Assembly (NCBI GenBank): GCA_002747105.1
Contig: PDSY01000013.1
Coordinates: 1-64,000, forward strand
Direction of reading: 5' to 3'
Length of the DNA stretch: 64,000 bases
Source of the DNA: Flavobacteriales bacterium
GTDB lineage: Bacteria; Bacteroidota; Bacteroidia; Flavobacteriales; Weeksellaceae
Positions 1-64,000 of this stretch are shown here, one piece after another. Both the position numbers and the translations under genes were made by a program. Under the pieces are notes generated by a model that had not been told where the DNA came from, ran no database searches, and saw only the letters and a program-made list of their open reading frames with translations. How positions within the stretch are numbered: position 1 is the first letter of the stretch; each line of letters begins with the position of its first letter.

Positions 1-63
1 AATTTTGAAATAAATAGTCCATAAAAATATCCGTAGATTTTTTTCTAAAAAAAGATAAAATAA

Positions 64-1071
64 TCACTTGATAAAATATTCTATGTCTTTCGTAAAACCG
101 TTACGTCCTATTGTAGTAGTATCAGCAGGATAGTTTTTAAACCTTAACCATTTTTCTTCTTTTCTACCTGTATTAATGTATATAATACCATGCTGTTCAT
201 CTTCTTCTATTTCTAATCTTAATGTTATTTTTTTCGGGTTTCTTTTTTCAATAACCTTATTAACACTCTTCGGAATAGTGAGATGGGTGTCATACAATAT
301 GTTTGTTTTTTTAGACTTCCAATGCACCATCATATCCGCAGGAAGTTTTGATTTAAAAAAAGTATCAAATGGGTACAAATAATAAACTGATCCATCTAAA
401 GAACTATAATCAAGACTTTGACATTCATACTGAGGATTCGTTCTTTCAACATCCATAACAAGAATATTATATTCTTTTTCGTTTTGTGCCCAAGCTTCAT
501 AAGGTATACCATGTAATTGCCAATAAGTATACGCATCTCCCCATGTCTCATAATCTTTTGTTCTTAAACCAATCCCTACACTTTCATCAATATGACCATC
601 TAATTTTGCTTTTGCTAATTCTAAATTAATATAATTATCTACATTTTCGTCATAAACAGAAAACCAAACACGAATCCAGCCTCCTGGAGCCATTCCTACA
701 ACTAATCGAACAGATTCATCAGAATATTTTTTAAATAACTTTTTTAATTTTTCTTGTGGCAAAGGTATCTTTCCTTCAAAGTTTAACCTATCTACTACAC
801 TATAATAATCGATATAAACTTCCTTGGGTATTGCTTTATATTTATTGGCTGATACAATAGCTCCATAAGTATTACCCCAGCCCCAGCAATTAGAAAAACC
901 AGCACCACTACCATAACCCGCATTTCCAAAATTCACATCACCAGCTATGGGATAATATATAGCGCCTGATATTCCTGGTTCCCAATCATATTTTTTTTCT
1001 TGACAAGAAAAAATCAAACAATTACTTAGTATCATCAGTATCCAAAGTCGATATGTAAACAGCTTTTTCAT
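64..1071 (-). CDS. DUF2931-like lipoprotein
   Basis: ORF; N-terminal MKKLFTYRLWILMILSNCLIFSCQE lipobox after an internal Met; Trp/Gly-rich family pattern. Confidence 0.6.
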   Translation of the reverse strand: MKKLFTYRLWILMILSNCLIFSCQEKKYDWEPGISGAIYYPIAGDVNFGNAGYGSGAGFSNCWGWGNTYGAIVSANKYKAIPKEVYIDYYSVVDRLNFEGKIPLPQEKLKKLFKKYSDESVRLVVGMAPGGWIRVWFSVYDENVDNYINLELAKAKLDGHIDESVGIGLRTKDYETWGDAYTYWQLHGIPYEAWAQNEKEYNILVMDVERTNPQYECQSLDYSSLDGSVYYLYPFDTFFKSKLPADMMVHWKSKKTNILYDTHLTIPKSVNKVIEKRNPKKITLRLEIEEDEQHGIIYINTGRKEEKWLRFKNYPADTTTIGRNGFTKDIEYFIK

Positions 1072-1226
1072 AAATGAGAAATTATGGGTTGTCAAAATTA
1101 TGATTTTTTTATTAGATAAACGCCAATTCTTATAGTAAGTCATTAAAAATCTTTGATAAAATCATCGCCCAATGATTACTAACAAAAATCAATCTTTTTT
1201 TTCATTACCAATTTCATAAAAAAGCT

Positions 1227-1234
1227 TAAATTTG
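1227..1234 (+). promoter_or_regulatory. Bacteroidota -7 box TAAATTTG upstream of nhaB
   Basis: TAnnTTTG match 35 bp before the ATG. Confidence 0.55.
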
Positions 1235-1268
1235 CCCAAACTAAAATTTAAATTCAAAAAAATAAATA

Positions 1269-2762
1269 ATGTTACAAAATTTTTTAGGAAACAGTCCGAA
1301 ATGGTTTAAAGGGACGATTGTCGGTATTTTAATCATCAATACCCTTTTATTTTTTGGGCTTCCAATGATAATGGATCATCATAAAGCACTCCAAGTACTT
1401 TCGTGGTTATTCATTGGTGAGTTTATTTTCACTTTGGCAATGGCTTTGAAATGTTACCCTCTACAAAGTGGTGGTTTATTAGCCATTCAGATTTTAGTAT
1501 TTGGACTGACAAGTCCAGACAACGCCTACCACGAAGTAAGTAATAATTTAGAAGTCATCTTGCTGTTAATCTTTATGGTGGCAGGAATTTACTTTATGAA
1601 ACCTTTATTAATGTATATTTTCAGTAAGGTTTTTGTGAATATTAAATCGAAATTGGTGCTTTCTTTCTCCATTACTTTAATTGCTGCCATTTTATCGGCG
1701 TTTTTAGATGCATTGACAGTAACGGCTGTACTAATCAGTGTTTTTGTAGGTTTCTATGGAATTTATCATAAAATTGTATCTAACCCAAATACAGATATTA
1801 ATCAAGATGGAATGCCAGACTCAACAGAATTAAAAGAAAACCTAAAACAATTCAGAGGGTTTTTAAGAAGTTTAATGATGCACGGCGTAGTAGGAACGGC
1901 ATTAGGTGGTGTTTCTACCTTAGTGGGAGAACCTCAAAATTTATTAATCGGTGAGAAAATGGACGAAGATTTTGTGAGTTTCTTCTTACATATGGCTCCT
2001 GTGAGTATGCCTGTTTTAGTCTGTGGATTGGCTACAACATTAATTTTAGAGAAATTAAAAATCTTTGGATACGGTACGAGATTACCAAAACACGTGAGAG
2101 AAATTTTGGAACTTTATACGATAGATCAAAGTGAAAAAATGACCAAAAAGGAAAAAAACAATTTAATGATTCAAGGGATTGCCGCTATTTTATTAGTAGC
2201 ATCTTTGGCATTACACTTGGCACCCGTTGGATTTATTGGTTTAGCGATTATCATTATACAAACATCCTTTATGGGAATTACGCACGAACACGCATTAGGA
2301 AAAGCTTTTGAAGAATCCTTGCCATTTACAGCTTTATTGGTGGTATTTTTCGTAGTGGTATCAATGATTCATGACCAACATTTATTCCAACCTATTATCG
2401 AATGGGCGTTATCTCAACCGATAGAACAGCAACCAGCGATTTTCTATGTTGCCAATGGAGCTTTATCTGCCATTAGTGATAATGTATTCGTAGCGACAGT
2501 TTATATTAATGAGGTTTTTGCAAGTTTTAGCAACGGAGATATTACACAAGAACACCTTAACAAATTAGCCGTAGCCATCAATACAGGAACTAACCTTCCG
2601 AGTGTAGCAACACCTAACGGACAAGCAGCATTTTTGTTCTTGCTGACTTCCTCTCTTGCTCCGCTTATTAAATTATCTTACGGTAAAATGATTAAAATGG
2701 CATTACCTTACACCATTGTTTTAGGTGGTGTTGGTTTACTTTGCGTATATTTATTTATCTAA
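1269..2762 (+). CDS. nhaB: Na+/H+ antiporter NhaB
   Basis: [71 protein letters not shown] motifs of NhaB. Confidence 0.92.
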
Positions 2763-2787
2763 TAAATACGAGATAAACTTCACTTAT

Positions 2788-2831
2788 AAAAAAACACTCC
2801 ATAAACTTTACGCTTATGGAGTGTTTTTTAT
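2788..2831. terminator. bidirectional hairpin terminator between nhaB and pafA-like gene
   Basis: AAAAAACACTCCATAA...TTATGGAGTGTTTTTT inverted repeat with A/T tracts between convergent genes. Confidence 0.85.
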
Positions 2832-2847
2832 TCTATGACTAATGGTA

Positions 2848-4470
2848 TCAATCCACCACTTCTATAATCGGTTGCCCAACCGTTCCGCTTGGGTTTTCAA
2901 TTTGTAAAAGCTGAGCCAAAGTTGGTGCTATATCGGTAATATAATGAGCCTTGCTACTTTCTCCCTGCTGAATACCCGTTCCCATAAAAATCAATGGAAT
3001 ATGAGCATCATAAGAATTCCAAACGCTATGTGTTGTCCCTTTTTTAGCGTAACTCGGTAGCATTCCGTCCTTAGCAATCACCTGAATATCTCCACTTCTC
3101 TTCCAGTTATACCCATTGATGATTTTAGTTTTGATAGGTTCAGGAATAGAGCTTTCGCTTACCTTTTGTAAATCTACGGCGTATAAAATCGTGTCCCAAT
3201 CTTTCAAGAAATCAATAATAAAAGTTTTTACTTCATTCATATCCAAACCTCGCTGAGTAATCGTCTTTTTATTCAAATAAACTTGGTAATTCATTACCCC
3301 TGCTATCAAGTCATCAGTACCAAATTTTGTACGAAGTGCTGTTTTCAATTCATCTTTTAAATCTTTATCAAAAAAACCTGTCGGCATCTGATGCTCTTTC
3401 ATATAACCCACAGCGTGAGCTGCTCCGTGGTCGGCAGTTACAAAAACCAAATAATTTCCCTTCCCTACTTTTTTATCCAAACTTTTGAAAAAAGAAGCTA
3501 AATCTCTATCCAATCGAAGGTAAGTATCTTCCACCTCAATAGAATTAACGCCTGTTAAATGCCCAACATAATCAGTGGAAGCCAAATTAATCGCTAAAAA
3601 ATCAGTGATTTCATCTTGTCCCATTTGATAAGCGTCCACAACAGTATCTGCCAATTCTAAAGTCAGTGTATTTCCGAAAGGTGTTTGCTTGATAATCTTC
3701 TTCTTTTTAGCATAATCTTCCGCTAAATGAGTATAAGGAAAAGTAGGCGTTTTGGCACTTCCTAAAAGTCCTTCCCAAGGTTGATTATCCGCTGTACTCT
3801 CCGTATATTCTTCGATAGGCAATAATGTACTCCAACCGTTTTTCACTAATTTTGCTCCTCTTTTTTGGGCATTAAAAGTATTTAACCACTTTGGTAATTT
3901 GTCCATATAATAAGAACTGGTAACGAAATTTCCTGTTTTACCATCAAACCAAAAAGCTCCCGTTGGGTGGTGCCCTGCTGGTAAAATAGAAGCCCTATCT
4001 TTTAAAGAAACGCCCACCACTTTTGATTGAAAATTAGTCGCCATACCCAATTGGTCGGTAATTGTTGTACTCCACAAGTTTCTTGGAGAGTGAGCACCTA
4101 CTCTTTCGGAAGAGCTTCCTATTCCCTTTACCGATGTATCGGTGGTGCAATAAACCCCTTTACCTGTTTTAGGGTCCAACCAATTGTTCCCTGCAATACC
4201 GTGAATAGAAGGAACAGAGCCTGTATACACCGAAGTATGTCCCAATGCTGTAACACTCGGCACATAATTTATCATTACATTATTCAATGAAAAACCTTGA
4301 TTCAATAATCTTTTGAAACCACCTTTTTGAAACTTATTCTCAAAGCGATGAAGATAATCCCATCTCATTTGGTCAATCACTAAACCTACTACCAATTTAG
4401 GTTTCTCCTGAGCTTTTACCTGAAAAAGGGAACTCAAAACAATCGCTGAAAATCCTATTTTTTTTAACAT
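2848..4470 (-). CDS. alkaline phosphatase family protein, PafA-like
   Basis: LVVGLVIDQMRWDYLHRF, GHTSVYTGSVPSIHGI, TADHGAAHAV; signal peptide from internal start MLKKIGFSAIVLSSLFQVKA. Confidence 0.85.
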   Translation of the reverse strand: MLKKIGFSAIVLSSLFQVKAQEKPKLVVGLVIDQMRWDYLHRFENKFQKGGFKRLLNQGFSLNNVMINYVPSVTALGHTSVYTGSVPSIHGIAGNNWLDPKTGKGVYCTTDTSVKGIGSSSERVGAHSPRNLWSTTITDQLGMATNFQSKVVGVSLKDRASILPAGHHPTGAFWFDGKTGNFVTSSYYMDKLPKWLNTFNAQKRGAKLVKNGWSTLLPIEEYTESTADNQPWEGLLGSAKTPTFPYTHLAEDYAKKKKIIKQTPFGNTLTLELADTVVDAYQMGQDEITDFLAINLASTDYVGHLTGVNSIEVEDTYLRLDRDLASFFKSLDKKVGKGNYLVFVTADHGAAHAVGYMKEHQMPTGFFDKDLKDELKTALRTKFGTDDLIAGVMNYQVYLNKKTITQRGLDMNEVKTFIIDFLKDWDTILYAVDLQKVSESSIPEPIKTKIINGYNWKRSGDIQVIAKDGMLPSYAKKGTTHSVWNSYDAHIPLIFMGTGIQQGESSKAHYITDIAPTLAQLLQIENPSGTVGQPIIEVVD

Positions 4471-4624
4471 AATTTTGCTGTATTTTATAAGTACAAAGAT
4501 AGAATCTTTTTGGTTAAAAAAATAAATAAACTTAAATGTTTCTTTGATAATAAGCAACTCCTTTTATGATGTATGAAATTCTGTACCTCAACTACATAAA
4601 ATCATTGGCATTTCACACAAATAA

Positions 4625-4658
4625 AAACAGCCAAAAGCATTGGTACTTTTGGCTGTTT
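4625..4658 (-). terminator. hairpin terminator downstream of the RND operon
   Basis: AAACAGCCAAAAG...CTTTTGGCTGTTT, just after the minus-strand RND stop codon. Confidence 0.7.
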
Positions 4659-4679
4659 ATTACTGAAAATAAGCGTTTA

Positions 4680-7600
4680 TTATTTCGCTTTTGCTAATTT
4701 TAATCTCCTTCTTTTAATCTTCCATTTAGAAACCAAATAGAACATCACAGGAACGATAATTAGGGTTAAGAAAGTAGCGAAGGTCAGTCCGAAAATAATC
4801 GTCCAAGCCAAAGGTCCCCAAAATGCCACATTATCTCCACCTAATGAAAAATGAGGATTAAGGGTCGTTAACAAGGAAACAATATCAAAATTGAAACCTA
4901 TCGCCAAAGGAATTAATCCTAAAACTGCCGTAAATGCCGTCAATAAAACAGGTCTTAATCTTTCCTTACCTGATTCGATAATGATTTCTGTCACTTCTTC
5001 CAATGATAAATCATCGTGAGATTCTACTTCTTTTTTAGCAGTCAATTCGTCTAATTTTAATACGAAAAAGTCCATTAATACAATTCCGTTTTTCACCACT
5101 ACCCCTGCCAAAGAAATAATTCCCATCATGGTCATTAAAATCACGAAATCCATTCCCGTAATCGACAAGCCTAAAAATACACCTGCGAAACTCAACAAAA
5201 CAGTCATCATAATAATTAATGTTTTGGATAAAGAGTTAAACTGATACACAATAATCGCCGTTACCATTGCCATTGCTAAGAATAAAGCGAATAACAAAAA
5301 TTGCATATTCTTCCCTTGCTCCTCTTGCTCTCCTCCGAAATAATAAGTTACCCCTTCTGGTGCTTGATATCTCTCCAAGGCTGTTTTCACTTTTTGAGCT
5401 ACTTCATTAGAATTAAATCCTTCTTCTTTCAAGACATTAGAATAAATCATAATGGTACGCGTATTATTCTTTCTTTTAATCTTGTTAAAAGTTTTCGTCT
5501 CTCTAAATTGAGCGAAAGTAGAAATAGGCACTTGAACTGTTCCCCTTGGACTGGCTAAGGTAATAGGCTGATTGAACAATAAACTCGCATTTTTTCTTTG
5601 ATCATCTTGTAAACGAATGGCAATATCGTAATCGTTTTTACCATCTTTAAAGGTAGAAATCTCCTGACCAAACAACGCTCTACGCAAGGTAATCCCTGCA
5701 TAACCTGTAGAAACACCCATATTTCCTGCTGTTTCTTTATCAATATCAATAACAAGTTCTGGACTTTCTTTATTAATATCCGTTTTTAATTTTTCAATTC
5801 CTTCAATACCCTGATTATTAATAAATGAAATCATCTTGTTCGCTTCATTTAATAATTCATCATAATCATCACCTTTCAATTCAATCGAAATAGGATAACC
5901 CACAGGAGGACCATCTTGATTTTTCTCTACCGTAACGGTAAATCCTGCAATATCAGGCAATGCTTTTCTAATGTCTTCCATTACATTTTTGGTACTCACT
6001 CCTCTTCTATCAGCATATTCCACATAAGTAATGGTTATTTTAGATTTAAAAGGCGTTTCTGCCTGAGAACCCATATCCACTTGCGGATTGGCAGAACCTT
6101 TTCCCACTTGGGTAACCACAGATTGCACCATAAAGTTCTCGCCACTTTCTTTATCCTCGTATTTTTTAAGTACATTCAAAACTTTGGCTTCCACTTGCAA
6201 TGTAGCCTGATTGGTTTTGGCAATATCCGTTCCTTGCGGATATTCCATATAAATAATGGTTTGCCTTGGCTCTGTTTCTGGAAAGAAAAGTTTTTTTGAA
6301 CGCCCAATTTTCATCATTCCAAAATAAAGAAGAAAAGAAAAAATTAAAACTCCTATCACTCCGCAAAAAGCAATGATTGGGTTTTTACCTTGTAGAATAT
6401 TTCGTAAAACCCCTTGATACCAATTCGTCAATTTTGGGAAAAATGTATTTTGAAAATGGTCAATTTGGCGATAGAAAAATAATTTATAAGACCAAATGGC
6501 AATAATTGCAATCACCGATAAAGTGGTAATCGCCATAAAGAATGATAATCCTGTATAAAGTCTTAATCCACCGAAAACAACTGCCAAAATAATGAAAATC
6601 AAGGTATATCTTTTGGCTTGTTGGTGGGTTAAATTTTTATTTTCTAAAGACATTGCACCTCCTGTCATTGAGGCATTGATAATCAATGCTACAAAAAGCG
6701 ATGCCAAAAGCGTAATGGAAATTGTAATAGGGAAAAACTTCATAAAGTTCCCCATCATCCCTGGCCAAAGTAACATCGGTAAAAAGGCGAAAATCGTTGT
6801 TAAAGTCGAAGTAATTACAGGAACGGCAATTTCTCCAATTCCATATTTAGAGGCTATTTTTCTATTCAGCCCTTTCTCCATATTGGCATAGACATTGTCC
6901 ACCACCACAATTCCATCATCTACCAGCATTCCTAATCCCATTACCATTGCAAAAAGCACCATGGTATTCAGTGTAATTCCCATTGCGTGTAATACAGCAA
7001 AGGCAATCAGCATTGATAAAGGAATAGCCGTTCCTACGAATAAAGAATTTTTCATTCCCATAGAGAAACTTAAAACTCCCATTACCAATAAAATTCCCAT
7101 TAAAATATGGTTTGCCAATTCATTGACCTGATGTTCCACTTGGGTAGATTGGTCGGAAGATAAAATCACTTCTACATCTTTTGGCAAATAGGTTTTTTGT
7201 GCTTTTTCGATGACTTTTTTCGCCTCTTCTACGGTGGAAATCATATTCGTACTACTTCGTTTTTGAATATTCAGCATAATCACATCATCGCCTGACTCAC
7301 GAGCGAAAGTAGTTTTTTCTTTTTCCTTAAACTCCACTTTGGCGATATCTTCTATCCTGATCCCCGGTCTAATGACAAACTTTTTTAAATCATTTGGACT
7401 TTTAATCTCTCCTTTGATACGGACATTGGTACGATTACCATTATTCACTAAATTACCACCTGTAATGGTCATATTTTCGTTTTTCACGGCACGGATAATT
7501 TGGTCAAAACTCACGCCCACCGCATTCATTTTGAATAAATCTACCGCAATTTCTACTTCACTATTATCCAAGCCCGAAATCGGTGCTTTTTTAATAGAAG

Positions 7601-8141
7601 AAACCCTTTCTAAATCTTCTTGTAAATCTTCTGCATATTGTTTGAGGGTAAAAGGCGTATAATTTCCTCTCAAACTGATATTTAAAATAGGAATTTCTTC
7701 CGAAAGATTTAGGTCAAAAACATTGGGAGCCACCTTTGAACCAGAGTCCATTTTTGGCCAATCTCTCCTTGATTTTACTTCATCTACCTTGTCCTTTACC
7801 TTTTGTTTGGCTTCGGAAACACTGAGTTTATCATTAAATTCGACTACAATCAAGGAATAATCCTGAAAAGAACTCGACTTAATTTTATCCACATTGGAAA
7901 TACCTTTTATCTTGTCTTCCAACTCTTCGGTAATCAATTTTTCTACATCTTCGGCAGAGTTTCCCGGGAAAATAGACGAAATATAAATATTATTCTGAAT
8001 AATCTCGGGAAAACTCTCTTTCGGCATCGAGAGATAGGAATAAATCCCCAAAGCCACGATAATGAAAGTCAGTACCGAAACCGTTGTTTTGTTATCCACT
8101 GCCCAACTGGACAAGAAGAATTGTTTTTTATGTTGATTCAT
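4680..8141 (-). CDS. efflux RND transporter permease subunit
   Basis: 1153 aa; SWAVDNKTTVSVLTFIIVALGIYSYLSMPKESFPEI, GMLVDDGIVVVDN, repeated 12-TM RND organisation. Confidence 0.93.
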   Translation of the reverse strand: MNQHKKQFFLSSWAVDNKTTVSVLTFIIVALGIYSYLSMPKESFPEIIQNNIYISSIFPGNSAEDVEKLITEELEDKIKGISNVDKIKSSSFQDYSLIVVEFNDKLSVSEAKQKVKDKVDEVKSRRDWPKMDSGSKVAPNVFDLNLSEEIPILNISLRGNYTPFTLKQYAEDLQEDLERVSSIKKAPISGLDNSEVEIAVDLFKMNAVGVSFDQIIRAVKNENMTITGGNLVNNGNRTNVRIKGEIKSPNDLKKFVIRPGIRIEDIAKVEFKEKEKTTFARESGDDVIMLNIQKRSSTNMISTVEEAKKVIEKAQKTYLPKDVEVILSSDQSTQVEHQVNELANHILMGILLVMGVLSFSMGMKNSLFVGTAIPLSMLIAFAVLHAMGITLNTMVLFAMVMGLGMLVDDGIVVVDNVYANMEKGLNRKIASKYGIGEIAVPVITSTLTTIFAFLPMLLWPGMMGNFMKFFPITISITLLASLFVALIINASMTGGAMSLENKNLTHQQAKRYTLIFIILAVVFGGLRLYTGLSFFMAITTLSVIAIIAIWSYKLFFYRQIDHFQNTFFPKLTNWYQGVLRNILQGKNPIIAFCGVIGVLIFSFLLYFGMMKIGRSKKLFFPETEPRQTIIYMEYPQGTDIAKTNQATLQVEAKVLNVLKKYEDKESGENFMVQSVVTQVGKGSANPQVDMGSQAETPFKSKITITYVEYADRRGVSTKNVMEDIRKALPDIAGFTVTVEKNQDGPPVGYPISIELKGDDYDELLNEANKMISFINNQGIEGIEKLKTDINKESPELVIDIDKETAGNMGVSTGYAGITLRRALFGQEISTFKDGKNDYDIAIRLQDDQRKNASLLFNQPITLASPRGTVQVPISTFAQFRETKTFNKIKRKNNTRTIMIYSNVLKEEGFNSNEVAQKVKTALERYQAPEGVTYYFGGEQEEQGKNMQFLLFALFLAMAMVTAIIVYQFNSLSKTLIIMMTVLLSFAGVFLGLSITGMDFVILMTMMGIISLAGVVVKNGIVLMDFFVLKLDELTAKKEVESHDDLSLEEVTEIIIESGKERLRPVLLTAFTAVLGLIPLAIGFNFDIVSLLTTLNPHFSLGGDNVAFWGPLAWTIIFGLTFATFLTLIIVPVMFYLVSKWKIKRRRLKLAKAK

Positions 8142-8185
8142 TTTATTTTAATTTTTAATTAAAAGATTGAATGATTAAAAAATTA

Positions 8186-8220
8186 TCTAATTTCCAACCT
8201 CTAATATCTAATTTCTAACT
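8186..8220. repeat. degenerate heptamer array (TCTAATT-like x5)
   Basis: TCTAATT TCCAACC TCTAATA TCTAATT TCTAACT in the MFP/RND intergenic gap. Confidence 0.7.
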
Positions 8221-8222
8221 AA

Positions 8223-9482
8223 TCAGTCTATTTTCACTTTTTGTCCGTTCACTAGGCTTTTTGAACCATCAGTAATAATGAAATCTCCTGATTGTAAACC
8301 TGTTGAAATCTCTACTGTATTGGCAGATTTCTCTCCAATTCCGACAAATACTTTCTTCGCTACGGCTTTTTTGCCATTGATGTTTTCGGCTACAAAAACA
8401 TAATTTTTATGTTCAGCATCTTCATATACATACTGATTTTCCACCTGAATAGCGGATGGATTTACATAATCCTGAATTTCTAATTTCGCCAATAAATTAG
8501 GCTTTACAATCCCATCTTCGTTACGAATAGGAATCTGAATATTGAAAGTTCTATTTTGAGGATTGATATAATTCCCCACCAATCTCACACTTGTATTAAT
8601 GGTCTTATTTATCGTAGGTAAAATCACTTTTACAGGTGTTCCTTTTTTGATATTCGCTAAATAAATTTCAGGTACATTGGCTTCGACTTTCATCATTCCC
8701 AAAGCAACTAATTTTACGATTCTTGTTCCCGGTCCTACTACCTGACCATTTTGGGTTATAACTTCGTCCACCACTCCACTAAATGGTGCTCTAATGGTTG
8801 TTTTCGCTAAACTTGCCTTTACATAATCAACAGATTTTTGCGTTGCTCTTACCTGAGATTCGGTTGCTCTCACTTGCATTTTGCTCGCTTCGTAGGCGGT
8901 TTTGGCTTGTAAATATTGGAACTCAGAACCAATTTTTTGTTGCCATAATTTGGCTTGTTTTTGGTAAGTGATTTTGGCTAAGTTTGCTCTTGATTTCACT
9001 TGCTCTAACTGAGATTTAACGGCACTTACCTGAATCTGTGCTTGTTTTAATTTATCCTGCAAACCTCCATCATCTATTCTTCCTAAAACTTGCCCTCGGC
9101 TTACTCTTTGACCTTCTTTCACAAATAAAGTCAATACTCCATTGAACTGTGGTGTAATGGTTACATCTTCATCGGTTTTCACATTACCTTGTAAATCAAT
9201 AGTGTGAGCGAAAGAAGATGGCTCTAACTTTTGAATTTTCACAAAACCTTCTTTTAGAGAAGAAACACCTAATTCGTTAAGTTTTTCATTTACTTTGGAC
9301 AATGATTTTGTTAGGCTATCTATTTTTAATTTTTGATTTTCTTTATAAGCCTTTAAACCTTTAACATCATTGTTTTTGATTAAGGTTTCTAAACTAATAT
9401 CTTTATTATCGTTTGGTTTTGTTTCTTTTTTGCAAGATGCTAATGATGCCAAAACCAATATTGGAATGAGTATTTTTTTCAT
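8223..9482 (-). CDS. efflux RND periplasmic adaptor (HlyD/MFP family) lipoprotein
   Basis: lipobox ILVLASLASCKK; GVLTLFVKEGQRVSRGQVLGRID; TTIRAPFSGVVDEV. Confidence 0.92.
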   Translation of the reverse strand: MKKILIPILVLASLASCKKETKPNDNKDISLETLIKNNDVKGLKAYKENQKLKIDSLTKSLSKVNEKLNELGVSSLKEGFVKIQKLEPSSFAHTIDLQGNVKTDEDVTITPQFNGVLTLFVKEGQRVSRGQVLGRIDDGGLQDKLKQAQIQVSAVKSQLEQVKSRANLAKITYQKQAKLWQQKIGSEFQYLQAKTAYEASKMQVRATESQVRATQKSVDYVKASLAKTTIRAPFSGVVDEVITQNGQVVGPGTRIVKLVALGMMKVEANVPEIYLANIKKGTPVKVILPTINKTINTSVRLVGNYINPQNRTFNIQIPIRNEDGIVKPNLLAKLEIQDYVNPSAIQVENQYVYEDAEHKNYVFVAENINGKKAVAKKVFVGIGEKSANTVEISTGLQSGDFIITDGSKSLVNGQKVKID

Positions 9483-9501
9483 AATTTTTTAATTTCTTTT
9501 T

Positions 9502-10827
9502 TTATAATTTTCCTAATGCTTGGTCTAATTTCGTTTTCGCCTGAATTAAACTCAATGCAGAATTATAATATTTTGTTTGTGATTTATAAAGTTGATTTTC
9601 AGCTTGTTGAAGCTCAAAGCTCGTTCCTAAACCTTCCTTGAATTTAATCTGTTGTTTATGATAAATACTGGAAGACAACTGGATAAGTTCCTTGGCATTA
9701 TTAAACGAATTGTATGCATTTTCGTAATCTATTTGGGCAGATTTCAAATCGTTTTGTAATTTCCTTTGGGTATTATCCAAATCCATTTCAGCTTTTTTCA
9801 CTTCCAATTTGGCCTGTTGGGTTTTATAACTTCTCTGTAATCCACTGAAAATAGGAATGTCCAATTGCAATCCCACCACCGAAGTATTGAACCATTTTTG
9901 GTCTTTATCAAAGAAAGAAAATTCGTTGCTATTTCCATTGTAGGAAGTACTTATAAATCCTGTGAGCGATGGTAAAGCCTTCGATTTTTCGAGTTTCAAT
10001 TTCAGTTTTGATAAACGAAGTACATTTTTCTTTAACTTAAAATCAATATGATTTTGAACATCATTTTTTTCGGTGTCCACCAAGACTTCATTTTTTTGAA
10101 TTAAACTCTTCAAAGTAGACGTAAGTGTTAAAGTTTCATTTAATGGATAACCAATCACATATTTTAAGGACATTAATAATTTCTCCTTTGTTCTTTTTAA
10201 GTTTTCAATATTGGTTATCAATGTTTTATAACTATATTCTAATTGCTCTACATTTTGAAACTCCACCAAACCTAATTCATACGTTTTCTTCATATCATTC
10301 AAAGATTTGGCTACCGTTCTGCGGTTCTCTTCCAAAGTTATCAAATTCTCTTCCATTACCAAAACAGCTGTATAAGCCAATAGCACGCCTTGTTTAATTG
10401 ATAATCTGGTTTTTTGTGCTACCAAATCGGATGTTTCCCGATATGCTTTGGAAGATTCTAAACCTACAATATACGAGCCATTAAAAATCAACTGACGGAG
10501 CGAAATACCACCTGTTGCCGTATGTTTTTGACCAAACTGAACAGGTACATAAACTCCTCTTGGACCTCCCATTATCTCGGCAGGTAACAACTGCGTAGGC
10601 AACTCTAAAAAGTAATTGTATTTCCCTTGTGCATTAATTTGCGGTAAGCCAATACCAATGGTTTCATTGACTTTATGCTTGGCAATTTGTTGATTAATCT
10701 TCGCTTTTTGAATCTCTACATTATGGTCTACTGCATATTGCCACGCATCGTCTATCGAAAGACTTTGCTGGGCAAGAGCAATGGTAGAAAGTATTCCAAA
10801 AAACAAAGTGGATACCTTATTTATCAT
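9502..10827 (-). CDS. TolC family outer membrane efflux protein
   Basis: signal peptide, SLSIDDAWQYAVDHNVEIQKAKINQQIAKHKV, coiled-coil repeats, operon context. Confidence 0.9.
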   Translation of the reverse strand: MINKVSTLFFGILSTIALAQQSLSIDDAWQYAVDHNVEIQKAKINQQIAKHKVNETIGIGLPQINAQGKYNYFLELPTQLLPAEIMGGPRGVYVPVQFGQKHTATGGISLRQLIFNGSYIVGLESSKAYRETSDLVAQKTRLSIKQGVLLAYTAVLVMEENLITLEENRRTVAKSLNDMKKTYELGLVEFQNVEQLEYSYKTLITNIENLKRTKEKLLMSLKYVIGYPLNETLTLTSTLKSLIQKNEVLVDTEKNDVQNHIDFKLKKNVLRLSKLKLKLEKSKALPSLTGFISTSYNGNSNEFSFFDKDQKWFNTSVVGLQLDIPIFSGLQRSYKTQQAKLEVKKAEMDLDNTQRKLQNDLKSAQIDYENAYNSFNNAKELIQLSSSIYHKQQIKFKEGLGTSFELQQAENQLYKSQTKYYNSALSLIQAKTKLDQALGKL

Positions 10828-10836
10828 TTAATTAGT

Positions 10837-11433
10837 TTATTTATAATTTTTTAAAATTTCTTTTCCTTTTTCGGTCGTAATGGCGTGAAGGTAAAACAAC
10901 ATCACCTCATCGCTATAATCCGATTTATTTATTTTATGTGTATCTATAAAAGGGGTACTCTCGTAAGACATTATCAATTGAAAAAATAATTTAGCATACC
11001 ATTTTTCATCAAAATCTGCCCTAAAAAGCCCCTGCTCCCTTCCTGCTTTAACATTTTGGACTAAAATTTCGTTAATACGCTTCGAAACCCCTAATATATG
11101 TTCATTAAAAGTATTCGGATAATATTTAATCAGTTGTCTAATGAAAATAGATTTTTTTTCGTGAGAGGCTTGGGCGATACATTCATCTTTCAACAACAAA
11201 GCTTCAATAGCATTAGATGCTTTTTTCCCCATTGCTTTAATACTGGCAATAATCTGGTAAGATTTATAATCTAAAACTTGTTTTAAAAGCCCTTCTTTAT
11301 TTCCGTATTGTTCATAAAGCGTTTTTTTAGACATGGCAAAAGCCTTGGCAATATCATCCATTGTCAATGCTTTTGCTCCATTTTCAATAAATAATTCCAG
11401 TGTTTTCTCTAAAAACTCGTTTTTTTCTTCCAT
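10837..11433 (-). CDS. TetR/AcrR family transcriptional regulator
   Basis: N-terminal HTH FIENGAKALTMDDIAKAFAMSKKTLYEQYGNKEGLL; first gene of the efflux operon. Confidence 0.9.
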   Translation of the reverse strand: MEEKNEFLEKTLELFIENGAKALTMDDIAKAFAMSKKTLYEQYGNKEGLLKQVLDYKSYQIIASIKAMGKKASNAIEALLLKDECIAQASHEKKSIFIRQLIKYYPNTFNEHILGVSKRINEILVQNVKAGREQGLFRADFDEKWYAKLFFQLIMSYESTPFIDTHKINKSDYSDEVMLFYLHAITTEKGKEILKNYK

Positions 11434-11674
11434 AAATATGAGACAAATTTACAGAAAAAACTTTGAAACAAAAAAAGTTTTTGCGTTTTTAATTAAAAAT
11501 AATCGTAAAAAAAATTCACTTTTTTTTGCATCGTTTTAAAAATAAAATAATACGAGTTAAAACTCTTGATATTCCTTATTTTTAGTCTATTTTACCTGAA
11601 AAAAATCTCATATTCGCCTAATCTTTATCTTTTTTTCGTATTTTTGTACACTTTTTCATATAAATATATTAAAA

Positions 11675-12103
11675 ATGAGAACTAATAAAAAATTAGCCAT
11701 TGATTTTGATGGTACTATTGTACACGATGCCTATCCAGGTGTAGGAAAAGCAAGAACTTTTGCCTTTGAAACTTTAAAAAAATTACAAAGCGAAGGTTAT
11801 CGATTAATCCTATGGACTTACAGAAGTGGAAAATATTTAGACGATGCAGTAGAATTTTGTAAAAAAAATGGTTTAGAATTTTATGCCGTTAATTCGAGTT
11901 TTGAAGGGGAAGTATTTGATGGAGATACCCAATCTCGAAAAATAGATGCAGATTTATTCATCGATGATAGAAATTTAGGTGGATTTCCAGGTTGGGGAGA
12001 AGTCTATAATATTATCACAGAAAAAATTGAATTTAGAATAGAAGGGAAAGAAATCCTGCCTTATTCCAAAATAAAGAAAAAGAAAAAAGGACTTTTTTGG
12101 TAA
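11675..12103 (+). CDS. HAD-like hydrolase (BT0820-type)
   Basis: LAIDFDGTIVHDAYPGVGKA, LILWTYRSGKYLDDAVEFC, DLFIDDRNLGG. Confidence 0.8.
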   Translation: MRTNKKLAIDFDGTIVHDAYPGVGKARTFAFETLKKLQSEGYRLILWTYRSGKYLDDAVEFCKKNGLEFYAVNSSFEGEVFDGDTQSRKIDADLFIDDRNLGGFPGWGEVYNIITEKIEFRIEGKEILPYSKIKKKKKGLFW

Positions 12104-12215
12104 AAAAATAATATACCAATGTAGCATTTCATCAACTCATTAATAGTAAAGCGTTGATTTTCAACATCTACAATTGAATTCTTAAATGACTACATTAAAT
12201 TGTTAGACTAACAAA

Positions 12216-13025
12216 ATGATAAAACTCAAGACAATAGAAGAACTTCGCTTAATGAAACAATCGGCGAGGTTGGTTTCCAAGACTTTGGGAATGCTTGCGA
12301 AAGAAATAAAACCAGGGGTAACGACTAATTATTTAGACAAATTAGGTGGAGAGTTTATCCGTGATCACGGAGCGGAACCTGCATTTTTAGGAATGTATGG
12401 CTTCCCCAAAAACCTCTGCATTTCTCCTAACGAGCAAGTTGTACATGGTATTCCAAATGATATTCCGTTGGAAGATGGAGATATTTTATCTGTAGATTGT
12501 GGAACTTATATGAACGGATTCTATGGCGACCATGCCTACACTTTTGAAGTAGGAGAAGTAAAACCTGAGGTTAAAAAATTATTGAAAATCACCAAAGAAT
12601 CACTCTATAAAGGAATCGAGCAATGTATCCGAGGAAAACGAGTGGGTGATATTGCGTATGCTATTCAGAAATATTGCGAAGACGAAGGCTATGGCGTTGT
12701 AAGGGAGCTCGTAGGACATGGTTTAGGAAGAAAAATGCACGAAGATCCACAGGTGCCAAATTTTGGAAAAAGAGGAAGTGGAAAAAAATTAAAAGACGGT
12801 ATTGCCTTGGCGATAGAACCGATGATTAATATGGGAACGGAAAAAGTGAAATTCCATAAAGATGGTTGGACAGTAACCACTCTGGACAACCTACCTTCTG
12901 CTCATTTTGAACACGATGTTTGTATCGTTAAAGGAAAACCTGTTTTACTTTCTACTTTCCAATATATTTATGATGCTTTAGGAATAGAAAGCGATGAAGA
13001 AAAACCTTTCCAAATAGATTTTTAA
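12216..13025 (+). CDS. map: type I methionyl aminopeptidase
   Basis: EPAFLGMYGFPKNLCISPNEQVVHGIP, LSVDCGTYMNGFYGDHAYTF, VGHGLGRKMHEDPQVPNFG. Confidence 0.95.
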   Translation: MIKLKTIEELRLMKQSARLVSKTLGMLAKEIKPGVTTNYLDKLGGEFIRDHGAEPAFLGMYGFPKNLCISPNEQVVHGIPNDIPLEDGDILSVDCGTYMNGFYGDHAYTFEVGEVKPEVKKLLKITKESLYKGIEQCIRGKRVGDIAYAIQKYCEDEGYGVVRELVGHGLGRKMHEDPQVPNFGKRGSGKKLKDGIALAIEPMINMGTEKVKFHKDGWTVTTLDNLPSAHFEHDVCIVKGKPVLLSTFQYIYDALGIESDEEKPFQIDF

Positions 13026-13793
13026 ATGAAAAAAATCGCTCAATTTCTTTTAAATAAATTACCAAGACCAATGCTCATTCAGTTGAGCATTTTTCTTCGA
13101 CCTTTGATTTATTTATTTTTTAAAGGAAATCGATTTTTAGACCCTATTGATGGAAAAAAATATCGTTCATTTTTGCCTTATGGCTATGGGAAACAAAGAA
13201 AAAACGCCCTTTCTCCAGGTACTTTATCCTTGGAAAGGCATCGCCAAATGTGGTTGTATTTGCAAAGGGAAACCGATTTTTTTAAAACACAACTAAAAGT
13301 CTTACACATCGCTCCCGAGCAGTCTTTTATCAATCGGTTTCGAAAGATGAAAAATTTGGATTATATCACTGCCGATTTATACTCTCCTATTGTAGATGTA
13401 AAAGCCGATATTTTAGATTTACCTTTTGAAAACGAAAGCTTTGATGTTGTTTTTTGCAATCATGTTTTAGAACATATTGAGGACGACAAAAAAGCGATGA
13501 GCGAATTATTCCGAGTGATGAAAAAAGGAGGTTGGGGAATTTTTCAAGTGCCAATAAAAAGTAGTCTATCAACCACTTATGAAGATTTTTCCATTACCGA
13601 CCCCAAAGAAAGACAAAAGCATTTTGGGCAATATGACCATGTTCGTTGGTACGGAATGGATTATTCCCAACGATTAGAAAGCGTAGGTTTTTCGGTGGAA
13701 ATGAATTTTTATTCGCAAGAATTCAGCGATGAAGAAATCCAAAAATACGCCTTAATGAAAAATGAAATTTTACCCATCGTAAGGAAACTTTGA
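13026..13793 (+). CDS. class I SAM-dependent methyltransferase
   Basis: LKVLHIAPEQSFI, DILDLPFENESFDVVFCNHVLEHIEDDKKAMSELFRVMKKGGWGIFQVP. Confidence 0.9.
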   Translation: MKKIAQFLLNKLPRPMLIQLSIFLRPLIYLFFKGNRFLDPIDGKKYRSFLPYGYGKQRKNALSPGTLSLERHRQMWLYLQRETDFFKTQLKVLHIAPEQSFINRFRKMKNLDYITADLYSPIVDVKADILDLPFENESFDVVFCNHVLEHIEDDKKAMSELFRVMKKGGWGIFQVPIKSSLSTTYEDFSITDPKERQKHFGQYDHVRWYGMDYSQRLESVGFSVEMNFYSQEFSDEEIQKYALMKNEILPIVRKL

Positions 13794-13802
13794 TAATGTC
13801 AA

Positions 13803-13842
13803 AATGTAGCAATGTAACAATGTAACAATGTAACAATATAGC
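13803..13842. repeat. octamer array AATGTAAC-like x5
   Basis: AATGTAGC AATGTAAC AATGTAAC AATGTAAC AATATAGC. Confidence 0.85.
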
Positions 13843-13850
13843 AATAATTT

Positions 13851-13887
13851 CAATCAATCATCAAATCATCAATCAACAAATCAATTA
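13851..13887. repeat. degenerate AATCA-word array, roughly 7-nt period
   Basis: CAATCAATCATCAAATCATCAATCAACAAATCAATTA adjoining the octamer array. Confidence 0.5.
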
Positions 13888-13897
13888 TACCTCAAAA

Positions 13898-14146
13898 ATG
13901 AAAACAATACAGATTAAAGCCAAAGAATTTTTCGAATTATTAAAATTAAAAGACACTTCTATGTGGGACATTTTCGCCCAAATATTAGATGAAAACGAAG
14001 AAAAAGAACTTATTTTTTTAGATGAAAATGAGAAAATTTTGTTCAATTATATTTTACCCAAAAACCTCGAAAAACTAAAAGCTGACCAAAAAACTTTCGC
14101 CAAAGAATATGCCGAAAAAATAGCGGAAATGAATCAAAGAAAGTAA
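13898..14146 (+). CDS. small hypothetical protein
   Basis: 82-aa ORF between co-directional genes, plausible codon usage. Confidence 0.6.
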   Translation: MKTIQIKAKEFFELLKLKDTSMWDIFAQILDENEEKELIFLDENEKILFNYILPKNLEKLKADQKTFAKEYAEKIAEMNQRK

Positions 14147-14165
14147 AATTCTATATCTTTGTGAA

Positions 14166-14804
14166 ATGAATTTAAAGTATATTGTTAGAGAACCCGAAAA
14201 TATTACGCCTGAAACCACGATTTTATTTATGCTTCACGGTTATGGGAGTGATGAAAAAGATTTATTCGCCTTTACTGAAACTTTACCCAAAGATTGGATA
14301 ATTGTCAGTTTTAGAGCACCTAGAGACACCCCATTTGGTGGTTTTTCTTGGTATGATATTCAGTTGGACAACCCAGAAAATAGAATTGATATTCCCCAAG
14401 CAGTTGAATCTTTAAATGCCATTATTGAGCATATTTTATTCATTTCTAATCGATATGGATTGGTCAATAACGAAACTCACCTTTGTGGTTTTAGTCAGGG
14501 TGGAATTCTAAGTTATGCTTTATCTCTAAAAGCCCCAGAATTATTCAATAAAGTGGCTTGTATGAGTTGCTATCCTGAAGAAAAACTGTTGAGAGATATT
14601 GTAAAAGACAAGAAAAAATTAGAACATCTACGCTTTTTCATTTCGCACGGTAACGAAGATGCCATTATTCCGTTGGAATGGGGACGAAAAGGTGCCGATT
14701 TCCTATACGAATTAAGTTGTTTTTTCACTTTTAGAGAATATATGAATGGACACGGCGTGAATCAAAAAAATTATATGGATTTAATGGATTTTTTTAATAA
14801 ATAA
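14166..14804 (+). CDS. phospholipase/carboxylesterase family alpha/beta hydrolase
   Basis: ILFMLHGYGSDEKDLFAF, HLCGFSQGGILSYAL, HGNEDAIIPLEWG. Confidence 0.88.
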   Translation: MNLKYIVREPENITPETTILFMLHGYGSDEKDLFAFTETLPKDWIIVSFRAPRDTPFGGFSWYDIQLDNPENRIDIPQAVESLNAIIEHILFISNRYGLVNNETHLCGFSQGGILSYALSLKAPELFNKVACMSCYPEEKLLRDIVKDKKKLEHLRFFISHGNEDAIIPLEWGRKGADFLYELSCFFTFREYMNGHGVNQKNYMDLMDFFNK

Positions 14805-14820
14805 GGGAATACATCTCACA

Positions 14821-14859
14821 AAAAAAGGATTGAGTTTTAAAAGAACTCAATCCTTTTTT
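14821..14859. terminator. bidirectional hairpin terminator
   Basis: AAAAAAGGATTGAGTT-TTAAAAG-AACTCAATCCTTTTTT between convergent genes. Confidence 0.85.
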
Positions 14860-14881
14860 TTATATTGATAACTAAAAATTA

Positions 14882-15382
14882 TTAATCATATTGATTAGGA
14901 TGTTCGGCTTTGATTTCATCTACCGTTCCGAGCACTTTATTTTTTAATGTATCTTGGTATTCTTGCAACTTTTTCGCTACTTCCTCATCTGCAGAACCAA
15001 TAATTTTCGTGGCTAAAATCCCCGCATTGGTGGCTCCATTCAAGGCTACTGTTGCAACAGGAATCCCTGATGGCATTTGTAAAATAGACAACACAGAATC
15101 CCAACCATCAATAGAATTACTCGATAAAATAGGAACACCTATCACGGGCAATGTGGTACAACTCGCCACCATCCCTGGTAAATGTGCTGCTCCTCCTGCT
15201 CCTGCAATAATCACTTTCAGCCCTCTTTCCTTGGCTCTTTTTGCATAATCAAACATACGCTCTGGAGTTCTATGTGCCGAAACGACTGTCAATTCATAAG
15301 GGATATTGAGCGATTTTAAAAAATCAACCGCCTGTTGCATTACAGGTAAATCGCTTTTACTTCCCATTATTATTCCTACCAT
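14882..15382 (-). CDS. purE: 5-(carboxyamino)imidazole ribonucleotide mutase
   Basis: [41 protein letters not shown]. Confidence 0.96.
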
Positions 15383-15401
15383 AATTCTGTATTTTTGTGT
15401 T

Positions 15402-16511
15402 TTAATTTGTTTTTACTTTCACTAATGATTTAATGTGAACCAATTGTTTCATCAGCTCTTCCCTATCTTCGGCTAAAACATTGATATGTCCCATTTTTCG
15501 ACCCGGTTTTGTTATTGTTTTCCCGTACAAATGAACGAAAGTATTGGGCAATTTTAGGACTTCCTCTAATCCATCATAAACCACTTCTCCAGTATAGCCC
15601 TCTGCTCCTACCAAATTAAGCATTCCCGAAAAGCCTTTTTCATTGGTATTGGCTAAGGGTAAGTTTTTTAGCACTCGATAAAATTGTTCAAATTGAGAAT
15701 TGAAATTCCCTTCCTGTGTCTGATGCCCACTATTGTGTAACCTTGGTGCCGTTTCGTTGACCCAAACTTTTCCTTCTTTATCTAAAAATAATTCGATAGC
15801 GAAAAGCCCAACCGAATCAATGGCTTTTACAAATTGGTCTACAATAGCATCTATCTGATTCTGAACGGACTGCGAAATATTACTTGGGCAAATATTAAAA
15901 TCTAATAAATTGAGTTGAGGGTCAGCAACCATTTCGGTTACAGGAAATTGTTTCACTTCGCCGTTTTCATTTTTGGCGACAATCACGGACAATTCCTTTT
16001 CAATATCCACTAAGTCTTCAATTACGGATGGCTCGTCCCAAATGTTTTGAGCGTCTTCTTCATTTTTAATCACCTGAACGCCCTTTCCATCATAACCTCC
16101 TGTATTTAATTTCTGAACAAAAGGATAAGGGAAATTGATTTCTGATTTATTTTGAACCTTTTGGAATTTCGGACTTGGAATATCATGTTGCAGATAAAAT
16201 TCTTTTTGCAAGATTTTCTGCTGAATCACTTCAATAATGTGAGGACTAGGAATAACTTTAACACCTTGTTTTTCAAGTTCATAAAGTGCCTTCACATCAA
16301 TATGTTCTATTTCGATAGACACCACATCTTTGCCTTTCCCAAAATCTAACACCGACTGATAATCATTAAAATCACCTTTGGTAAAATGAGCGATATTCGC
16401 ACACGAACATTCTTCGTTGGGGTCTAAGACAAAGAAGTCATCATCGTACTTCAGAGCCTCCTGAATGAGCATTCTCCCTAATTGTCCTCCTCCTAAAATT
16501 CCTATTTTCAT
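15402..16511 (-). CDS. purK: 5-(carboxyamino)imidazole ribonucleotide synthase
   Basis: [22 protein letters not shown]-grasp [28 protein letters not shown]; start refined from the track. Confidence 0.95.
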
Positions 16512-16611
16512 TGATTTGCTTTTAGGTTTTATTAATATAAATTTCAGACCACGAAAATACAAATTATTTTAGGCTTAGTCAATTTTTAGTAATATTTATT
16601 TTAGATAAGGA

Positions 16612-17031
16612 TTAGTGTGGTAATTTTTCTCTTAAAAAACCATACACCCAAGTTCCCAAAACAGCACTGAAAAGCGTTACAGCAATTACAAAAACACCTG
16701 TTCCTATCTGAGCGAACAAAGGTCCTGGACAAGCTCCTGTCATTGCCCAACCGAAACCAAAAATTAATCCTCCGAAAATTTGTCCTTTATTGAATTTTTT
16801 AGGCTGAATGTGGATGGGTTCGCCATTAATACTTTTAATATTAAATTTCTTAATCAACCATACAGAAATAATCCCTACCAAAACGGCACTACCAATCACG
16901 CCATACATGTGGAAAGATTGAAATCTGAACATTTCCTGAATTCTGAACCAACTGATAATTTCTGCTTTGACCAAAATAGTCCCAAACAAAATTCCTAATA
17001 ACAAATATTTTATATAACTGAATATTTTCAT
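16612..17031 (-). CDS. YeeE/YedE-family (DUF6691) membrane protein
   Basis: GLIFGFGWAMTGACPGPLFAQIG; start refined to MKIFSYIKYLL. Confidence 0.85.
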   Translation of the reverse strand: MKIFSYIKYLLLGILFGTILVKAEIISWFRIQEMFRFQSFHMYGVIGSAVLVGIISVWLIKKFNIKSINGEPIHIQPKKFNKGQIFGGLIFGFGWAMTGACPGPLFAQIGTGVFVIAVTLFSAVLGTWVYGFLREKLPH

Positions 17032-17062
17032 TTTCTTTCTTAATTTAAAGGTAAATAATAAA

Positions 17063-17626
17063 TTACATAGCAAGGATAATAGGCAAGATGAAATTCGCCA
17101 TTATAAAACCACCTATCATAAAACAAATGGTAGCGACCAAAGAAGGGAATTGAAGATTCGACAACCCCATAATAGCATGTCCACTCGTACAACCACCCGC
17201 ATATCGAGTTCCAAAACCGACCAAAAAGCCACCCACCACCATCAATATAAATCCTCTCGGTGTCAATAGGCTACCCAAGTTCATTAAATCATTAGGAACC
17301 AATCGGCTAAAATCGTTGATTCCGTATTGACTTAGTTCGTTTACTAAATCTGGATGAAGTTCGATAGGCTGAGGATTAGACAAAAAATTTGTGGCAAGAA
17401 ATCCACCCAAGAAGATTCCTAAAACGAAAAATAAATTCCACACTTCTTTTTTCCACTCATAATTAAAAAACGGGATTTTCGCAGGAGCACATATCGCACA
17501 AAAATGCCTTAACGAAGAACTAATTCCAAAAGATTTATTTCCTAAAATTAAAAGTAAAGGAACGGTAAGCCCAACTAAAGGTCCCGCTACATACCAAGCC
17601 CAAGGTTGTTTTATCAACTCTAACAT
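17063..17626 (-). CDS. YeeE/YedE-family membrane transporter subunit
   Basis: GGFLVGFGTRYAGGCTSGHAIMGLSNLQFPS signature; paired with next gene. Confidence 0.88.
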   Translation of the reverse strand: MLELIKQPWAWYVAGPLVGLTVPLLLILGNKSFGISSSLRHFCAICAPAKIPFFNYEWKKEVWNLFFVLGIFLGGFLATNFLSNPQPIELHPDLVNELSQYGINDFSRLVPNDLMNLGSLLTPRGFILMVVGGFLVGFGTRYAGGCTSGHAIMGLSNLQFPSLVATICFMIGGFIMANFILPIILAM

Positions 17627-17700
17627 TTTCTATTATTTTTTCAAGGTGCGAATTTAGTTTTTTTTCCATTAAAAAACGAGAGAACTCGCTTAAAATAATA

Positions 17701-18144
17701 TTAATATTTTTCGGTTAAGTAAAGGTAGGCTTTTAGGTATTTATTGAGTCTTTTCAAATCTTTTTCTGTCAAAAGTCGATTGGCTCTTTTAATGTCCATA
17801 TTGTCTTTTAAATCATTGATTTTCACAGCAACTGCCAAAGGAGATTGTTCTATTCTTTTGATGAAATCGTCATAAGTTTCGTTAGGGTCTAATTTACTTA
17901 AACAACTGATTGCAAACAAAATATATTCAGGGAAGCCTTGCCCTCTTAGATAATCTAAATCATATTTCGGACAATCTTCCACTACATCGTGAAGTATGCC
18001 TACGATTTTTTCATCAATCGTTTTACCATCGTTCATCACCCGCATCACATGACCGATATAGGGTGCATTATACTTATCTGTTTGTCCTTTGTGAGCCTTA
18101 TCTGCAATCTTAATTGCCTTGTGTAGTAATTGATTTTTTGTCAT
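17701..18144 (-). CDS. HD domain phosphohydrolase (RelA/SpoT HD-like)
   Basis: ADKAHKGQTDKYNAPYIGHVMRV, GILHDVVEDCP. Confidence 0.8.
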   Translation of the reverse strand: MTKNQLLHKAIKIADKAHKGQTDKYNAPYIGHVMRVMNDGKTIDEKIVGILHDVVEDCPKYDLDYLRGQGFPEYILFAISCLSKLDPNETYDDFIKRIEQSPLAVAVKINDLKDNMDIKRANRLLTEKDLKRLNKYLKAYLYLTEKY

Positions 18145-18213
18145 TTTTAAGCTTATAAAAAAGTTCTCCTTTTTCGAGAAGAACTTTAATGGTATATCAT
18201 TTTTTTTGTGAAT

Positions 18214-18546
18214 TTAAGCTAGGTCTTCCTCAACTGAGGCATTGGGAGCATTTTTAGAAACAGATCTTATTCCATTTTCCATCCCTGATTCTGCTTCGTA
18301 CATTTGGCTTTTCCCTACTATTTGACCATTCGCAGACTTCAAATTAAAGTAAAACTTACCGTTAGAAGCCGTTAATCTTTCAAATTTTGAAGGATCAGAA
18401 GAGTTTTTCTTTACGGACTCTATTCCGTTATCACAAGCCGATCTAGATTTATAACCTTGACTTGCTAAAATCACTTGACCATTTCCAGCTTTCAAGCTAA
18501 ACTGATAGTCTCCATTTTTTCTTGTTGAAATTACAAATTTTCCCAT
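18214..18546 (-). CDS. YegP-family (DUF1508 tandem) protein
   Basis: duplicated FxLKAxNGQVIxxSQ.Y.S...xxGIxSVKKN modules. Confidence 0.9.
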   Translation of the reverse strand: MGKFVISTRKNGDYQFSLKAGNGQVILASQGYKSRSACDNGIESVKKNSSDPSKFERLTASNGKFYFNLKSANGQIVGKSQMYEAESGMENGIRSVSKNAPNASVEEDLA

Positions 18547-18617
18547 ATTCGTTTATATTTTTAATTCGGTTCGATAAAGTTATTAAAAATAAAACACATT
18601 ACCAAAATTATACAATA

Positions 18618-19673
18618 TTATTTTTTTTTATTATTCTGCTCTCTTTGTTTTTGAGTCAGCCAATTTTGATATTTTTTGGCATTAGCTTGATGCTCTATCG
18701 AACTTTTAGTAAACTTATGGAAACCCCAATTTTCAGGGTCTGCACACATATAAATATAGTCGTTTTCCTCTGCATTCAATACCGCTAAAACAGAATTTTT
18801 ATCGGTAATGCAAATCGGTGCAGGTGGGATCCCTTTATTGGCATAAGTATTATACGGCGAATTGTATTTTAAATGACGATTAAGCACTCTTTTTATTTGG
18901 ACATGAAAACCTTTATCTTTCTGAATAGCATAAATAACCGTTGGGTCACTCTGCAATTTCATTCCTTTTTCATAGCGATTCAGGTAAAGTCCTGCAATGG
19001 TTTTCATCTCATCTGGCTTACCTCCCGATTCTTTATAAACAATAGATGCCAAAGCATAAATTTGTTCTCTCGTTAATCCCAATTCCTTTTCTTTAGCGAT
19101 ATTCTCTGGCGTCCAAAATTCATTATATTGTTTTTCAAACTTTTGAAAAAACGCTTCTGGTGTTACCGTCCAAAAGAAATTATAAGTATCAATGAAAAAA
19201 TATTTTTTCAAATCTTCAGCGTCTTGATAACCTTTATTAATGGCAATCTCATGAAGTCCTTTTATGAAAGTTAAAGAATCTATTTCCGTTTTCCTTGCTA
19301 CTCTACCGATCATTGTATAGACATTGCCAAAAGCTCCGATTCTAAAAGGTAAATCGGTTTGATTTCCTGCTTTTATCATATTTACTAAGTCCGTATTGTT
19401 CGTTCCTTTTCGGATTCGATAACGCCCTGCATTGAAAAACCGATTCATATTCTTGGCTTTCGCTACTTCCACAAATGCTTCTTTATCTTTTAAATAAGGG
19501 GAAATAGAATCTATAATCGCCTCAAATTTAGATTGGTGAGGAATTAAAATATAACCTTCCTTAGCTACATTATCCGTATAATTTTTTTTATAAAATTGAT
19601 AACCAAAATACGCCACCACTGCGACGATTATCAACAATAAAAAACCTATGATTTTTTTCATTTTTTTATTCAT
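18618..19673 (-). CDS. mltG: endolytic transglycosylase MltG
   Basis: N-terminal TM, FFIDTYNFFW, LASIVYKESG, GLYLNRYEKGMKLQSDPTVIYAI, PPAPICITDKNSVLAVLNAEENDYIYM. Confidence 0.93.
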   Translation of the reverse strand: MNKKMKKIIGFLLLIIVAVVAYFGYQFYKKNYTDNVAKEGYILIPHQSKFEAIIDSISPYLKDKEAFVEVAKAKNMNRFFNAGRYRIRKGTNNTDLVNMIKAGNQTDLPFRIGAFGNVYTMIGRVARKTEIDSLTFIKGLHEIAINKGYQDAEDLKKYFFIDTYNFFWTVTPEAFFQKFEKQYNEFWTPENIAKEKELGLTREQIYALASIVYKESGGKPDEMKTIAGLYLNRYEKGMKLQSDPTVIYAIQKDKGFHVQIKRVLNRHLKYNSPYNTYANKGIPPAPICITDKNSVLAVLNAEENDYIYMCADPENWGFHKFTKSSIEHQANAKKYQNWLTQKQREQNNKKK

Positions 19674-19680
19674 TTAAAAT

Positions 19681-20469
19681 TTATTCTTCAATATTAAAAC
19701 TCCCTTCAAAAGACTGAATAGCAGGACCTTCTAACCAAATATTCTCAAAGCCATTTTTGACCTTATCGGCATAAACTTTCAGGTTTCCGCCAAGGGTTTT
19801 CACTTCCAATGCCGAAATATCTTCCATGGACATCACACTCAAACATGATGCGGTAACGCCCGTTCCACAGCTATAAGTTTCGTCCTCCACGCCCCTTTCA
19901 TAAGTCCTCACAAAAATCTGATTTTCAGAAATCCGCTCTACGAAATTAACATTAATTCCTTCCTTTTTAAAGGCATCAGAATATCGGATTGCTTTTCCGT
20001 TTAAATAGACTTCAAAGTTTTCGACCTCATCCACAAATCGGACAAAGTGAGGCGAACCCGTATCCAAGACAAAGTCCTTTCCATTTTGCGTAATCTCCTC
20101 AACAGGAATCATCTTGAGTTTGACTATTCCGTTTTTAAATTCGGCTTCGTGTATTCCATCAATCGCATTAAAGGCACATTTATCCTTAAAAATTCCTAAA
20201 AAATGAGCAAACGCCACCAAACATCGCCCTCCATTTCCACACATGGTACTTTCGTTTCCATCAGAATTGAAATAGGTCATTTTAAAATCTAAATCAGGGT
20301 CGTTTTCTAACAGAATTAATCCATCTGCACCTATTCCAAACCTACGATGACAAAGGTGTTCAATGAGTTTAACATCATTTTTCGGGAAAATAAAATCACG
20401 ATTATCTATCATAATAAAATCGTTTCCCGTACCGTGATATTTGTAAAATTGTATTTTATTTTGTTTCAT
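19681..20469 (-). CDS. dapF: diaminopimelate epimerase
   Basis: FYKYHGTGNDFIMID, STMCGNGGRCLVAFA, ETYSCGTGVTAS. Confidence 0.96.
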   Translation of the reverse strand: MKQNKIQFYKYHGTGNDFIMIDNRDFIFPKNDVKLIEHLCHRRFGIGADGLILLENDPDLDFKMTYFNSDGNESTMCGNGGRCLVAFAHFLGIFKDKCAFNAIDGIHEAEFKNGIVKLKMIPVEEITQNGKDFVLDTGSPHFVRFVDEVENFEVYLNGKAIRYSDAFKKEGINVNFVERISENQIFVRTYERGVEDETYSCGTGVTASCLSVMSMEDISALEVKTLGGNLKVYADKVKNGFENIWLEGPAIQSFEGSFNIEE

Positions 20470-21124
20470 ATTGAATGCTTTTTCGCCATTCTTGATATCC
20501 TAAAACAGCCATTATTGTAAATACTAAAAACTGGATAGAAGTAATCCCCAAACCTTTATAAATGTACATTGGAACAGAAATTAAATCTCCGATAATCCAA
20601 AAAATCCAATTTTCAATTTTCCTTTTTGCCATCAGCCACATTCCGACCAAAAATATGGAAGTCGTAAAGACATCTACCCAATTTGCCCAATCTAATCCTT
20701 TAAAACCTAAAGCTACACCACGCATAGAAAATTGATTATCAAAATAAGGTTTAAAGTAATAAACAAAACTTACTAATAACCAACTCAATACAAACAAAAT
20801 TCCGCTAATGAACCATTCTTTTGTACTGGTAGAAGATACGCTAATGTGGACTTTATCTTGGGAACTTTTACGCCATAAAATCCAACCATATATACTCATC
20901 ATGGTGTAATAAATATTAATCATCATATCGCCCAAAAGCCCAAAGACAATCAATAAATAGACATAAATACAAGTCGAAATAATCCCCGTAGGATAAACCC
21001 AAATATTTTTCTTAATCGAAAAGAAAACACTCAACAAACCAAAAGAAGTCGCAATAAACTCTAAAACAATCTGATACGTTTCGTAAGTTTCATAAGGTTT
21101 TATAAAAAAATCATATAAATTCAT
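20456..21124 (-). CDS. pnuC: nicotinamide mononucleotide/riboside transporter PnuC
   Basis: FIATSFGLLSVFFSIKKNIWVYPTGIISTCIYVYLL, YGWILWR, ENWIFWIIGDLISVPMYIYKGL; 14-bp overlap with dapF. Confidence 0.92.
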   Translation of the reverse strand: MNLYDFFIKPYETYETYQIVLEFIATSFGLLSVFFSIKKNIWVYPTGIISTCIYVYLLIVFGLLGDMMINIYYTMMSIYGWILWRKSSQDKVHISVSSTSTKEWFISGILFVLSWLLVSFVYYFKPYFDNQFSMRGVALGFKGLDWANWVDVFTTSIFLVGMWLMAKRKIENWIFWIIGDLISVPMYIYKGLGITSIQFLVFTIMAVLGYQEWRKSIQYETK

Positions 21125-21166
21125 TGGGCTGACTCGTGATTTGCCGACAAAGATAGCGAAAAAAGT

Positions 21167-22216
21167 TTATTGTAATCGGTTTAAATACATCAAGGAATCT
21201 TTGGGGAAAACTTCAGGATGAAAAACCTGAATATAATCCTTTAAAACCCAATCTACACGCACAGCTCCACTTTCAAAATAATCATTTGCCTTTCCATTAT
21301 TTCTTTTATTCATCCCAAAAATTTTTCCATTCTTAAAAACATTCAATTGTTGATAATTAGGATTGAGCATTAGTAAATCTTTTTTCGTCTGATGATTTCC
21401 CGCATTTACCCAATATTCAGCGTTTTGAGATTGTACGAAAACCTCTTCAAAACTCATTGGTACAGAGCGTTCTGCGGTATTTGTTTTTAAAATATAATCG
21501 GCATTAGCATCTTTTAAAAAATTTGCCAACTGCGTTTTTCCACCAGCCATATACCACTGATTTCCATACATTTCGTTTGTTAAAACCAAAGGTTTTTTCT
21601 CAATAGAAGCTGCTTTTTGTCGGTAGGCATTATAATGGTTTTCGATTACTTTATACAAAGAATCCGCTTTTTTTTGTTGCCCTAAAAGTTCCCCAAAAAC
21701 CTTTATATATTTTGCTTTTTCCAATGGTTTTTGCTCCAAATATTCGTTTAGGAAAATCAGTTCTATCCCTGATTTGGTAAGTACATCGTAGGTGTTCTGA
21801 AAATTGGGAATATAATTGGTGAAAATAGCATCAGGCTGAAGGCTTAGAATTTTTTCGACATCGTATTTTTGGTCGTTGCCTACCTTTTGAATTTGTCCGT
21901 CATCTATTAATTGATGAATTTTAGGCGAATAAATATATTGAGGACTGCTAACTCCAACAATTGTTTTTTCCATATTCAACGCCGAAAAATAACCGATCAA
22001 ACTGGCATTCAATAAAACCACCTTTTTATAAGGTAATTTTTTTTCTAAAATCTGATAAGTAAACTGACTTGACTGTAGGTATAATTTCTTATTTTCTTTA
22101 GTATAACTAAGGTTTTTAGAAATTTTTATTTCTTGTTTAAAATCTTGTTTTTCAATATTTTTCTTACAAGAAACCCAACTCAACAAAACTAAAAGGAGAA
22201 ATATTTTGATTTTCAT
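21167..22216 (-). CDS. ABC transporter substrate-binding lipoprotein (BtuF/FecB-like)
   Basis: lipobox LVLLSWVSCKK; IVGVSSPQYIYSPKI, EKILSLQPDAIFTNY. Confidence 0.82.
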   Translation of the reverse strand: MKIKIFLLLVLLSWVSCKKNIEKQDFKQEIKISKNLSYTKENKKLYLQSSQFTYQILEKKLPYKKVVLLNASLIGYFSALNMEKTIVGVSSPQYIYSPKIHQLIDDGQIQKVGNDQKYDVEKILSLQPDAIFTNYIPNFQNTYDVLTKSGIELIFLNEYLEQKPLEKAKYIKVFGELLGQQKKADSLYKVIENHYNAYRQKAASIEKKPLVLTNEMYGNQWYMAGGKTQLANFLKDANADYILKTNTAERSVPMSFEEVFVQSQNAEYWVNAGNHQTKKDLLMLNPNYQQLNVFKNGKIFGMNKRNNGKANDYFESGAVRVDWVLKDYIQVFHPEVFPKDSLMYLNRLQ

Positions 22217-22240
22217 ACCTCAAAGAAAAGAAAAAAGTAT

Positions 22241-22248
22241 TATATTTG
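22241..22248 (+). promoter_or_regulatory. -7 box TATATTTG upstream of tRNA-Arg
   Basis: TAnnTTTG ending 11 bp before the tRNA 5' end. Confidence 0.65.
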
Positions 22249-22259
22249 CAAACCCAAAC

Positions 22260-22336
22260 GGACGCGTAGCTCAATTGGATAGAGTACTTGATTACGGCTC
22301 AAGAGGTTGAGGGTTCGACTCCTTCCGCGTTCACCA
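22260..22336 (+). tRNA. tRNA-Arg (anticodon ACG), CCA encoded
   Basis: GGACGCG/CGCGTTC acceptor, CTTGA-TTACGGC-TCAAG anticodon arm, GAGGG-TTCGACT-CCTTC T-arm, terminal ACCA. Confidence 0.95.
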
Positions 22337-22341
22337 TCTAA

Positions 22342-22370
22342 AAAAAGTCGCCTATTTTGGGCGACTTTTT
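22342..22370 (+). terminator. hairpin terminator after tRNA-Arg
   Basis: AAAAAGTCGCC-TATTTT-GGGCGACTTTTT. Confidence 0.85.
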
Positions 22371-22531
22371 AGGTTAAAAACAATAAATTTTAGCTCGACC
22401 AATAGCTCCCTCATCTCCATAAAAACAACGGGTTCCACTATTAGATTCTTTCTAAAGAAAAAAATGCTATATTTGTTTGGGAGTTAATGCGAACAAAATG
22501 CTCACACCAGTTGGGGTAATAATAAAATAAT

Positions 22532-23011
22532 ATGCGAAATTCAATATACATATCGCTTGTATTTGTACTATTTTGTTGTAAAAATAAAAAAACAATAGAA
22601 TATTCTAAATTTGAAAAGGAACTCTATTCTAAAATAGACTCTTTTCAATGTAAAAAAAATGAAAGGCTTACTTTAATTCGACATCAAAAATTAAATGGAA
22701 AAGACTTTATACAAGTAAAGATTAACTATGACTATGATATAGATTCTTTAGCATATTGCGTCGAATATAATAATAGGTTAATTATTTTTTATAATGATGA
22801 CTATTTTAATCAAAAAATCAAATTTGACTCCGACAAAAAGAAAGTTCTGTTGCAGAAATATAAATTATTTGACCATAAACAGAATGAAAATATTTTATAT
22901 CATAATCATTGTGAAGAAACTTATGAGGTTAAAGACGACTTTTTGTTTAAAATCAAAAAGAACTATGATTTATTTAATTATGATACATCGTATACTTCTC
23001 CACCCCCTTAA
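22532..23011 (+). CDS. hypothetical lipoprotein
   Basis: MRNSIYISLVFVLFCCKNKK; TATATTTG box upstream. Confidence 0.6.
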   Translation: MRNSIYISLVFVLFCCKNKKTIEYSKFEKELYSKIDSFQCKKNERLTLIRHQKLNGKDFIQVKINYDYDIDSLAYCVEYNNRLIIFYNDDYFNQKIKFDSDKKKVLLQKYKLFDHKQNENILYHNHCEETYEVKDDFLFKIKKNYDLFNYDTSYTSPPP

Positions 23012-23092
23012 GGTAGTAACACTCCGAATACAACGCTATAAATAGAACTGTTTTTATAAAAGGCAATCCAATTACTGATAAAACAAAACCAT

Positions 23093-23542
23093 ATGATGAA
23101 AAAAACAATATTATATTTACACCTATTTTTATTATGCACTGGCTGTGTATCCCAAGAACAAAAAGACAAAAAACAGATAAAAGACACTGTGACCAAATAT
23201 TGGAATGCAGTTAAAAATAATGACTTAGAAAGTTATAAACATCTTTTTGATGATAATGGAGATTTTGCTGGAGGCATTGAAGCAGACTTTCATTTTCTAC
23301 GTAAAAACTATAATGAAATCAATTCTAAAAACACTTTACTAGAAAACATTAAGATTAAAGATACCATTGTAATGTTTAAACAAAATAAGCAAAAATATGT
23401 CCAATATATCATAAAAAAAGAAAATGATTCTAATAATTTCAAGAAACCCTTAATAATTACCTTAATGTTCTATAAACCTGTGGGGTTTGATAAAATATAT
23501 AATATGGCTCCCCTAAAAAATCATATAGGATGGGACAAATAG
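23093..23542 (+). CDS. hypothetical lipoprotein, NTF2/SnoaL-like fold possible
   Basis: LFLLCTGCVSQE lipobox; VTKYWNAVKNNDLESYKHLFDDNGDF pattern. Confidence 0.6.
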   Translation: MMKKTILYLHLFLLCTGCVSQEQKDKKQIKDTVTKYWNAVKNNDLESYKHLFDDNGDFAGGIEADFHFLRKNYNEINSKNTLLENIKIKDTIVMFKQNKQKYVQYIIKKENDSNNFKKPLIITLMFYKPVGFDKIYNMAPLKNHIGWDK

Positions 23543-23658
23543 ACGGTAATCTTCCAAAAATAGAATTTCAGCATTTTTTTCTCAAAAAAAATAATCCTTG
23601 TAACCTTTTTTAATTTTCGTCGTATATATAGGTGTAGACTTAAACACTTTTTTTGATA

Positions 23659-24525
23659 ATGAGACAACTTAAAATTACTAAGCAGGTTACGAATAGAGAA
23701 ACTGCCTCTTTGGATAAATATTTACAGGAAATCGGTAAGGTAGATTTAATCACTGCTGACGAAGAAGTAGAATTAGCACAGAGAATTAAACAAGGAGATA
23801 AAATCGCTTTGGAAAAATTGATTAAAGCCAATCTTCGTTTTGTGGTTTCTGTATCTAAACAATATCAAAATCAAGGTTTATCACTTCCTGACCTTATTAA
23901 TGAAGGTAATTTAGGTCTGATGAAAGCAGCAAAAAGATATGATGAAACAAGAGGTTTTAAATTTATCTCTTATGCCGTTTGGTGGATTCGTCAGTCTATT
24001 CTTCAAGCTTTGGCAGAGCAATCAAGAATTGTAAGACTTCCTTTAAATAAAATTGGTTCTATCAATAAAATTAATAAAGCCTATGCTCATTTAGAACAAG
24101 AAAACGAAAGACCACCTTCTCCAGAAGAGTTGGCGGAAGTATTGGATATGAGTGCAGAAGACATTAAAGAATCGATGAAAAATGCAGGAAGACATTTATC
24201 AATGGATGCTCCACTGGTAGAAGGTGAAGATTCTAACCTATACGATGTATTGCGTTCGGGAGAGTCGCCAAGTCCAGATAAAACTTTGATGTTAGAATCT
24301 CTACAAACAGAAATCGAAAGAGCCTTACAAACCCTTACAGAAAGAGAAGCCGATTTGGTGCGTTTATATTTCGGTTTGAACGGAAAACACCCAATGACTT
24401 TAGAAGAGATAGGGGAAACTTTCGACTTAACAAGAGAAAGGGTAAGACAGATTAAAGAAAAAGCTATTAAAAGACTGAAACACAATACAAGAAGCAAAAT
24501 CTTAAAATCTTATCTTGGAAAATAA
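23659..24525 (+). CDS. rpoD: primary RNA polymerase sigma factor
   Basis: [92 protein letters not shown]. Confidence 0.96.
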
Positions 24526-24592
24526 AAACATAAAATAAGATAGAATTGAAGAATTAATACAAAACAAATAGAACAAGCTGATATTCAGCACT

Positions 24593-24632
24593 AAAAAAGG
24601 TCGCTTAAAATTAATTTTAGGCGACCTTTTTA
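24593..24632 (+). terminator. hairpin terminator after rpoD
   Basis: AAAAAAGGTCGC-TTAAAATTAATTTTAG-GCGACCTTTTT. Confidence 0.8.
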
Positions 24633-24678
24633 TTGATAAAACCGATTTCATTCCTTTACATAAAAGGCAATGAAGTTT

Positions 24679-25506
24679 TTACAGTAATTTAATTTTCCCA
24701 TCCAAAAGCTCTATCTTTTTACTCTTATACAGCCCTCCTAATGCTTTTTTAAAATTCTTTTTACTCATTTGAAGTTCTTCTTTTATTTCCTCTGGAGAAG
24801 ATTTGTCCGACAGGTGTAAAAGTCCAAAGTTTTCTTCTAACTTATCTAAAATTTTCTGTTTATACTCATCGATAAATTCAAAACCTTCGGGCTGAAGTGT
24901 AACATCTATTTTACCATCTTCACGGATATTTTTGATATAGCCTTTCGTCTCGGATAACGGATATAATTGCTGATAAACATCCGACTGGTAGACCAATCCG
25001 ATATACTTTTTATTAATCACAACATTCCAACCCAACTCCGATTGATTCATTAAAATCAAAGCCACCTCATCTCCTTTTTGAAATGGATACTCCTGATGCT
25101 GAATATTTCGGCGTTTAAACTTGGTAGTACCTGTCAGTAAACCTGTTTCCTCGTCTTGATAGACATAGATAAGGTATTTTTTACCTTCCTCCATTTTGCC
25201 CTTTTGTTGCTTATATGGAACGAATAAATCTTTGATAATTCCCCAATCTACAAATGCTCCACTTGGTAAAGTTTGCACACAACTCATCACGGCAAATTCG
25301 CCTACTTCACAATAAGGTTCTTCGATTGTCGCTTTGAGCTTTCCGTCTTCCTGATATACCAAAACTTCTATCTCCTCGCCTATATCCCAATGATTTTCCG
25401 AAAAAAATGCAGGTATAAAAGCTTTTTCGTTATTTTCATCAGTTAAAAGATAACCATTCTCTACTTCTTCGGCGATGGTTAAGGTTTGTTTTTGTCCTAA
25501 TTTCAT
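24679..25506 (-). CDS. CvfB-like S1 RNA-binding domain protein
   Basis: GAFVDWGIIKDLFVPYKQQKGKMEEGKKYLIYVYQDEETGLLTGTTKF; GLVYQSDVYQQL; C-terminal winged-helix pattern. Confidence 0.88.
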   Translation of the reverse strand: MKLGQKQTLTIAEEVENGYLLTDENNEKAFIPAFFSENHWDIGEEIEVLVYQEDGKLKATIEEPYCEVGEFAVMSCVQTLPSGAFVDWGIIKDLFVPYKQQKGKMEEGKKYLIYVYQDEETGLLTGTTKFKRRNIQHQEYPFQKGDEVALILMNQSELGWNVVINKKYIGLVYQSDVYQQLYPLSETKGYIKNIREDGKIDVTLQPEGFEFIDEYKQKILDKLEENFGLLHLSDKSSPEEIKEELQMSKKNFKKALGGLYKSKKIELLDGKIKLL

Positions 25507-25639
25507 ACTGCAAAATTAATCATAATTTAGCCCTAAAAAAAATATCCTGAAACAAATTATTTTGTAGAAGCATTGGGTTAGACCATTGTCAAATTTCTTT
25601 TTTAGATTATTTTGATTATTTTTGACAAAATTTATTAGA

Positions 25640-26107
25640 ATGAAAAAAATAGATGCGTTAAATCAAGTAGCAGAATTTCACACTACTTTCAATGCTCCCA
25701 TTTTAGAAAAACCTCAGATTCCATCTAAAGAAAGATGCGAGTTGAGAGTCAACCTTTTACAAGAAGAATTAGACGAGCTTAAACAAGCCATTGAGGATGA
25801 AGATATCGTGGAAATTGCAGATGCACTGTGCGACTTACAATATGTATTGAGTGGAGCGGTTTTGGAATTTGGACTGGGAGAAAAATTCGTAGATTTGTTC
25901 AATGAAGTACAACGCTCTAATATGTCCAAAGCCTGTGATAATGAGCAACAAGCCAAAGAAACCGTAGCACTTTATCAGGCAAAAGACCAAGATTGTTTTT
26001 ATGAAAAATCTGGGAACAAATTTAATGTTCATCGAAAATCAGATAACAAAGTATTGAAAAATAAATACTATTCACCAGCCGAATTAAAAAGCATTATTGA
26101 AAAATAA
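25640..26107 (+). CDS. MazG/PRA-PH-like nucleoside triphosphate pyrophosphohydrolase
   Basis: LLQEELDELKQAIEDEDIVEIADALCDLQYVLSGAVLEFGL EExxE...ExxDxxxD motif. Confidence 0.85.
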   Translation: MKKIDALNQVAEFHTTFNAPILEKPQIPSKERCELRVNLLQEELDELKQAIEDEDIVEIADALCDLQYVLSGAVLEFGLGEKFVDLFNEVQRSNMSKACDNEQQAKETVALYQAKDQDCFYEKSGNKFNVHRKSDNKVLKNKYYSPAELKSIIEK

Positions 26108-26114
26108 AAAACAA

Positions 26115-26645
26115 ATGAAAAAGATTATTTTAACCCTTATTGCCATTAGCAGTTTTACAGCTTTGGAATCTTGTAATTCTAAAAAAGTGGTCGTTAACCG
26201 TGAGGTAGAAACAGCCAAATATGGAAAAATGCTTTTGGGAGTACAAACCAGAGACCAACTTTACAAGGAGCCTTATAAAACTTGGTACGATGAAAATTAT
26301 AATGACTATCCGACGGATACACTCACCATCAAGGCACTTAAAAAAGCAGGTATTAGGTCTTATAAAATTAGCGTTTTCTTAGGAACTTGGTGTGGAGATA
26401 GCCAGACACAAGTACCTCAGCTGATGAAAATTTTAGACGATGTGAAATTTCCTGCCAAAAAATTAACCCTCATTGGAGTGAATAGAAAAATGGAATCTCC
26501 AAGTGGTAGAGCTTCCCTTCATATTATTAGAAAAGTACCTACCATTATCCTTACCAAATACGGTAAAGAAGTAGGAAGAATTACCGAAACTCCAGAAACA
26601 GGTTATATCGAAAAAGATTTGTTACAAATCATACAAAAGAAATAA
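26115..26645 (+). CDS. thioredoxin-family lipoprotein
   Basis: lipobox TALESCNSKK; VFLGTWCGDSQTQVPQLMKIL; VPTIILTKYGKEVGRI. Confidence 0.85.
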   Translation: MKKIILTLIAISSFTALESCNSKKVVVNREVETAKYGKMLLGVQTRDQLYKEPYKTWYDENYNDYPTDTLTIKALKKAGIRSYKISVFLGTWCGDSQTQVPQLMKILDDVKFPAKKLTLIGVNRKMESPSGRASLHIIRKVPTIILTKYGKEVGRITETPETGYIEKDLLQIIQKK

Positions 26646-26670
26646 TGGTTGCTATTAAAAATATTGAAAA

Positions 26671-27273
26671 ATGAACCTCAATAAGACTACTTATTTTTTG
26701 TTAGGCATCATCTTGTCGCTCATCGTTTTTTTAGGGATTACCAAAATGACTACAATCACCGAGAAAGAAGTGAGTAATGATTATTTTATTCTTAAAAATC
26801 AAATCAGCCAAATGAATAAAATGGTGGTAATGGAGCAAGACTTTTCGAGCCTTCAAAAGACCAGTGTTTCGTATACAATTTTGGGGAAATCTATTGCCGA
26901 TAATAAAATCATTACGCATACCAAAACGAATGCACAGGTGTCTTACGACCTTAGTAAGATGAAAATTGAGGTAGATTCTGTCGATAAAAAACTCACCATT
27001 ATTGAGCTTCCACAACCCAAAATTAAGATTATCCCAAGTGTGGAAATAGAATCCATGGACGATTCGTTTTTCAATAGAATTAATGAAAAACAGATTAAAG
27101 AAGTTACACAATCAGCTAAAGATCAAGCGATAAAGAAAGTAGATAAACAAAAACTGATCCAAAAGGGAAAACAACAGTTGGTGAGAAATTTAAAAGAAAT
27201 CTTTGTACTTGCCAAATCGCTGAATTATAAAATTGTGGATAAAACAGAAATTTTGCAAGCTGATAAATTATAA
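26671..27273 (+). CDS. DUF4230 domain protein
   Basis: single TM then [28 protein letters not shown] pattern. Confidence 0.75.
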
Positions 27274-27288
27274 ATCAGTTTTTTTCAT

Positions 27289-27296
27289 TATTTTTG
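27289..27296 (+). promoter_or_regulatory. -7 box TATTTTTG upstream of thrS
   Basis: TAnnTTTG, 31 bp before the thrS ATG. Confidence 0.5.
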
Positions 27297-27326
27297 CACT
27301 TTAATAAAAAATTATTTGAATTAACA

Positions 27327-29267
27327 ATGGTAAAAATCACTCTTCCTGACGGAAGCATAAGAGAATTTGAAGGTGCGGTAAGTCCGTTTGAAGTAGCCCA
27401 ATCGATTAGCGAAGGTTTGGCGAGAAATACGATTTCTGCAATCGTGAATGGTAAACAAGTGGAAACCACGACCAAAATAACGGAAGACGCTACCTTACAA
27501 TTGCTTACTTGGAAAGATGATATGGGAAAAAAGGCATTTTGGCACTCGTCTGCTCACTTATTGGCTCAGGCGATTTTGGTATTTTATCCTAATGCTAAAT
27601 TGACCATTGGTCCTGCCATTGAGAATGGTTTTTATTATGATGTAGATTTTGGCGATGAAGTACTTTCTGAAAAAGATTTTGAAAAAATCGAAAAGAAAAT
27701 GCTCGAAAATGCCAAGAAAAATTCTACTTTCAATCTTTATTCAGTTTCCAAAGCAGATGCTTTGAAAGAGTACGAAGGAAACGAATACAAAACAGAACTG
27801 ATTGAAAACCTAAATGACGGAGAAATCACTTTCTGTCGCCACGACGATTTTACAGATTTATGTAGAGGTGGACATATTCCATCAACGAAAATCATCAAAG
27901 CTGTTAAAATTCTAAATGCCGCAGGTGCTTATTGGCGTGGAGATGAAAAAAACAATCAATTGACAAGGGTTTATGGAATTTCGTTTCCAAAGGCAAAAGA
28001 ATTAAAAGAATATTTACACCAATTAGAAGAAGCGAAAAAAAGGGATCATAGAAAATTAGGTAAAGAATTAGGAATTTTCGCTTTCTCGGAACGAGTAGGT
28101 GCAGGACTTCCGCTTTGGTTACCAAAAGGAACAGCCCTAAGAAAAAGATTAGAAAACTTCTTGTCTGATGCTCAAAAAAAGGCAGGTTATGAGTTTGTAA
28201 TGTCACCACATATTGGGAATGTAGAATTGTATAAAACTTCTGGACACTTCCAAAAATATGGAGAAGATAGTTTCCAAACCATCAAAACGCCACACGAAGG
28301 AGAAGAGTTTATGCTCAAGCCGATGAATTGCCCTCACCACTGTGAAATTTTCAAAACTTCGCCTTGGAGTTATAGAGATTTACCAAAAAGGTACGCAGAA
28401 TTTGGAACCGTTTACCGTTATGAGCAATCAGGAGAGTTACACGGATTAACCAGAGTACGAGGCTTTACGCAAGATGATGCTCACCTATTCTGTACACCTG
28501 ACCAACTTTTGGAGGAGTTTGAAAGCGTAATTGATTTGGTATTATATGTATTTAACAATCTTGGTTTTGAGGATTTTACAGCTCAAATTTCATTGAGAGA
28601 CCCAGAAAATGACGAGAAATACATCGGTTCTGATGAAAATTGGGAAAAAGCAGAAAATGCCATTATTACCGCAGCCAAAAATAAAAACCTGAATACCGTA
28701 GTAGAATACGGAGAAGCCGCTTTCTATGGACCAAAGTTAGACTTTATGGTAAAAGATGCTTTGGGAAGAAAATGGCAATTAGGAACCATCCAAGTGGATT
28801 ATAATTTACCCGAAAGATTTGATTTAACTTATACTGGTGCAGATAACGAGAAACATCGTCCGATAATGATTCACAGAGCTCCATTTGGTTCTATGGAAAG
28901 ATTTATTGCGATTTTATTGGAAAATACAGCAGGAGATTTCCCATTGTGGTTAAGTCCTGACCAATATATTATTTTGCCAATTAGTGAAAAATATGTAGAT
29001 TATGCGAAAAAAGTTTCACAAGTCTTAGAAAATCACGATATTTGCGGAAACATTGATGAGCGAAACGAAAAAACGGGTAAAAAAATCCGTGATGCAGAAC
29101 TCAATAAATATCCTTTTATGCTGATTGTAGGAGAAAACGAAGCCAACGAAAATACGGTTTCTGTAAGACGAAGAGGTGAAGGAGATTTAGGAAAAATGAA
29201 TGTAGATGATTTTGTGGCTTACTTTAAGAAAGAAGCTGCGATAAAGCAGGAGTTTGGAGCTCAATAG
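27327..29267 (+). CDS. thrS: threonine--tRNA ligase
   Basis: TGS domain [60 protein letters not shown]. Confidence 0.97.
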
Positions 29268-29303
29268 AAATAAATTTGTATATCAACCATAAAATATAAA
29301 GTC

Positions 29304-29867
29304 ATAGCAAAAAAATTTTACAGCAGGAGAGGTAGAGGTCCTAGGCGTCATAAACAAGAAGATGCCCATTTAATTAATGATAAGATTAGGACTAAAGAAG
29401 TTCGTTTAGTAGGCGATAATGTTGAAACAGGTGTATATCCTACATCTAAAGCTCGAAAAATGGCAGAGGAGCAAGGATTGGACTTGGTAGTTATCTCCAA
29501 CAAAGCAGAACCTTTTGTAACGAGGATAATGGATTATAAAAAATTCCTCTACGAACAAAAGAAAAAGCAAAAAGAACTAAAAAGTAAACAGGTAAAAGTA
29601 GTCGTAAAAGAAGTTCGTTTTGGACCTCAAACAGATGACCATGATTACCAGTTTAAGAAAAAACACGCAGAAAAATTCTTGGCAGAAGGTGCCAAACTGA
29701 AAACTTATGTTTTCTTTAAAGGTCGTTCTATTGTCTTTAAAGACCAAGGAGAAATTTTACTTTTAAGATTGGCACAAGATTTAGAGCATGTAGGAAAAGT
29801 AGACCAAATGCCTAAATTAGAAGGAAAAAGAATGATTATGATGATGAGTCCTAAAAAGACAAAATAA
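29304..29867 (+). CDS. infC: translation initiation factor IF-3, non-AUG start (ATA at 29304 proposed)
   Basis: In-frame upstream reading gives (ATA)[61 protein letters not shown], the conserved IF-3 N-terminus; no ATG/GTG/TTG between the in-frame TAA at 29271 and 29460. Confidence 0.9.
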
Positions 29868-29887
29868 AGTCATCTACATAGTAAAAC

Positions 29888-29920
29888 AAAAAGAGATTTC
29901 GCTTCCGAAATCTCTTTTTT
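29888..29920. terminator. bidirectional hairpin terminator between infC and gpmI
   Basis: AAAAAGAGATTTCG-CTTC-CGAAATCTCTTTTTT. Confidence 0.88.
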
Positions 29921-29938
29921 GTTGGTTGACACCCTCTC

Positions 29939-31468
29939 CTACTCTACAATGACATTTCCTGTCATTTCTTTTGGAATATCCACACCCATGACTTTTAAAA
30001 TCGAAGGGGCTACATCTCCTAATTTCCCTGCTTTCAATTTCCAATCCTTATCTTTATCCATCACGATTAATGGCACCAAATTGGTAGAATGTTGAGTATT
30101 AGGCGTTCCATCTGGATTGATCATTACATCAGAATTACCATGGTCTGCCAAAATAAATACAGCATACCCTTTTTCATAGGCTAAATTAGCGATTTTTTCA
30201 ATACAAGTATCCACAACTTCGGCTGCTTTCATGGCTGCTTCAAAAACGCCTGTATGCCCTACCATATCCGTGTTTGCAAAATTTAAACAAATGAAATCTG
30301 CGGTTTCGTTTTCTATTTCAGGAAGTATTTTTTCGGTAATATCATACGCCGACATTTCGGGTTTTAAGTCATAAGTTGCCACCTCTTTTGGACTTGGACA
30401 AAGAATTCTTTTCTCGCCTTTAAATTCCTTTTCTCTCCCTCCCGAAAAGAAAAAAGTAACATGAGGATACTTCTCGGTTTCTGCCACTCTGATTTGCTTT
30501 CTTCCCGCTCTTTCCAATACTTCTCCCATGGTTTCGGTGAGGATGTTTTCATCGAAAACGACCTTTACGCCTTTAAAACTATCGTCATAATTGGTCATTG
30601 TAACATAATAGAGATCAAGTTTTTTCATTTCAAAATCTGGAAAATCTTCTTGACATAAAACTTGCGTAATTTCTCGTCCTCTATCCGTTCTGAAATTAAA
30701 GCAGAAAACAACATCACCTTCTTCTATTTTAGCGATAGGCTGATGATTTTCGTCTGTACAAACAAGCGGTTTTAGAAATTCGTCGGTCACACCATTATCA
30801 TAAGAAGCCTGAATTGCTTCCACAATATCTGTTGTTTTTTCTCCCACCTGATTCACCATTACATCATACGCCAATCGTACTCGTTCCCAGCGTTTATCTC
30901 TATCCATTGCATAATATCTTCCTACTACTGAGGCCAATTTACCTGTAGTTTTCGTCATATGTTCCAACAAATCAGCAATAAAGGCTTTTCCTGATTTTGG
31001 GTCGCAATCTCTACCATCGGTAAAAGCGTGAACAAAAACATTGTCTTGTAATCCTTCATTATCAGCAACAGTCAAAAGCCCTTTCAAATGGTTGATATGA
31101 GAATGCACTCCTCCATTGGAACACAAACCGATGAAATGTACATTTTTACGATTTTCTTTGGCATAATTAAAGGCATTGACAATTTCTTTCTCTTGCCCCA
31201 ACGAATTGTTTTCTACGGCTAAATTAATCTTTACTAGATTTTGATACACTACTCTTCCTGCCCCTAAATTCATGTGTCCTACTTCCGAATTTCCCATTTG
31301 TCCTTCGGGCAAACCTACCGCCATTCCACTGGCTTCCAAGGTCGTATTAGGATATTTTTGATAACAAGAATCTATAAATGGTGTTTTAGCTTTATCTATC
31401 GCAGATACATCTGGATTGGTTGCCTTTCCCCAACCGTCTAATATGGCTAATATTGCTTTTTTTGACAT
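29939..31468 (-). CDS. gpmI: 2,3-bisphosphoglycerate-independent phosphoglycerate mutase
   Basis: MSKKAILAILDGWGKA, GNSEVGHMNLGAGRVVYQ, DGRDCDPKSG, ADHGNSDVM. Confidence 0.96.
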   Translation of the reverse strand: MSKKAILAILDGWGKATNPDVSAIDKAKTPFIDSCYQKYPNTTLEASGMAVGLPEGQMGNSEVGHMNLGAGRVVYQNLVKINLAVENNSLGQEKEIVNAFNYAKENRKNVHFIGLCSNGGVHSHINHLKGLLTVADNEGLQDNVFVHAFTDGRDCDPKSGKAFIADLLEHMTKTTGKLASVVGRYYAMDRDKRWERVRLAYDVMVNQVGEKTTDIVEAIQASYDNGVTDEFLKPLVCTDENHQPIAKIEEGDVVFCFNFRTDRGREITQVLCQEDFPDFEMKKLDLYYVTMTNYDDSFKGVKVVFDENILTETMGEVLERAGRKQIRVAETEKYPHVTFFFSGGREKEFKGEKRILCPSPKEVATYDLKPEMSAYDITEKILPEIENETADFICLNFANTDMVGHTGVFEAAMKAAEVVDTCIEKIANLAYEKGYAVFILADHGNSDVMINPDGTPNTQHSTNLVPLIVMDKDKDWKLKAGKLGDVAPSILKVMGVDIPKEMTGNVIVE

Positions 31469-31588
31469 TGCTTTTAATTTTAATGATGCCACAAAATTAC
31501 AAATTTTAATTCAATGAAGTTACCCCAATTATATTTTGACCATTTTCCCTTTTTTTGTACCTTGCAATTTTTAAAAAATAAAATAAAA

Positions 31589-32332
31589 ATGAGAAAGCTA
31601 TTCACATTATTTGGCATAGTATTATCAATGAGTATTTATGCTCAAGAATCTGTTTTACTGAGACTTAAATATCAGAAAGGAGATATTTATTCAACCGAAG
31701 TTAAAATGAAACAGATCTCACCAACTATGACCAACGATATGGTAATATACGCAAAAGCCAAAGTTACAGATGTTAAAAATGGCAAATTTATTACTGAAAA
31801 TAGGAGTAATAAAGTAACAATGGATATGTCTGCAATGGGGAATACTATTCATTATGATTCTACCATGGATGAGTCTAAAATGGATGAAATGGTAAAAGGA
31901 ATACACGCTCAAATGAAACCATTCATTAGTTCTACTTTTTCTGTAACTTATGATGAATTAGGTCAGTATTCTGATGTAGCAATTTTAAAAGGAAACGCTG
32001 ATATAGAGCAATTTAAAGAAGGGTTGAAATCATCTACTGTGCATCATCCTCAAAAAGCCGTAAAAGTGGGTTCTCATTGGTCGAAAAAAAACGAAACTAA
32101 TGGTTCAGAATTAAATACTACTTATACAGTTTCTAAAATTGATACTGATTTTGTTTATCTAAGTATTAATGGAAAAATTACAGGAATGGCAACAGGAACA
32201 TTAACTGGCACTGCAAAAATTGATAGAAAAACAGGGACTTTAGTTTCTTCAAATACAAAAAATACTATTAATTCAATGGGACAAGAAATTAAAATAGATA
32301 TCACTATTCTTGGTAAATTAATTAGAAAATAA
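31589..32332 (+). CDS. secreted DUF6263-like protein
   Basis: signal peptide MRKLFTLFGIVLSMSIYAQ; LRLKYQKGDIYSTEVKMKQ, KVGSHWSKKNETNG. Confidence 0.6.
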   Translation: MRKLFTLFGIVLSMSIYAQESVLLRLKYQKGDIYSTEVKMKQISPTMTNDMVIYAKAKVTDVKNGKFITENRSNKVTMDMSAMGNTIHYDSTMDESKMDEMVKGIHAQMKPFISSTFSVTYDELGQYSDVAILKGNADIEQFKEGLKSSTVHHPQKAVKVGSHWSKKNETNGSELNTTYTVSKIDTDFVYLSINGKITGMATGTLTGTAKIDRKTGTLVSSNTKNTINSMGQEIKIDITILGKLIRK

Positions 32333-32353
32333 ATATGGAGAGATTTAGATTTC

Positions 32354-32377
32354 ACTAACCTTAATCTCAACTTAATC
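32354..32377. repeat. short degenerate hexamer array (YTYAAY-like)
   Basis: ACTAAC CTTAAT CTCAAC TTAATC in the gap before alaS. Confidence 0.45.
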
Positions 32378-32390
32378 TTAAATAAAAGAA

Positions 32391-34991
32391 ATGACTTCAA
32401 AAGAAATAAGACAGCAATTTTTAAATTTTTTCAAGGACAAAGGACACTTAATCGTTCCTTCTGCTCCTATCGTTTTAAAAGACGACCCAACGCTGATGTT
32501 TTCCAATTCAGGAATGACACAGTTTAAAGATTATTTTTTAGACTATAAAAAACCAAAATCCAACCGTATCGCCGATACCCAAAAATGTTTGAGGGTTTCG
32601 GGAAAGCACAACGATTTAGATGATGTAGGTAGAGATACTTATCACCATACGATGTTTGAAATGTTGGGGAATTGGTCTTTTGGAGATTATTTCAAAAAAG
32701 AGGCAATCGCTTGGGCTTGGGAACTTTTAACCGAAGTCTATAAAATCCCAAAAGAAAACCTTTATGTAACTATTTTTGAGGGAGATAAAACCGAAAATTT
32801 AGAAAGAGATACAGAAGCTTATGACTTTTGGAAATCTCATATTTCTGAAGATAGAATTATCAATGGAAACAAAAAAGATAATTTTTGGGAAATGGGAGCG
32901 AGTGGTCCTTGTGGTCCTTGTTCCGAGATTCATATTGACTTAAGAACTGAAGAAGAAAAAGCCAAAGTTTCAGGGTTGGAGTTGGTCAATCAAGATCATC
33001 CGCAAGTGGTGGAAGTTTGGAATTTGGTATTTATGGAATTTAACCGAAAAGCCGATGGTTCTTTGGAGAAATTACCTAAACAGCACGTGGATACAGGAAT
33101 GGGATTTGAGCGTTTGTGTATGGCGTTACAAGGTAAAGAATCTAATTATGACACCGATGTTTTCACGCCTTTAATTCAAAAAGTTGAAGAAATTTCAGGT
33201 AAAAAATATACCAAAATTTTAGAGGACGAAAAAGATATTGCCATTCGTGTGGTCGTGGATCATATTCGTGCGGTGGCGTTTGCAATTGCAGACGGACAAT
33301 TACCTTCTAATAATGGTGCTGGTTATGTAATTCGTAGGATTTTACGAAGAGGAATTTCTTATGCGTATCGTTTCTTAGATGTAAAAGATCCATTTTTATA
33401 TCAATTGGTAGAAGTGCTTCAAAACGAAATGCAAGATTTCTTCCCAGAGTTGAAAAAACAAGGGAAATTGGTAACCGAAGTGATTAAAGAAGAAGAGATT
33501 TCTTTCCTTAAAACCATTGAAACAGGTTTAGTAAGGTTATCGAATATTATTCAAGAGACGATTAAAAAAGGAGAAAAGAAATTACCAGGTGCAGAAGTTT
33601 TTGAGCTGTATGATACTTATGGTTTTCCTGCCGATTTATCAAGGATTATTGCTGAGGAAAAAGCTTTAACCATTGATGAAGAAGGTTTTGAAATCGAAAT
33701 GAACAAACAGAAAAATCGTTCTAAAAAATCATCGGCACAGAAAGTATATGATTGGGAAATTTTGGAAGAGAAAGAAGAAAAGTTCATTGGTTATGATGAA
33801 ACGACTTCCCAAACAAAAATCACGAGATACCGAAAATTAGAGAATAAAGACGGTGTTTTTTATCAGATTGTTTTAGCCGAAACGCCTTTCTATGCAGAAG
33901 GTGGAGGACAGATTGGAGATACAGGACTTTTAATTTCTCAGAATGAAGAAATTGAAGTTTTAGACACCAAAAAAGAAAATAATTTGATTGTTTCTTTGGT
34001 GCAAAAATTACCAAGCGATTTGCAAAGCGAACTGACTGCAAAAGTGAATATTCAAAACAGAAAGAACACCCAAGCCAATCACTCGGTAACTCACTTATTA
34101 CACGAGGCTTTGAGGAATGTTTTAGGAACGCATGTAGAGCAAAAAGGTTCTTTTGTAGGAACGGATTATCTGCGTTTTGACTTCTCTCATTTCTCGAAAA
34201 TGACCGAAGAAGAAATTGCAGAGGTAGAACGCCAAGTGAACGAAAAAATCAAGGCTAATTTACCATTAGAAGAGTTCAGAAGTATTTCGATGCAAGAGGC
34301 TTTGGATAAAGGTGCAATGGCTTTATTTGGTGAAAAATATGGCGATAGTGTTAGAATGATTCAGTTTGGAAGTTCCAAAGAATTATGTGGAGGAACACAT
34401 GTGAAAAATACCAGTGAAATTGGTTTCTTCAAAATCGTTTCTGAAAGTTCTACGGCGGCAGGAATTAGAAGAATTGAGGCTATTTCGGGAGAGAAAGCAG
34501 AGGAATATTTTAAGAATTTAGAAACGCAATTTACAGAAATCGGTCAGTTGCTAAAAACGAAAGATATTCAAAAATCTATTCAGAAATTATTGGACGAAAA
34601 TACCGCTTTGAAAAAGGAAGTGGAAACCTTGAAAAAGGAAAAAGCACAGCAAGAAATTGCCGATTGGAAAAACGCCTACGAAGATAAAGGCGATAAAAAA
34701 GTATTGGTAAAAATGACTTCCCTTGATGCTGGTTCTATTAAGAATATTGTATTCAAATTGAAAAAGGAAATCCCCAATTCTATTACCATTATTCTCTCTG
34801 ATGCCAATGCAAAACCAATGATTACCGTTGGTGTTTCAGAAGATTTAAAAGACTATCACGCAGGAAATATCGTGAAAGATTTAGCCAAAGAAATCCAAGG
34901 TGGTGGCGGTGGAAATCCAGGGTTTGCCACAGCAGGAGGAAAAAAGGTAGATGGACTGAAAAATGCTTTTGAAAAAGCACAGGAAATTTAA
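32391..34991 (+). CDS. alaS: alanine--tRNA ligase
   Basis: [66 protein letters not shown]. Confidence 0.97.
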
Positions 34992-34998
34992 TTTATAT

Positions 34999-35040
34999 CA
35001 TTCGTAGTGCATTATCAATCAATATAGTGTACTACGAATG
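34999..35040 (+). other. long hairpin downstream of alaS, possible terminator without clear T-tract
   Basis: CATTCGTAGTGCA...TGTACTACGAATG inverted repeat (13 bp, one G-T). Confidence 0.55.
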
Positions 35041-35058
35041 TAGAAAAAATATCGTAAT

Positions 35059-35382
35059 ATGAAAATTTATCATTCGTCAAATAAAGAGCATTTTATAACA
35101 CGACTTATTTTTGTAGTTGCGATTTTTGTAATACTATTTTTGATTGGTCTATTACTCGAACAACCTATTAACCCTCATAGTAGGTATCCTGGAGGTTGCT
35201 TGGGACCTATTCCTGTTGTTTTAACAGCAATGATAGGCATTCCTTTTATGGCAATCAGTGTATTGATGGATATTCTAATTTTGATTTTCAAAAAAGAATT
35301 ATCTCTTGTTAAGTTCATCATAAACTTAGCTTTATTGGGAAGTTTCATATTTATATTGTTTTTATTAGGAAATATATATTAG
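35059..35382 (+). CDS. hypothetical membrane protein
   Basis: three predicted TM segments; stop abuts the next start. Confidence 0.6.
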   Translation: MKIYHSSNKEHFITRLIFVVAIFVILFLIGLLLEQPINPHSRYPGGCLGPIPVVLTAMIGIPFMAISVLMDILILIFKKELSLVKFIINLALLGSFIFILFLLGNIY

Positions 35383-35997
35383 ATGAAAAAATCACTAAGT
35401 TTTATTGCAATATTATCGTTCGCTATTTCCTTTTGTTACGGTCAGGGGAACAAATTTGAAAGAAAACTAAATAAAGTTCGTTTTAGTTTAAATAAAGTAT
35501 TGGAACAGTATAATGATGAAAAAATCATTCGTATGGATTATACTGAAAACGATAGTATTATACTAAAAATCAATACATTTATTTCTGAAAATGAAAAAGA
35601 AATAAAAAAATACAGGCAATATATATTGAAAAAATATACCTCTAATTCAGATGTTTTATTCGATATTAAAAAATACAATAAAGTGAATTTAGGAAAACTA
35701 AAAGAACTAAAAGCGTTTAATATTAAAAATAAAATCCCATTATACAGGTTATTGTCAATAAATCCATTCCAAGAAATAGAAGTTTATAAAGATATTTTCT
35801 TCACACAAAAGAAATCGACCCAAGAGCTGGCTATTCAAAATGTTAAATATTTTATTACGAAGTCATTGATTCAAACCAAGAAAATCAATAAAAATAGGTG
35901 GCAAATCATTGAAAACACTTACGATTTTATTTGGAAATACACCTACGATTTGGAAAAAGGAAGAATCACAGACTTTGAAGTTTTTGAACGAAAATAA
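35383..35997 (+). CDS. hypothetical secreted protein
   Basis: signal peptide MKKSLSFIAILSFAISFCYGQ. Confidence 0.6.
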   Translation: MKKSLSFIAILSFAISFCYGQGNKFERKLNKVRFSLNKVLEQYNDEKIIRMDYTENDSIILKINTFISENEKEIKKYRQYILKKYTSNSDVLFDIKKYNKVNLGKLKELKAFNIKNKIPLYRLLSINPFQEIEVYKDIFFTQKKSTQELAIQNVKYFITKSLIQTKKINKNRWQIIENTYDFIWKYTYDLEKGRITDFEVFERK

Positions 35998-36003
35998 AGC
36001 AGT

Positions 36004-36921
36004 ATGATGAAAAAAATACAATATATTTTATTATTCATTTGGGCGAGTAACTTACTTTATTCGCAAGAAATACCATATCCGATAAAATACTCTTGGAAAA
36101 AGGAAAATGTAAAAGGAAAAGTCCAATCTTTTACAGAAGTCGTTAATTTGGCAAAGGTAAAAAAGAATGGACAAATTGTTCAATATTCCTCTAAAACATC
36201 TTGGGCAGGGATAGATAAATTAATTTTCAATAAAAAAGGAAATTTAATTAAAAAAGAGATCTATCACTATACAACCAAAAAGCTATACGAAGAAAAAACT
36301 TATCAATATGATAAAAAAGCTAATCTAATCGAATTTAAAGAATGTTACACAGATAATGTCGGTACAAAATGTCATTTAAATAAATATTTATATCAAAAAC
36401 AGAAAAATAAGCTCGTTGTTAGGCATTATGCTATTAGGGCGTTTTTTCCAGAAGCAAATGATGGAGCTTATGTCTACAAAAAATGGGTATACACCTTTAA
36501 TTCCGAAGGAAATCTTGTAAAGTCAGAAAAATATCAAGGAGAAAATAAGTTAAAAGAAGAAATTTTTTACACCTATAATAAGAATGGTTATTTGATAGAA
36601 AAACACAGTATTTATCACGGTTACAAAAAAGAAGATTCTAAAATTTATTATCAATACAATGAAAAAGGAAGAAAAATAGAAGAAAAATATTGGTGTGATG
36701 AAAATTCATCATTAAAAGGAACCGAAAAAACCATCACCTATTCTTATGATAAAAATGATAATATTGTGGCGGAAAAGTACGGTACTTATCAAGAAAATAG
36801 AATCTATACCATACACACCTATACCTACAAATACGACAAAAAAGGTAATTGGATACAATGTATAGAATATGAAAACAATGAGCCTTTAAAGGTCTTTACA
36901 CGCACTTATACTTATTTTTAA
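36004..36921 (+). CDS. secreted protein with RHS/YD-like repeats
   Basis: repeated YxYxKxGNLIxxE units. Confidence 0.55.
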   Translation: MMKKIQYILLFIWASNLLYSQEIPYPIKYSWKKENVKGKVQSFTEVVNLAKVKKNGQIVQYSSKTSWAGIDKLIFNKKGNLIKKEIYHYTTKKLYEEKTYQYDKKANLIEFKECYTDNVGTKCHLNKYLYQKQKNKLVVRHYAIRAFFPEANDGAYVYKKWVYTFNSEGNLVKSEKYQGENKLKEEIFYTYNKNGYLIEKHSIYHGYKKEDSKIYYQYNEKGRKIEEKYWCDENSSLKGTEKTITYSYDKNDNIVAEKYGTYQENRIYTIHTYTYKYDKKGNWIQCIEYENNEPLKVFTRTYTYF

Positions 36922-36922
36922 T

Positions 36923-37501
36923 ATGGATATACTTACAAAACAATTTTTATTTTTTGGTTTAATGCCAATTGGTATTTTTTTGTTAGTAAAAGGCATAAAA
37001 ATAATACGAAAACAGATTCATTCTAAGCCATTATTAGAACTTCCGTATTTACAAAAGAGCGGAAAATTCTCGATTACAAAGGCTGGTCAATTTTCTATTT
37101 GGCAAAAGGGACGACTATGGAAAAAAACACCTTTTTATCATTTCAGATTACGCATTTACAATGAATTCACCCATCAAGAAATACCTATTCATCGCTTGCC
37201 TTTTTTTATGAGAATGCAGATGAATGGTTTTTCGAAAGGAAGAACTCGACTATGGTATTTTGATGCTCCCGCTGGCAACTACAAAATCATTATTGAAGAA
37301 AAAAGTCCTACTCCATTAGAACAATTAAACCTCGATATTTCCTCCGATAAACTTATTGATCTATCCGAGTATTATATCGAAATAAGAAAAAATAAAGAAA
37401 TATTTATCAGTATTTTGACCATTATAATGATTATATTGGGTGGAATATTAACCATTAGCGGATTTGTTTTAGGCATTTTGGCTAATAAAATACCTCTATA
37501 A
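36923..37501 (+). CDS. hypothetical membrane protein
   Basis: N- and C-terminal TM segments. Confidence 0.6.
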   Translation: MDILTKQFLFFGLMPIGIFLLVKGIKIIRKQIHSKPLLELPYLQKSGKFSITKAGQFSIWQKGRLWKKTPFYHFRLRIYNEFTHQEIPIHRLPFFMRMQMNGFSKGRTRLWYFDAPAGNYKIIIEEKSPTPLEQLNLDISSDKLIDLSEYYIEIRKNKEIFISILTIIMIILGGILTISGFVLGILANKIPL

Positions 37502-37503
37502 AG

Positions 37504-39294
37504 ATGAAAAAACTATGGTACTATTTAGCGCTGATTAGTTCATTTGCATTGGCTTGTGTTTTAATGCTAATGAAGCTTGGTTCGCCAATGTCGGATTGGG
37601 AGTTTTTTGCACGACTATCGCCAACGATAATTACAATGATACTACTCGCTTACAAAGAAAAATTCACAGGAAAACCTTTCTTTTTGTACAAAAAATACAA
37701 AAAACACATCAAAACCGCTCCACCAGCTTATCAGCCAATTAGTAGAGAGGATTATCCTAATGTAAGTGAAGAAGAAAAACAAGGCTATCTAAGTTTACTC
37801 AAATGCTGTTGTTCCGCTGAATATCAAGCAGAACTGAGTCCTTACTTCCATACATTAAAGGATTACCAAGACGACGAAGAATATTACACTACACTCAATT
37901 TTGTTATGGAATATTTAGAAGATAATGATTATTTCTTTATCAACCGAATAGACTGGAAATCAGACACGGCAAATTTAGCATGGCAAATAGAGGAAACTTT
38001 AAAAAAGCATTATTCGGAAATTAGAATCGATTTCCCTAAATACGATGAAGACACAAGCATTTCAGAGGATAATGTATTTGAAAATTTTGATGCTTGCTTA
38101 AGAAAACATCATCTTCAACTCGGTTTTATGGATACCGAATCCGATGAATATGTCTTCATCATACATCAAATTTCGGATAGAGATAAAGTAGAGCAATTCG
38201 TCAATATGATAGGCTATCCTTATTTTGAAAGAGGTGAAACTGGAAAGAATAAAACATCCGACGAAATGGATGAGGTCATTGAATACATCAAACAAGAAGT
38301 AGCCTTTGGGTTTGATAATCAAGAACAAATTTTGGAGTCTGTTTGGAATGCAGGTTTTGAAAATGAAGACCAATTGGATGAAAAATGGATAAAAACCGTA
38401 ATTGCCAAGTTTTACAATGAACATTATAAAGCAAGTCTGCAATGGGAAAAACCCACCGATGTTGATCAATTAGCACAAGTTTTTGATGAACTTAACCAAG
38501 AAAAAATCATTGCTTTACATAAGGCAGGTTACACCAAACAAGACGGCTACGATGATGTGATGGAAGTCGTGGAGCAATTAAAAGCGAAAAATGAGAGTTC
38601 GCCAAAAGGTTTCTGCTTTTATCACATGCAAGATTTAGAACGAGCCATTGACCCAAAATGTAAAAACTTATTTTTAGCATTTGATGATTTGAATCAGAAT
38701 ACAGAACAAGGAATTTTGATTGGAAAAAGAATTGTAGAAAAGTTAAAAGATAAAGGCTTCGCTGTTGAATGGAATGAAACGATAGAACAACGCATTGAAA
38801 TTAAAAATATATCATGGAAAAAAATGCCAAGCGAAGAATCTTGGGGAATAGATAGAGCCATTCAGAATTTCGGCAAAGCAAATAATAAAACGGACTATCC
38901 ACCACAAGATGTACTTACCGATGTATTCTGGAATTTTTCTAACCCTCAATATTCAGATGTAAATTCTTTTTCAAAAGCCTTGTTGGATTACAATCATAAA
39001 ATGCAACCAAAAAACGAATTAGATATCGATAGAGTTTTTAACGCTTCACAAAAAATTGAGGTGCAATATACCTATTGGAGAGAAGATAAAAATGGCGAGG
39101 AGGAACAAATTGAAGAAAGCTTTATTGTTACCACAGAAAATAAAAATGGTTTTACGGTAAAAGAATTTTTATTTAAAATTCATCATACGATATGCAAAAA
39201 TATGTTAGAAGAAGAGGCTACATTTTTTGAAGGCTTAACACCGTATAATAAGCATTCTGATATTCCATTTTTCTTTATCAATCAAGGGAGTTAA
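37504..39294 (+). CDS. hypothetical multidomain protein with a DUF6891-like segment
   Basis: N-terminal TMs; SSPKGFCFYHMQDLERAIDPKCKNLFLAFDDLNQNTEQGILIGKRIVEKLKDKGFAVEWN resembles DUF6891. Confidence 0.55.
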   Translation: MKKLWYYLALISSFALACVLMLMKLGSPMSDWEFFARLSPTIITMILLAYKEKFTGKPFFLYKKYKKHIKTAPPAYQPISREDYPNVSEEEKQGYLSLLKCCCSAEYQAELSPYFHTLKDYQDDEEYYTTLNFVMEYLEDNDYFFINRIDWKSDTANLAWQIEETLKKHYSEIRIDFPKYDEDTSISEDNVFENFDACLRKHHLQLGFMDTESDEYVFIIHQISDRDKVEQFVNMIGYPYFERGETGKNKTSDEMDEVIEYIKQEVAFGFDNQEQILESVWNAGFENEDQLDEKWIKTVIAKFYNEHYKASLQWEKPTDVDQLAQVFDELNQEKIIALHKAGYTKQDGYDDVMEVVEQLKAKNESSPKGFCFYHMQDLERAIDPKCKNLFLAFDDLNQNTEQGILIGKRIVEKLKDKGFAVEWNETIEQRIEIKNISWKKMPSEESWGIDRAIQNFGKANNKTDYPPQDVLTDVFWNFSNPQYSDVNSFSKALLDYNHKMQPKNELDIDRVFNASQKIEVQYTYWREDKNGEEEQIEESFIVTTENKNGFTVKEFLFKIHHTICKNMLEEEATFFEGLTPYNKHSDIPFFFINQGS

Positions 39295-39379
39295 AGTAAA
39301 ATACAATATACCCAAAAATGAATATCTAAATACCAAATATTTTAAATTTATTACCTTTGTTGTAATTAATGAGTAAAAA

Positions 39380-39937
39380 ATGATGAGAATACTAAAAATG
39401 ATATTTATGGTTTCGATATTAGGATTATTTAATTGTAAATCAAAGAGTAATAGCGGAGCAGCAACCACTTCTATTTATAGTATTGCTGTTAAAGATATCA
39501 ATGGCAAGGACTTAGATTTAAAACAATTTAAAGGAAAGAAAATACTCTTTGTGAATGTAGCTTCTAAATGTGGCTTTACAAAACAATACGATGGGTTAGA
39601 AAAGTTATACCAAAAATACAAAGATAAATTGGTCATTATTGGATTTCCTTGTAACCAATTTGGGGAACAAGAACCAGGAAATGCAGAAGAAATCAAATCC
39701 TTTTGTCGTCTAAATTATGGCGTTAGCTTTCCAATTGCGGAAAAAATAAAAGTAAAAGGAGACGAGCAACATCCTATTTATCAGTGGCTCACACAAAAGG
39801 AGAAAAATGGTGTTAAAAATTCTTCTGTGAAATGGAATTTTCAGAAATATTTAGTAGATGAAAATGGAAATTTCGTTGATTATTGGTATTCTATGACCAA
39901 GCCGATGAGTAAAAAAATAACACAACATTTGGAATAA
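39380..39937 (+). CDS. glutathione peroxidase family lipoprotein
   Basis: KKILFVNVASKCGFTKQYDGLEKLYQKYKDKLVIIGFPCNQFGEQEPG; KWNFQKYLVDENG. Confidence 0.92.
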   Translation: MMRILKMIFMVSILGLFNCKSKSNSGAATTSIYSIAVKDINGKDLDLKQFKGKKILFVNVASKCGFTKQYDGLEKLYQKYKDKLVIIGFPCNQFGEQEPGNAEEIKSFCRLNYGVSFPIAEKIKVKGDEQHPIYQWLTQKEKNGVKNSSVKWNFQKYLVDENGNFVDYWYSMTKPMSKKITQHLE

Positions 39938-40022
39938 TATCACTTGATTTTTACTCCAATAAATGATATTCTTTAAATTTTGTCGTACTTTTACGGCTCT
40001 TGAAATTTATACTGAAAACAAA

Positions 40023-41147
40023 ATGCAAAACAAAGATTTTTACGGCGAAGAAAACTTCACCATTCAAAATACAAAAGTCAATGCAGAATGTCCTTCTAAT
40101 ATTGCCTTGATTAAATATTGGGGAAAATATAAAGGGCAAATTCCTGCCAATCCAAGTATTAGTTTTACCCTTAATCATTGTAAAACGAATACCGAAATCG
40201 AGTTTTTAGCAGGAGAAAAATTTGAAGTAAAAACCTTTTTAGCAGGACAAGAAGAAGTGAAATTTGCAGAGAAAATTGAAAAATATTTTCACCAAATTGA
40301 AGTTTATCTACCTTGGATTTTAAAAGGGAAATACATTATTAAAACAGAAAATACCTTTCCCCATAGTTCAGGAATTGCCAGTTCGGCATCAGGTTTTGGA
40401 GCCATTGCCAAATGTTTGATGGAATTAGATGAAATTTTTAGAGCCAAGAGCCAAGAACCAAGAGCCAAGAACCAAGAATCAAGAATCAAGACATCAGAGT
40501 CTACTATTTATAGCTTATCGCTTACCGCTAAAAACCAAAAAGCAAGTTTCCTTGCCAGATTAGGAAGCGGAAGTGCATGTAGAAGTTTGTACAATGGATT
40601 AGTGGTTTGGGGAGACACAGAGCAAGTAGAAGGAAGTTCGGATTTATTTGCTACGCCTTATCCTAATGATAAAGTGGCTGATATTTTTAAAAATTTCAAT
40701 GATTGGGTTCTCCTGATTCATGAAGGGCAAAAATCCGTAAGTTCGACTGTTGGACACGGTTTAATGAATACCAATCCTTATGCCGAAAGAAGATTTCAAG
40801 AGGCTAGGGAAAACTTTATACCTTTAAAAGAAATTTTAAAAACAGGAGATATAGAACGATTTATCACTTTGGTAGAACATGAAGCACTTACACTCCACGC
40901 AATGATGATGATGAGCGAACCTGCTTTTATTCTAATGAAAACAGGAACAATGGAAGTGATTAATAAAATTTGGGAATTTAGAAAGACCACCCAATTGCCT
41001 TTATTTTTCACCTTAGATGCTGGGGCAAATGTACATTTGTTATTTCCAGAAAATGAAAACTCGAAAGAGATCAAAACATTCATAGAAAAAGAACTTTTAC
41101 AGCATACCCAAAAAGGTGGCGTAGTAAAAGATTTTATGAAGTTTTAA
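40023..41147 (+). CDS. mvaD: diphosphomevalonate decarboxylase
   Basis: AECPSNIALIKYWGKYKGQIPANPSISFTL, FPHSSGIASSASGFGAIA, ARLGSGSACRSLYNGLVVWG. Confidence 0.93.
   Translation: MQNKDFYGEENFTIQNTKVNAECPSNIALIKYWGKYKGQIPANPSISFTLNHCKTNTEIEFLAGEKFEVKTFLAGQEEVKFAEKIEKYFHQIEVYLPWILKGKYIIKTENTFPHSSGIASSASGFGAIAKCLMELDEIFRAKSQEPRAKNQESRIKTSESTIYSLSLTAKNQKASFLARLGSGSACRSLYNGLVVWGDTEQVEGSSDLFATPYPNDKVADIFKNFNDWVLLIHEGQKSVSSTVGHGLMNTNPYAERRFQEARENFIPLKEILKTGDIERFITLVEHEALTLHAMMMMSEPAFILMKTGTMEVINKIWEFRKTTQLPLFFTLDAGANVHLLFPENENSKEIKTFIEKELLQHTQKGGVVKDFMKF
40442..40497 (+). repeat. in-frame heptamer array inside mvaD (ARYCAAG x7 plus one degenerate unit)
   Basis: AGCCAAG AGCCAAG AACCAAG AGCCAAG AACCAAG AATCAAG AATCAAG ACATCAG. 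Confidence 0.95.
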
Positions 41148-41166
41148 CGAACGATATAAGTAATTT

Positions 41167-41205
41167 AAAAAAAATCGTCTAAAAAGAACTTTTAGACGAT
41201 TTTTT
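41167..41205. terminator. bidirectional hairpin terminator
   Basis: AAAAATCGTCTAAAA...TTTTAGACGATTTTTT between convergent mvaD and PepSY gene. Confidence 0.85.
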
Positions 41206-41224
41206 ATGACTATCTATCCTGTAA

Positions 41225-41803
41225 CTACGACGACATCATTTTAAAAGTAATGGCAATTAACGGAGGTATTAATCCTAATATAAAAAGAATATATCCTCGT
41301 CTGGTGAATCCATATTTGCCTTTTAACATAATCAATCCCGAAATGGATAGAAACATGAGTGATAATGCAAAAATATCCGAAAACCAACGCCAATAATCCA
41401 CTCTATTTAAGTGAACCAAATTCGCTTGATATAAAATAGGTCTTTTCTTTAATTGTTCGTAAAAACCATGCTTTTCATTAAAACGAATACTCAAGGAAGC
41501 ATTCTCATAATAAATTTTCACTTGGGTAGGTGTAGGAAAATCATACAACTGAAAATCTTCCTCTCCCACCATCTTACTAAAACCTAATATAATCTCATCC
41601 GTAATTTCGGCTTTTTGATAAACTTTATCTAAAGTAATTTCCTTTTTGGTGAGCATAAAATCAGGGTCGTGTAACTCCTTGATATGGTTAACGGTAATCC
41701 CAGAAATAGAATAAATAATAATTAATCCTGAAAAAAAGTAACCGATATCTCTATGCCAATTTTTGCAAAATTTCCTAACTTTCTTAATATTAATAGAAGA
41801 CAT
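41225..41803 (-). CDS. PepSY-associated TM helix protein
   Basis: KNWHRDIGYFFSGLIIIYSISGITVNH; LVHLNRVDYWRWFSDIFALSLMFLSISGLIMLKGKYGF. Confidence 0.85.
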   Translation of the reverse strand: MSSINIKKVRKFCKNWHRDIGYFFSGLIIIYSISGITVNHIKELHDPDFMLTKKEITLDKVYQKAEITDEIILGFSKMVGEEDFQLYDFPTPTQVKIYYENASLSIRFNEKHGFYEQLKKRPILYQANLVHLNRVDYWRWFSDIFALSLMFLSISGLIMLKGKYGFTRRGYILFILGLIPPLIAITFKMMSS

Positions 41804-42717
41804 TATTTCGTCAATTTACCCACTTCTTTATTTGTTATATCAATCACCCACTGCTCTACATTTACATCTGGTAAAATAGCGTCTGGTTTATAAACTACTT
41901 TTTCTTTAGTGTCTTTTACTTTTGCTACTCCACCACCGATGATTTTCATTTGGAAATCCTCATCTACCGCTACTAAAACAGGGATAACGATTGCCTTTTT
42001 CTTTTCTTCAAGGATTTTTTCGATAGCCTCCGTTGTAGGTTCTGTTTTATAATGAGCGATATGACCACACCAAGCATGATTCACCTTATCAATTCCGATA
42101 TTGGTTTTTAAGTAATCTCCTACTTTTCCAAACAACTCTATCCACTCCTTTTCGTAGTCTTCATCTCCATAACCGATTAACGAAACTCCTTCGTTTTTAG
42201 GATCTTTCGATAATGCTTTCACTCTCGCTAAAACATTTTTTTCTAAAATATCCGTAAAGTCTAACAATGGTGTCATATGCACTTTTACATTCTTAGGCTT
42301 ATATGTTTTAATGTTTTCTAATTTAAGACTTTCCAAAGATTTTGGATCTTTTTTCAACCCAACAATAGTAGGTATATCATCAAAAGAGTGCGGACTTACC
42401 GTAAGGAAAATAGGCACTAAAACTACATCTGTAAAACCAGCATCGTCAAACTCCTTTAAACGAGTGGCAATAGATGGCTCATTGTACTCCATAAAAGCGG
42501 TTTTGATACCTTTGATGTCTTTGTTTTCTTCCAAAATAGGTCTTACCTTTTTCTCCAAATCCAACAACTGATTTCTCCAATTTTCGGAATGTGAACCGTG
42601 GTTTACCAATAAAACACCAATTTTCTGCTCTCCAGAAACTCCTTTTTTGTCTTGGTTACAGGACATCATTCCCAATGCCAAAACAATCATCGTAAAAAAA
42701 GAAATAATTCTCTTCAT
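41803..42717 (-). CDS. CbiX/sirohydrochlorin chelatase-like lipoprotein
   Basis: lipobox [65 protein letters not shown]. Confidence 0.82.
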
Positions 42718-42803
42718 AAGTTTAATTTTTAATTAGATTATTTATAAATTTCTTGCAAAGATAAATAAAAAATATATTTTGAATCCGAATTCTAATTTAA
42801 AAA

Positions 42804-44699
42804 TTAACTGATTTTTTCCTGTAACTCTAACCAACGCATTTCCTTTTCTTCAAGCTCGTTGGTAAGACTTTCCAATTCAGTAGAAAGAAGACTTATCTTT
42901 TCGTAATCGGTTTCATTGTTCAATTTTGCCACTAATTCATCTCTCTTTTTTTCCAAAGTAGGCAGTTCTTTATCTATTAATTCTAATTCTCTCTTCTCTT
43001 TATATGATAATTTTTTAGGTTTTTGTTGTGAGGTGGTTTCCTTATTTTCTTGGCTCTTGACCTTCGATTCTTGGCTGTTAACTTTTAATTCTTGGTTCTT
43101 TCTTGCATCTTGACTTTTTTTCTCCCTATACTCTGTGAAATTACCTACAAAATCTTTGATTTTCCCTTCTCCTTCAAATGCCAAAATATGGTCGACAATT
43201 CTATCCATAAAATAACGGTCGTGAGAAACGATTAATAAACAACCTTGAAAATTCTGCAAAAAGTTTTCTAAAACGGTTAAAGTAGGTAAGTCTAAATCAT
43301 TGGTTGGCTCATCAAAAATTAAAAAATTAGGATTTTGATACAACACATACATCAGATGCAATCGCCTTTTTTCTCCTCCCGAAAGCTTAGCTATAGGCGA
43401 ATATTGGGTTTGGTCGTCAAATAAAAATAACCTTAAAAACTGCGATGCGGAAATGGTTCTTCCATTGGCTAATGGAAAGTTTTCTCCAATTTCTTTAATG
43501 AAATCAATTACCCTTTCATCTTCTTTGTAGGTAAGTCCTTTTTGGGAGAAATAACCAAATTTAATGGTTTCTCCTGTTTCTATTTCGCCACTATCAGCAG
43601 GTTCTAAATTTTGAATAATATTGAGTAAAGTAGATTTTCCTGCTCCATTTTTTCCTACAATCCCCACCTTTTCTCCTCGTTGAAATTGATAAGAAAAATC
43701 TTTCAAAAGTACTTTTTCGCCATAGGCTTTATCAATATTCTTCAATTCAAGGATTTTCTTTCCCAATCTTTTCATTTCAAAATCCAATTCCAAACTCTCC
43801 TTTTTGGTGTTGGTTTTGGCAATTTTTTTGGTGTCATAAAACGCATCAATCCTTGATTTTGACTTGGTTGTTCTCGCTTTGGGTTGCCTTCTCATCCATT
43901 CTAGCTCCTTTCTATAAAGGTTTTTAGCCTTATCTATCGTGGCATTCAGGTTATCCTCACGAATCATTTTATTTTCCAAATAAGTGGCATAGGCTCCTCG
44001 ATGAATGAAAAGCTGTTGGTCTTCCATTTCCCAAATCGTATCACAAACGGCATCTAAAAAATAACGGTCGTGCGTGACCAAAAGCAAGGTGATTTTGGCT
44101 TTATTCAAATAATTTTCCAACCATTCTACCATATCCACATCAAGGTGGTTGGTAGGCTCGTCCATTATTAAAAGGGTATGTTTATGCTCTGCTCGTGTTT
44201 CGGTCAGGAGTTTTGCCAAAGCTACTCTTTTCACCTGTCCTCCAGAAAGCGTTCCCATTTGAGCTGATAAATCGGTAATTTTCAGTTGAGATAAAATTTG
44301 TTTCATTTCGTTTTCTAAATCCCAAGCCTTTTGATTTTCCATTTCGGTAATGGCTTTTTCCATCTCATCTGGGTCATTAGAAATTAAAGATTGATGATAT
44401 TTTTTCAATGCCAAAATAGGAGCAGAATCTAAAGACATCATAAAATCTTCTACACTGATATTCGGTTCAAAATGAATCTCTTGGTCAAAAAGTACAATCT
44501 GAATATCCTTATTAATAGAAATTTCTCCTGCATCGGCAATTTCTTTTCCCAATAAAATTTTCAAAAGGGTAGATTTCCCACTTCCATTTTTGGCTACAAT
44601 GGCAATTTTATCACCTTCATTAATGTGAAAAGAAATATCTTGAAACAAAGTTTTTACGCCATAAGATTTCGTCAATCCTTCGGCAGAAACATAATTCAT
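42804..44699 (-). CDS. ABC-F family ATPase (Uup-like)
   Basis: two ABC domains GKNGSGKSTLLKILLG and GKNGAGKSTLLNII, LSGGQVKRVALAKLL, MDEPTNHLD, FDEPTNDLD, C-terminal coiled coil. Confidence 0.94.
   Translation of the reverse strand: MNYVSAEGLTKSYGVKTLFQDISFHINEGDKIAIVAKNGSGKSTLLKILLGKEIADAGEISINKDIQIVLFDQEIHFEPNISVEDFMMSLDSAPILALKKYHQSLISNDPDEMEKAITEMENQKAWDLENEMKQILSQLKITDLSAQMGTLSGGQVKRVALAKLLTETRAEHKHTLLIMDEPTNHLDVDMVEWLENYLNKAKITLLLVTHDRYFLDAVCDTIWEMEDQQLFIHRGAYATYLENKMIREDNLNATIDKAKNLYRKELEWMRRQPKARTTKSKSRIDAFYDTKKIAKTNTKKESLELDFEMKRLGKKILELKNIDKAYGEKVLLKDFSYQFQRGEKVGIVGKNGAGKSTLLNIIQNLEPADSGEIETGETIKFGYFSQKGLTYKEDERVIDFIKEIGENFPLANGRTISASQFLRLFLFDDQTQYSPIAKLSGGEKRRLHLMYVLYQNPNFLIFDEPTNDLDLPTLTVLENFLQNFQGCLLIVSHDRYFMDRIVDHILAFEGEGKIKDFVGNFTEYREKKSQDARKNQELKVNSQESKVKSQENKETTSQQKPKKLSYKEKRELELIDKELPTLEKKRDELVAKLNNETDYEKISLLSTELESLTNELEEKEMRWLELQEKIS
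43049..43104 (-). repeat. in-frame heptamer array inside the ABC-F gene, same CAAG family as in mvaD
   Basis: plus strand CTTGGCT CTTGACC TTCGATT CTTGGCT GTTAACT TTTAATT CTTGGTT CTTTCTT; coding strand AGCCAAG/GGTCAAG/AACCAAG. Confidence 0.85.
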
Positions 44700-44797
44700 A
44701 TCATTAAATTTAAGGGCAAAAATACGAAAAAAGAGGTTCTTTACTCAAGAGGATTAACACAAATAAATCCGACACATCAAAATATTTCATTAAAAAC

Positions 44798-44827
44798 TTG
44801 TCATTTCAAAAATAGTGCGTAAATTTG
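44798..44827 (+). promoter_or_regulatory. metK promoter: -33 TTG, 19-nt spacer, -7 TAAATTTG
   Basis: TTG at 44798-44800 and TAAATTTG at 44820-44827. Confidence 0.75.
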
Positions 44828-44835
44828 CAGCGTTC

Positions 44836-44886
44836 AACGAGGAAAAATTTGTCTGATTGCAACCTCTTAAAAATAATGCTAAAATA
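44836..44886 (+). promoter_or_regulatory. SAM-II/SAM-V-like riboswitch in the metK leader
   Basis: CGAGG-AAAAATTTGTCTGATTGCAA-CCTC-TTAAAAATAAT-GCTAAAA: short P1, UUGCAA before its 3' strand, downstream GCUAAAA. Confidence 0.72.
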
Positions 44887-44963
44887 GTTTTCTTTTTAAT
44901 TCCCTTGCAATTTTTGGCGATATATCCTTAGTATTAATGATTAATAATTAAAAATACAAAATT

Positions 44964-46244
44964 ATGTCCTATTTATTTACATCAGAGTCCGTTTCAGAAG
45001 GACATCCAGATAAAGTTGCAGACCAAATTTCAGATGCACTGATTGATTATTTTTTAGCCTACGATAAAGAGTCTAAAGTAGCCTGCGAAACGATGGTTAC
45101 CACAGGTCAAGTTGTATTAGCAGGAGAAGTTAAATCTGAAGCTTATCTTGATGTACAAACCATTGCAAGAGAAGTGATTAACGGCATTGGCTATACCAAA
45201 GGAGAGTATATGTTTAATGGTGATTCTTGTGGAGTAATTTCCGCTATTCACGAGCAATCTCCTGATATTAATCAAGGAGTGGACAGAGTAGTTGAAAAAG
45301 ACGATTTTGAAACGAAAGCGAATGCTCAAGGAGCAGGAGATCAAGGAATGATGTTTGGTTATGCGACCAACGAAACCAAAAATTATATGCCTTTGGCGTT
45401 GGACTTGGCTCATGCTATCTTAAAAGAATTATCTGCGTTAAGGAAAGAAGGAAAAGAAATTACTTACTTAAGACCTGATGCCAAATCTCAAGTAACCATA
45501 GAGTATTCGGATGACCACAAACCGATTAGAATTGATACCATTGTGATTTCTACACAACACGATGATTTTGGTACAGATGAAGAAATGTTGACGAAAATTA
45601 GAAAGGATATTCAAGAGATTTTAATGCCAAGAGTGATCGCTCATCAAAGTGAAGAAATTCAGAAATTATTTAATTCTGAGATTACATATCATATCAATCC
45701 GACAGGTAAATTTGTTATCGGAGGACCTCACGGTGATACAGGACTAACGGGAAGGAAAATCATCGTGGATACCTACGGAGGAAAAGGAGCTCACGGAGGT
45801 GGTGCATTCTCAGGAAAAGATGCCTCTAAAGTAGATAGAAGTGCCGCTTATGCCACTCGTCATATTGCTAAAAATTTAGTTGCCGCAGGTGTAGCGGATG
45901 AAGTATTGGTACAGGTTTCTTATGCTATTGGTGTTGCCCAGCCCTGTGGTGTTTTTGTCAATACTTATGGAACTGCGAAAGTAGATTTACACGACGGAGA
46001 AATTGCCGAAAAAGTAAAGGAATTATTCGATTTAAGACCTTATGCCATCGAACAAAACCTAAAATTAAGAAATCCTATTTATCAAGAAACAGCTTCTTAT
46101 GGTCATATGGGAAGAGAGTCTTATGTTGCAGATAAAGTTTTCAATAAAGGTAAAGATAACGAATTGATTTTAAAAGATTTAGAGTTCTTTACTTGGGAGA
46201 AACTCGATAGAGTTGAAGATATTAAAAAAGCATTTGGTCTATAA
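44964..46244 (+). CDS. metK: S-adenosylmethionine synthetase
   Basis: [58 protein letters not shown]. Confidence 0.97.
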
Positions 46245-46272
46245 AATATTTTATAAATCAAGTTAAAATTCA

Positions 46273-46300
46273 ACACTCGTTTTTTAGCGAGTGTTTTTTT
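46273..46300 (+). terminator. metK hairpin terminator
   Basis: ACACTCG-TTTTTTAG-CGAGTGTTTTTTT. Confidence 0.85.
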
Positions 46301-46357
46301 TACTTTTGAAGTTTTGTTGAAAATTCCTTACATTTGTTTAAAGTAAATGATTTCATT

Positions 46358-46948
46358 ATGAGTAAAATAATCACAGACATTAACGAATTAGATATGAATG
46401 GTACTTATTCGTATGCTGATTATTTAATGTGGAAATTTAAAGAACGAGTGGAACTTTTTAAGGGAAAAATTTTCAAAATGTCTCCCGCTCCGAGTACTAA
46501 ACATCAAAAAATCTCGAGTGTTTTACACGGAGAATTTTATGCTACATTCAAAAATCATTCGTGTAGATTGTTTTCTGCTCCTTTTGATGTGCGACTAACG
46601 AGAAAAAACAAAAAAAACGAAGACATCACTACGGTTGTTCAGCCCGATTTATGTGTTATTTGCGACCTTGATAAATTAGATGAACAAGGTTGTAATGGAG
46701 CTCCCGATTTAATTATTGAAATCCTCTCTCCAGGAAATTCAAAAAAAGAAATGAAAACTAAATTTGACCTTTATGAAGAGGCAGGAGTTAGAGAATATTG
46801 GATAGTGAATCCTTTAGATGAAAATGTCCTTGTTTTTGTTTTAGAAAACGATGAATATAAAGCACTTAGACCTGTTGTAGATGATTTTATCCGTTCGCAG
46901 ATTTTCCCAGATGTTAAAATCCACACCGATGAAGTTTTTAACTACTAA
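46358..46948 (+). CDS. Uma2 family (DUF820) putative endonuclease-fold protein
   Basis: ELFKGKIFKMSPAPSTKHQKISSVLHGEFY, VQPDLCVICD, GAPDLIIEILSPGNSKKEMKTKFDLYEEAGVREYWIVNP. Confidence 0.9.
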   Translation: MSKIITDINELDMNGTYSYADYLMWKFKERVELFKGKIFKMSPAPSTKHQKISSVLHGEFYATFKNHSCRLFSAPFDVRLTRKNKKNEDITTVVQPDLCVICDLDKLDEQGCNGAPDLIIEILSPGNSKKEMKTKFDLYEEAGVREYWIVNPLDENVLVFVLENDEYKALRPVVDDFIRSQIFPDVKIHTDEVFNY

Positions 46949-47437
46949 ATGAGATTAATGAAAAAAATAGTTTTTTTATTTACATTGGCTTTGATTAGTG
47001 TATTTTCAAATAAAATGAAAGCACAGTCAAAATATACGACCCACACTTTAATTCACGCTGGTTACACTTATCAAAATCATCATTTTGGAGAGGTGGGAGC
47101 TAAATTTTTATTTCTTAAAAATGATAACTTTCTATACCGATTAGGAGGAAGTGCTTTGTTAGGGAAAGTGGACAAAAAATTCACTGTTATTCCTAAAATT
47201 CAAGCGGATATTTTGGTGAACACTCGAAAAGAGGTCGATATCGCTCACGGTTATTATTTCTTAGCTGGAGCCGATTTTTCTACGCATTATATCGCTCCCA
47301 AATTAGGTGTTTCTTTGTTTGGTATTACAGATTTCAATGTGGGCTATGCTTTCCCTATTCGTCATCGAAATTCACCCCAAGCTTTAGAAGGTTTACAATT
47401 TCAATTTTTAATTAATATTCCTACCGTTATTTTTTAG
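46949..47437 (+). CDS. hypothetical outer-membrane-like protein
   Basis: signal peptide, alternating beta-strand pattern, aromatic C-terminus. Confidence 0.55.
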   Translation: MRLMKKIVFLFTLALISVFSNKMKAQSKYTTHTLIHAGYTYQNHHFGEVGAKFLFLKNDNFLYRLGGSALLGKVDKKFTVIPKIQADILVNTRKEVDIAHGYYFLAGADFSTHYIAPKLGVSLFGITDFNVGYAFPIRHRNSPQALEGLQFQFLINIPTVIF

Positions 47438-47580
47438 TATTAAAAAAAAATGCTTATCTTTACGACATCATTAAAAAAATAATCGCTTATAGTACATTTT
47501 TACTTTTTCAACATTTATGGAGTTAAATAACAACTTTGCCTTTTAATTAAGGGCAAAGGATAGTATTAAATAAAGTAAAA

Positions 47581-48174
47581 ATGACAAATGATATAACGGA
47601 TAGCGAATTAGTCTCAAGATATTTTTCTGGCGATGAAGTAGCATTGGAAATGCTTATTAAAAAACATCAAAAAAAATTACTGACTTTCATCTATTACAAA
47701 GTGTACGATAAAAGTTTAGCGAACGATATTTTCCAAGATACTTTTATTAAAATTATTGTAAAACTAAAAGAGCGGAAATACATCGAAGAAGGTAAATTTT
47801 TGCCTTGGGCAAAACGCATTGCTCATAATTTGGTGATTGATCATTTCAGAAAACGCTCTAAAAATAGATTCGTCTCTGAAACCACTTACCAAGACGAAAA
47901 TTTTTCGGTTTTAGATATTATCAAAGAACCTTCCGAAAACATCGAGGAGCAATTGGTCACTACCCAAATTCAGGAAGACATTAGGAGTATGATTGACTAC
48001 TTACCCGAAAACCAACAAGAAGTCGTTCAGCTTAGGTTCTTTTTAGGATTGAGTTTTAAAGAAATTGCTGAACATACGAATTGTAGTATTAATACCACTT
48101 TGGGAAGGGTGAGGTATGCGCTCATCAATTTGCGTAAACTGATGGCAGAAAATCATATCGAACTGACGAGATAA
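47581..48174 (+). CDS. ECF-type RNA polymerase sigma-70 factor
   Basis: LVSRYFSGDEVALEMLIKKH, NDIFQDTFIKII, LPENQQEVVQLRFFLGLSFKEIAEHTNCSINTTLGRVRYAL. Confidence 0.92.
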   Translation: MTNDITDSELVSRYFSGDEVALEMLIKKHQKKLLTFIYYKVYDKSLANDIFQDTFIKIIVKLKERKYIEEGKFLPWAKRIAHNLVIDHFRKRSKNRFVSETTYQDENFSVLDIIKEPSENIEEQLVTTQIQEDIRSMIDYLPENQQEVVQLRFFLGLSFKEIAEHTNCSINTTLGRVRYALINLRKLMAENHIELTR

Positions 48175-48178
48175 TAAA

Positions 48179-48210
48179 TTAGCCTTTATCTCAAAAAAAA
48201 TAAAGGCTAA
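48179..48210. terminator. bidirectional hairpin terminator
   Basis: TTAGCCTTTAT...ATAAAGGCTAA between convergent genes. Confidence 0.75.
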
Positions 48211-48220
48211 TTAAATGGGG

Positions 48221-49729
48221 TTACTCTACCCTTTCGTATAAATTATAATCTGTCCCCGAGGGTTTGAGATGATATATCTTGTCAATATAAGGATTATCGT
48301 GATGAAGAAAATCTTTAATTCTAAATTTCTTCAATAGTTTATAATGTCTTTTATAATAAGACGCATTTTTATCTCGCTCTAAATCTTTATAGGATAAAAT
48401 ATATTTTGGTTGCCTATTTTGAACGGTATTGAAACGGTAATTTTTCTTGTCCCATTTCATTTGTCGGTGTATTTTCTTATCCACCAATCCTACTTCATCA
48501 ATGGTTTTTAAACCCGAATAATAGGGAACATAGCCCGCTGGTTCCAAAAATATCACTTGATTTTTATCTTTCTCATATTCCTCTAAAAATAGACCAATAC
48601 TTCTTCGGTAGTTCCATTCGCCATTTCCTGTTGCTATCGAATGAACCACCTGAAAAGCCAACATCGGCAAAATATAAAATCCAATAAGGCAAGTAAGCCA
48701 AGCGTATTTATTTTTTTGTTTTTCTAATACCAAAATCAAAATTGGTACAAATAATAAAAGCTGAGGAATCCAATAATACCAATCAAATAAACTTTTTTGA
48801 GAAATGAATATAACCTGCTTTACCCAACCGAAAAGAAATATCGTCCAAAGAAAAACATTTCTTTTTCTATTTTCTTTATTGATAATCAGTAATATAAAAC
48901 TGATTAATTCAAAAAGCAAGACCACAATAGTAATCGGATTAATGGCGGTTGGTAATTTTAACATTCCCCAAAAATTACCATAACTGGAAACAAAATAACA
49001 CCAATTTTGCATCGCCGAAAAATCATTATCGTAAGTCAGTTGCTTAGCCACAATGGTGTTATTCACCAATTCATGAAAGTAAAACCAATTGAAACTCAAC
49101 ACCGATGCCACGGCTAAAATTCCACCTAAAACATACGACCAACGCCATTTTTTATTGGCTAATAAATCAACCAAAAATACAATACCCAAAAAGATAACGG
49201 TATCAATCCTAGTGAATAATATGAAGACTGGTAACAGAACAAACGCCCATTTTTGCCCTTTATAAAATGCCCAATATAACAATGCCATTTCTAAAAAGAA
49301 AAGCAAGCCGTATTCCATTCCCAAAATCGAAATTTTAATGGCTGGAGGTAAAATTCCAAACAAAAAAATAAAAATCGCTTGTTGTAGAGGTTGACGGAGT
49401 AAAATCTTTGATAACCAATAACTTCCTATCGTAAATAAAATCGAATTAAAAATCAGTATCGGATAAATAAAATGCTCCTTCCCCACTATCAAATTGAACA
49501 AATAAGATACAAAAACATACAAATGCGTGGTAGAAGCAGAAATTTTTTCTTCGCCATTAAAACCGATGACACCATAATCCAAAATATTCTGAGCCACTCG
49601 CCACGATATAAACGCATCTTCCTGAATATGATGTGTTAATAAAAATACTAATTTAAAAATAACCGTAAAAATCACAGCTCCAAGAGGAAGCCACGCATAT
49701 TTCTTGACCGTAGTTGCTTGTTCTTTCAT
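48221..49729 (-). CDS. membrane glycosyltransferase-like protein (GT-C type)
   Basis: multi-TM; EDAFISWRVAQNILDYGVIGFNGEEKISASTTHLYVFVSYL. Confidence 0.7.
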   Translation of the reverse strand: MKEQATTVKKYAWLPLGAVIFTVIFKLVFLLTHHIQEDAFISWRVAQNILDYGVIGFNGEEKISASTTHLYVFVSYLFNLIVGKEHFIYPILIFNSILFTIGSYWLSKILLRQPLQQAIFIFLFGILPPAIKISILGMEYGLLFFLEMALLYWAFYKGQKWAFVLLPVFILFTRIDTVIFLGIVFLVDLLANKKWRWSYVLGGILAVASVLSFNWFYFHELVNNTIVAKQLTYDNDFSAMQNWCYFVSSYGNFWGMLKLPTAINPITIVVLLFELISFILLIINKENRKRNVFLWTIFLFGWVKQVIFISQKSLFDWYYWIPQLLLFVPILILVLEKQKNKYAWLTCLIGFYILPMLAFQVVHSIATGNGEWNYRRSIGLFLEEYEKDKNQVIFLEPAGYVPYYSGLKTIDEVGLVDKKIHRQMKWDKKNYRFNTVQNRQPKYILSYKDLERDKNASYYKRHYKLLKKFRIKDFLHHDNPYIDKIYHLKPSGTDYNLYERVE

Positions 49730-49790
49730 TGATAAAAGCTTTAAGAGTAAGCAAAAGTAATCAATTTAATTGATTAAAAAAAGTCACTGA

Positions 49791-50735
49791 TTAGGTGTCA
49801 TTTTGATGAAAAAACGCATCAATATCTTTTACCCATTCTGTTTTATTTTTAATTAGATAATTTTCGTGTCCTGTTTTGGGATAAACTTTTAGCGTTTTAT
49901 TACCTTTCAAATTCAAATAAATTTCGTCTATTTCTGTTCTCAATACATTTTTATCCGTTTCGCCATAGAGAAGCAAAGTCGGACAATTAATATTTTTTGC
50001 ATACTCGGAAGGGTTATGACCAAAGCCCCAAAAACCATTTTGCACTCCACCCCAAAATAAGAGAACACCAGCCATTGGAAAAGACGGAACGCCCATTCTA
50101 TCAAAACGATTACAAACCGTTTCATACATCGTACCAAATGGACACTCAATAATAATACCTTTTGGTTGTATTGGATAATCATTAAGACATTTCATTATTG
50201 CCACTGCTCCCATCGATGTTCCAAAAAGATAGATGTTGTCCTCTCCTTTTTGTTGGAGATAATCAAAGGTGGTTTTTACATTTTCAGCCTCTTTAAAACC
50301 AATAGTCGTCTGATTTCCCTCCGAATTACCACTTCCCATAAAATCTACCAAAACAGTATTGTATCCCATTTTAATAAATTCATCCGATTTATCAAGCATC
50401 GATGCTTTTTCTGCTCCATAACCGTGAAAAAGAACCACCGTTCCTTTGGAATTTTCAGTATTGATAAACCAAGTTTCTAATAGTTTATTACTTTGAAGTT
50501 GGACGGTTTCAAATTTCTGTTGGGGCAATTGCGTTCCTTTGGGTTTAGGATAATCGAAACCTAATAACAACGTTTTCATTTTGTCTATTTGGGAGAATTT
50601 TTGAGGAACTTTGCTTTTGGCTACCCTTTCGTCTTTAAAATGGGTAAATTTATACGCATGAAAAAAAGCCACAACATTCATTATTAAAAACAAAAGCAAG
50701 ACTGTTTTCAAAATAATATTTCGACTTTTTTTCAT
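49791..50735 (-). CDS. alpha/beta hydrolase
   Basis: TVVLFHGYGAEKASML, VLVDFMGSGNSEGNQTTIG, YLFGTSMGAVAIMKCL, TGHENYL. Confidence 0.9.
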   Translation of the reverse strand: MKKSRNIILKTVLLLFLIMNVVAFFHAYKFTHFKDERVAKSKVPQKFSQIDKMKTLLLGFDYPKPKGTQLPQQKFETVQLQSNKLLETWFINTENSKGTVVLFHGYGAEKASMLDKSDEFIKMGYNTVLVDFMGSGNSEGNQTTIGFKEAENVKTTFDYLQQKGEDNIYLFGTSMGAVAIMKCLNDYPIQPKGIIIECPFGTMYETVCNRFDRMGVPSFPMAGVLLFWGGVQNGFWGFGHNPSEYAKNINCPTLLLYGETDKNVLRTEIDEIYLNLKGNKTLKVYPKTGHENYLIKNKTEWVKDIDAFFHQNDT

Positions 50736-50741
50736 TGTTGG

Positions 50742-50789
50742 TAAGGTTAGATGGGCTAAGACTGAACCTCAACCTTAGCCTTAGCTTTA
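50742..50789. repeat. hexamer array, 8 units, with an internal strand switch
   Basis: TAAGGT TAGATG GGCTAA GACTGA ACCTCA ACCTTA GCCTTA GCTTTA filling the intergenic gap. Confidence 0.7.
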
Positions 50790-50792
50790 ATA

Positions 50793-53700
50793 TTATTTAC
50801 GAGGTAACGAATCTTGGGGCATCATTTGTCCTCCTATTCGTAATGAATTAATAATAGCATGGGTCATCTGACTTTCCTTTTCTTTGGCAAAGGTAGAGTC
50901 ATAAGGTGCTATTACATCGAATAGATAAGAATAGAAACGAGTGATTTTTTGCACTTTCACCGATTCTTCATTGGCTCTTTCTTTACCAATACTATTCAGA
51001 TATTCAATGAATGTATCAAACCTTTTATCAATTGGCTCTAATGACTTTACCAAATAATCATAAGCTTTGTCCTCTTGTCCTATTTTTTTGTAAGCATCTG
51101 CAACGGCAGCGACAATTAAAGAATATTCCATTGATTTCCTTCCCATTTCGCTTTTTACAAATTGTTGTTGGTAAGCATCTAAATGAGCATAATAATCATA
51201 TTCTTTCAAAATGTTTTTTTGAAGCTGTTGAGCTAATCCTAAACCTTTATCAGATTGTCCAGCCAAAATATACCCATAAACAAGAGTTGCCATTGTACTC
51301 GGTTCGTTGTATTTTTCAACAGGGATTTCCTTACTGACTAAATCCAACAATTCCAATGCTTTTTGCTTTTCTCCTTTCAGTGCTAAAGCCTCCGCTGCAC
51401 GACCTGCCGCATTTCTATAACTAATGATATTAGAAGTGGCTGTTTCATCAAAATGAACACTCAAATCTTTGAAATTCCCCCATTTGTAGGATTTCACAAT
51501 TGTATATAATTCATCCGCATCTACTCTTCCCATTTCGCCATCTGCTCTTTCTTTAGTTTTAATAGGAACTAAACGATAATTAAATCCATCATACTGTAAA
51601 TAATCGTCTAAGTAGAAAATATTTTCTCTGTCGTAAACGCCACCAGATGAAAAATGAATTGGTCTTTTCCAATCAAAATTCGCCAAAATATCCATCATCA
51701 TCAGGCTATTTTTAAACATTGCACCACCTTGATAATTCACAGGGATATAATCTACCACTTCATCTAAATCCGACTTTTTAATAATTCCTGAGGCTACCGC
51801 ATTGGCTTTATTAACAGGGATAATGAATTTAGAAACAGGCAAAAATGCAAATTTCTCATAGCGATCTTCTCCAAAAATTAATTTAGCGATTTCATCTTTT
51901 TCAGGAGTTTTGTTTTTCACAAATGCTATTGCCTCTTTTACCGTCATCGAATCTTGTTTGATGTATTTCACAAAAGGTTTAAAAATACTTGGAGATTCGC
52001 CTTTCTCCATTGCACCTTGCATAAAACTTTGTAAACTTTCCGCATCAAAAAGCACCACTTGCTCATTGGTTCCATCTCGATAATCTTCATGTTCTAGCGA
52101 TGAAGGAATCGGTGGAGCTTGATAAGTTTGTCTTCTCACTTGGTCAATATTCCAAGGTGTTGCTAAAAGCGTGAAATTAACTACTTTCACATCAGTTCTC
52201 AATCCATCCGTTTCTTGCACTCCCCAAACTGGATAAGTGTCATTATCACCATAAACAAACAAAATATCATCTTTAGGTAAAGGCTTTAAGACCGAATAAG
52301 CGTAATCATAAGCCGTATATCTGTCACTTCTATCATGAGCATTATAATTTTGAAAGCCCATCATTAAAGGTATTCCCAATAAAACTGCTCCCATTACAAA
52401 AGTTCCGATTTTAGATTTTAATTTGTCTTGTAAAAACCATAAAATCCCTCCTGCTCCCAAGCCAATCCATATTGCAAAAGCATAAAAAGAACCGACCATG
52501 GCGTAATCTCTTTCTCTTGGTTCGAAAGGTTTCACTCCTGTATAAAAGATAATCCCCACACTGGTTAAGATAAATAAAGACAATAGGGCATAGAACCTTC
52601 CAAAATCTTTATTTAGTTGGAAAAACATTCCGATAATTCCTAATAATAAAGGTAAGAAAAAGAAATAAACCGTACTTTCATTATTAAATTTAGAAGGTAT
52701 TTCGTCTTGGTTACCTAAACGCAAATCATCAATGAAAGAAATTCCCGAAACCCAATTTCCTCTTGTATTTTCCATATGTCCTTCGAGGTCGTTTTGCTTA
52801 CCTACGAAGTTCCACATCAAATATCGAACAAAATAATAACCATTCTGAAAAGAAAAGAAATAATCTAAATTCTGACGCAAAGAAGGTGGCTGAACTTCAA
52901 TTAATCGATAAGGTTTATTTTGTAGATAATCATTTGCTGTAATCGTTCCATCTTCAAACTTTTTTCTTAACTGACTATATATTTTTGTCGCCTCTTCATA
53001 TTCTATCAGCTCTGGATTCATCGTAAATTCTGGAGCACCGTACATATTGATATAATTACCCATTACATTTGGATTCTCATTGAACATTCTCGGCATAAAA
53101 CTAATGTGCTTTGGGTTATAAACATAATTAAATCTATCGCCCACTTTTCTATAAGTTCCTGTACTTTCGTCCTTTTCGTAAATAGCTCCTGTGATATTTC
53201 TTTTCGGATTTCCACTTTCGTCTCTTTCTATTCCGTCATAAGCCAAATGAGCCGTATAATTTTGTCCGTATATGGTTGGCCAATCTCCATATTGCTCTCG
53301 GTTATAGTAGTCTAACATTCCAATCGCATTATCAGGATTATTCAAGTTCATCGGTGGATTCGCATTGGCTCTAATCGGAATAACCAACCAACAAGAAAAA
53401 CCAATCATCATAAATACCACAGAAAGCACAATCGTTTGATACAATGCTTTACCTGTTTTTTTCGCATAATGAATACCAAAATATGCCAAAGCAATCATCA
53501 AAATAAATGCTGCAATCGTTCCCGAATGGAAAGGCAATCCAATACCATTCACAAAGAAAATTTCCAACTTACCAAATAAAGTCATTATCAATGGGAAGAT
53601 TCCTTTAAAAACAGCTCCTAAAATCAATAAAGTAATCAGATTGGCAATGAAAAAAGACTTCCATGAAAACTCATATTTTCTAGCATAATAGATTAAACAA

Positions 53701-54311
53701 ACCGCAGGAATTGCCAACATACACATCATATGAACCCCCACAGAAAGCCCAATAATAAAGAAGATTAAAAGAATCCATCGTTCGTTATCTTGGGCACTAA
53801 ATTCGTTTTCCCACTTGGTAATCAGCCAAACAATAAGGGCGATAAATAAAGATGCCATCGAATAAACTTCTCCTTCTACTGCCGAAAACCAAAACGAATC
53901 CGAAAAAGTAAACGCCAAAGCACCAATGGTCCCTGCAAAAAGCGTTGCTATCTCTTGATTTGTCGTTACTTCCTCAAAATCTTTATTGAACATTCTTCGA
54001 ACCAAATGCGTAATTGTCCAAAACAAAAACAAAATGGTAAAGGCACTAAATAAAGCGGACATTCCATTGATAATCAGTCCATAATTTTCGCCATTTCCAA
54101 AAGCGAAAAATCCTGCAACGGCTCCCACCAACTGAAACAAAGCTGCCCCTGGAGCGTGTGTAACCTCCAATTTTACCGCCGAAGAAATATATTCTCCACA
54201 ATCCCAAAAACTTAATTTTGGTTCTATGGTTGAAAAATAAGTGACCAATGCTACTGCAAAAACTACCCAACCTAAAATGGTATTCCATTGTTTAAACTTC
54301 CAATTCTTCAT
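50793..54311 (-). CDS. DUF2723 family membrane glycosyltransferase with C-terminal TPR-like region
   Basis: WVVFAVALVTYFSTIEPKLSFWDCGEYISSAVKLEVTHAPGAALFQLVG; GDNDTYPVWGVQETDGLRTDVKVVNFTLLATPWNIDQ. Confidence 0.92.
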   Translation of the reverse strand: MKNWKFKQWNTILGWVVFAVALVTYFSTIEPKLSFWDCGEYISSAVKLEVTHAPGAALFQLVGAVAGFFAFGNGENYGLIINGMSALFSAFTILFLFWTITHLVRRMFNKDFEEVTTNQEIATLFAGTIGALAFTFSDSFWFSAVEGEVYSMASLFIALIVWLITKWENEFSAQDNERWILLIFFIIGLSVGVHMMCMLAIPAVCLIYYARKYEFSWKSFFIANLITLLILGAVFKGIFPLIMTLFGKLEIFFVNGIGLPFHSGTIAAFILMIALAYFGIHYAKKTGKALYQTIVLSVVFMMIGFSCWLVIPIRANANPPMNLNNPDNAIGMLDYYNREQYGDWPTIYGQNYTAHLAYDGIERDESGNPKRNITGAIYEKDESTGTYRKVGDRFNYVYNPKHISFMPRMFNENPNVMGNYINMYGAPEFTMNPELIEYEEATKIYSQLRKKFEDGTITANDYLQNKPYRLIEVQPPSLRQNLDYFFSFQNGYYFVRYLMWNFVGKQNDLEGHMENTRGNWVSGISFIDDLRLGNQDEIPSKFNNESTVYFFFLPLLLGIIGMFFQLNKDFGRFYALLSLFILTSVGIIFYTGVKPFEPRERDYAMVGSFYAFAIWIGLGAGGILWFLQDKLKSKIGTFVMGAVLLGIPLMMGFQNYNAHDRSDRYTAYDYAYSVLKPLPKDDILFVYGDNDTYPVWGVQETDGLRTDVKVVNFTLLATPWNIDQVRRQTYQAPPIPSSLEHEDYRDGTNEQVVLFDAESLQSFMQGAMEKGESPSIFKPFVKYIKQDSMTVKEAIAFVKNKTPEKDEIAKLIFGEDRYEKFAFLPVSKFIIPVNKANAVASGIIKKSDLDEVVDYIPVNYQGGAMFKNSLMMMDILANFDWKRPIHFSSGGVYDRENIFYLDDYLQYDGFNYRLVPIKTKERADGEMGRVDADELYTIVKSYKWGNFKDLSVHFDETATSNIISYRNAAGRAAEALALKGEKQKALELLDLVSKEIPVEKYNEPSTMATLVYGYILAGQSDKGLGLAQQLQKNILKEYDYYAHLDAYQQQFVKSEMGRKSMEYSLIVAAVADAYKKIGQEDKAYDYLVKSLEPIDKRFDTFIEYLNSIGKERANEESVKVQKITRFYSYLFDVIAPYDSTFAKEKESQMTHAIINSLRIGGQMMPQDSLPRK

Positions 54312-54383
54312 AAATATAAAATTCAATATCTTGCGAAAATAAGGTTTTTGAATGATTTACACCCAATTTTTAACATTTTTTTA

Positions 54384-54407
54384 GACTGAGGCTAAGGTTG
54401 AGACCGA
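54384..54407. repeat. hexamer array GACTGA GGCTAA GGTTGA GACCGA
   Basis: related words to 50742-50789, upstream of the same DUF2723 gene. Confidence 0.6.
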
Positions 54408-54431
54408 CGTGTAACTTTAAATCTCGTAATC

Positions 54432-54749
54432 TTATACAATTTCATTCAATATTTCTTTGGCTATTTTTCTTACTTTATACCAAAGTTGATGTTCTAGATT
54501 ACAAAATTGATGCAAACCCAACTCATCTATTTCATTTAAAACTTCATCTAATTCCAAAAATAGTTTTTGAATATTCGTATCATATTCATCTATTATATAC
54601 TTGCAATCATCATACTCTAATAAAATTTCATCTACATTTTGGCAGTCATTTCCCAAAAGGTCAATGATATACTTTTGTTGATAATTAGCATCTTCAGAAA
54701 TATTTTTTAATACTTGTATTAAGGTGTTATTCGCTAATGAATTCATCAC
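54432..54749 (-). CDS. hypothetical acidic protein
   Basis: 105-aa ORF with plausible codon usage. Confidence 0.5.
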   Translation of the reverse strand: MMNSLANNTLIQVLKNISEDANYQQKYIIDLLGNDCQNVDEILLEYDDCKYIIDEYDTNIQKLFLELDEVLNEIDELGLHQFCNLEHQLWYKVRKIAKEILNEIV

Positions 54750-54797
54750 TTGATTTAAACGGCGAGGTATTGATTAATCTAACAAAGAAACTAGGAT

Positions 54798-54837
54798 ATA
54801 ACTCCATAACCTTGTAACTCCATAACCCCATAGTTAA
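54798..54837. repeat. octamer array ATAACTCC-like x5
   Basis: ATAACTCC ATAACCTT GTAACTCC ATAACCCC ATAGTTAA. Confidence 0.75.
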
Positions 54838-54922
54838 TACCACAAAACTAAACATTTTCATTAACTCATCAGTAAAAACAAAAATAAACTGAGAATCATT
54901 TCTTTATTTGAAAAAAGGTTTG

Positions 54923-54930
54923 TATATTTG
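54923..54930 (+). promoter_or_regulatory. -7 box TATATTTG of the rpsF operon
   Basis: TAnnTTTG 34 bp upstream of the rpsF ATG. Confidence 0.65.
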
Positions 54931-54963
54931 CAGACTTAAAATTTAATTATAAATAATAGTATT

Positions 54964-55305
54964 ATGAATCATTACGAAACTGTTTTCATTTTGACTCCCG
55001 TTCTATCTGATGCGCAGGTGGAGGAAGCAGTGAAAAAATTTGAAGACCTTTTAACTTCTCATAACTGCGAAATCGTAGCGAAAGAGAATTGGGGACTAAA
55101 AAAATTAGCTTATCCTATTCAATTGAAGAAAAATGGGTTTTACACCTTAATCGAATTCAAAGGAGAAGGAACAATAGTTGCTGAATTAGAAACTGCATTC
55201 AAAAGAGATGAGAGAATACTTCGTTATTTGACTACTAAATTAGACAAATACGGTGTAGCGTATGCAGAAACAAGAAGAGCTAAATTAAAAGCATCTAAAA
55301 AGTAA
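54964..55305 (+). CDS. rpsF: 30S ribosomal protein S6
   Basis: NHYETVFILTPVLSDAQVEEAVKKFEDLL, NWGLKKLAYPIQLKKNGFYTLIEF. Confidence 0.96.
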   Translation: MNHYETVFILTPVLSDAQVEEAVKKFEDLLTSHNCEIVAKENWGLKKLAYPIQLKKNGFYTLIEFKGEGTIVAELETAFKRDERILRYLTTKLDKYGVAYAETRRAKLKASKK

Positions 55306-55332
55306 TTTTAACCCCTAAAAAAAGAGAAAGCT

Positions 55333-55635
55333 ATGGCAATAGACGATATGGCACAACAGGCCGCAAAAGGTAAAGAATCAGAAGTAAGATACCTTACTCC
55401 TATTGATGTAAATACAAAATCTGACAAAAAATATTGTAGATTTAAAAAATACGGAATTAAGTATGTAGATTATAAAGATGCTAAATTCTTATTACAATTC
55501 GTAAACGAACAAGGTAAAATCTTACCAAGAAGATATACAGGAACTTCTTTGAAGTACCAAAGAAAAGTATCTGCTGCAATTAAGAGAGCAAGACACCTTG
55601 CTTTGATGCCTTATGTAACGGATTTATTAAAATAA
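55333..55635 (+). CDS. rpsR: 30S ribosomal protein S18
   Basis: [62 protein letters not shown]. Confidence 0.97.
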
Positions 55636-55660
55636 ACAAAAATTAACAATTATAGTTGTT

Positions 55661-55680
55661 GGCGAACGCCATTGTTCGCC
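55661..55680 (+). other. intergenic hairpin between rpsR and rplI
   Basis: GGCGAAC-GCCATT-GTTCGCC, no following T-tract. Confidence 0.6.
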
Positions 55681-55710
55681 TAACTTCTAAACTAAAAAAG
55701 GACAACAACA

Positions 55711-56256
55711 ATGGAAATTATTCTAAAAAAAGACATCGAATATTTAGGTCTTGAATTTGACGTGGTAAATGTAAAATCAGGATACGCAAGAAACTTCTTA
55801 ATTCCAAAAGGATATGCTGTTTTGGCTACTCCAAAGAAGAAAGCAGAATTAGCAGAAATCTTGGAAGCAAGAAAAGAAGAAGAAGCACAATTAATCGCTG
55901 ATGCTAATGCAAAAATTGAAAAGTTGAAAGAAATTTCTCTTACAATTACTACTAAAGCAGGTGATAAAGGTAAATTATTCGGTTCTATCAACAATGCGAA
56001 ATTAGCAGAAGAATTAGCTAACAAAGGATTGGAAATCGATAGAAAATATATCAAAATCCCTGGAAACACGATTAAGAGAACAGGGAAATATGATGCTCTT
56101 GTAAGATTACACAGAGAGGTAGAGTACAATTTCGCTTTCGACATCGTTTCTGATGCTCCTCCAGTAGAGAAAAAGGAAAAACCAGCTAAAAAAGAAGAAA
56201 AAGTAGAGGAAAACAAAGAAGAAAATAAAGAAGAAAACACTTCTGAAGAAGCTTAA
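55711..56256 (+). CDS. rplI: 50S ribosomal protein L9 with acidic/lysine-rich C-terminal tail
   Basis: MEIILKKDIEYLGLEFDVVNVKSGYARNFLIPKGYAVLATPKK; tail KKEKPAKKEEKVEENKEENKEENTSEEA. Confidence 0.96.
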   Translation: MEIILKKDIEYLGLEFDVVNVKSGYARNFLIPKGYAVLATPKKKAELAEILEARKEEEAQLIADANAKIEKLKEISLTITTKAGDKGKLFGSINNAKLAEELANKGLEIDRKYIKIPGNTIKRTGKYDALVRLHREVEYNFAFDIVSDAPPVEKKEKPAKKEEKVEENKEENKEENTSEEA

Positions 56257-56279
56257 TTTGTTTTAACTACTTACCTATA

Positions 56280-56310
56280 AAACCGACTTCAAAACGAAAG
56301 TCGGTTTTTT
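56280..56310 (+). terminator. rplI hairpin terminator
   Basis: AAACCGACTT-CAAAACGA-AAGTCGGTTTTTT. Confidence 0.85.
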
Positions 56311-56361
56311 TAGGCTTAAAATGTGTACCATTTTTTCAAAATAATTATTAAATTTGTCCTT

Positions 56362-57240
56362 ATGCTCAATCAATTTGTGTTTTACATTATTTTGTTGATT
56401 TCAAAACTTCCAATGAAAGTTTTGTATGTTGTTTCCGATATTATATTTTATACCAACGAATATATTATTGGTTATAGAAAAAAAGTGGTCAAAGAGAATA
56501 TCCGAAATTCTTTTCCCGATAAGTCAGCTGAAGAAATAGATAGCATAAGTACCCAATTTTTTAGAAATTTTTGTGATTATTTAGTTGAAATGATAAAATC
56601 TTTTACGATTACCTCCGATGAACTACACATTAGGGTTCAGCATATCAACCAAGATATTTTCAAGGAAGTAAAAGAAGAAGGGAAAAATGTCATCTTATTG
56701 GCAGGACATGTTTTTAATTGGGAATGGATGAATGCTTTTTCCATGAAAATTCCCCAGAAAAAGGCTCATCCTGTATATAGAATTATGCAAAATCAATTTT
56801 GGGAGAAAAAAATTAAACTCATCAGAAATAAATACGGAAACGAATCTTTGGAAGCCAAGCAAGTCATTCGGCATATCTTAAAAAATCAAAATAATGGAGA
56901 TGCTTGTTATATGTTCGTTGCCGACCAAACACCCAATGTGGTGGAATACGGCATTAATTTTCTTCATCAAAGAACACCTGTATTTATAGGTTACGATAAA
57001 TTGGCTACGAAATTGGATTTGGGATTCATCTACTGCGATATTAAAAAGGTAAAAAGAGGTTATTATCAAGTGAATTACTACCGTATTTACCCTGAAAACG
57101 AAAAATTTGAAGAATTTGAAATCGTAAAAAAATTTCATCAATCTTTGGAAAAAACTTTGGCTAAAAATCCCGCTAATTATTTGTGGAGTCACAGAAAATG
57201 GAAGTATCAAGACCTAATAAAAAAGATGATAACGTCATGA
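56362..57240 (+). CDS. lysophospholipid/lipid A acyltransferase (LpxL/HtrB family)
   Basis: VVKENIRNSFPDKSAEEIDSISTQFFRNFCDYLVEMIKSF, NVILLAGHVFNWEW, FVADQTPN, HRKWKY. Confidence 0.9.
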   Translation: MLNQFVFYIILLISKLPMKVLYVVSDIIFYTNEYIIGYRKKVVKENIRNSFPDKSAEEIDSISTQFFRNFCDYLVEMIKSFTITSDELHIRVQHINQDIFKEVKEEGKNVILLAGHVFNWEWMNAFSMKIPQKKAHPVYRIMQNQFWEKKIKLIRNKYGNESLEAKQVIRHILKNQNNGDACYMFVADQTPNVVEYGINFLHQRTPVFIGYDKLATKLDLGFIYCDIKKVKRGYYQVNYYRIYPENEKFEEFEIVKKFHQSLEKTLAKNPANYLWSHRKWKYQDLIKKMITS

Positions 57241-58199
57241 AAATAGCCATCGCCATACTCAATTGGAATGGAAAAAAATGGTTGGAAAAGTTTTTACCTA
57301 GCGTTATTTTGCATTCTCAAAATGCGGAAATTCATATCATCGACAATGCATCCACGGATGATTCTGTTGCTTTCGTCAAAGCACATTTCCCAAGTGTTAA
57401 AATCATTATTAATAAAAAAAATAAAGGTTTCGCAGGCGGATATAATGAGGGATTAAAAAGTATTGATGCGGATATTTTTTGTTTGCTCAATTCGGATGTA
57501 GAAGTCACTGAAAATTGGCTCACTCCCATTATTGATTTATTTAAAAAAGATAGTGACATTGCCGTTGTTCAGCCGAAAGTTTTAGATTATTCTCGAAAAG
57601 AATATTTTGAATTTGCAGGTGCAGGAGGCGGAATGATAGACAATCTGGGCTATCCATATTGCAGAGGCAGGATTTTTGAAAAAGTAGAAAAAGACCATGG
57701 GCAATATAACGACGAAACGGAAATTTTTTGGGCATCGGGTTGTGCTTTTTTCATAAGAAGTAAGGATTTTTGGAGCGAAAATGGATTTGATGAAAGGTTT
57801 TTTGCTCATCAGGAGGAAATTGACCTTTGTTGGAGGTTGAAAAACAAAAACAAAAAAGTGTTTTATTGTGGGCAATCCGAAATTTACCATATAGGAGGAG
57901 CGACACTTCAAAAGCAAAGTCCTCGAAAAACCTACCTTAATTTTAGAAACAACCTTTCGATGTTGCTGAAAAACCTACCTTCTCCCCTACTTTTCCCACT
58001 GATTTTCTTTAGATTATGTTTGGACGGAATAGCGGGAGTTCGGTTTTTGTTACAAGGAAAATGGAAACATACTTTAGCCATTATCAAAGCACATTTTGGA
58101 TTTTATGCACAGGCTAAAACAACCTTTAAAATGCGTTCTCAGCACCAAATGAAAAATTATTTTCAAACCAAATGGATTATTTTCAGGCACTTTCTTTAA
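57237..58199 (+). CDS. glycosyltransferase family 2
   Basis: IAIAILNWNGKKWLEKFLPS, IDNASTDDSVAFV, GFAGGYNEGL, LLNSDVEVTENWL, FAHQEEIDLCWR; ATGA overlap with previous gene. Confidence 0.94.
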   Translation: MKIAIAILNWNGKKWLEKFLPSVILHSQNAEIHIIDNASTDDSVAFVKAHFPSVKIIINKKNKGFAGGYNEGLKSIDADIFCLLNSDVEVTENWLTPIIDLFKKDSDIAVVQPKVLDYSRKEYFEFAGAGGGMIDNLGYPYCRGRIFEKVEKDHGQYNDETEIFWASGCAFFIRSKDFWSENGFDERFFAHQEEIDLCWRLKNKNKKVFYCGQSEIYHIGGATLQKQSPRKTYLNFRNNLSMLLKNLPSPLLFPLIFFRLCLDGIAGVRFLLQGKWKHTLAIIKAHFGFYAQAKTTFKMRSQHQMKNYFQTKWIIFRHFL

Positions 58200-58223
58200 A
58201 ATAAAATTGTTAAATTTACACCA

Positions 58224-59162
58224 ATGTTATTAGAAATTAAAAAATTACATTTTTCTTATCCTGACCAAAAGGAACTATTTACCAATATTCATTTGCAAAT
58301 GGATGAGGGTAAAATTATCGCTATCGCAGGAGAAAGTGGTTGTGGAAAATCTACCCTTCTGAATATCATTTATGGAAAATTGGATTGGCAAGAGGGCGAA
58401 ATTATATTCAACGAGAGGAAACTTTTAGGTCCCAAAGGTAATTTGGTCCCAGGGGAAAATGATATGAAAATGGTTTCTCAGGGTTATGATTTGATGCTCT
58501 ACGCAAGTGTGGAAGCGAATATTGGGCAATTTATTTCTAATATCGACTTGGAAGAAAAAGAAGAAAAAGTACGAGAACTATTGTATTTAGTAGGTTTAGA
58601 AAACGATGCGAAACGGAAACCTATCAATTTAAGTGGTGGACAACAACAGAGAGTTGCTATCGCAAGAGCTTTATCTGTATTACCCAAATTATTGATTTTA
58701 GATGAACCTTTCAGTAATTTGGATTTTTCTCGGAAAATTCAGTTGAGAAAACGCCTTTTCGATTACGCCAAAAAACACAATATAACCATTATTATTTCCA
58801 CCCACGAATTGCAGGAGGTGATGCCTTGGCTTGACCAAATTATCATATTAAAAGAAGGTCGTTTGATTCAAGATGACAGTCCAATGGAGACTTTTTTGGC
58901 TCCTTATAATCATTATGTGTCTCAACTTTTCGGAGAGGTCAATACCTTAACCAACCAACAAATGAAATCGCTTAATTTAAAGCAAGATTTTGTTTATCCT
59001 CACCAAATCATCCTAAGCGAAGAAGGTTTTAAAGCCCAAGTTTTGGAGAGTAGATTTGCGGGAAGTTATTTCTGGAATTTAATACAAATTAATGATATTC
59101 AATTCATCATGTATTCTCAACAAAAAATACAAGGTGATATTAAAGTAAAATTCAAGCTGTAA
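58224..59162 (+). CDS. ABC transporter ATP-binding protein
   Basis: GESGCGKSTLLNIIYG, NLSGGQQQRVAIARALSVLPKLLILDEPFSNLD. Confidence 0.92.
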   Translation: MLLEIKKLHFSYPDQKELFTNIHLQMDEGKIIAIAGESGCGKSTLLNIIYGKLDWQEGEIIFNERKLLGPKGNLVPGENDMKMVSQGYDLMLYASVEANIGQFISNIDLEEKEEKVRELLYLVGLENDAKRKPINLSGGQQQRVAIARALSVLPKLLILDEPFSNLDFSRKIQLRKRLFDYAKKHNITIIISTHELQEVMPWLDQIIILKEGRLIQDDSPMETFLAPYNHYVSQLFGEVNTLTNQQMKSLNLKQDFVYPHQIILSEEGFKAQVLESRFAGSYFWNLIQINDIQFIMYSQQKIQGDIKVKFKL

Positions 59163-59196
59163 TCCACCATTTTTTCTACAAAAAAGTCATTTTTTC

Positions 59197-59227
59197 TTTG
59201 TTATAAAAAAATAAATATGTAAATTTG
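59197..59227 (+). promoter_or_regulatory. tRNA-Cys promoter: TTTG, 19-nt spacer, TAAATTTG
   Basis: TTTG 59197-59200 and TAAATTTG 59220-59227. Confidence 0.75.
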
Positions 59228-59243
59228 CACAACTAAAAAACAT

Positions 59244-59314
59244 GGTCCTGTGGCCGAGTGGCTAGGCAGTGGTCTGCAACACCATCTACAGCGGTTCGAA
59301 TCCGCTCGGGACCT
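59244..59314 (+). tRNA. tRNA-Cys (anticodon GCA), CCA not encoded
   Basis: GGTCCTG/CGGGACC acceptor, GTGGT-CTGCAAC-ACCAT anticodon arm, T73 discriminator. Confidence 0.95.
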
Positions 59315-59324
59315 CAAGAGTATT

Positions 59325-59352
59325 AAAAGGAGTGAATTATCGCTCCTTTTTT
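59325..59352 (+). terminator. tRNA-Cys hairpin terminator
   Basis: AAAAGGAGTG-AATTAT-CGCTCCTTTTTTT. Confidence 0.75.
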
Positions 59353-59391
59353 TGTATATTTACACCTCAACAAATACCATTTAATTTAAAT

Positions 59392-60489
59392 ATGAAATTA
59401 AAAGAAGTTATTGCCAAAATCGAAGAACGAATTGCCATTCGACAAGCAGAAAGTTTTGATAATGTGGGGCTTTTATGCGGAAATAAAGAAAGAGAAGTTA
59501 CAGGAATTTTAGTTTGCCACGATGCTTTAGAAAGCGTTGTTGATGAAGCCATAGCGCAAAAAACAAACCTTATTGTTTGCTTTCATCCGATTATTTTTTC
59601 TGGATTAAAAAGCCTAACAGGAAAAAATTATGTAGAAAGAGCTGTCATAAAAGCCATTGAAAACAAAATTGCCATTTATGCCATCCATACGGCATTTGAC
59701 AATGATTATTTTGGAGTTAATTATCAAATTTGCAATGAATTAGGATTAGTGAATCAAAAAATATTAATGCCTAAAAAGCAAAACCTCCAACAATTGGTTT
59801 GCTATGTGCCGAAAAAGAAAGCCGAGCAAGTAAAGAGCGCCTTATTTGATGCAGGAGCAGGTAATATCGGATTTTACCAAGATTGTAGTTTTCAAGTCAA
59901 GGGCAAAGGTGGCTACACTCCAATTGAAGGAGCGAACCCTTATGCTGGAAAAGTAGGAGCACCCGAGAAGGCAAAAGAATACGAAATTTCCGTGATTTTT
60001 GAAGCCTATAAACAAGCTCAAGTTCTTTCGGCGATGAAAAAAGCTCATCCTTACGAAGAAGTTGCTTATCAGGTTTATTCGTTGGAAAATGATAATCAAT
60101 ATACAGGTTTGGGGAGATTTGGAGATTTGGAAAAACCAATGGACGAAAAAGATTTTTTACAAATGGTAAAAGATAAGTTTAATTTAGAAATAATTCGACA
60201 TTCCGAACTTTTGGGCAAGAAAATTAAGCGAGTAGGTGTTCTTGGCGGAAGTGGAGCAAGTGGAATTAAGTCGGCTCGTGCTAACAAATGTGATATTTAC
60301 CTAACAGGAGATGTAAAATATCATGATTTTTTTCAATCTGAAAATCAGATGGTTATAGCTGATATTGGACATTTTGAATCGGAACGATTTGTTGTTCATC
60401 AATTATTTGAAATTTTATCAGAAAAATTTACTAAATTTGCAGTCTTGGAGAGTATCCAAAAAACTAACCCCGTAAATTATTTTATTTAA
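59392..60489 (+). CDS. Nif3-like dinuclear metal center hexameric protein
   Basis: MKLKEVIAKIEERIAIRQAESFDNVGLLCG, LIVCFHPIIFSGLKSL, IYAIHTAFDN, DIGHFESERF; track start inside tRNA-Cys rejected. Confidence 0.92.
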   Translation: MKLKEVIAKIEERIAIRQAESFDNVGLLCGNKEREVTGILVCHDALESVVDEAIAQKTNLIVCFHPIIFSGLKSLTGKNYVERAVIKAIENKIAIYAIHTAFDNDYFGVNYQICNELGLVNQKILMPKKQNLQQLVCYVPKKKAEQVKSALFDAGAGNIGFYQDCSFQVKGKGGYTPIEGANPYAGKVGAPEKAKEYEISVIFEAYKQAQVLSAMKKAHPYEEVAYQVYSLENDNQYTGLGRFGDLEKPMDEKDFLQMVKDKFNLEIIRHSELLGKKIKRVGVLGGSGASGIKSARANKCDIYLTGDVKYHDFFQSENQMVIADIGHFESERFVVHQLFEILSEKFTKFAVLESIQKTNPVNYFI

Positions 60490-60492
60490 AAT

Positions 60493-61269
60493 ATGGCTAA
60501 GAAAAAAGAAATCACTGTTGAAGAAAAATTGAGAGCTTTATATGACTTACAAATCATTGACTCTCGATTAGATGAAATTCGTAATACAAGAGGAGAACTT
60601 CCAATGGAAGTAGAAGATTTGGAAAACGAAATCGCTGGACAGAAAAAACGCTCCGAAAAAATTGAGGAAGAAATCAAGGCGAAAAATGGAGAGATTAATG
60701 AAAAGAAAGAATTAATCAACCATGCTAATACTTTAATTGAAAAGTATAAAAAACAGCAGGATTCTGTAAGAAATAATAAAGAGTACGAAGCGCTAGAAAA
60801 AGAGATTGAATATCAGGATTTAGAGATTCAGTTGGCAGAGAAGAGAATTAAAGAATATACTGCGAATATCGCTCATAAAAACGAAAAATTAGATGAGTTG
60901 AATGCAGAAATCAAAGAAAACAAAAAACACTTAAAATTCAAAAAAGAAGAATTGGAAGATTTGATTTCTGAAACGCAAAAAGAAGAGGAATTTTTACTAG
61001 AAAAATCGGAAGAATTTGCCCAAAAAGTACAAGGTAGATTGTTAAAATCTTACAAGCGAATCAGAACCAATTGTAAAAATGGATTGGCAGTAGTAGGTCT
61101 TGAAAGAGGTGCACCAAAAGGTTCATTCTTTACATTGCCACCACAAAAGCAAATGGAAATTGCACAAAGAAAGAAAATCATTATCGATGAGTATTCTGGA
61201 AAAATCTTAGTAGATGAGGAATTACTTAACGAAGAAACCGAAAAAATGAAAAAAGTGATTAAATTTTAA
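60493..61269 (+). CDS. C4-type zinc-ribbon family coiled-coil protein, zinc ligands apparently lost
   Basis: LRALYDLQIIDSRLDEIRNTRGELPMEVEDLE; C-terminal LPPQKQMEIAQRKKIIIDEYSGKILVDEEL aligns with the ribbon but lacks its cysteines. Confidence 0.88.
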   Translation: MAKKKEITVEEKLRALYDLQIIDSRLDEIRNTRGELPMEVEDLENEIAGQKKRSEKIEEEIKAKNGEINEKKELINHANTLIEKYKKQQDSVRNNKEYEALEKEIEYQDLEIQLAEKRIKEYTANIAHKNEKLDELNAEIKENKKHLKFKKEELEDLISETQKEEEFLLEKSEEFAQKVQGRLLKSYKRIRTNCKNGLAVVGLERGAPKGSFFTLPPQKQMEIAQRKKIIIDEYSGKILVDEELLNEETEKMKKVIKF

Positions 61270-61292
61270 TATTTAATTTTTTTATTCCAACG

Positions 61293-61328
61293 AAAAATCG
61301 TCTAAAAATAATTTTTAGACGATTTTTT
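61293..61328 (+). terminator. hairpin terminator
   Basis: AAAAATCGTCTAAAAA-TAA-TTTTTAGACGATTTTTT. Confidence 0.85.
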
Positions 61329-61387
61329 TTATGGAGAATTGATGCTAGGATAATATAGAAAATAGACTACTCAATATAGCCTATTCT

Positions 61388-61412
61388 ATTCACCTAAAAA
61401 TGGTCTAACTTT
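61388..61412. repeat. 24-bp direct repeat, copy 1
   Basis: ATTCACCTAAAAATGGTCTAACTT, exact match to 62821-62844. Confidence 0.9.
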
Positions 61413-61450
61413 AAGATAATCACCTGATAAACTATTAATTATATACAATA

Positions 61451-62617
61451 TTAAGAAATGTTTATTCTTTTATATTTTTCAAGCTCTTTAATTAATTTAC
61501 TTTTTTCTTCTTCAGAATAAATGTCTGATTCAGATATGGATTTATTAAACTCCTTAACTGTTTGAGAAATTTCTTTTTTTAATTGTATCTGAGCATCTAT
61601 AATATATAAATAGGCTTCTGAGAAGTTGGGGTAAGAATTCACTAAAATTCGCCAAGCTTCAATAGCTTTTTCATATTCTTTTTCGTTGTAGAAGAACCAG
61701 CCTTTGCCATTTAATATCCCTAGAGAAAACGCTATTTTTTTTCCATAAATAGTAGTGATTTCCTTTTCCAAGGAATTGAAAATATGCAAATCATTTTGTT
61801 GATTAGAAATGTATTTAGATTGTATTTTAGACCAATCTTCAAATATTTCATAGAGTGAAGTTCCAATTGTCAAACCTGGGGTTACATTGTGGTCTGCTTC
61901 TTTAAAAAGAAACCCTTTACAATCTAATTTGGGATTATTGAGTTTTTTAATCGTGGAATCCATTTTATTAAAGTCTGAGGGGTAGTCATTTCCAATTCCA
62001 AAACGATAATATTTTTTTGAATTAAAGACTTGGTTTTCTATTGTCTTTATTGAATCAGTTAAATCGACATTTTTTTGAGTAAAAAATGGACTTAATGAAA
62101 TAACCGCATTTAATTCATTAATTCTTGAAATTAGCAGAGAACTTGTGAAATAACCATAGCGCGAATGTCCTATAAATAGTCTGAATTGGGAAGCATTGTA
62201 TTGCTTTTCAGCGAGAGGTATCAGTTCTTCAAATAAAAACTTCTCATTCTCACCTGCTAATCCTTTGTCGCTTGAAACTTTGTGCAATGTTTCTAAGTAA
62301 CGATACTTTTGTTCTGATTCAATGCTAATAATTATGGCAGAAGGCATTTGTTCATTGCTCGTGAGGTAATCAATGGTATTTAAAATATAGTTATGACTTC
62401 TTTGATTTTGTCGATCAAAAATAATTATCAAAGGGTAATCACGATTTTGGTTCTTTTGCCATTCAAATGGAACAGTAATCGTGATATTTTTGTTAAAACC
62501 TAAATATTTTGAGGCTACAATTGTATCTGATATTTTTTTATATCTCTCATAGTTCTGACCAAATAAAGTATTTGAACAGATTAAAATTAATAAGAGAAGA
62601 CAAGCAGTTTTTTTCAT
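61451..62617 (-). CDS. secreted alpha/beta hydrolase (esterase-like) with C-terminal TPR-like region
   Basis: signal peptide; ITITVPFEWQKNQNRDYPLIIIFD; FRLFIGHSRYGYFTS; KGWFFYNEKEYEKAIEAWRILVNSYPN. Confidence 0.8.
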   Translation of the reverse strand: MKKTACLLLLILICSNTLFGQNYERYKKISDTIVASKYLGFNKNITITVPFEWQKNQNRDYPLIIIFDRQNQRSHNYILNTIDYLTSNEQMPSAIIISIESEQKYRYLETLHKVSSDKGLAGENEKFLFEELIPLAEKQYNASQFRLFIGHSRYGYFTSSLLISRINELNAVISLSPFFTQKNVDLTDSIKTIENQVFNSKKYYRFGIGNDYPSDFNKMDSTIKKLNNPKLDCKGFLFKEADHNVTPGLTIGTSLYEIFEDWSKIQSKYISNQQNDLHIFNSLEKEITTIYGKKIAFSLGILNGKGWFFYNEKEYEKAIEAWRILVNSYPNFSEAYLYIIDAQIQLKKEISQTVKEFNKSISESDIYSEEEKSKLIKELEKYKRINIS

Positions 62618-62638
62618 TCGTTTTTAATATTTGTAACA

Positions 62639-62740
62639 CTAAGCTTTACTTTTAATCTCTTTGTAATAAAGTAATTCTGGGTCTCCATCATCTAATCCGT
62701 TTAAATGAATATTCTTTCGCTCTGGGTATCCATATTGTCT
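62639..62740 (-). pseudogene. possible 3' remnant of a protein-coding gene
   Basis: minus-strand reading YGYPERKNIHLNGLDDGDPELLYYKEIKSKA then stop, no intact upstream ORF. Confidence 0.35.
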
Positions 62741-62820
62741 TCAACTTAGAATACTATTTCGCAACGCTGTTACTGTTTGCACACAACGATAATATAAAAA
62801 CACCCAAACCAACCTCTTTC

Positions 62821-62844
62821 ATTCACCTAAAAATGGTCTAACTT
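62821..62844. repeat. 24-bp direct repeat, copy 2 (overlaps 3' end of the HAD gene)
   Basis: ATTCACCTAAAAATGGTCTAACTT; encodes the terminal KLDHF-stop of the HAD CDS. Confidence 0.9.
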
Positions 62845-63483
62845 ATCTATCTCCAACTCTTTATAATCATCTACAAGAATATTCGCCTTGCTATAATCTT
62901 GCAATTTTGAATGTTCGCTTTGATAAGCTGCACAGAAAATCTCGGCACGATGAGCCGCTAAAATTCCATTGGTAGAATCTTCGATAACCATACAGTTTTC
63001 TTTAGGTTCATTTGCCATTTCGGCGGCTTTAACGAAAATTTCAGGGTTAGGCTTAGACTCTTTTAAATCTGCTCCACTGATTTTCCCAATAAAATACTGC
63101 TCCAAATCAAACTTTTCAAAAACCCAATTAATCGTATTCATACTCGCCGAAGAAGCCAATACCAACTTGATTCCATTATCATAATAATGCTGAATAATCT
63201 CCCTTACGCCTTCTATTAAATCAAAATCGGGATCATTATCAAAATAATTTTTAAAATAAGCTCTTTTGGTATTGATGAGTTCATCTGTGGTTTTGTCGAG
63301 TTGAAATTCCTGAATCAAATGATTGCACACTTTTTTCGTGGAAGCTCCTGTAAATGAAGTATAAAGCTCCTCGGAAACCTCCATATTAAAGTCTTCAAAC
63401 ATTTTGAAATAGGCTTTTCTATGAAGTGGTTCGGTATTGACAATCACTCCATCCATATCGAATAAAACGGCTTTTAAAGGCAT
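62827..63483 (-). CDS. HAD family hydrolase, beta-phosphoglucomutase-like
   Basis: KAVLFDMDGVIVNTEPLHRKAYF, LVLASSASMNTINWVFEKFDL, ESKPNPEIFVKAA, VIEDSTNGILAAHRA. Confidence 0.93.
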   Translation of the reverse strand: MPLKAVLFDMDGVIVNTEPLHRKAYFKMFEDFNMEVSEELYTSFTGASTKKVCNHLIQEFQLDKTTDELINTKRAYFKNYFDNDPDFDLIEGVREIIQHYYDNGIKLVLASSASMNTINWVFEKFDLEQYFIGKISGADLKESKPNPEIFVKAAEMANEPKENCMVIEDSTNGILAAHRAEIFCAAYQSEHSKLQDYSKANILVDDYKELEIDKLDHF

Positions 63484-63524
63484 ATTTTTTTATTTTTTAT
63501 TAATTGTTCACAAAACTACAAAAA

Positions 63525-64000
63525 TCAAATCTCTCTTAAAAATTTCATCGTATCGATATGATCTGCATAATCCATCAATTCGGGTTGCTGAGCCTTACCT
63601 AACGGAATAATATGCTCCATGAAATCTTTTTTAGATACCACACATTGGATGCTATCTTGATTTTCGTCAATAAAGTTTTTGACTTCTTCCATATCATTAT
63701 AATGAGTAAAATTAATCACGGATAAAGGACTGAATAATTGCTCATCTTCTTTTAACATTACGAAATTATTATCCCAAAATTGCTCCTGATTAAGCAAATA
63801 AATCGCTTTGTTATAGTCATAATTATTCGCATAGGAATTGTGATTAATTATCTCACTAAATTCCATAAAATTTTCAAACAATTGGTCTAATTTAAAATCT
63901 TTTGGCAGGAATAATCGAGAAATATTACGACACCCTAAACCATAATAAGTGAAAATATCTTGCGCTAATTTTTGAATTTCTTCATCGGTTTCCGTACCGT
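63525..64000 (-). CDS. acyl-CoA reductase (LuxC-like), partial, continues past the window edge
   Basis: frame stays open to 64000: GTETDEEIQKLAQDIFTYYGLGCRNISRLFLPKDFKLDQLFENFMEF; track start is an internal TTG. Confidence 0.8.
   Translation of the reverse strand, partial: GTETDEEIQKLAQDIFTYYGLGCRNISRLFLPKDFKLDQLFENFMEFSEIINHNSYANNYDYNKAIYLLNQEQFWDNNFVMLKEDEQLFSPLSVINFTHYNDMEEVKNFIDENQDSIQCVVSKKDFMEHIIPLGKAQQPELMDYADHIDTMKFLREI

Follow-up and report, generated by a model that had tools for sequence, protein, structure and literature searches.

The heptamer array in mvaD of a Flavobacteriales bacterium is probably a passenger copy of the dispersed CAAGARY repeat family

Introduction

Several families of short tandemly repeated repetitive heptamers reportedly coexist in one genome of the cyanobacterium Calothrix, a situation similar to that considered here. 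Many bacterial genomes have an excess of heptamer repeats, on which little has been published; known examples are the dispersed heptamers of Xanthomonas (GGGAATC) and Nostoc (GGGGAYT) (PMC4692102). Direct repeats of TAACTGA are found in Beggiatoaceae, Cyanobacteria, and some Bacteroidetes, and are suspected to have spread horizontally by an unknown mechanism (PMC4679880). The palindromic elements of Rickettsia and Wolbachia lie in frame within unstructured segments of housekeeping proteins (as described in PMC2996958), and REP/BIME sequences are dispersed short palindromes that can form hairpins and also occur inside genes (PMC3733652).

The present study concerns an array of heptamers in the mvaD gene of a 64-kb stretch of DNA, hereafter called the window. 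The array was originally predicted to be a 56-nt in-frame insertion, with the remark that no established mobile element of this form was known. This interpretation is partly supported. Dispersed heptamer arrays have been described (PMC4692102; PMC4679880), in-frame insertion of repeats is known (PMC2996958), and the array, instead of being a self-contained element of 56 nt, is one of a family whose members usually lie at gene ends, where they are possible hairpin arms. That family is best read as belonging to a known general kind, the dispersed heptamers of Xanthomonas, Nostoc, and Beggiatoaceae.

Results

The heptamer array in mvaD

The features of the gene are as follows:

40023 to 41147, plus strand: mvaD, encoding diphosphomevalonate decarboxylase (Pfam, orthologue alignments, and decarboxylase matches in the PDB)
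40438 to 40493, plus strand: heptamer array that opens with TTAGAGC as its head and continues with six CAAGARY units and a final CAAGACA; the encoded peptide is the RAKSQEPRAKNQESRIKT stretch
40494 to 40535, plus strand: remainder of the lineage-specific loop, containing a degenerate (TTAYNGC)3 array at 40508-40529 (TRF and alignments)

The mvaD product matched the Pfam families MVD-like_N (1.7e-33) and MDD_C (3.8e-9). Its likely start is at 40023, close to which most orthologue alignments to MvaD begin; the open frame reaches upstream to 39963.

Read together with its flanks, the array is GAAATTT TTAGAGC CAAGAGC CAAGAAC CAAGAGC CAAGAAC CAAGAAT CAAGAAT CAAGACA TCAGAGT. TRF assigned a period of 7 (also 14 and 21) to positions 40440-40491. 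At lags of 4-30, the array was the strongest periodic segment of the window, and simulated versions contained no such segment; likewise, there were no three-unit matches in 1.28 Mb of order-3 Markov sequence built from the window. Direct reading, TRF, and Pfam agree that the array, at 40438-40493, is real and, as originally proposed, in frame in mvaD. A short array, TTATAGC TTATCGC TTACCGC, lies 3′ of it, and the insert as a whole is an array in one orientation followed by another, unrelated short array; it is not palindromic.

Seven equals 1 mod 3, and the three frames of the array encode one and the same cyclic heptapeptide. The forward strand of ARYCAAG is free of stop codons, and the reverse strand has a TGA in every unit in which Y is T. 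The earlier remark that eight units stay open only if no frame contains a stop is to be read in this light: openness in all frames belongs to the unit itself, and no coincidence is involved.

The array lies in a variable loop of MvaD

We compared MvaD with 80 orthologues from Weeksellaceae and close kin. The loop that holds the array is variable and mostly short among them, and MvaD of the window is ~22 residues longer than most Weeksellaceae MvaD. As judged from the orthologues and their tree, the array segment is absent from most of them and is lineage-specific, in line with the original prediction; the lineage-specific stretch is, however, longer than the array and continues through the (TTAYNGC)3 repeats. 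Several genera have other repeats in this loop: two metagenome genomes (L062 and L087) have CAAGARY-like repeats; Cloacibacterium, Epilithonimonas, and others have heptamers of the CAAC type; L063 has an AATCATC-type word; and Epilithonimonas has a GAGAGCCTCAGGCTGA-type element. On a tree of MvaD calculated without the loop, the presence of any array changed at least 12 times, with array labels assigned by eye and many branches weakly supported. We also saw a dispersed-looking word, GCTTCGAGAGCCTCAGCCTGACA, in frame in this loop in L088, L090, L095, L096, L099, and L100, of which the named ones are mostly Epilithonimonas.

The best of five AlphaFold2 models, based on an 18-sequence alignment, had a mean pLDDT of 77, with values <50 for the array peptide (residues 145-165). 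All of the residues that are invariant in the alignment lie outside the array peptide and are retained in the window's protein. The array is best read as tolerated in a variable, probably disordered surface loop; it would play no part in catalysis and would be neutral. Comparison with orthologues that are at most about 80% identical suggests that the array was inserted into mvaD, and no donor array of the mvaD copy was identified. As a dispersed repeat placed in frame within an unstructured segment of a conserved protein, it resembles the Rickettsia and Wolbachia elements (PMC2996958). Those are palindromic, however, and mvaD holds just one tandem array, which is not.

CAAGARY arrays are dispersed through the genome and its relatives

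The genome from which the window derives is a 1.2 Mb draft that is 57% complete, and it is the sole genome of its genus in the comparison. It contained 42 three-unit matches, compared to none in a reversed control, and when three bases of the unit were left free, 42 of 43 matches were ARY. The genome-wide search proposed in the original prediction was thus productive, since CAAGARY arrays were found both elsewhere in this genome and in relatives: a four-unit array was present in 52/200 genomes of the family, representing 14/34 genera, and in 11/398 genomes across the phylum. Tandem 7-nt units therefore occur at many loci above chance, in spacers as well as in genes, as is the case for dispersed heptamers. 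The distribution is patchy, even inside single genera, with one and the same unit turning up at many loci and in genera that are far apart. TAACTGA repeats are alike in forming heptamer arrays that are patchy over distant lineages and often lie directly before start codons; they differ in their word and their near-invariant unit, and have not been described as hairpin arms (PMC4679880). A four-unit CAAGARY array was also encountered in 101 stretches of a collection of 2.9 million viral-labelled contigs, some of which may be prophage or bacterial DNA, and we took these occurrences to be sporadic.

Arrays were located by reading the stretches around matches and random samples of the genomes. We considered and rejected a general period of 7 throughout intergenic DNA. 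In most genomes sampled, the mean autocorrelation was weak or absent, so that the arrays are discrete features, and strict de novo scans covering 80-164 kb of each genome returned just a handful of long arrays.

Among 95 arrays from the window's own and other genomes, positions 1-5 of the unit were nearly constant and positions 6-7 varied almost exclusively by transitions, although this result is favored by the seed used to find the arrays, which holds these positions fixed in two units. The fairer test comes from searches with a free triplet, in which the ARY rule was strict in the window's own genome and looser in Chryseobacterium.

Copies inside genes

Copies within genes are on the coding strand, where the Xanthomonas and Nostoc heptamers are reported to be under-represented (PMC4692102), and most of them occupy linkers or loops. 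The hosts include DNA polymerase I (PolA), with the array between the 5′-3′ and 3′-5′ exonuclease domains; LeuRS, with the array within the editing domain; 3-hydroxyacyl-CoA dehydrogenase, with the array directly after the C-terminal domain; a TilS-like PP-loop protein; proteins with a secretion sorting tail; and an enolase-superfamily protein. Another protein of the window's own genome, 606 aa in length (L177:6340-8157) and without a Pfam match, has six CAAGARY arrays in its coding sequence. Peptides such as QEPRAKNQESR and its kin, recurring in unrelated proteins, are accordingly explained as stray repeats rather than domains. At the Chryseobacterium locus L194, the corresponding loop of a secreted protein holds other, short repeat-like words in further species, but paralogues blur the orthology in this case.

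The window itself holds a second site within a gene:

42804 to 44699, minus strand: gene for an ABC-F type ATPase, with two ABC_tran stretches and ABC_tran_CTD
43047 to 43100, minus strand: degenerate array of the CAAGARY type, on the coding strand of the ABC-F gene and immediately ahead of the part for the C-terminal domain

This site had been reported as carrying the same repeat words as mvaD. It does belong to the same word family, but its units are clearly degenerate.

Spacer copies and hairpins

Arrays in spacers are placed with respect to the neighboring genes, as called by mechanical gene prediction. On the 5′ (head) side of the array, a gene boundary was found within 40 nt for 11/13 spacer arrays of the window's own genome, compared to 2/13 on the other side, and in all sampled genomes 59/76 spacer arrays were closer to the gene on the head side. 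The head-side gene is either a same-strand gene that has just ended or an opposite-strand gene that is starting; put differently, the purine-rich strand is the coding strand directly after a stop codon, or the opposite strand ~15 nt before a start codon. The heads themselves were mostly TTAGARY, as read by eye. This placement rule is that reported for the Xanthomonas and Nostoc heptamers, from which CAAGARY differs in having no G runs, and so no G-quadruplex, and in forming hairpins from inverted pairs (PMC4692102).

Such inverted pairs arise where both kinds of array share one spacer, and those at L173, L185, L208, L210, L211, L243, and L058 fold well. Across several flavours of repeat, the purine arm came first in 16 inverted pairs and second in one, the exception having a flavour that is not clearly purine-rich. 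Many spacer arrays of the window's own genome have no clear partner arm. An R/Y code in which the arms of a hairpin would pair unit by unit was rejected, as the arms carry different variants in L058 and others. At L173, the gene that precedes the spacer is conserved across the family. Most of the relatives compared carry a classic terminator-like hairpin (A-tract/stem/T-tract) behind its stop codon; at this place the window's own genome has a CAAGARY hairpin, which is not followed by a T run. REP/BIME sequences differ in that the hairpin arms described here are built of heptamers (PMC3733652). No GTAG or CGTC tag was noticed by eye at the foot of the hairpins.

One spacer of the window has the same build:

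13794 to 13897, plus strand: spacer with an AATGTARC octamer array and a CAATCATC-type array (TRF)

Its octamer array follows directly on a stop codon whose last base is 13793; the CAATCATC-type array stops shortly before the ATG at 13898. Hairpins in spacers probably have a role at the ends of mRNAs or between genes.

Flavour turnover at one spacer in a related genus

We traced the L211 spacer of genome G459, from another family of the same class, through its genus in 30 species (L246-L275). The evidence on turnover thus concerns one spacer studied in depth, with one genome per species. The site lies between a gene ending in ...KSHH* and a gene beginning with MVTVTD.... In 30/30 spacers, 7 was the best period among lags of 4 to 11, and a hairpin was present in each, with folding energies 2.1 to 9.5 standard deviations below those of dinucleotide shuffles. 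The words of which the repeats are made were CAAGARY, AGATNTN, AGTANNN, GTGARTR, and mixtures of these.

When flavour was mapped on a tree of the flanking coding sequences, it required 16 changes, compared to 16.4 with shuffled labels, and is without phylogenetic signal on this tree, about half of whose inner branches are weakly supported and whose flavour labels were assigned partly by eye. In the sister pair L250/L252, identity is 97-98% over 150 bases to each side of the spacer and 51% within it; for L269/L272, the corresponding values are 95-96% and 47%. The whole spacer is therefore replaced as a unit between sister species, with period 7 kept. The next spacer upstream is identical in L269/L272 and nearly so in L250/L252. 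This neighboring spacer also bears arrays, often of period 7 or 8. In L254, L256, and L270, a GC-rich palindrome (CCCCCTGAAGGGGG-like) replaces arrays there, and hairpins with matching arms are therefore not the rule everywhere.

We also asked how common the flavour of the site is in the rest of the same genome. With the site itself removed, genome-wide counts of its flavour had a mean percentile of 0.71, compared to 0.52 when permuted, among the 24 genomes with a clear flavour, and none of 20,000 permutations was as high, in a test that is exploratory in that the four flavour patterns were picked after seeing the site and kinship was not formally corrected for. Kinship is an unlikely source of the concordance, because the flavour label is unclustered on the tree.

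Discussion

Our best explanation for the array in mvaD, to which we assign a probability of roughly 0.75, is that it is a passenger copy of the dispersed heptamer family CAAGARY, tolerated in a variable loop. Arrays already present in a genome would be the source of new copies, and spacers would tend to take on a flavour that is abundant in their own genome. The occasional array would land in a gene and would persist there only if it lay on the strand free of stops and in a linker or loop. Where a stop-side and a start-side array share a spacer, they can fold into a hairpin whose 5′ arm is purine-rich.

The array might instead be an ordinary microsatellite: replication slippage would have expanded a chance seed in mvaD, as it would have done separately at every other locus without any exchange among them. 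Slippage does yield tandem arrays, some arrays are homogeneous (such as AAT x8 in L203), and in Chryseobacterium like neighboring units exceed expectation (64/175 vs. 28%). In the window's own genome, however, the unit variants AAC, AAT, AGC, and AGT are evenly represented (22, 19, 19, and 20) and just 10/58 neighboring units are alike, which speaks against slippage, because slippage would make neighbors alike; on the order of units, we rejected it as the only cause in that genome. Given also that the same unit occurs at many loci and in distant genera, we consider the microsatellite explanation unlikely. The near-invariance of five of the seven positions, the restriction of the other two almost entirely to transitions, and the strict placement and orientation at gene ends would all suit a DNA- or RNA-binding protein that recognizes (CAAGARY)n, with selection keeping the units and the mvaD copy being regulatory or accidental. 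Such a binding site is nevertheless quite improbable, as sister species can have entirely different sequences at an orthologous spacer and still share its hairpin and period, and the in-gene copies have no common regulatory position.

Two further explanations look to MvaD itself. Selection of the repeat peptide as a functional linker or binding segment would agree with the intact frame and with the retention of the residues invariant among relatives, but the same peptide is present in unrelated proteins of this genome, orthologues do without it, and the loop is predicted with very low confidence (pLDDT <50), all of which makes a selected peptide highly improbable. Contingency repeats are known in bacteria, and the gain or loss of a single 7-nt unit would shift the frame and could switch mvaD on or off. 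We regard this as the least credible of the explanations: heterogeneous units hinder slippage, MvaD is a core enzyme of isoprenoid synthesis if the mevalonate route is the sole one, and the array is one of many whose host genes have no common theme.

The passenger reading can be extended to a broader proposal, which we hold only tentatively and at rather less than even odds, that Bacteroidota spacers contain so far undescribed replaceable hairpins, with heptamer (sometimes octamer) arms in a few interchangeable flavours, and that these are overwritten whole between stop and start codon, with a tendency toward an abundant flavour of the genome, by a putative machinery for copying or writing repeats of 7 nt. 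The array in mvaD would then be an off-target product of this machinery. In the limited literature compared, we found no description of hairpins that swap flavour, and matches to the repeat words concerned unrelated subjects and were taken as chance.

Related bacteria thus have differently worded seven-letter repeats in the same places, and these are swapped surprisingly fast. At a single spacer traceable in 30 species, the repeat wording is wholly replaced between relatives that are nearly identical, and both the period and the hairpin are retained. With strain panels, the questions of why the unit is seven and how the repeats spread become answerable.
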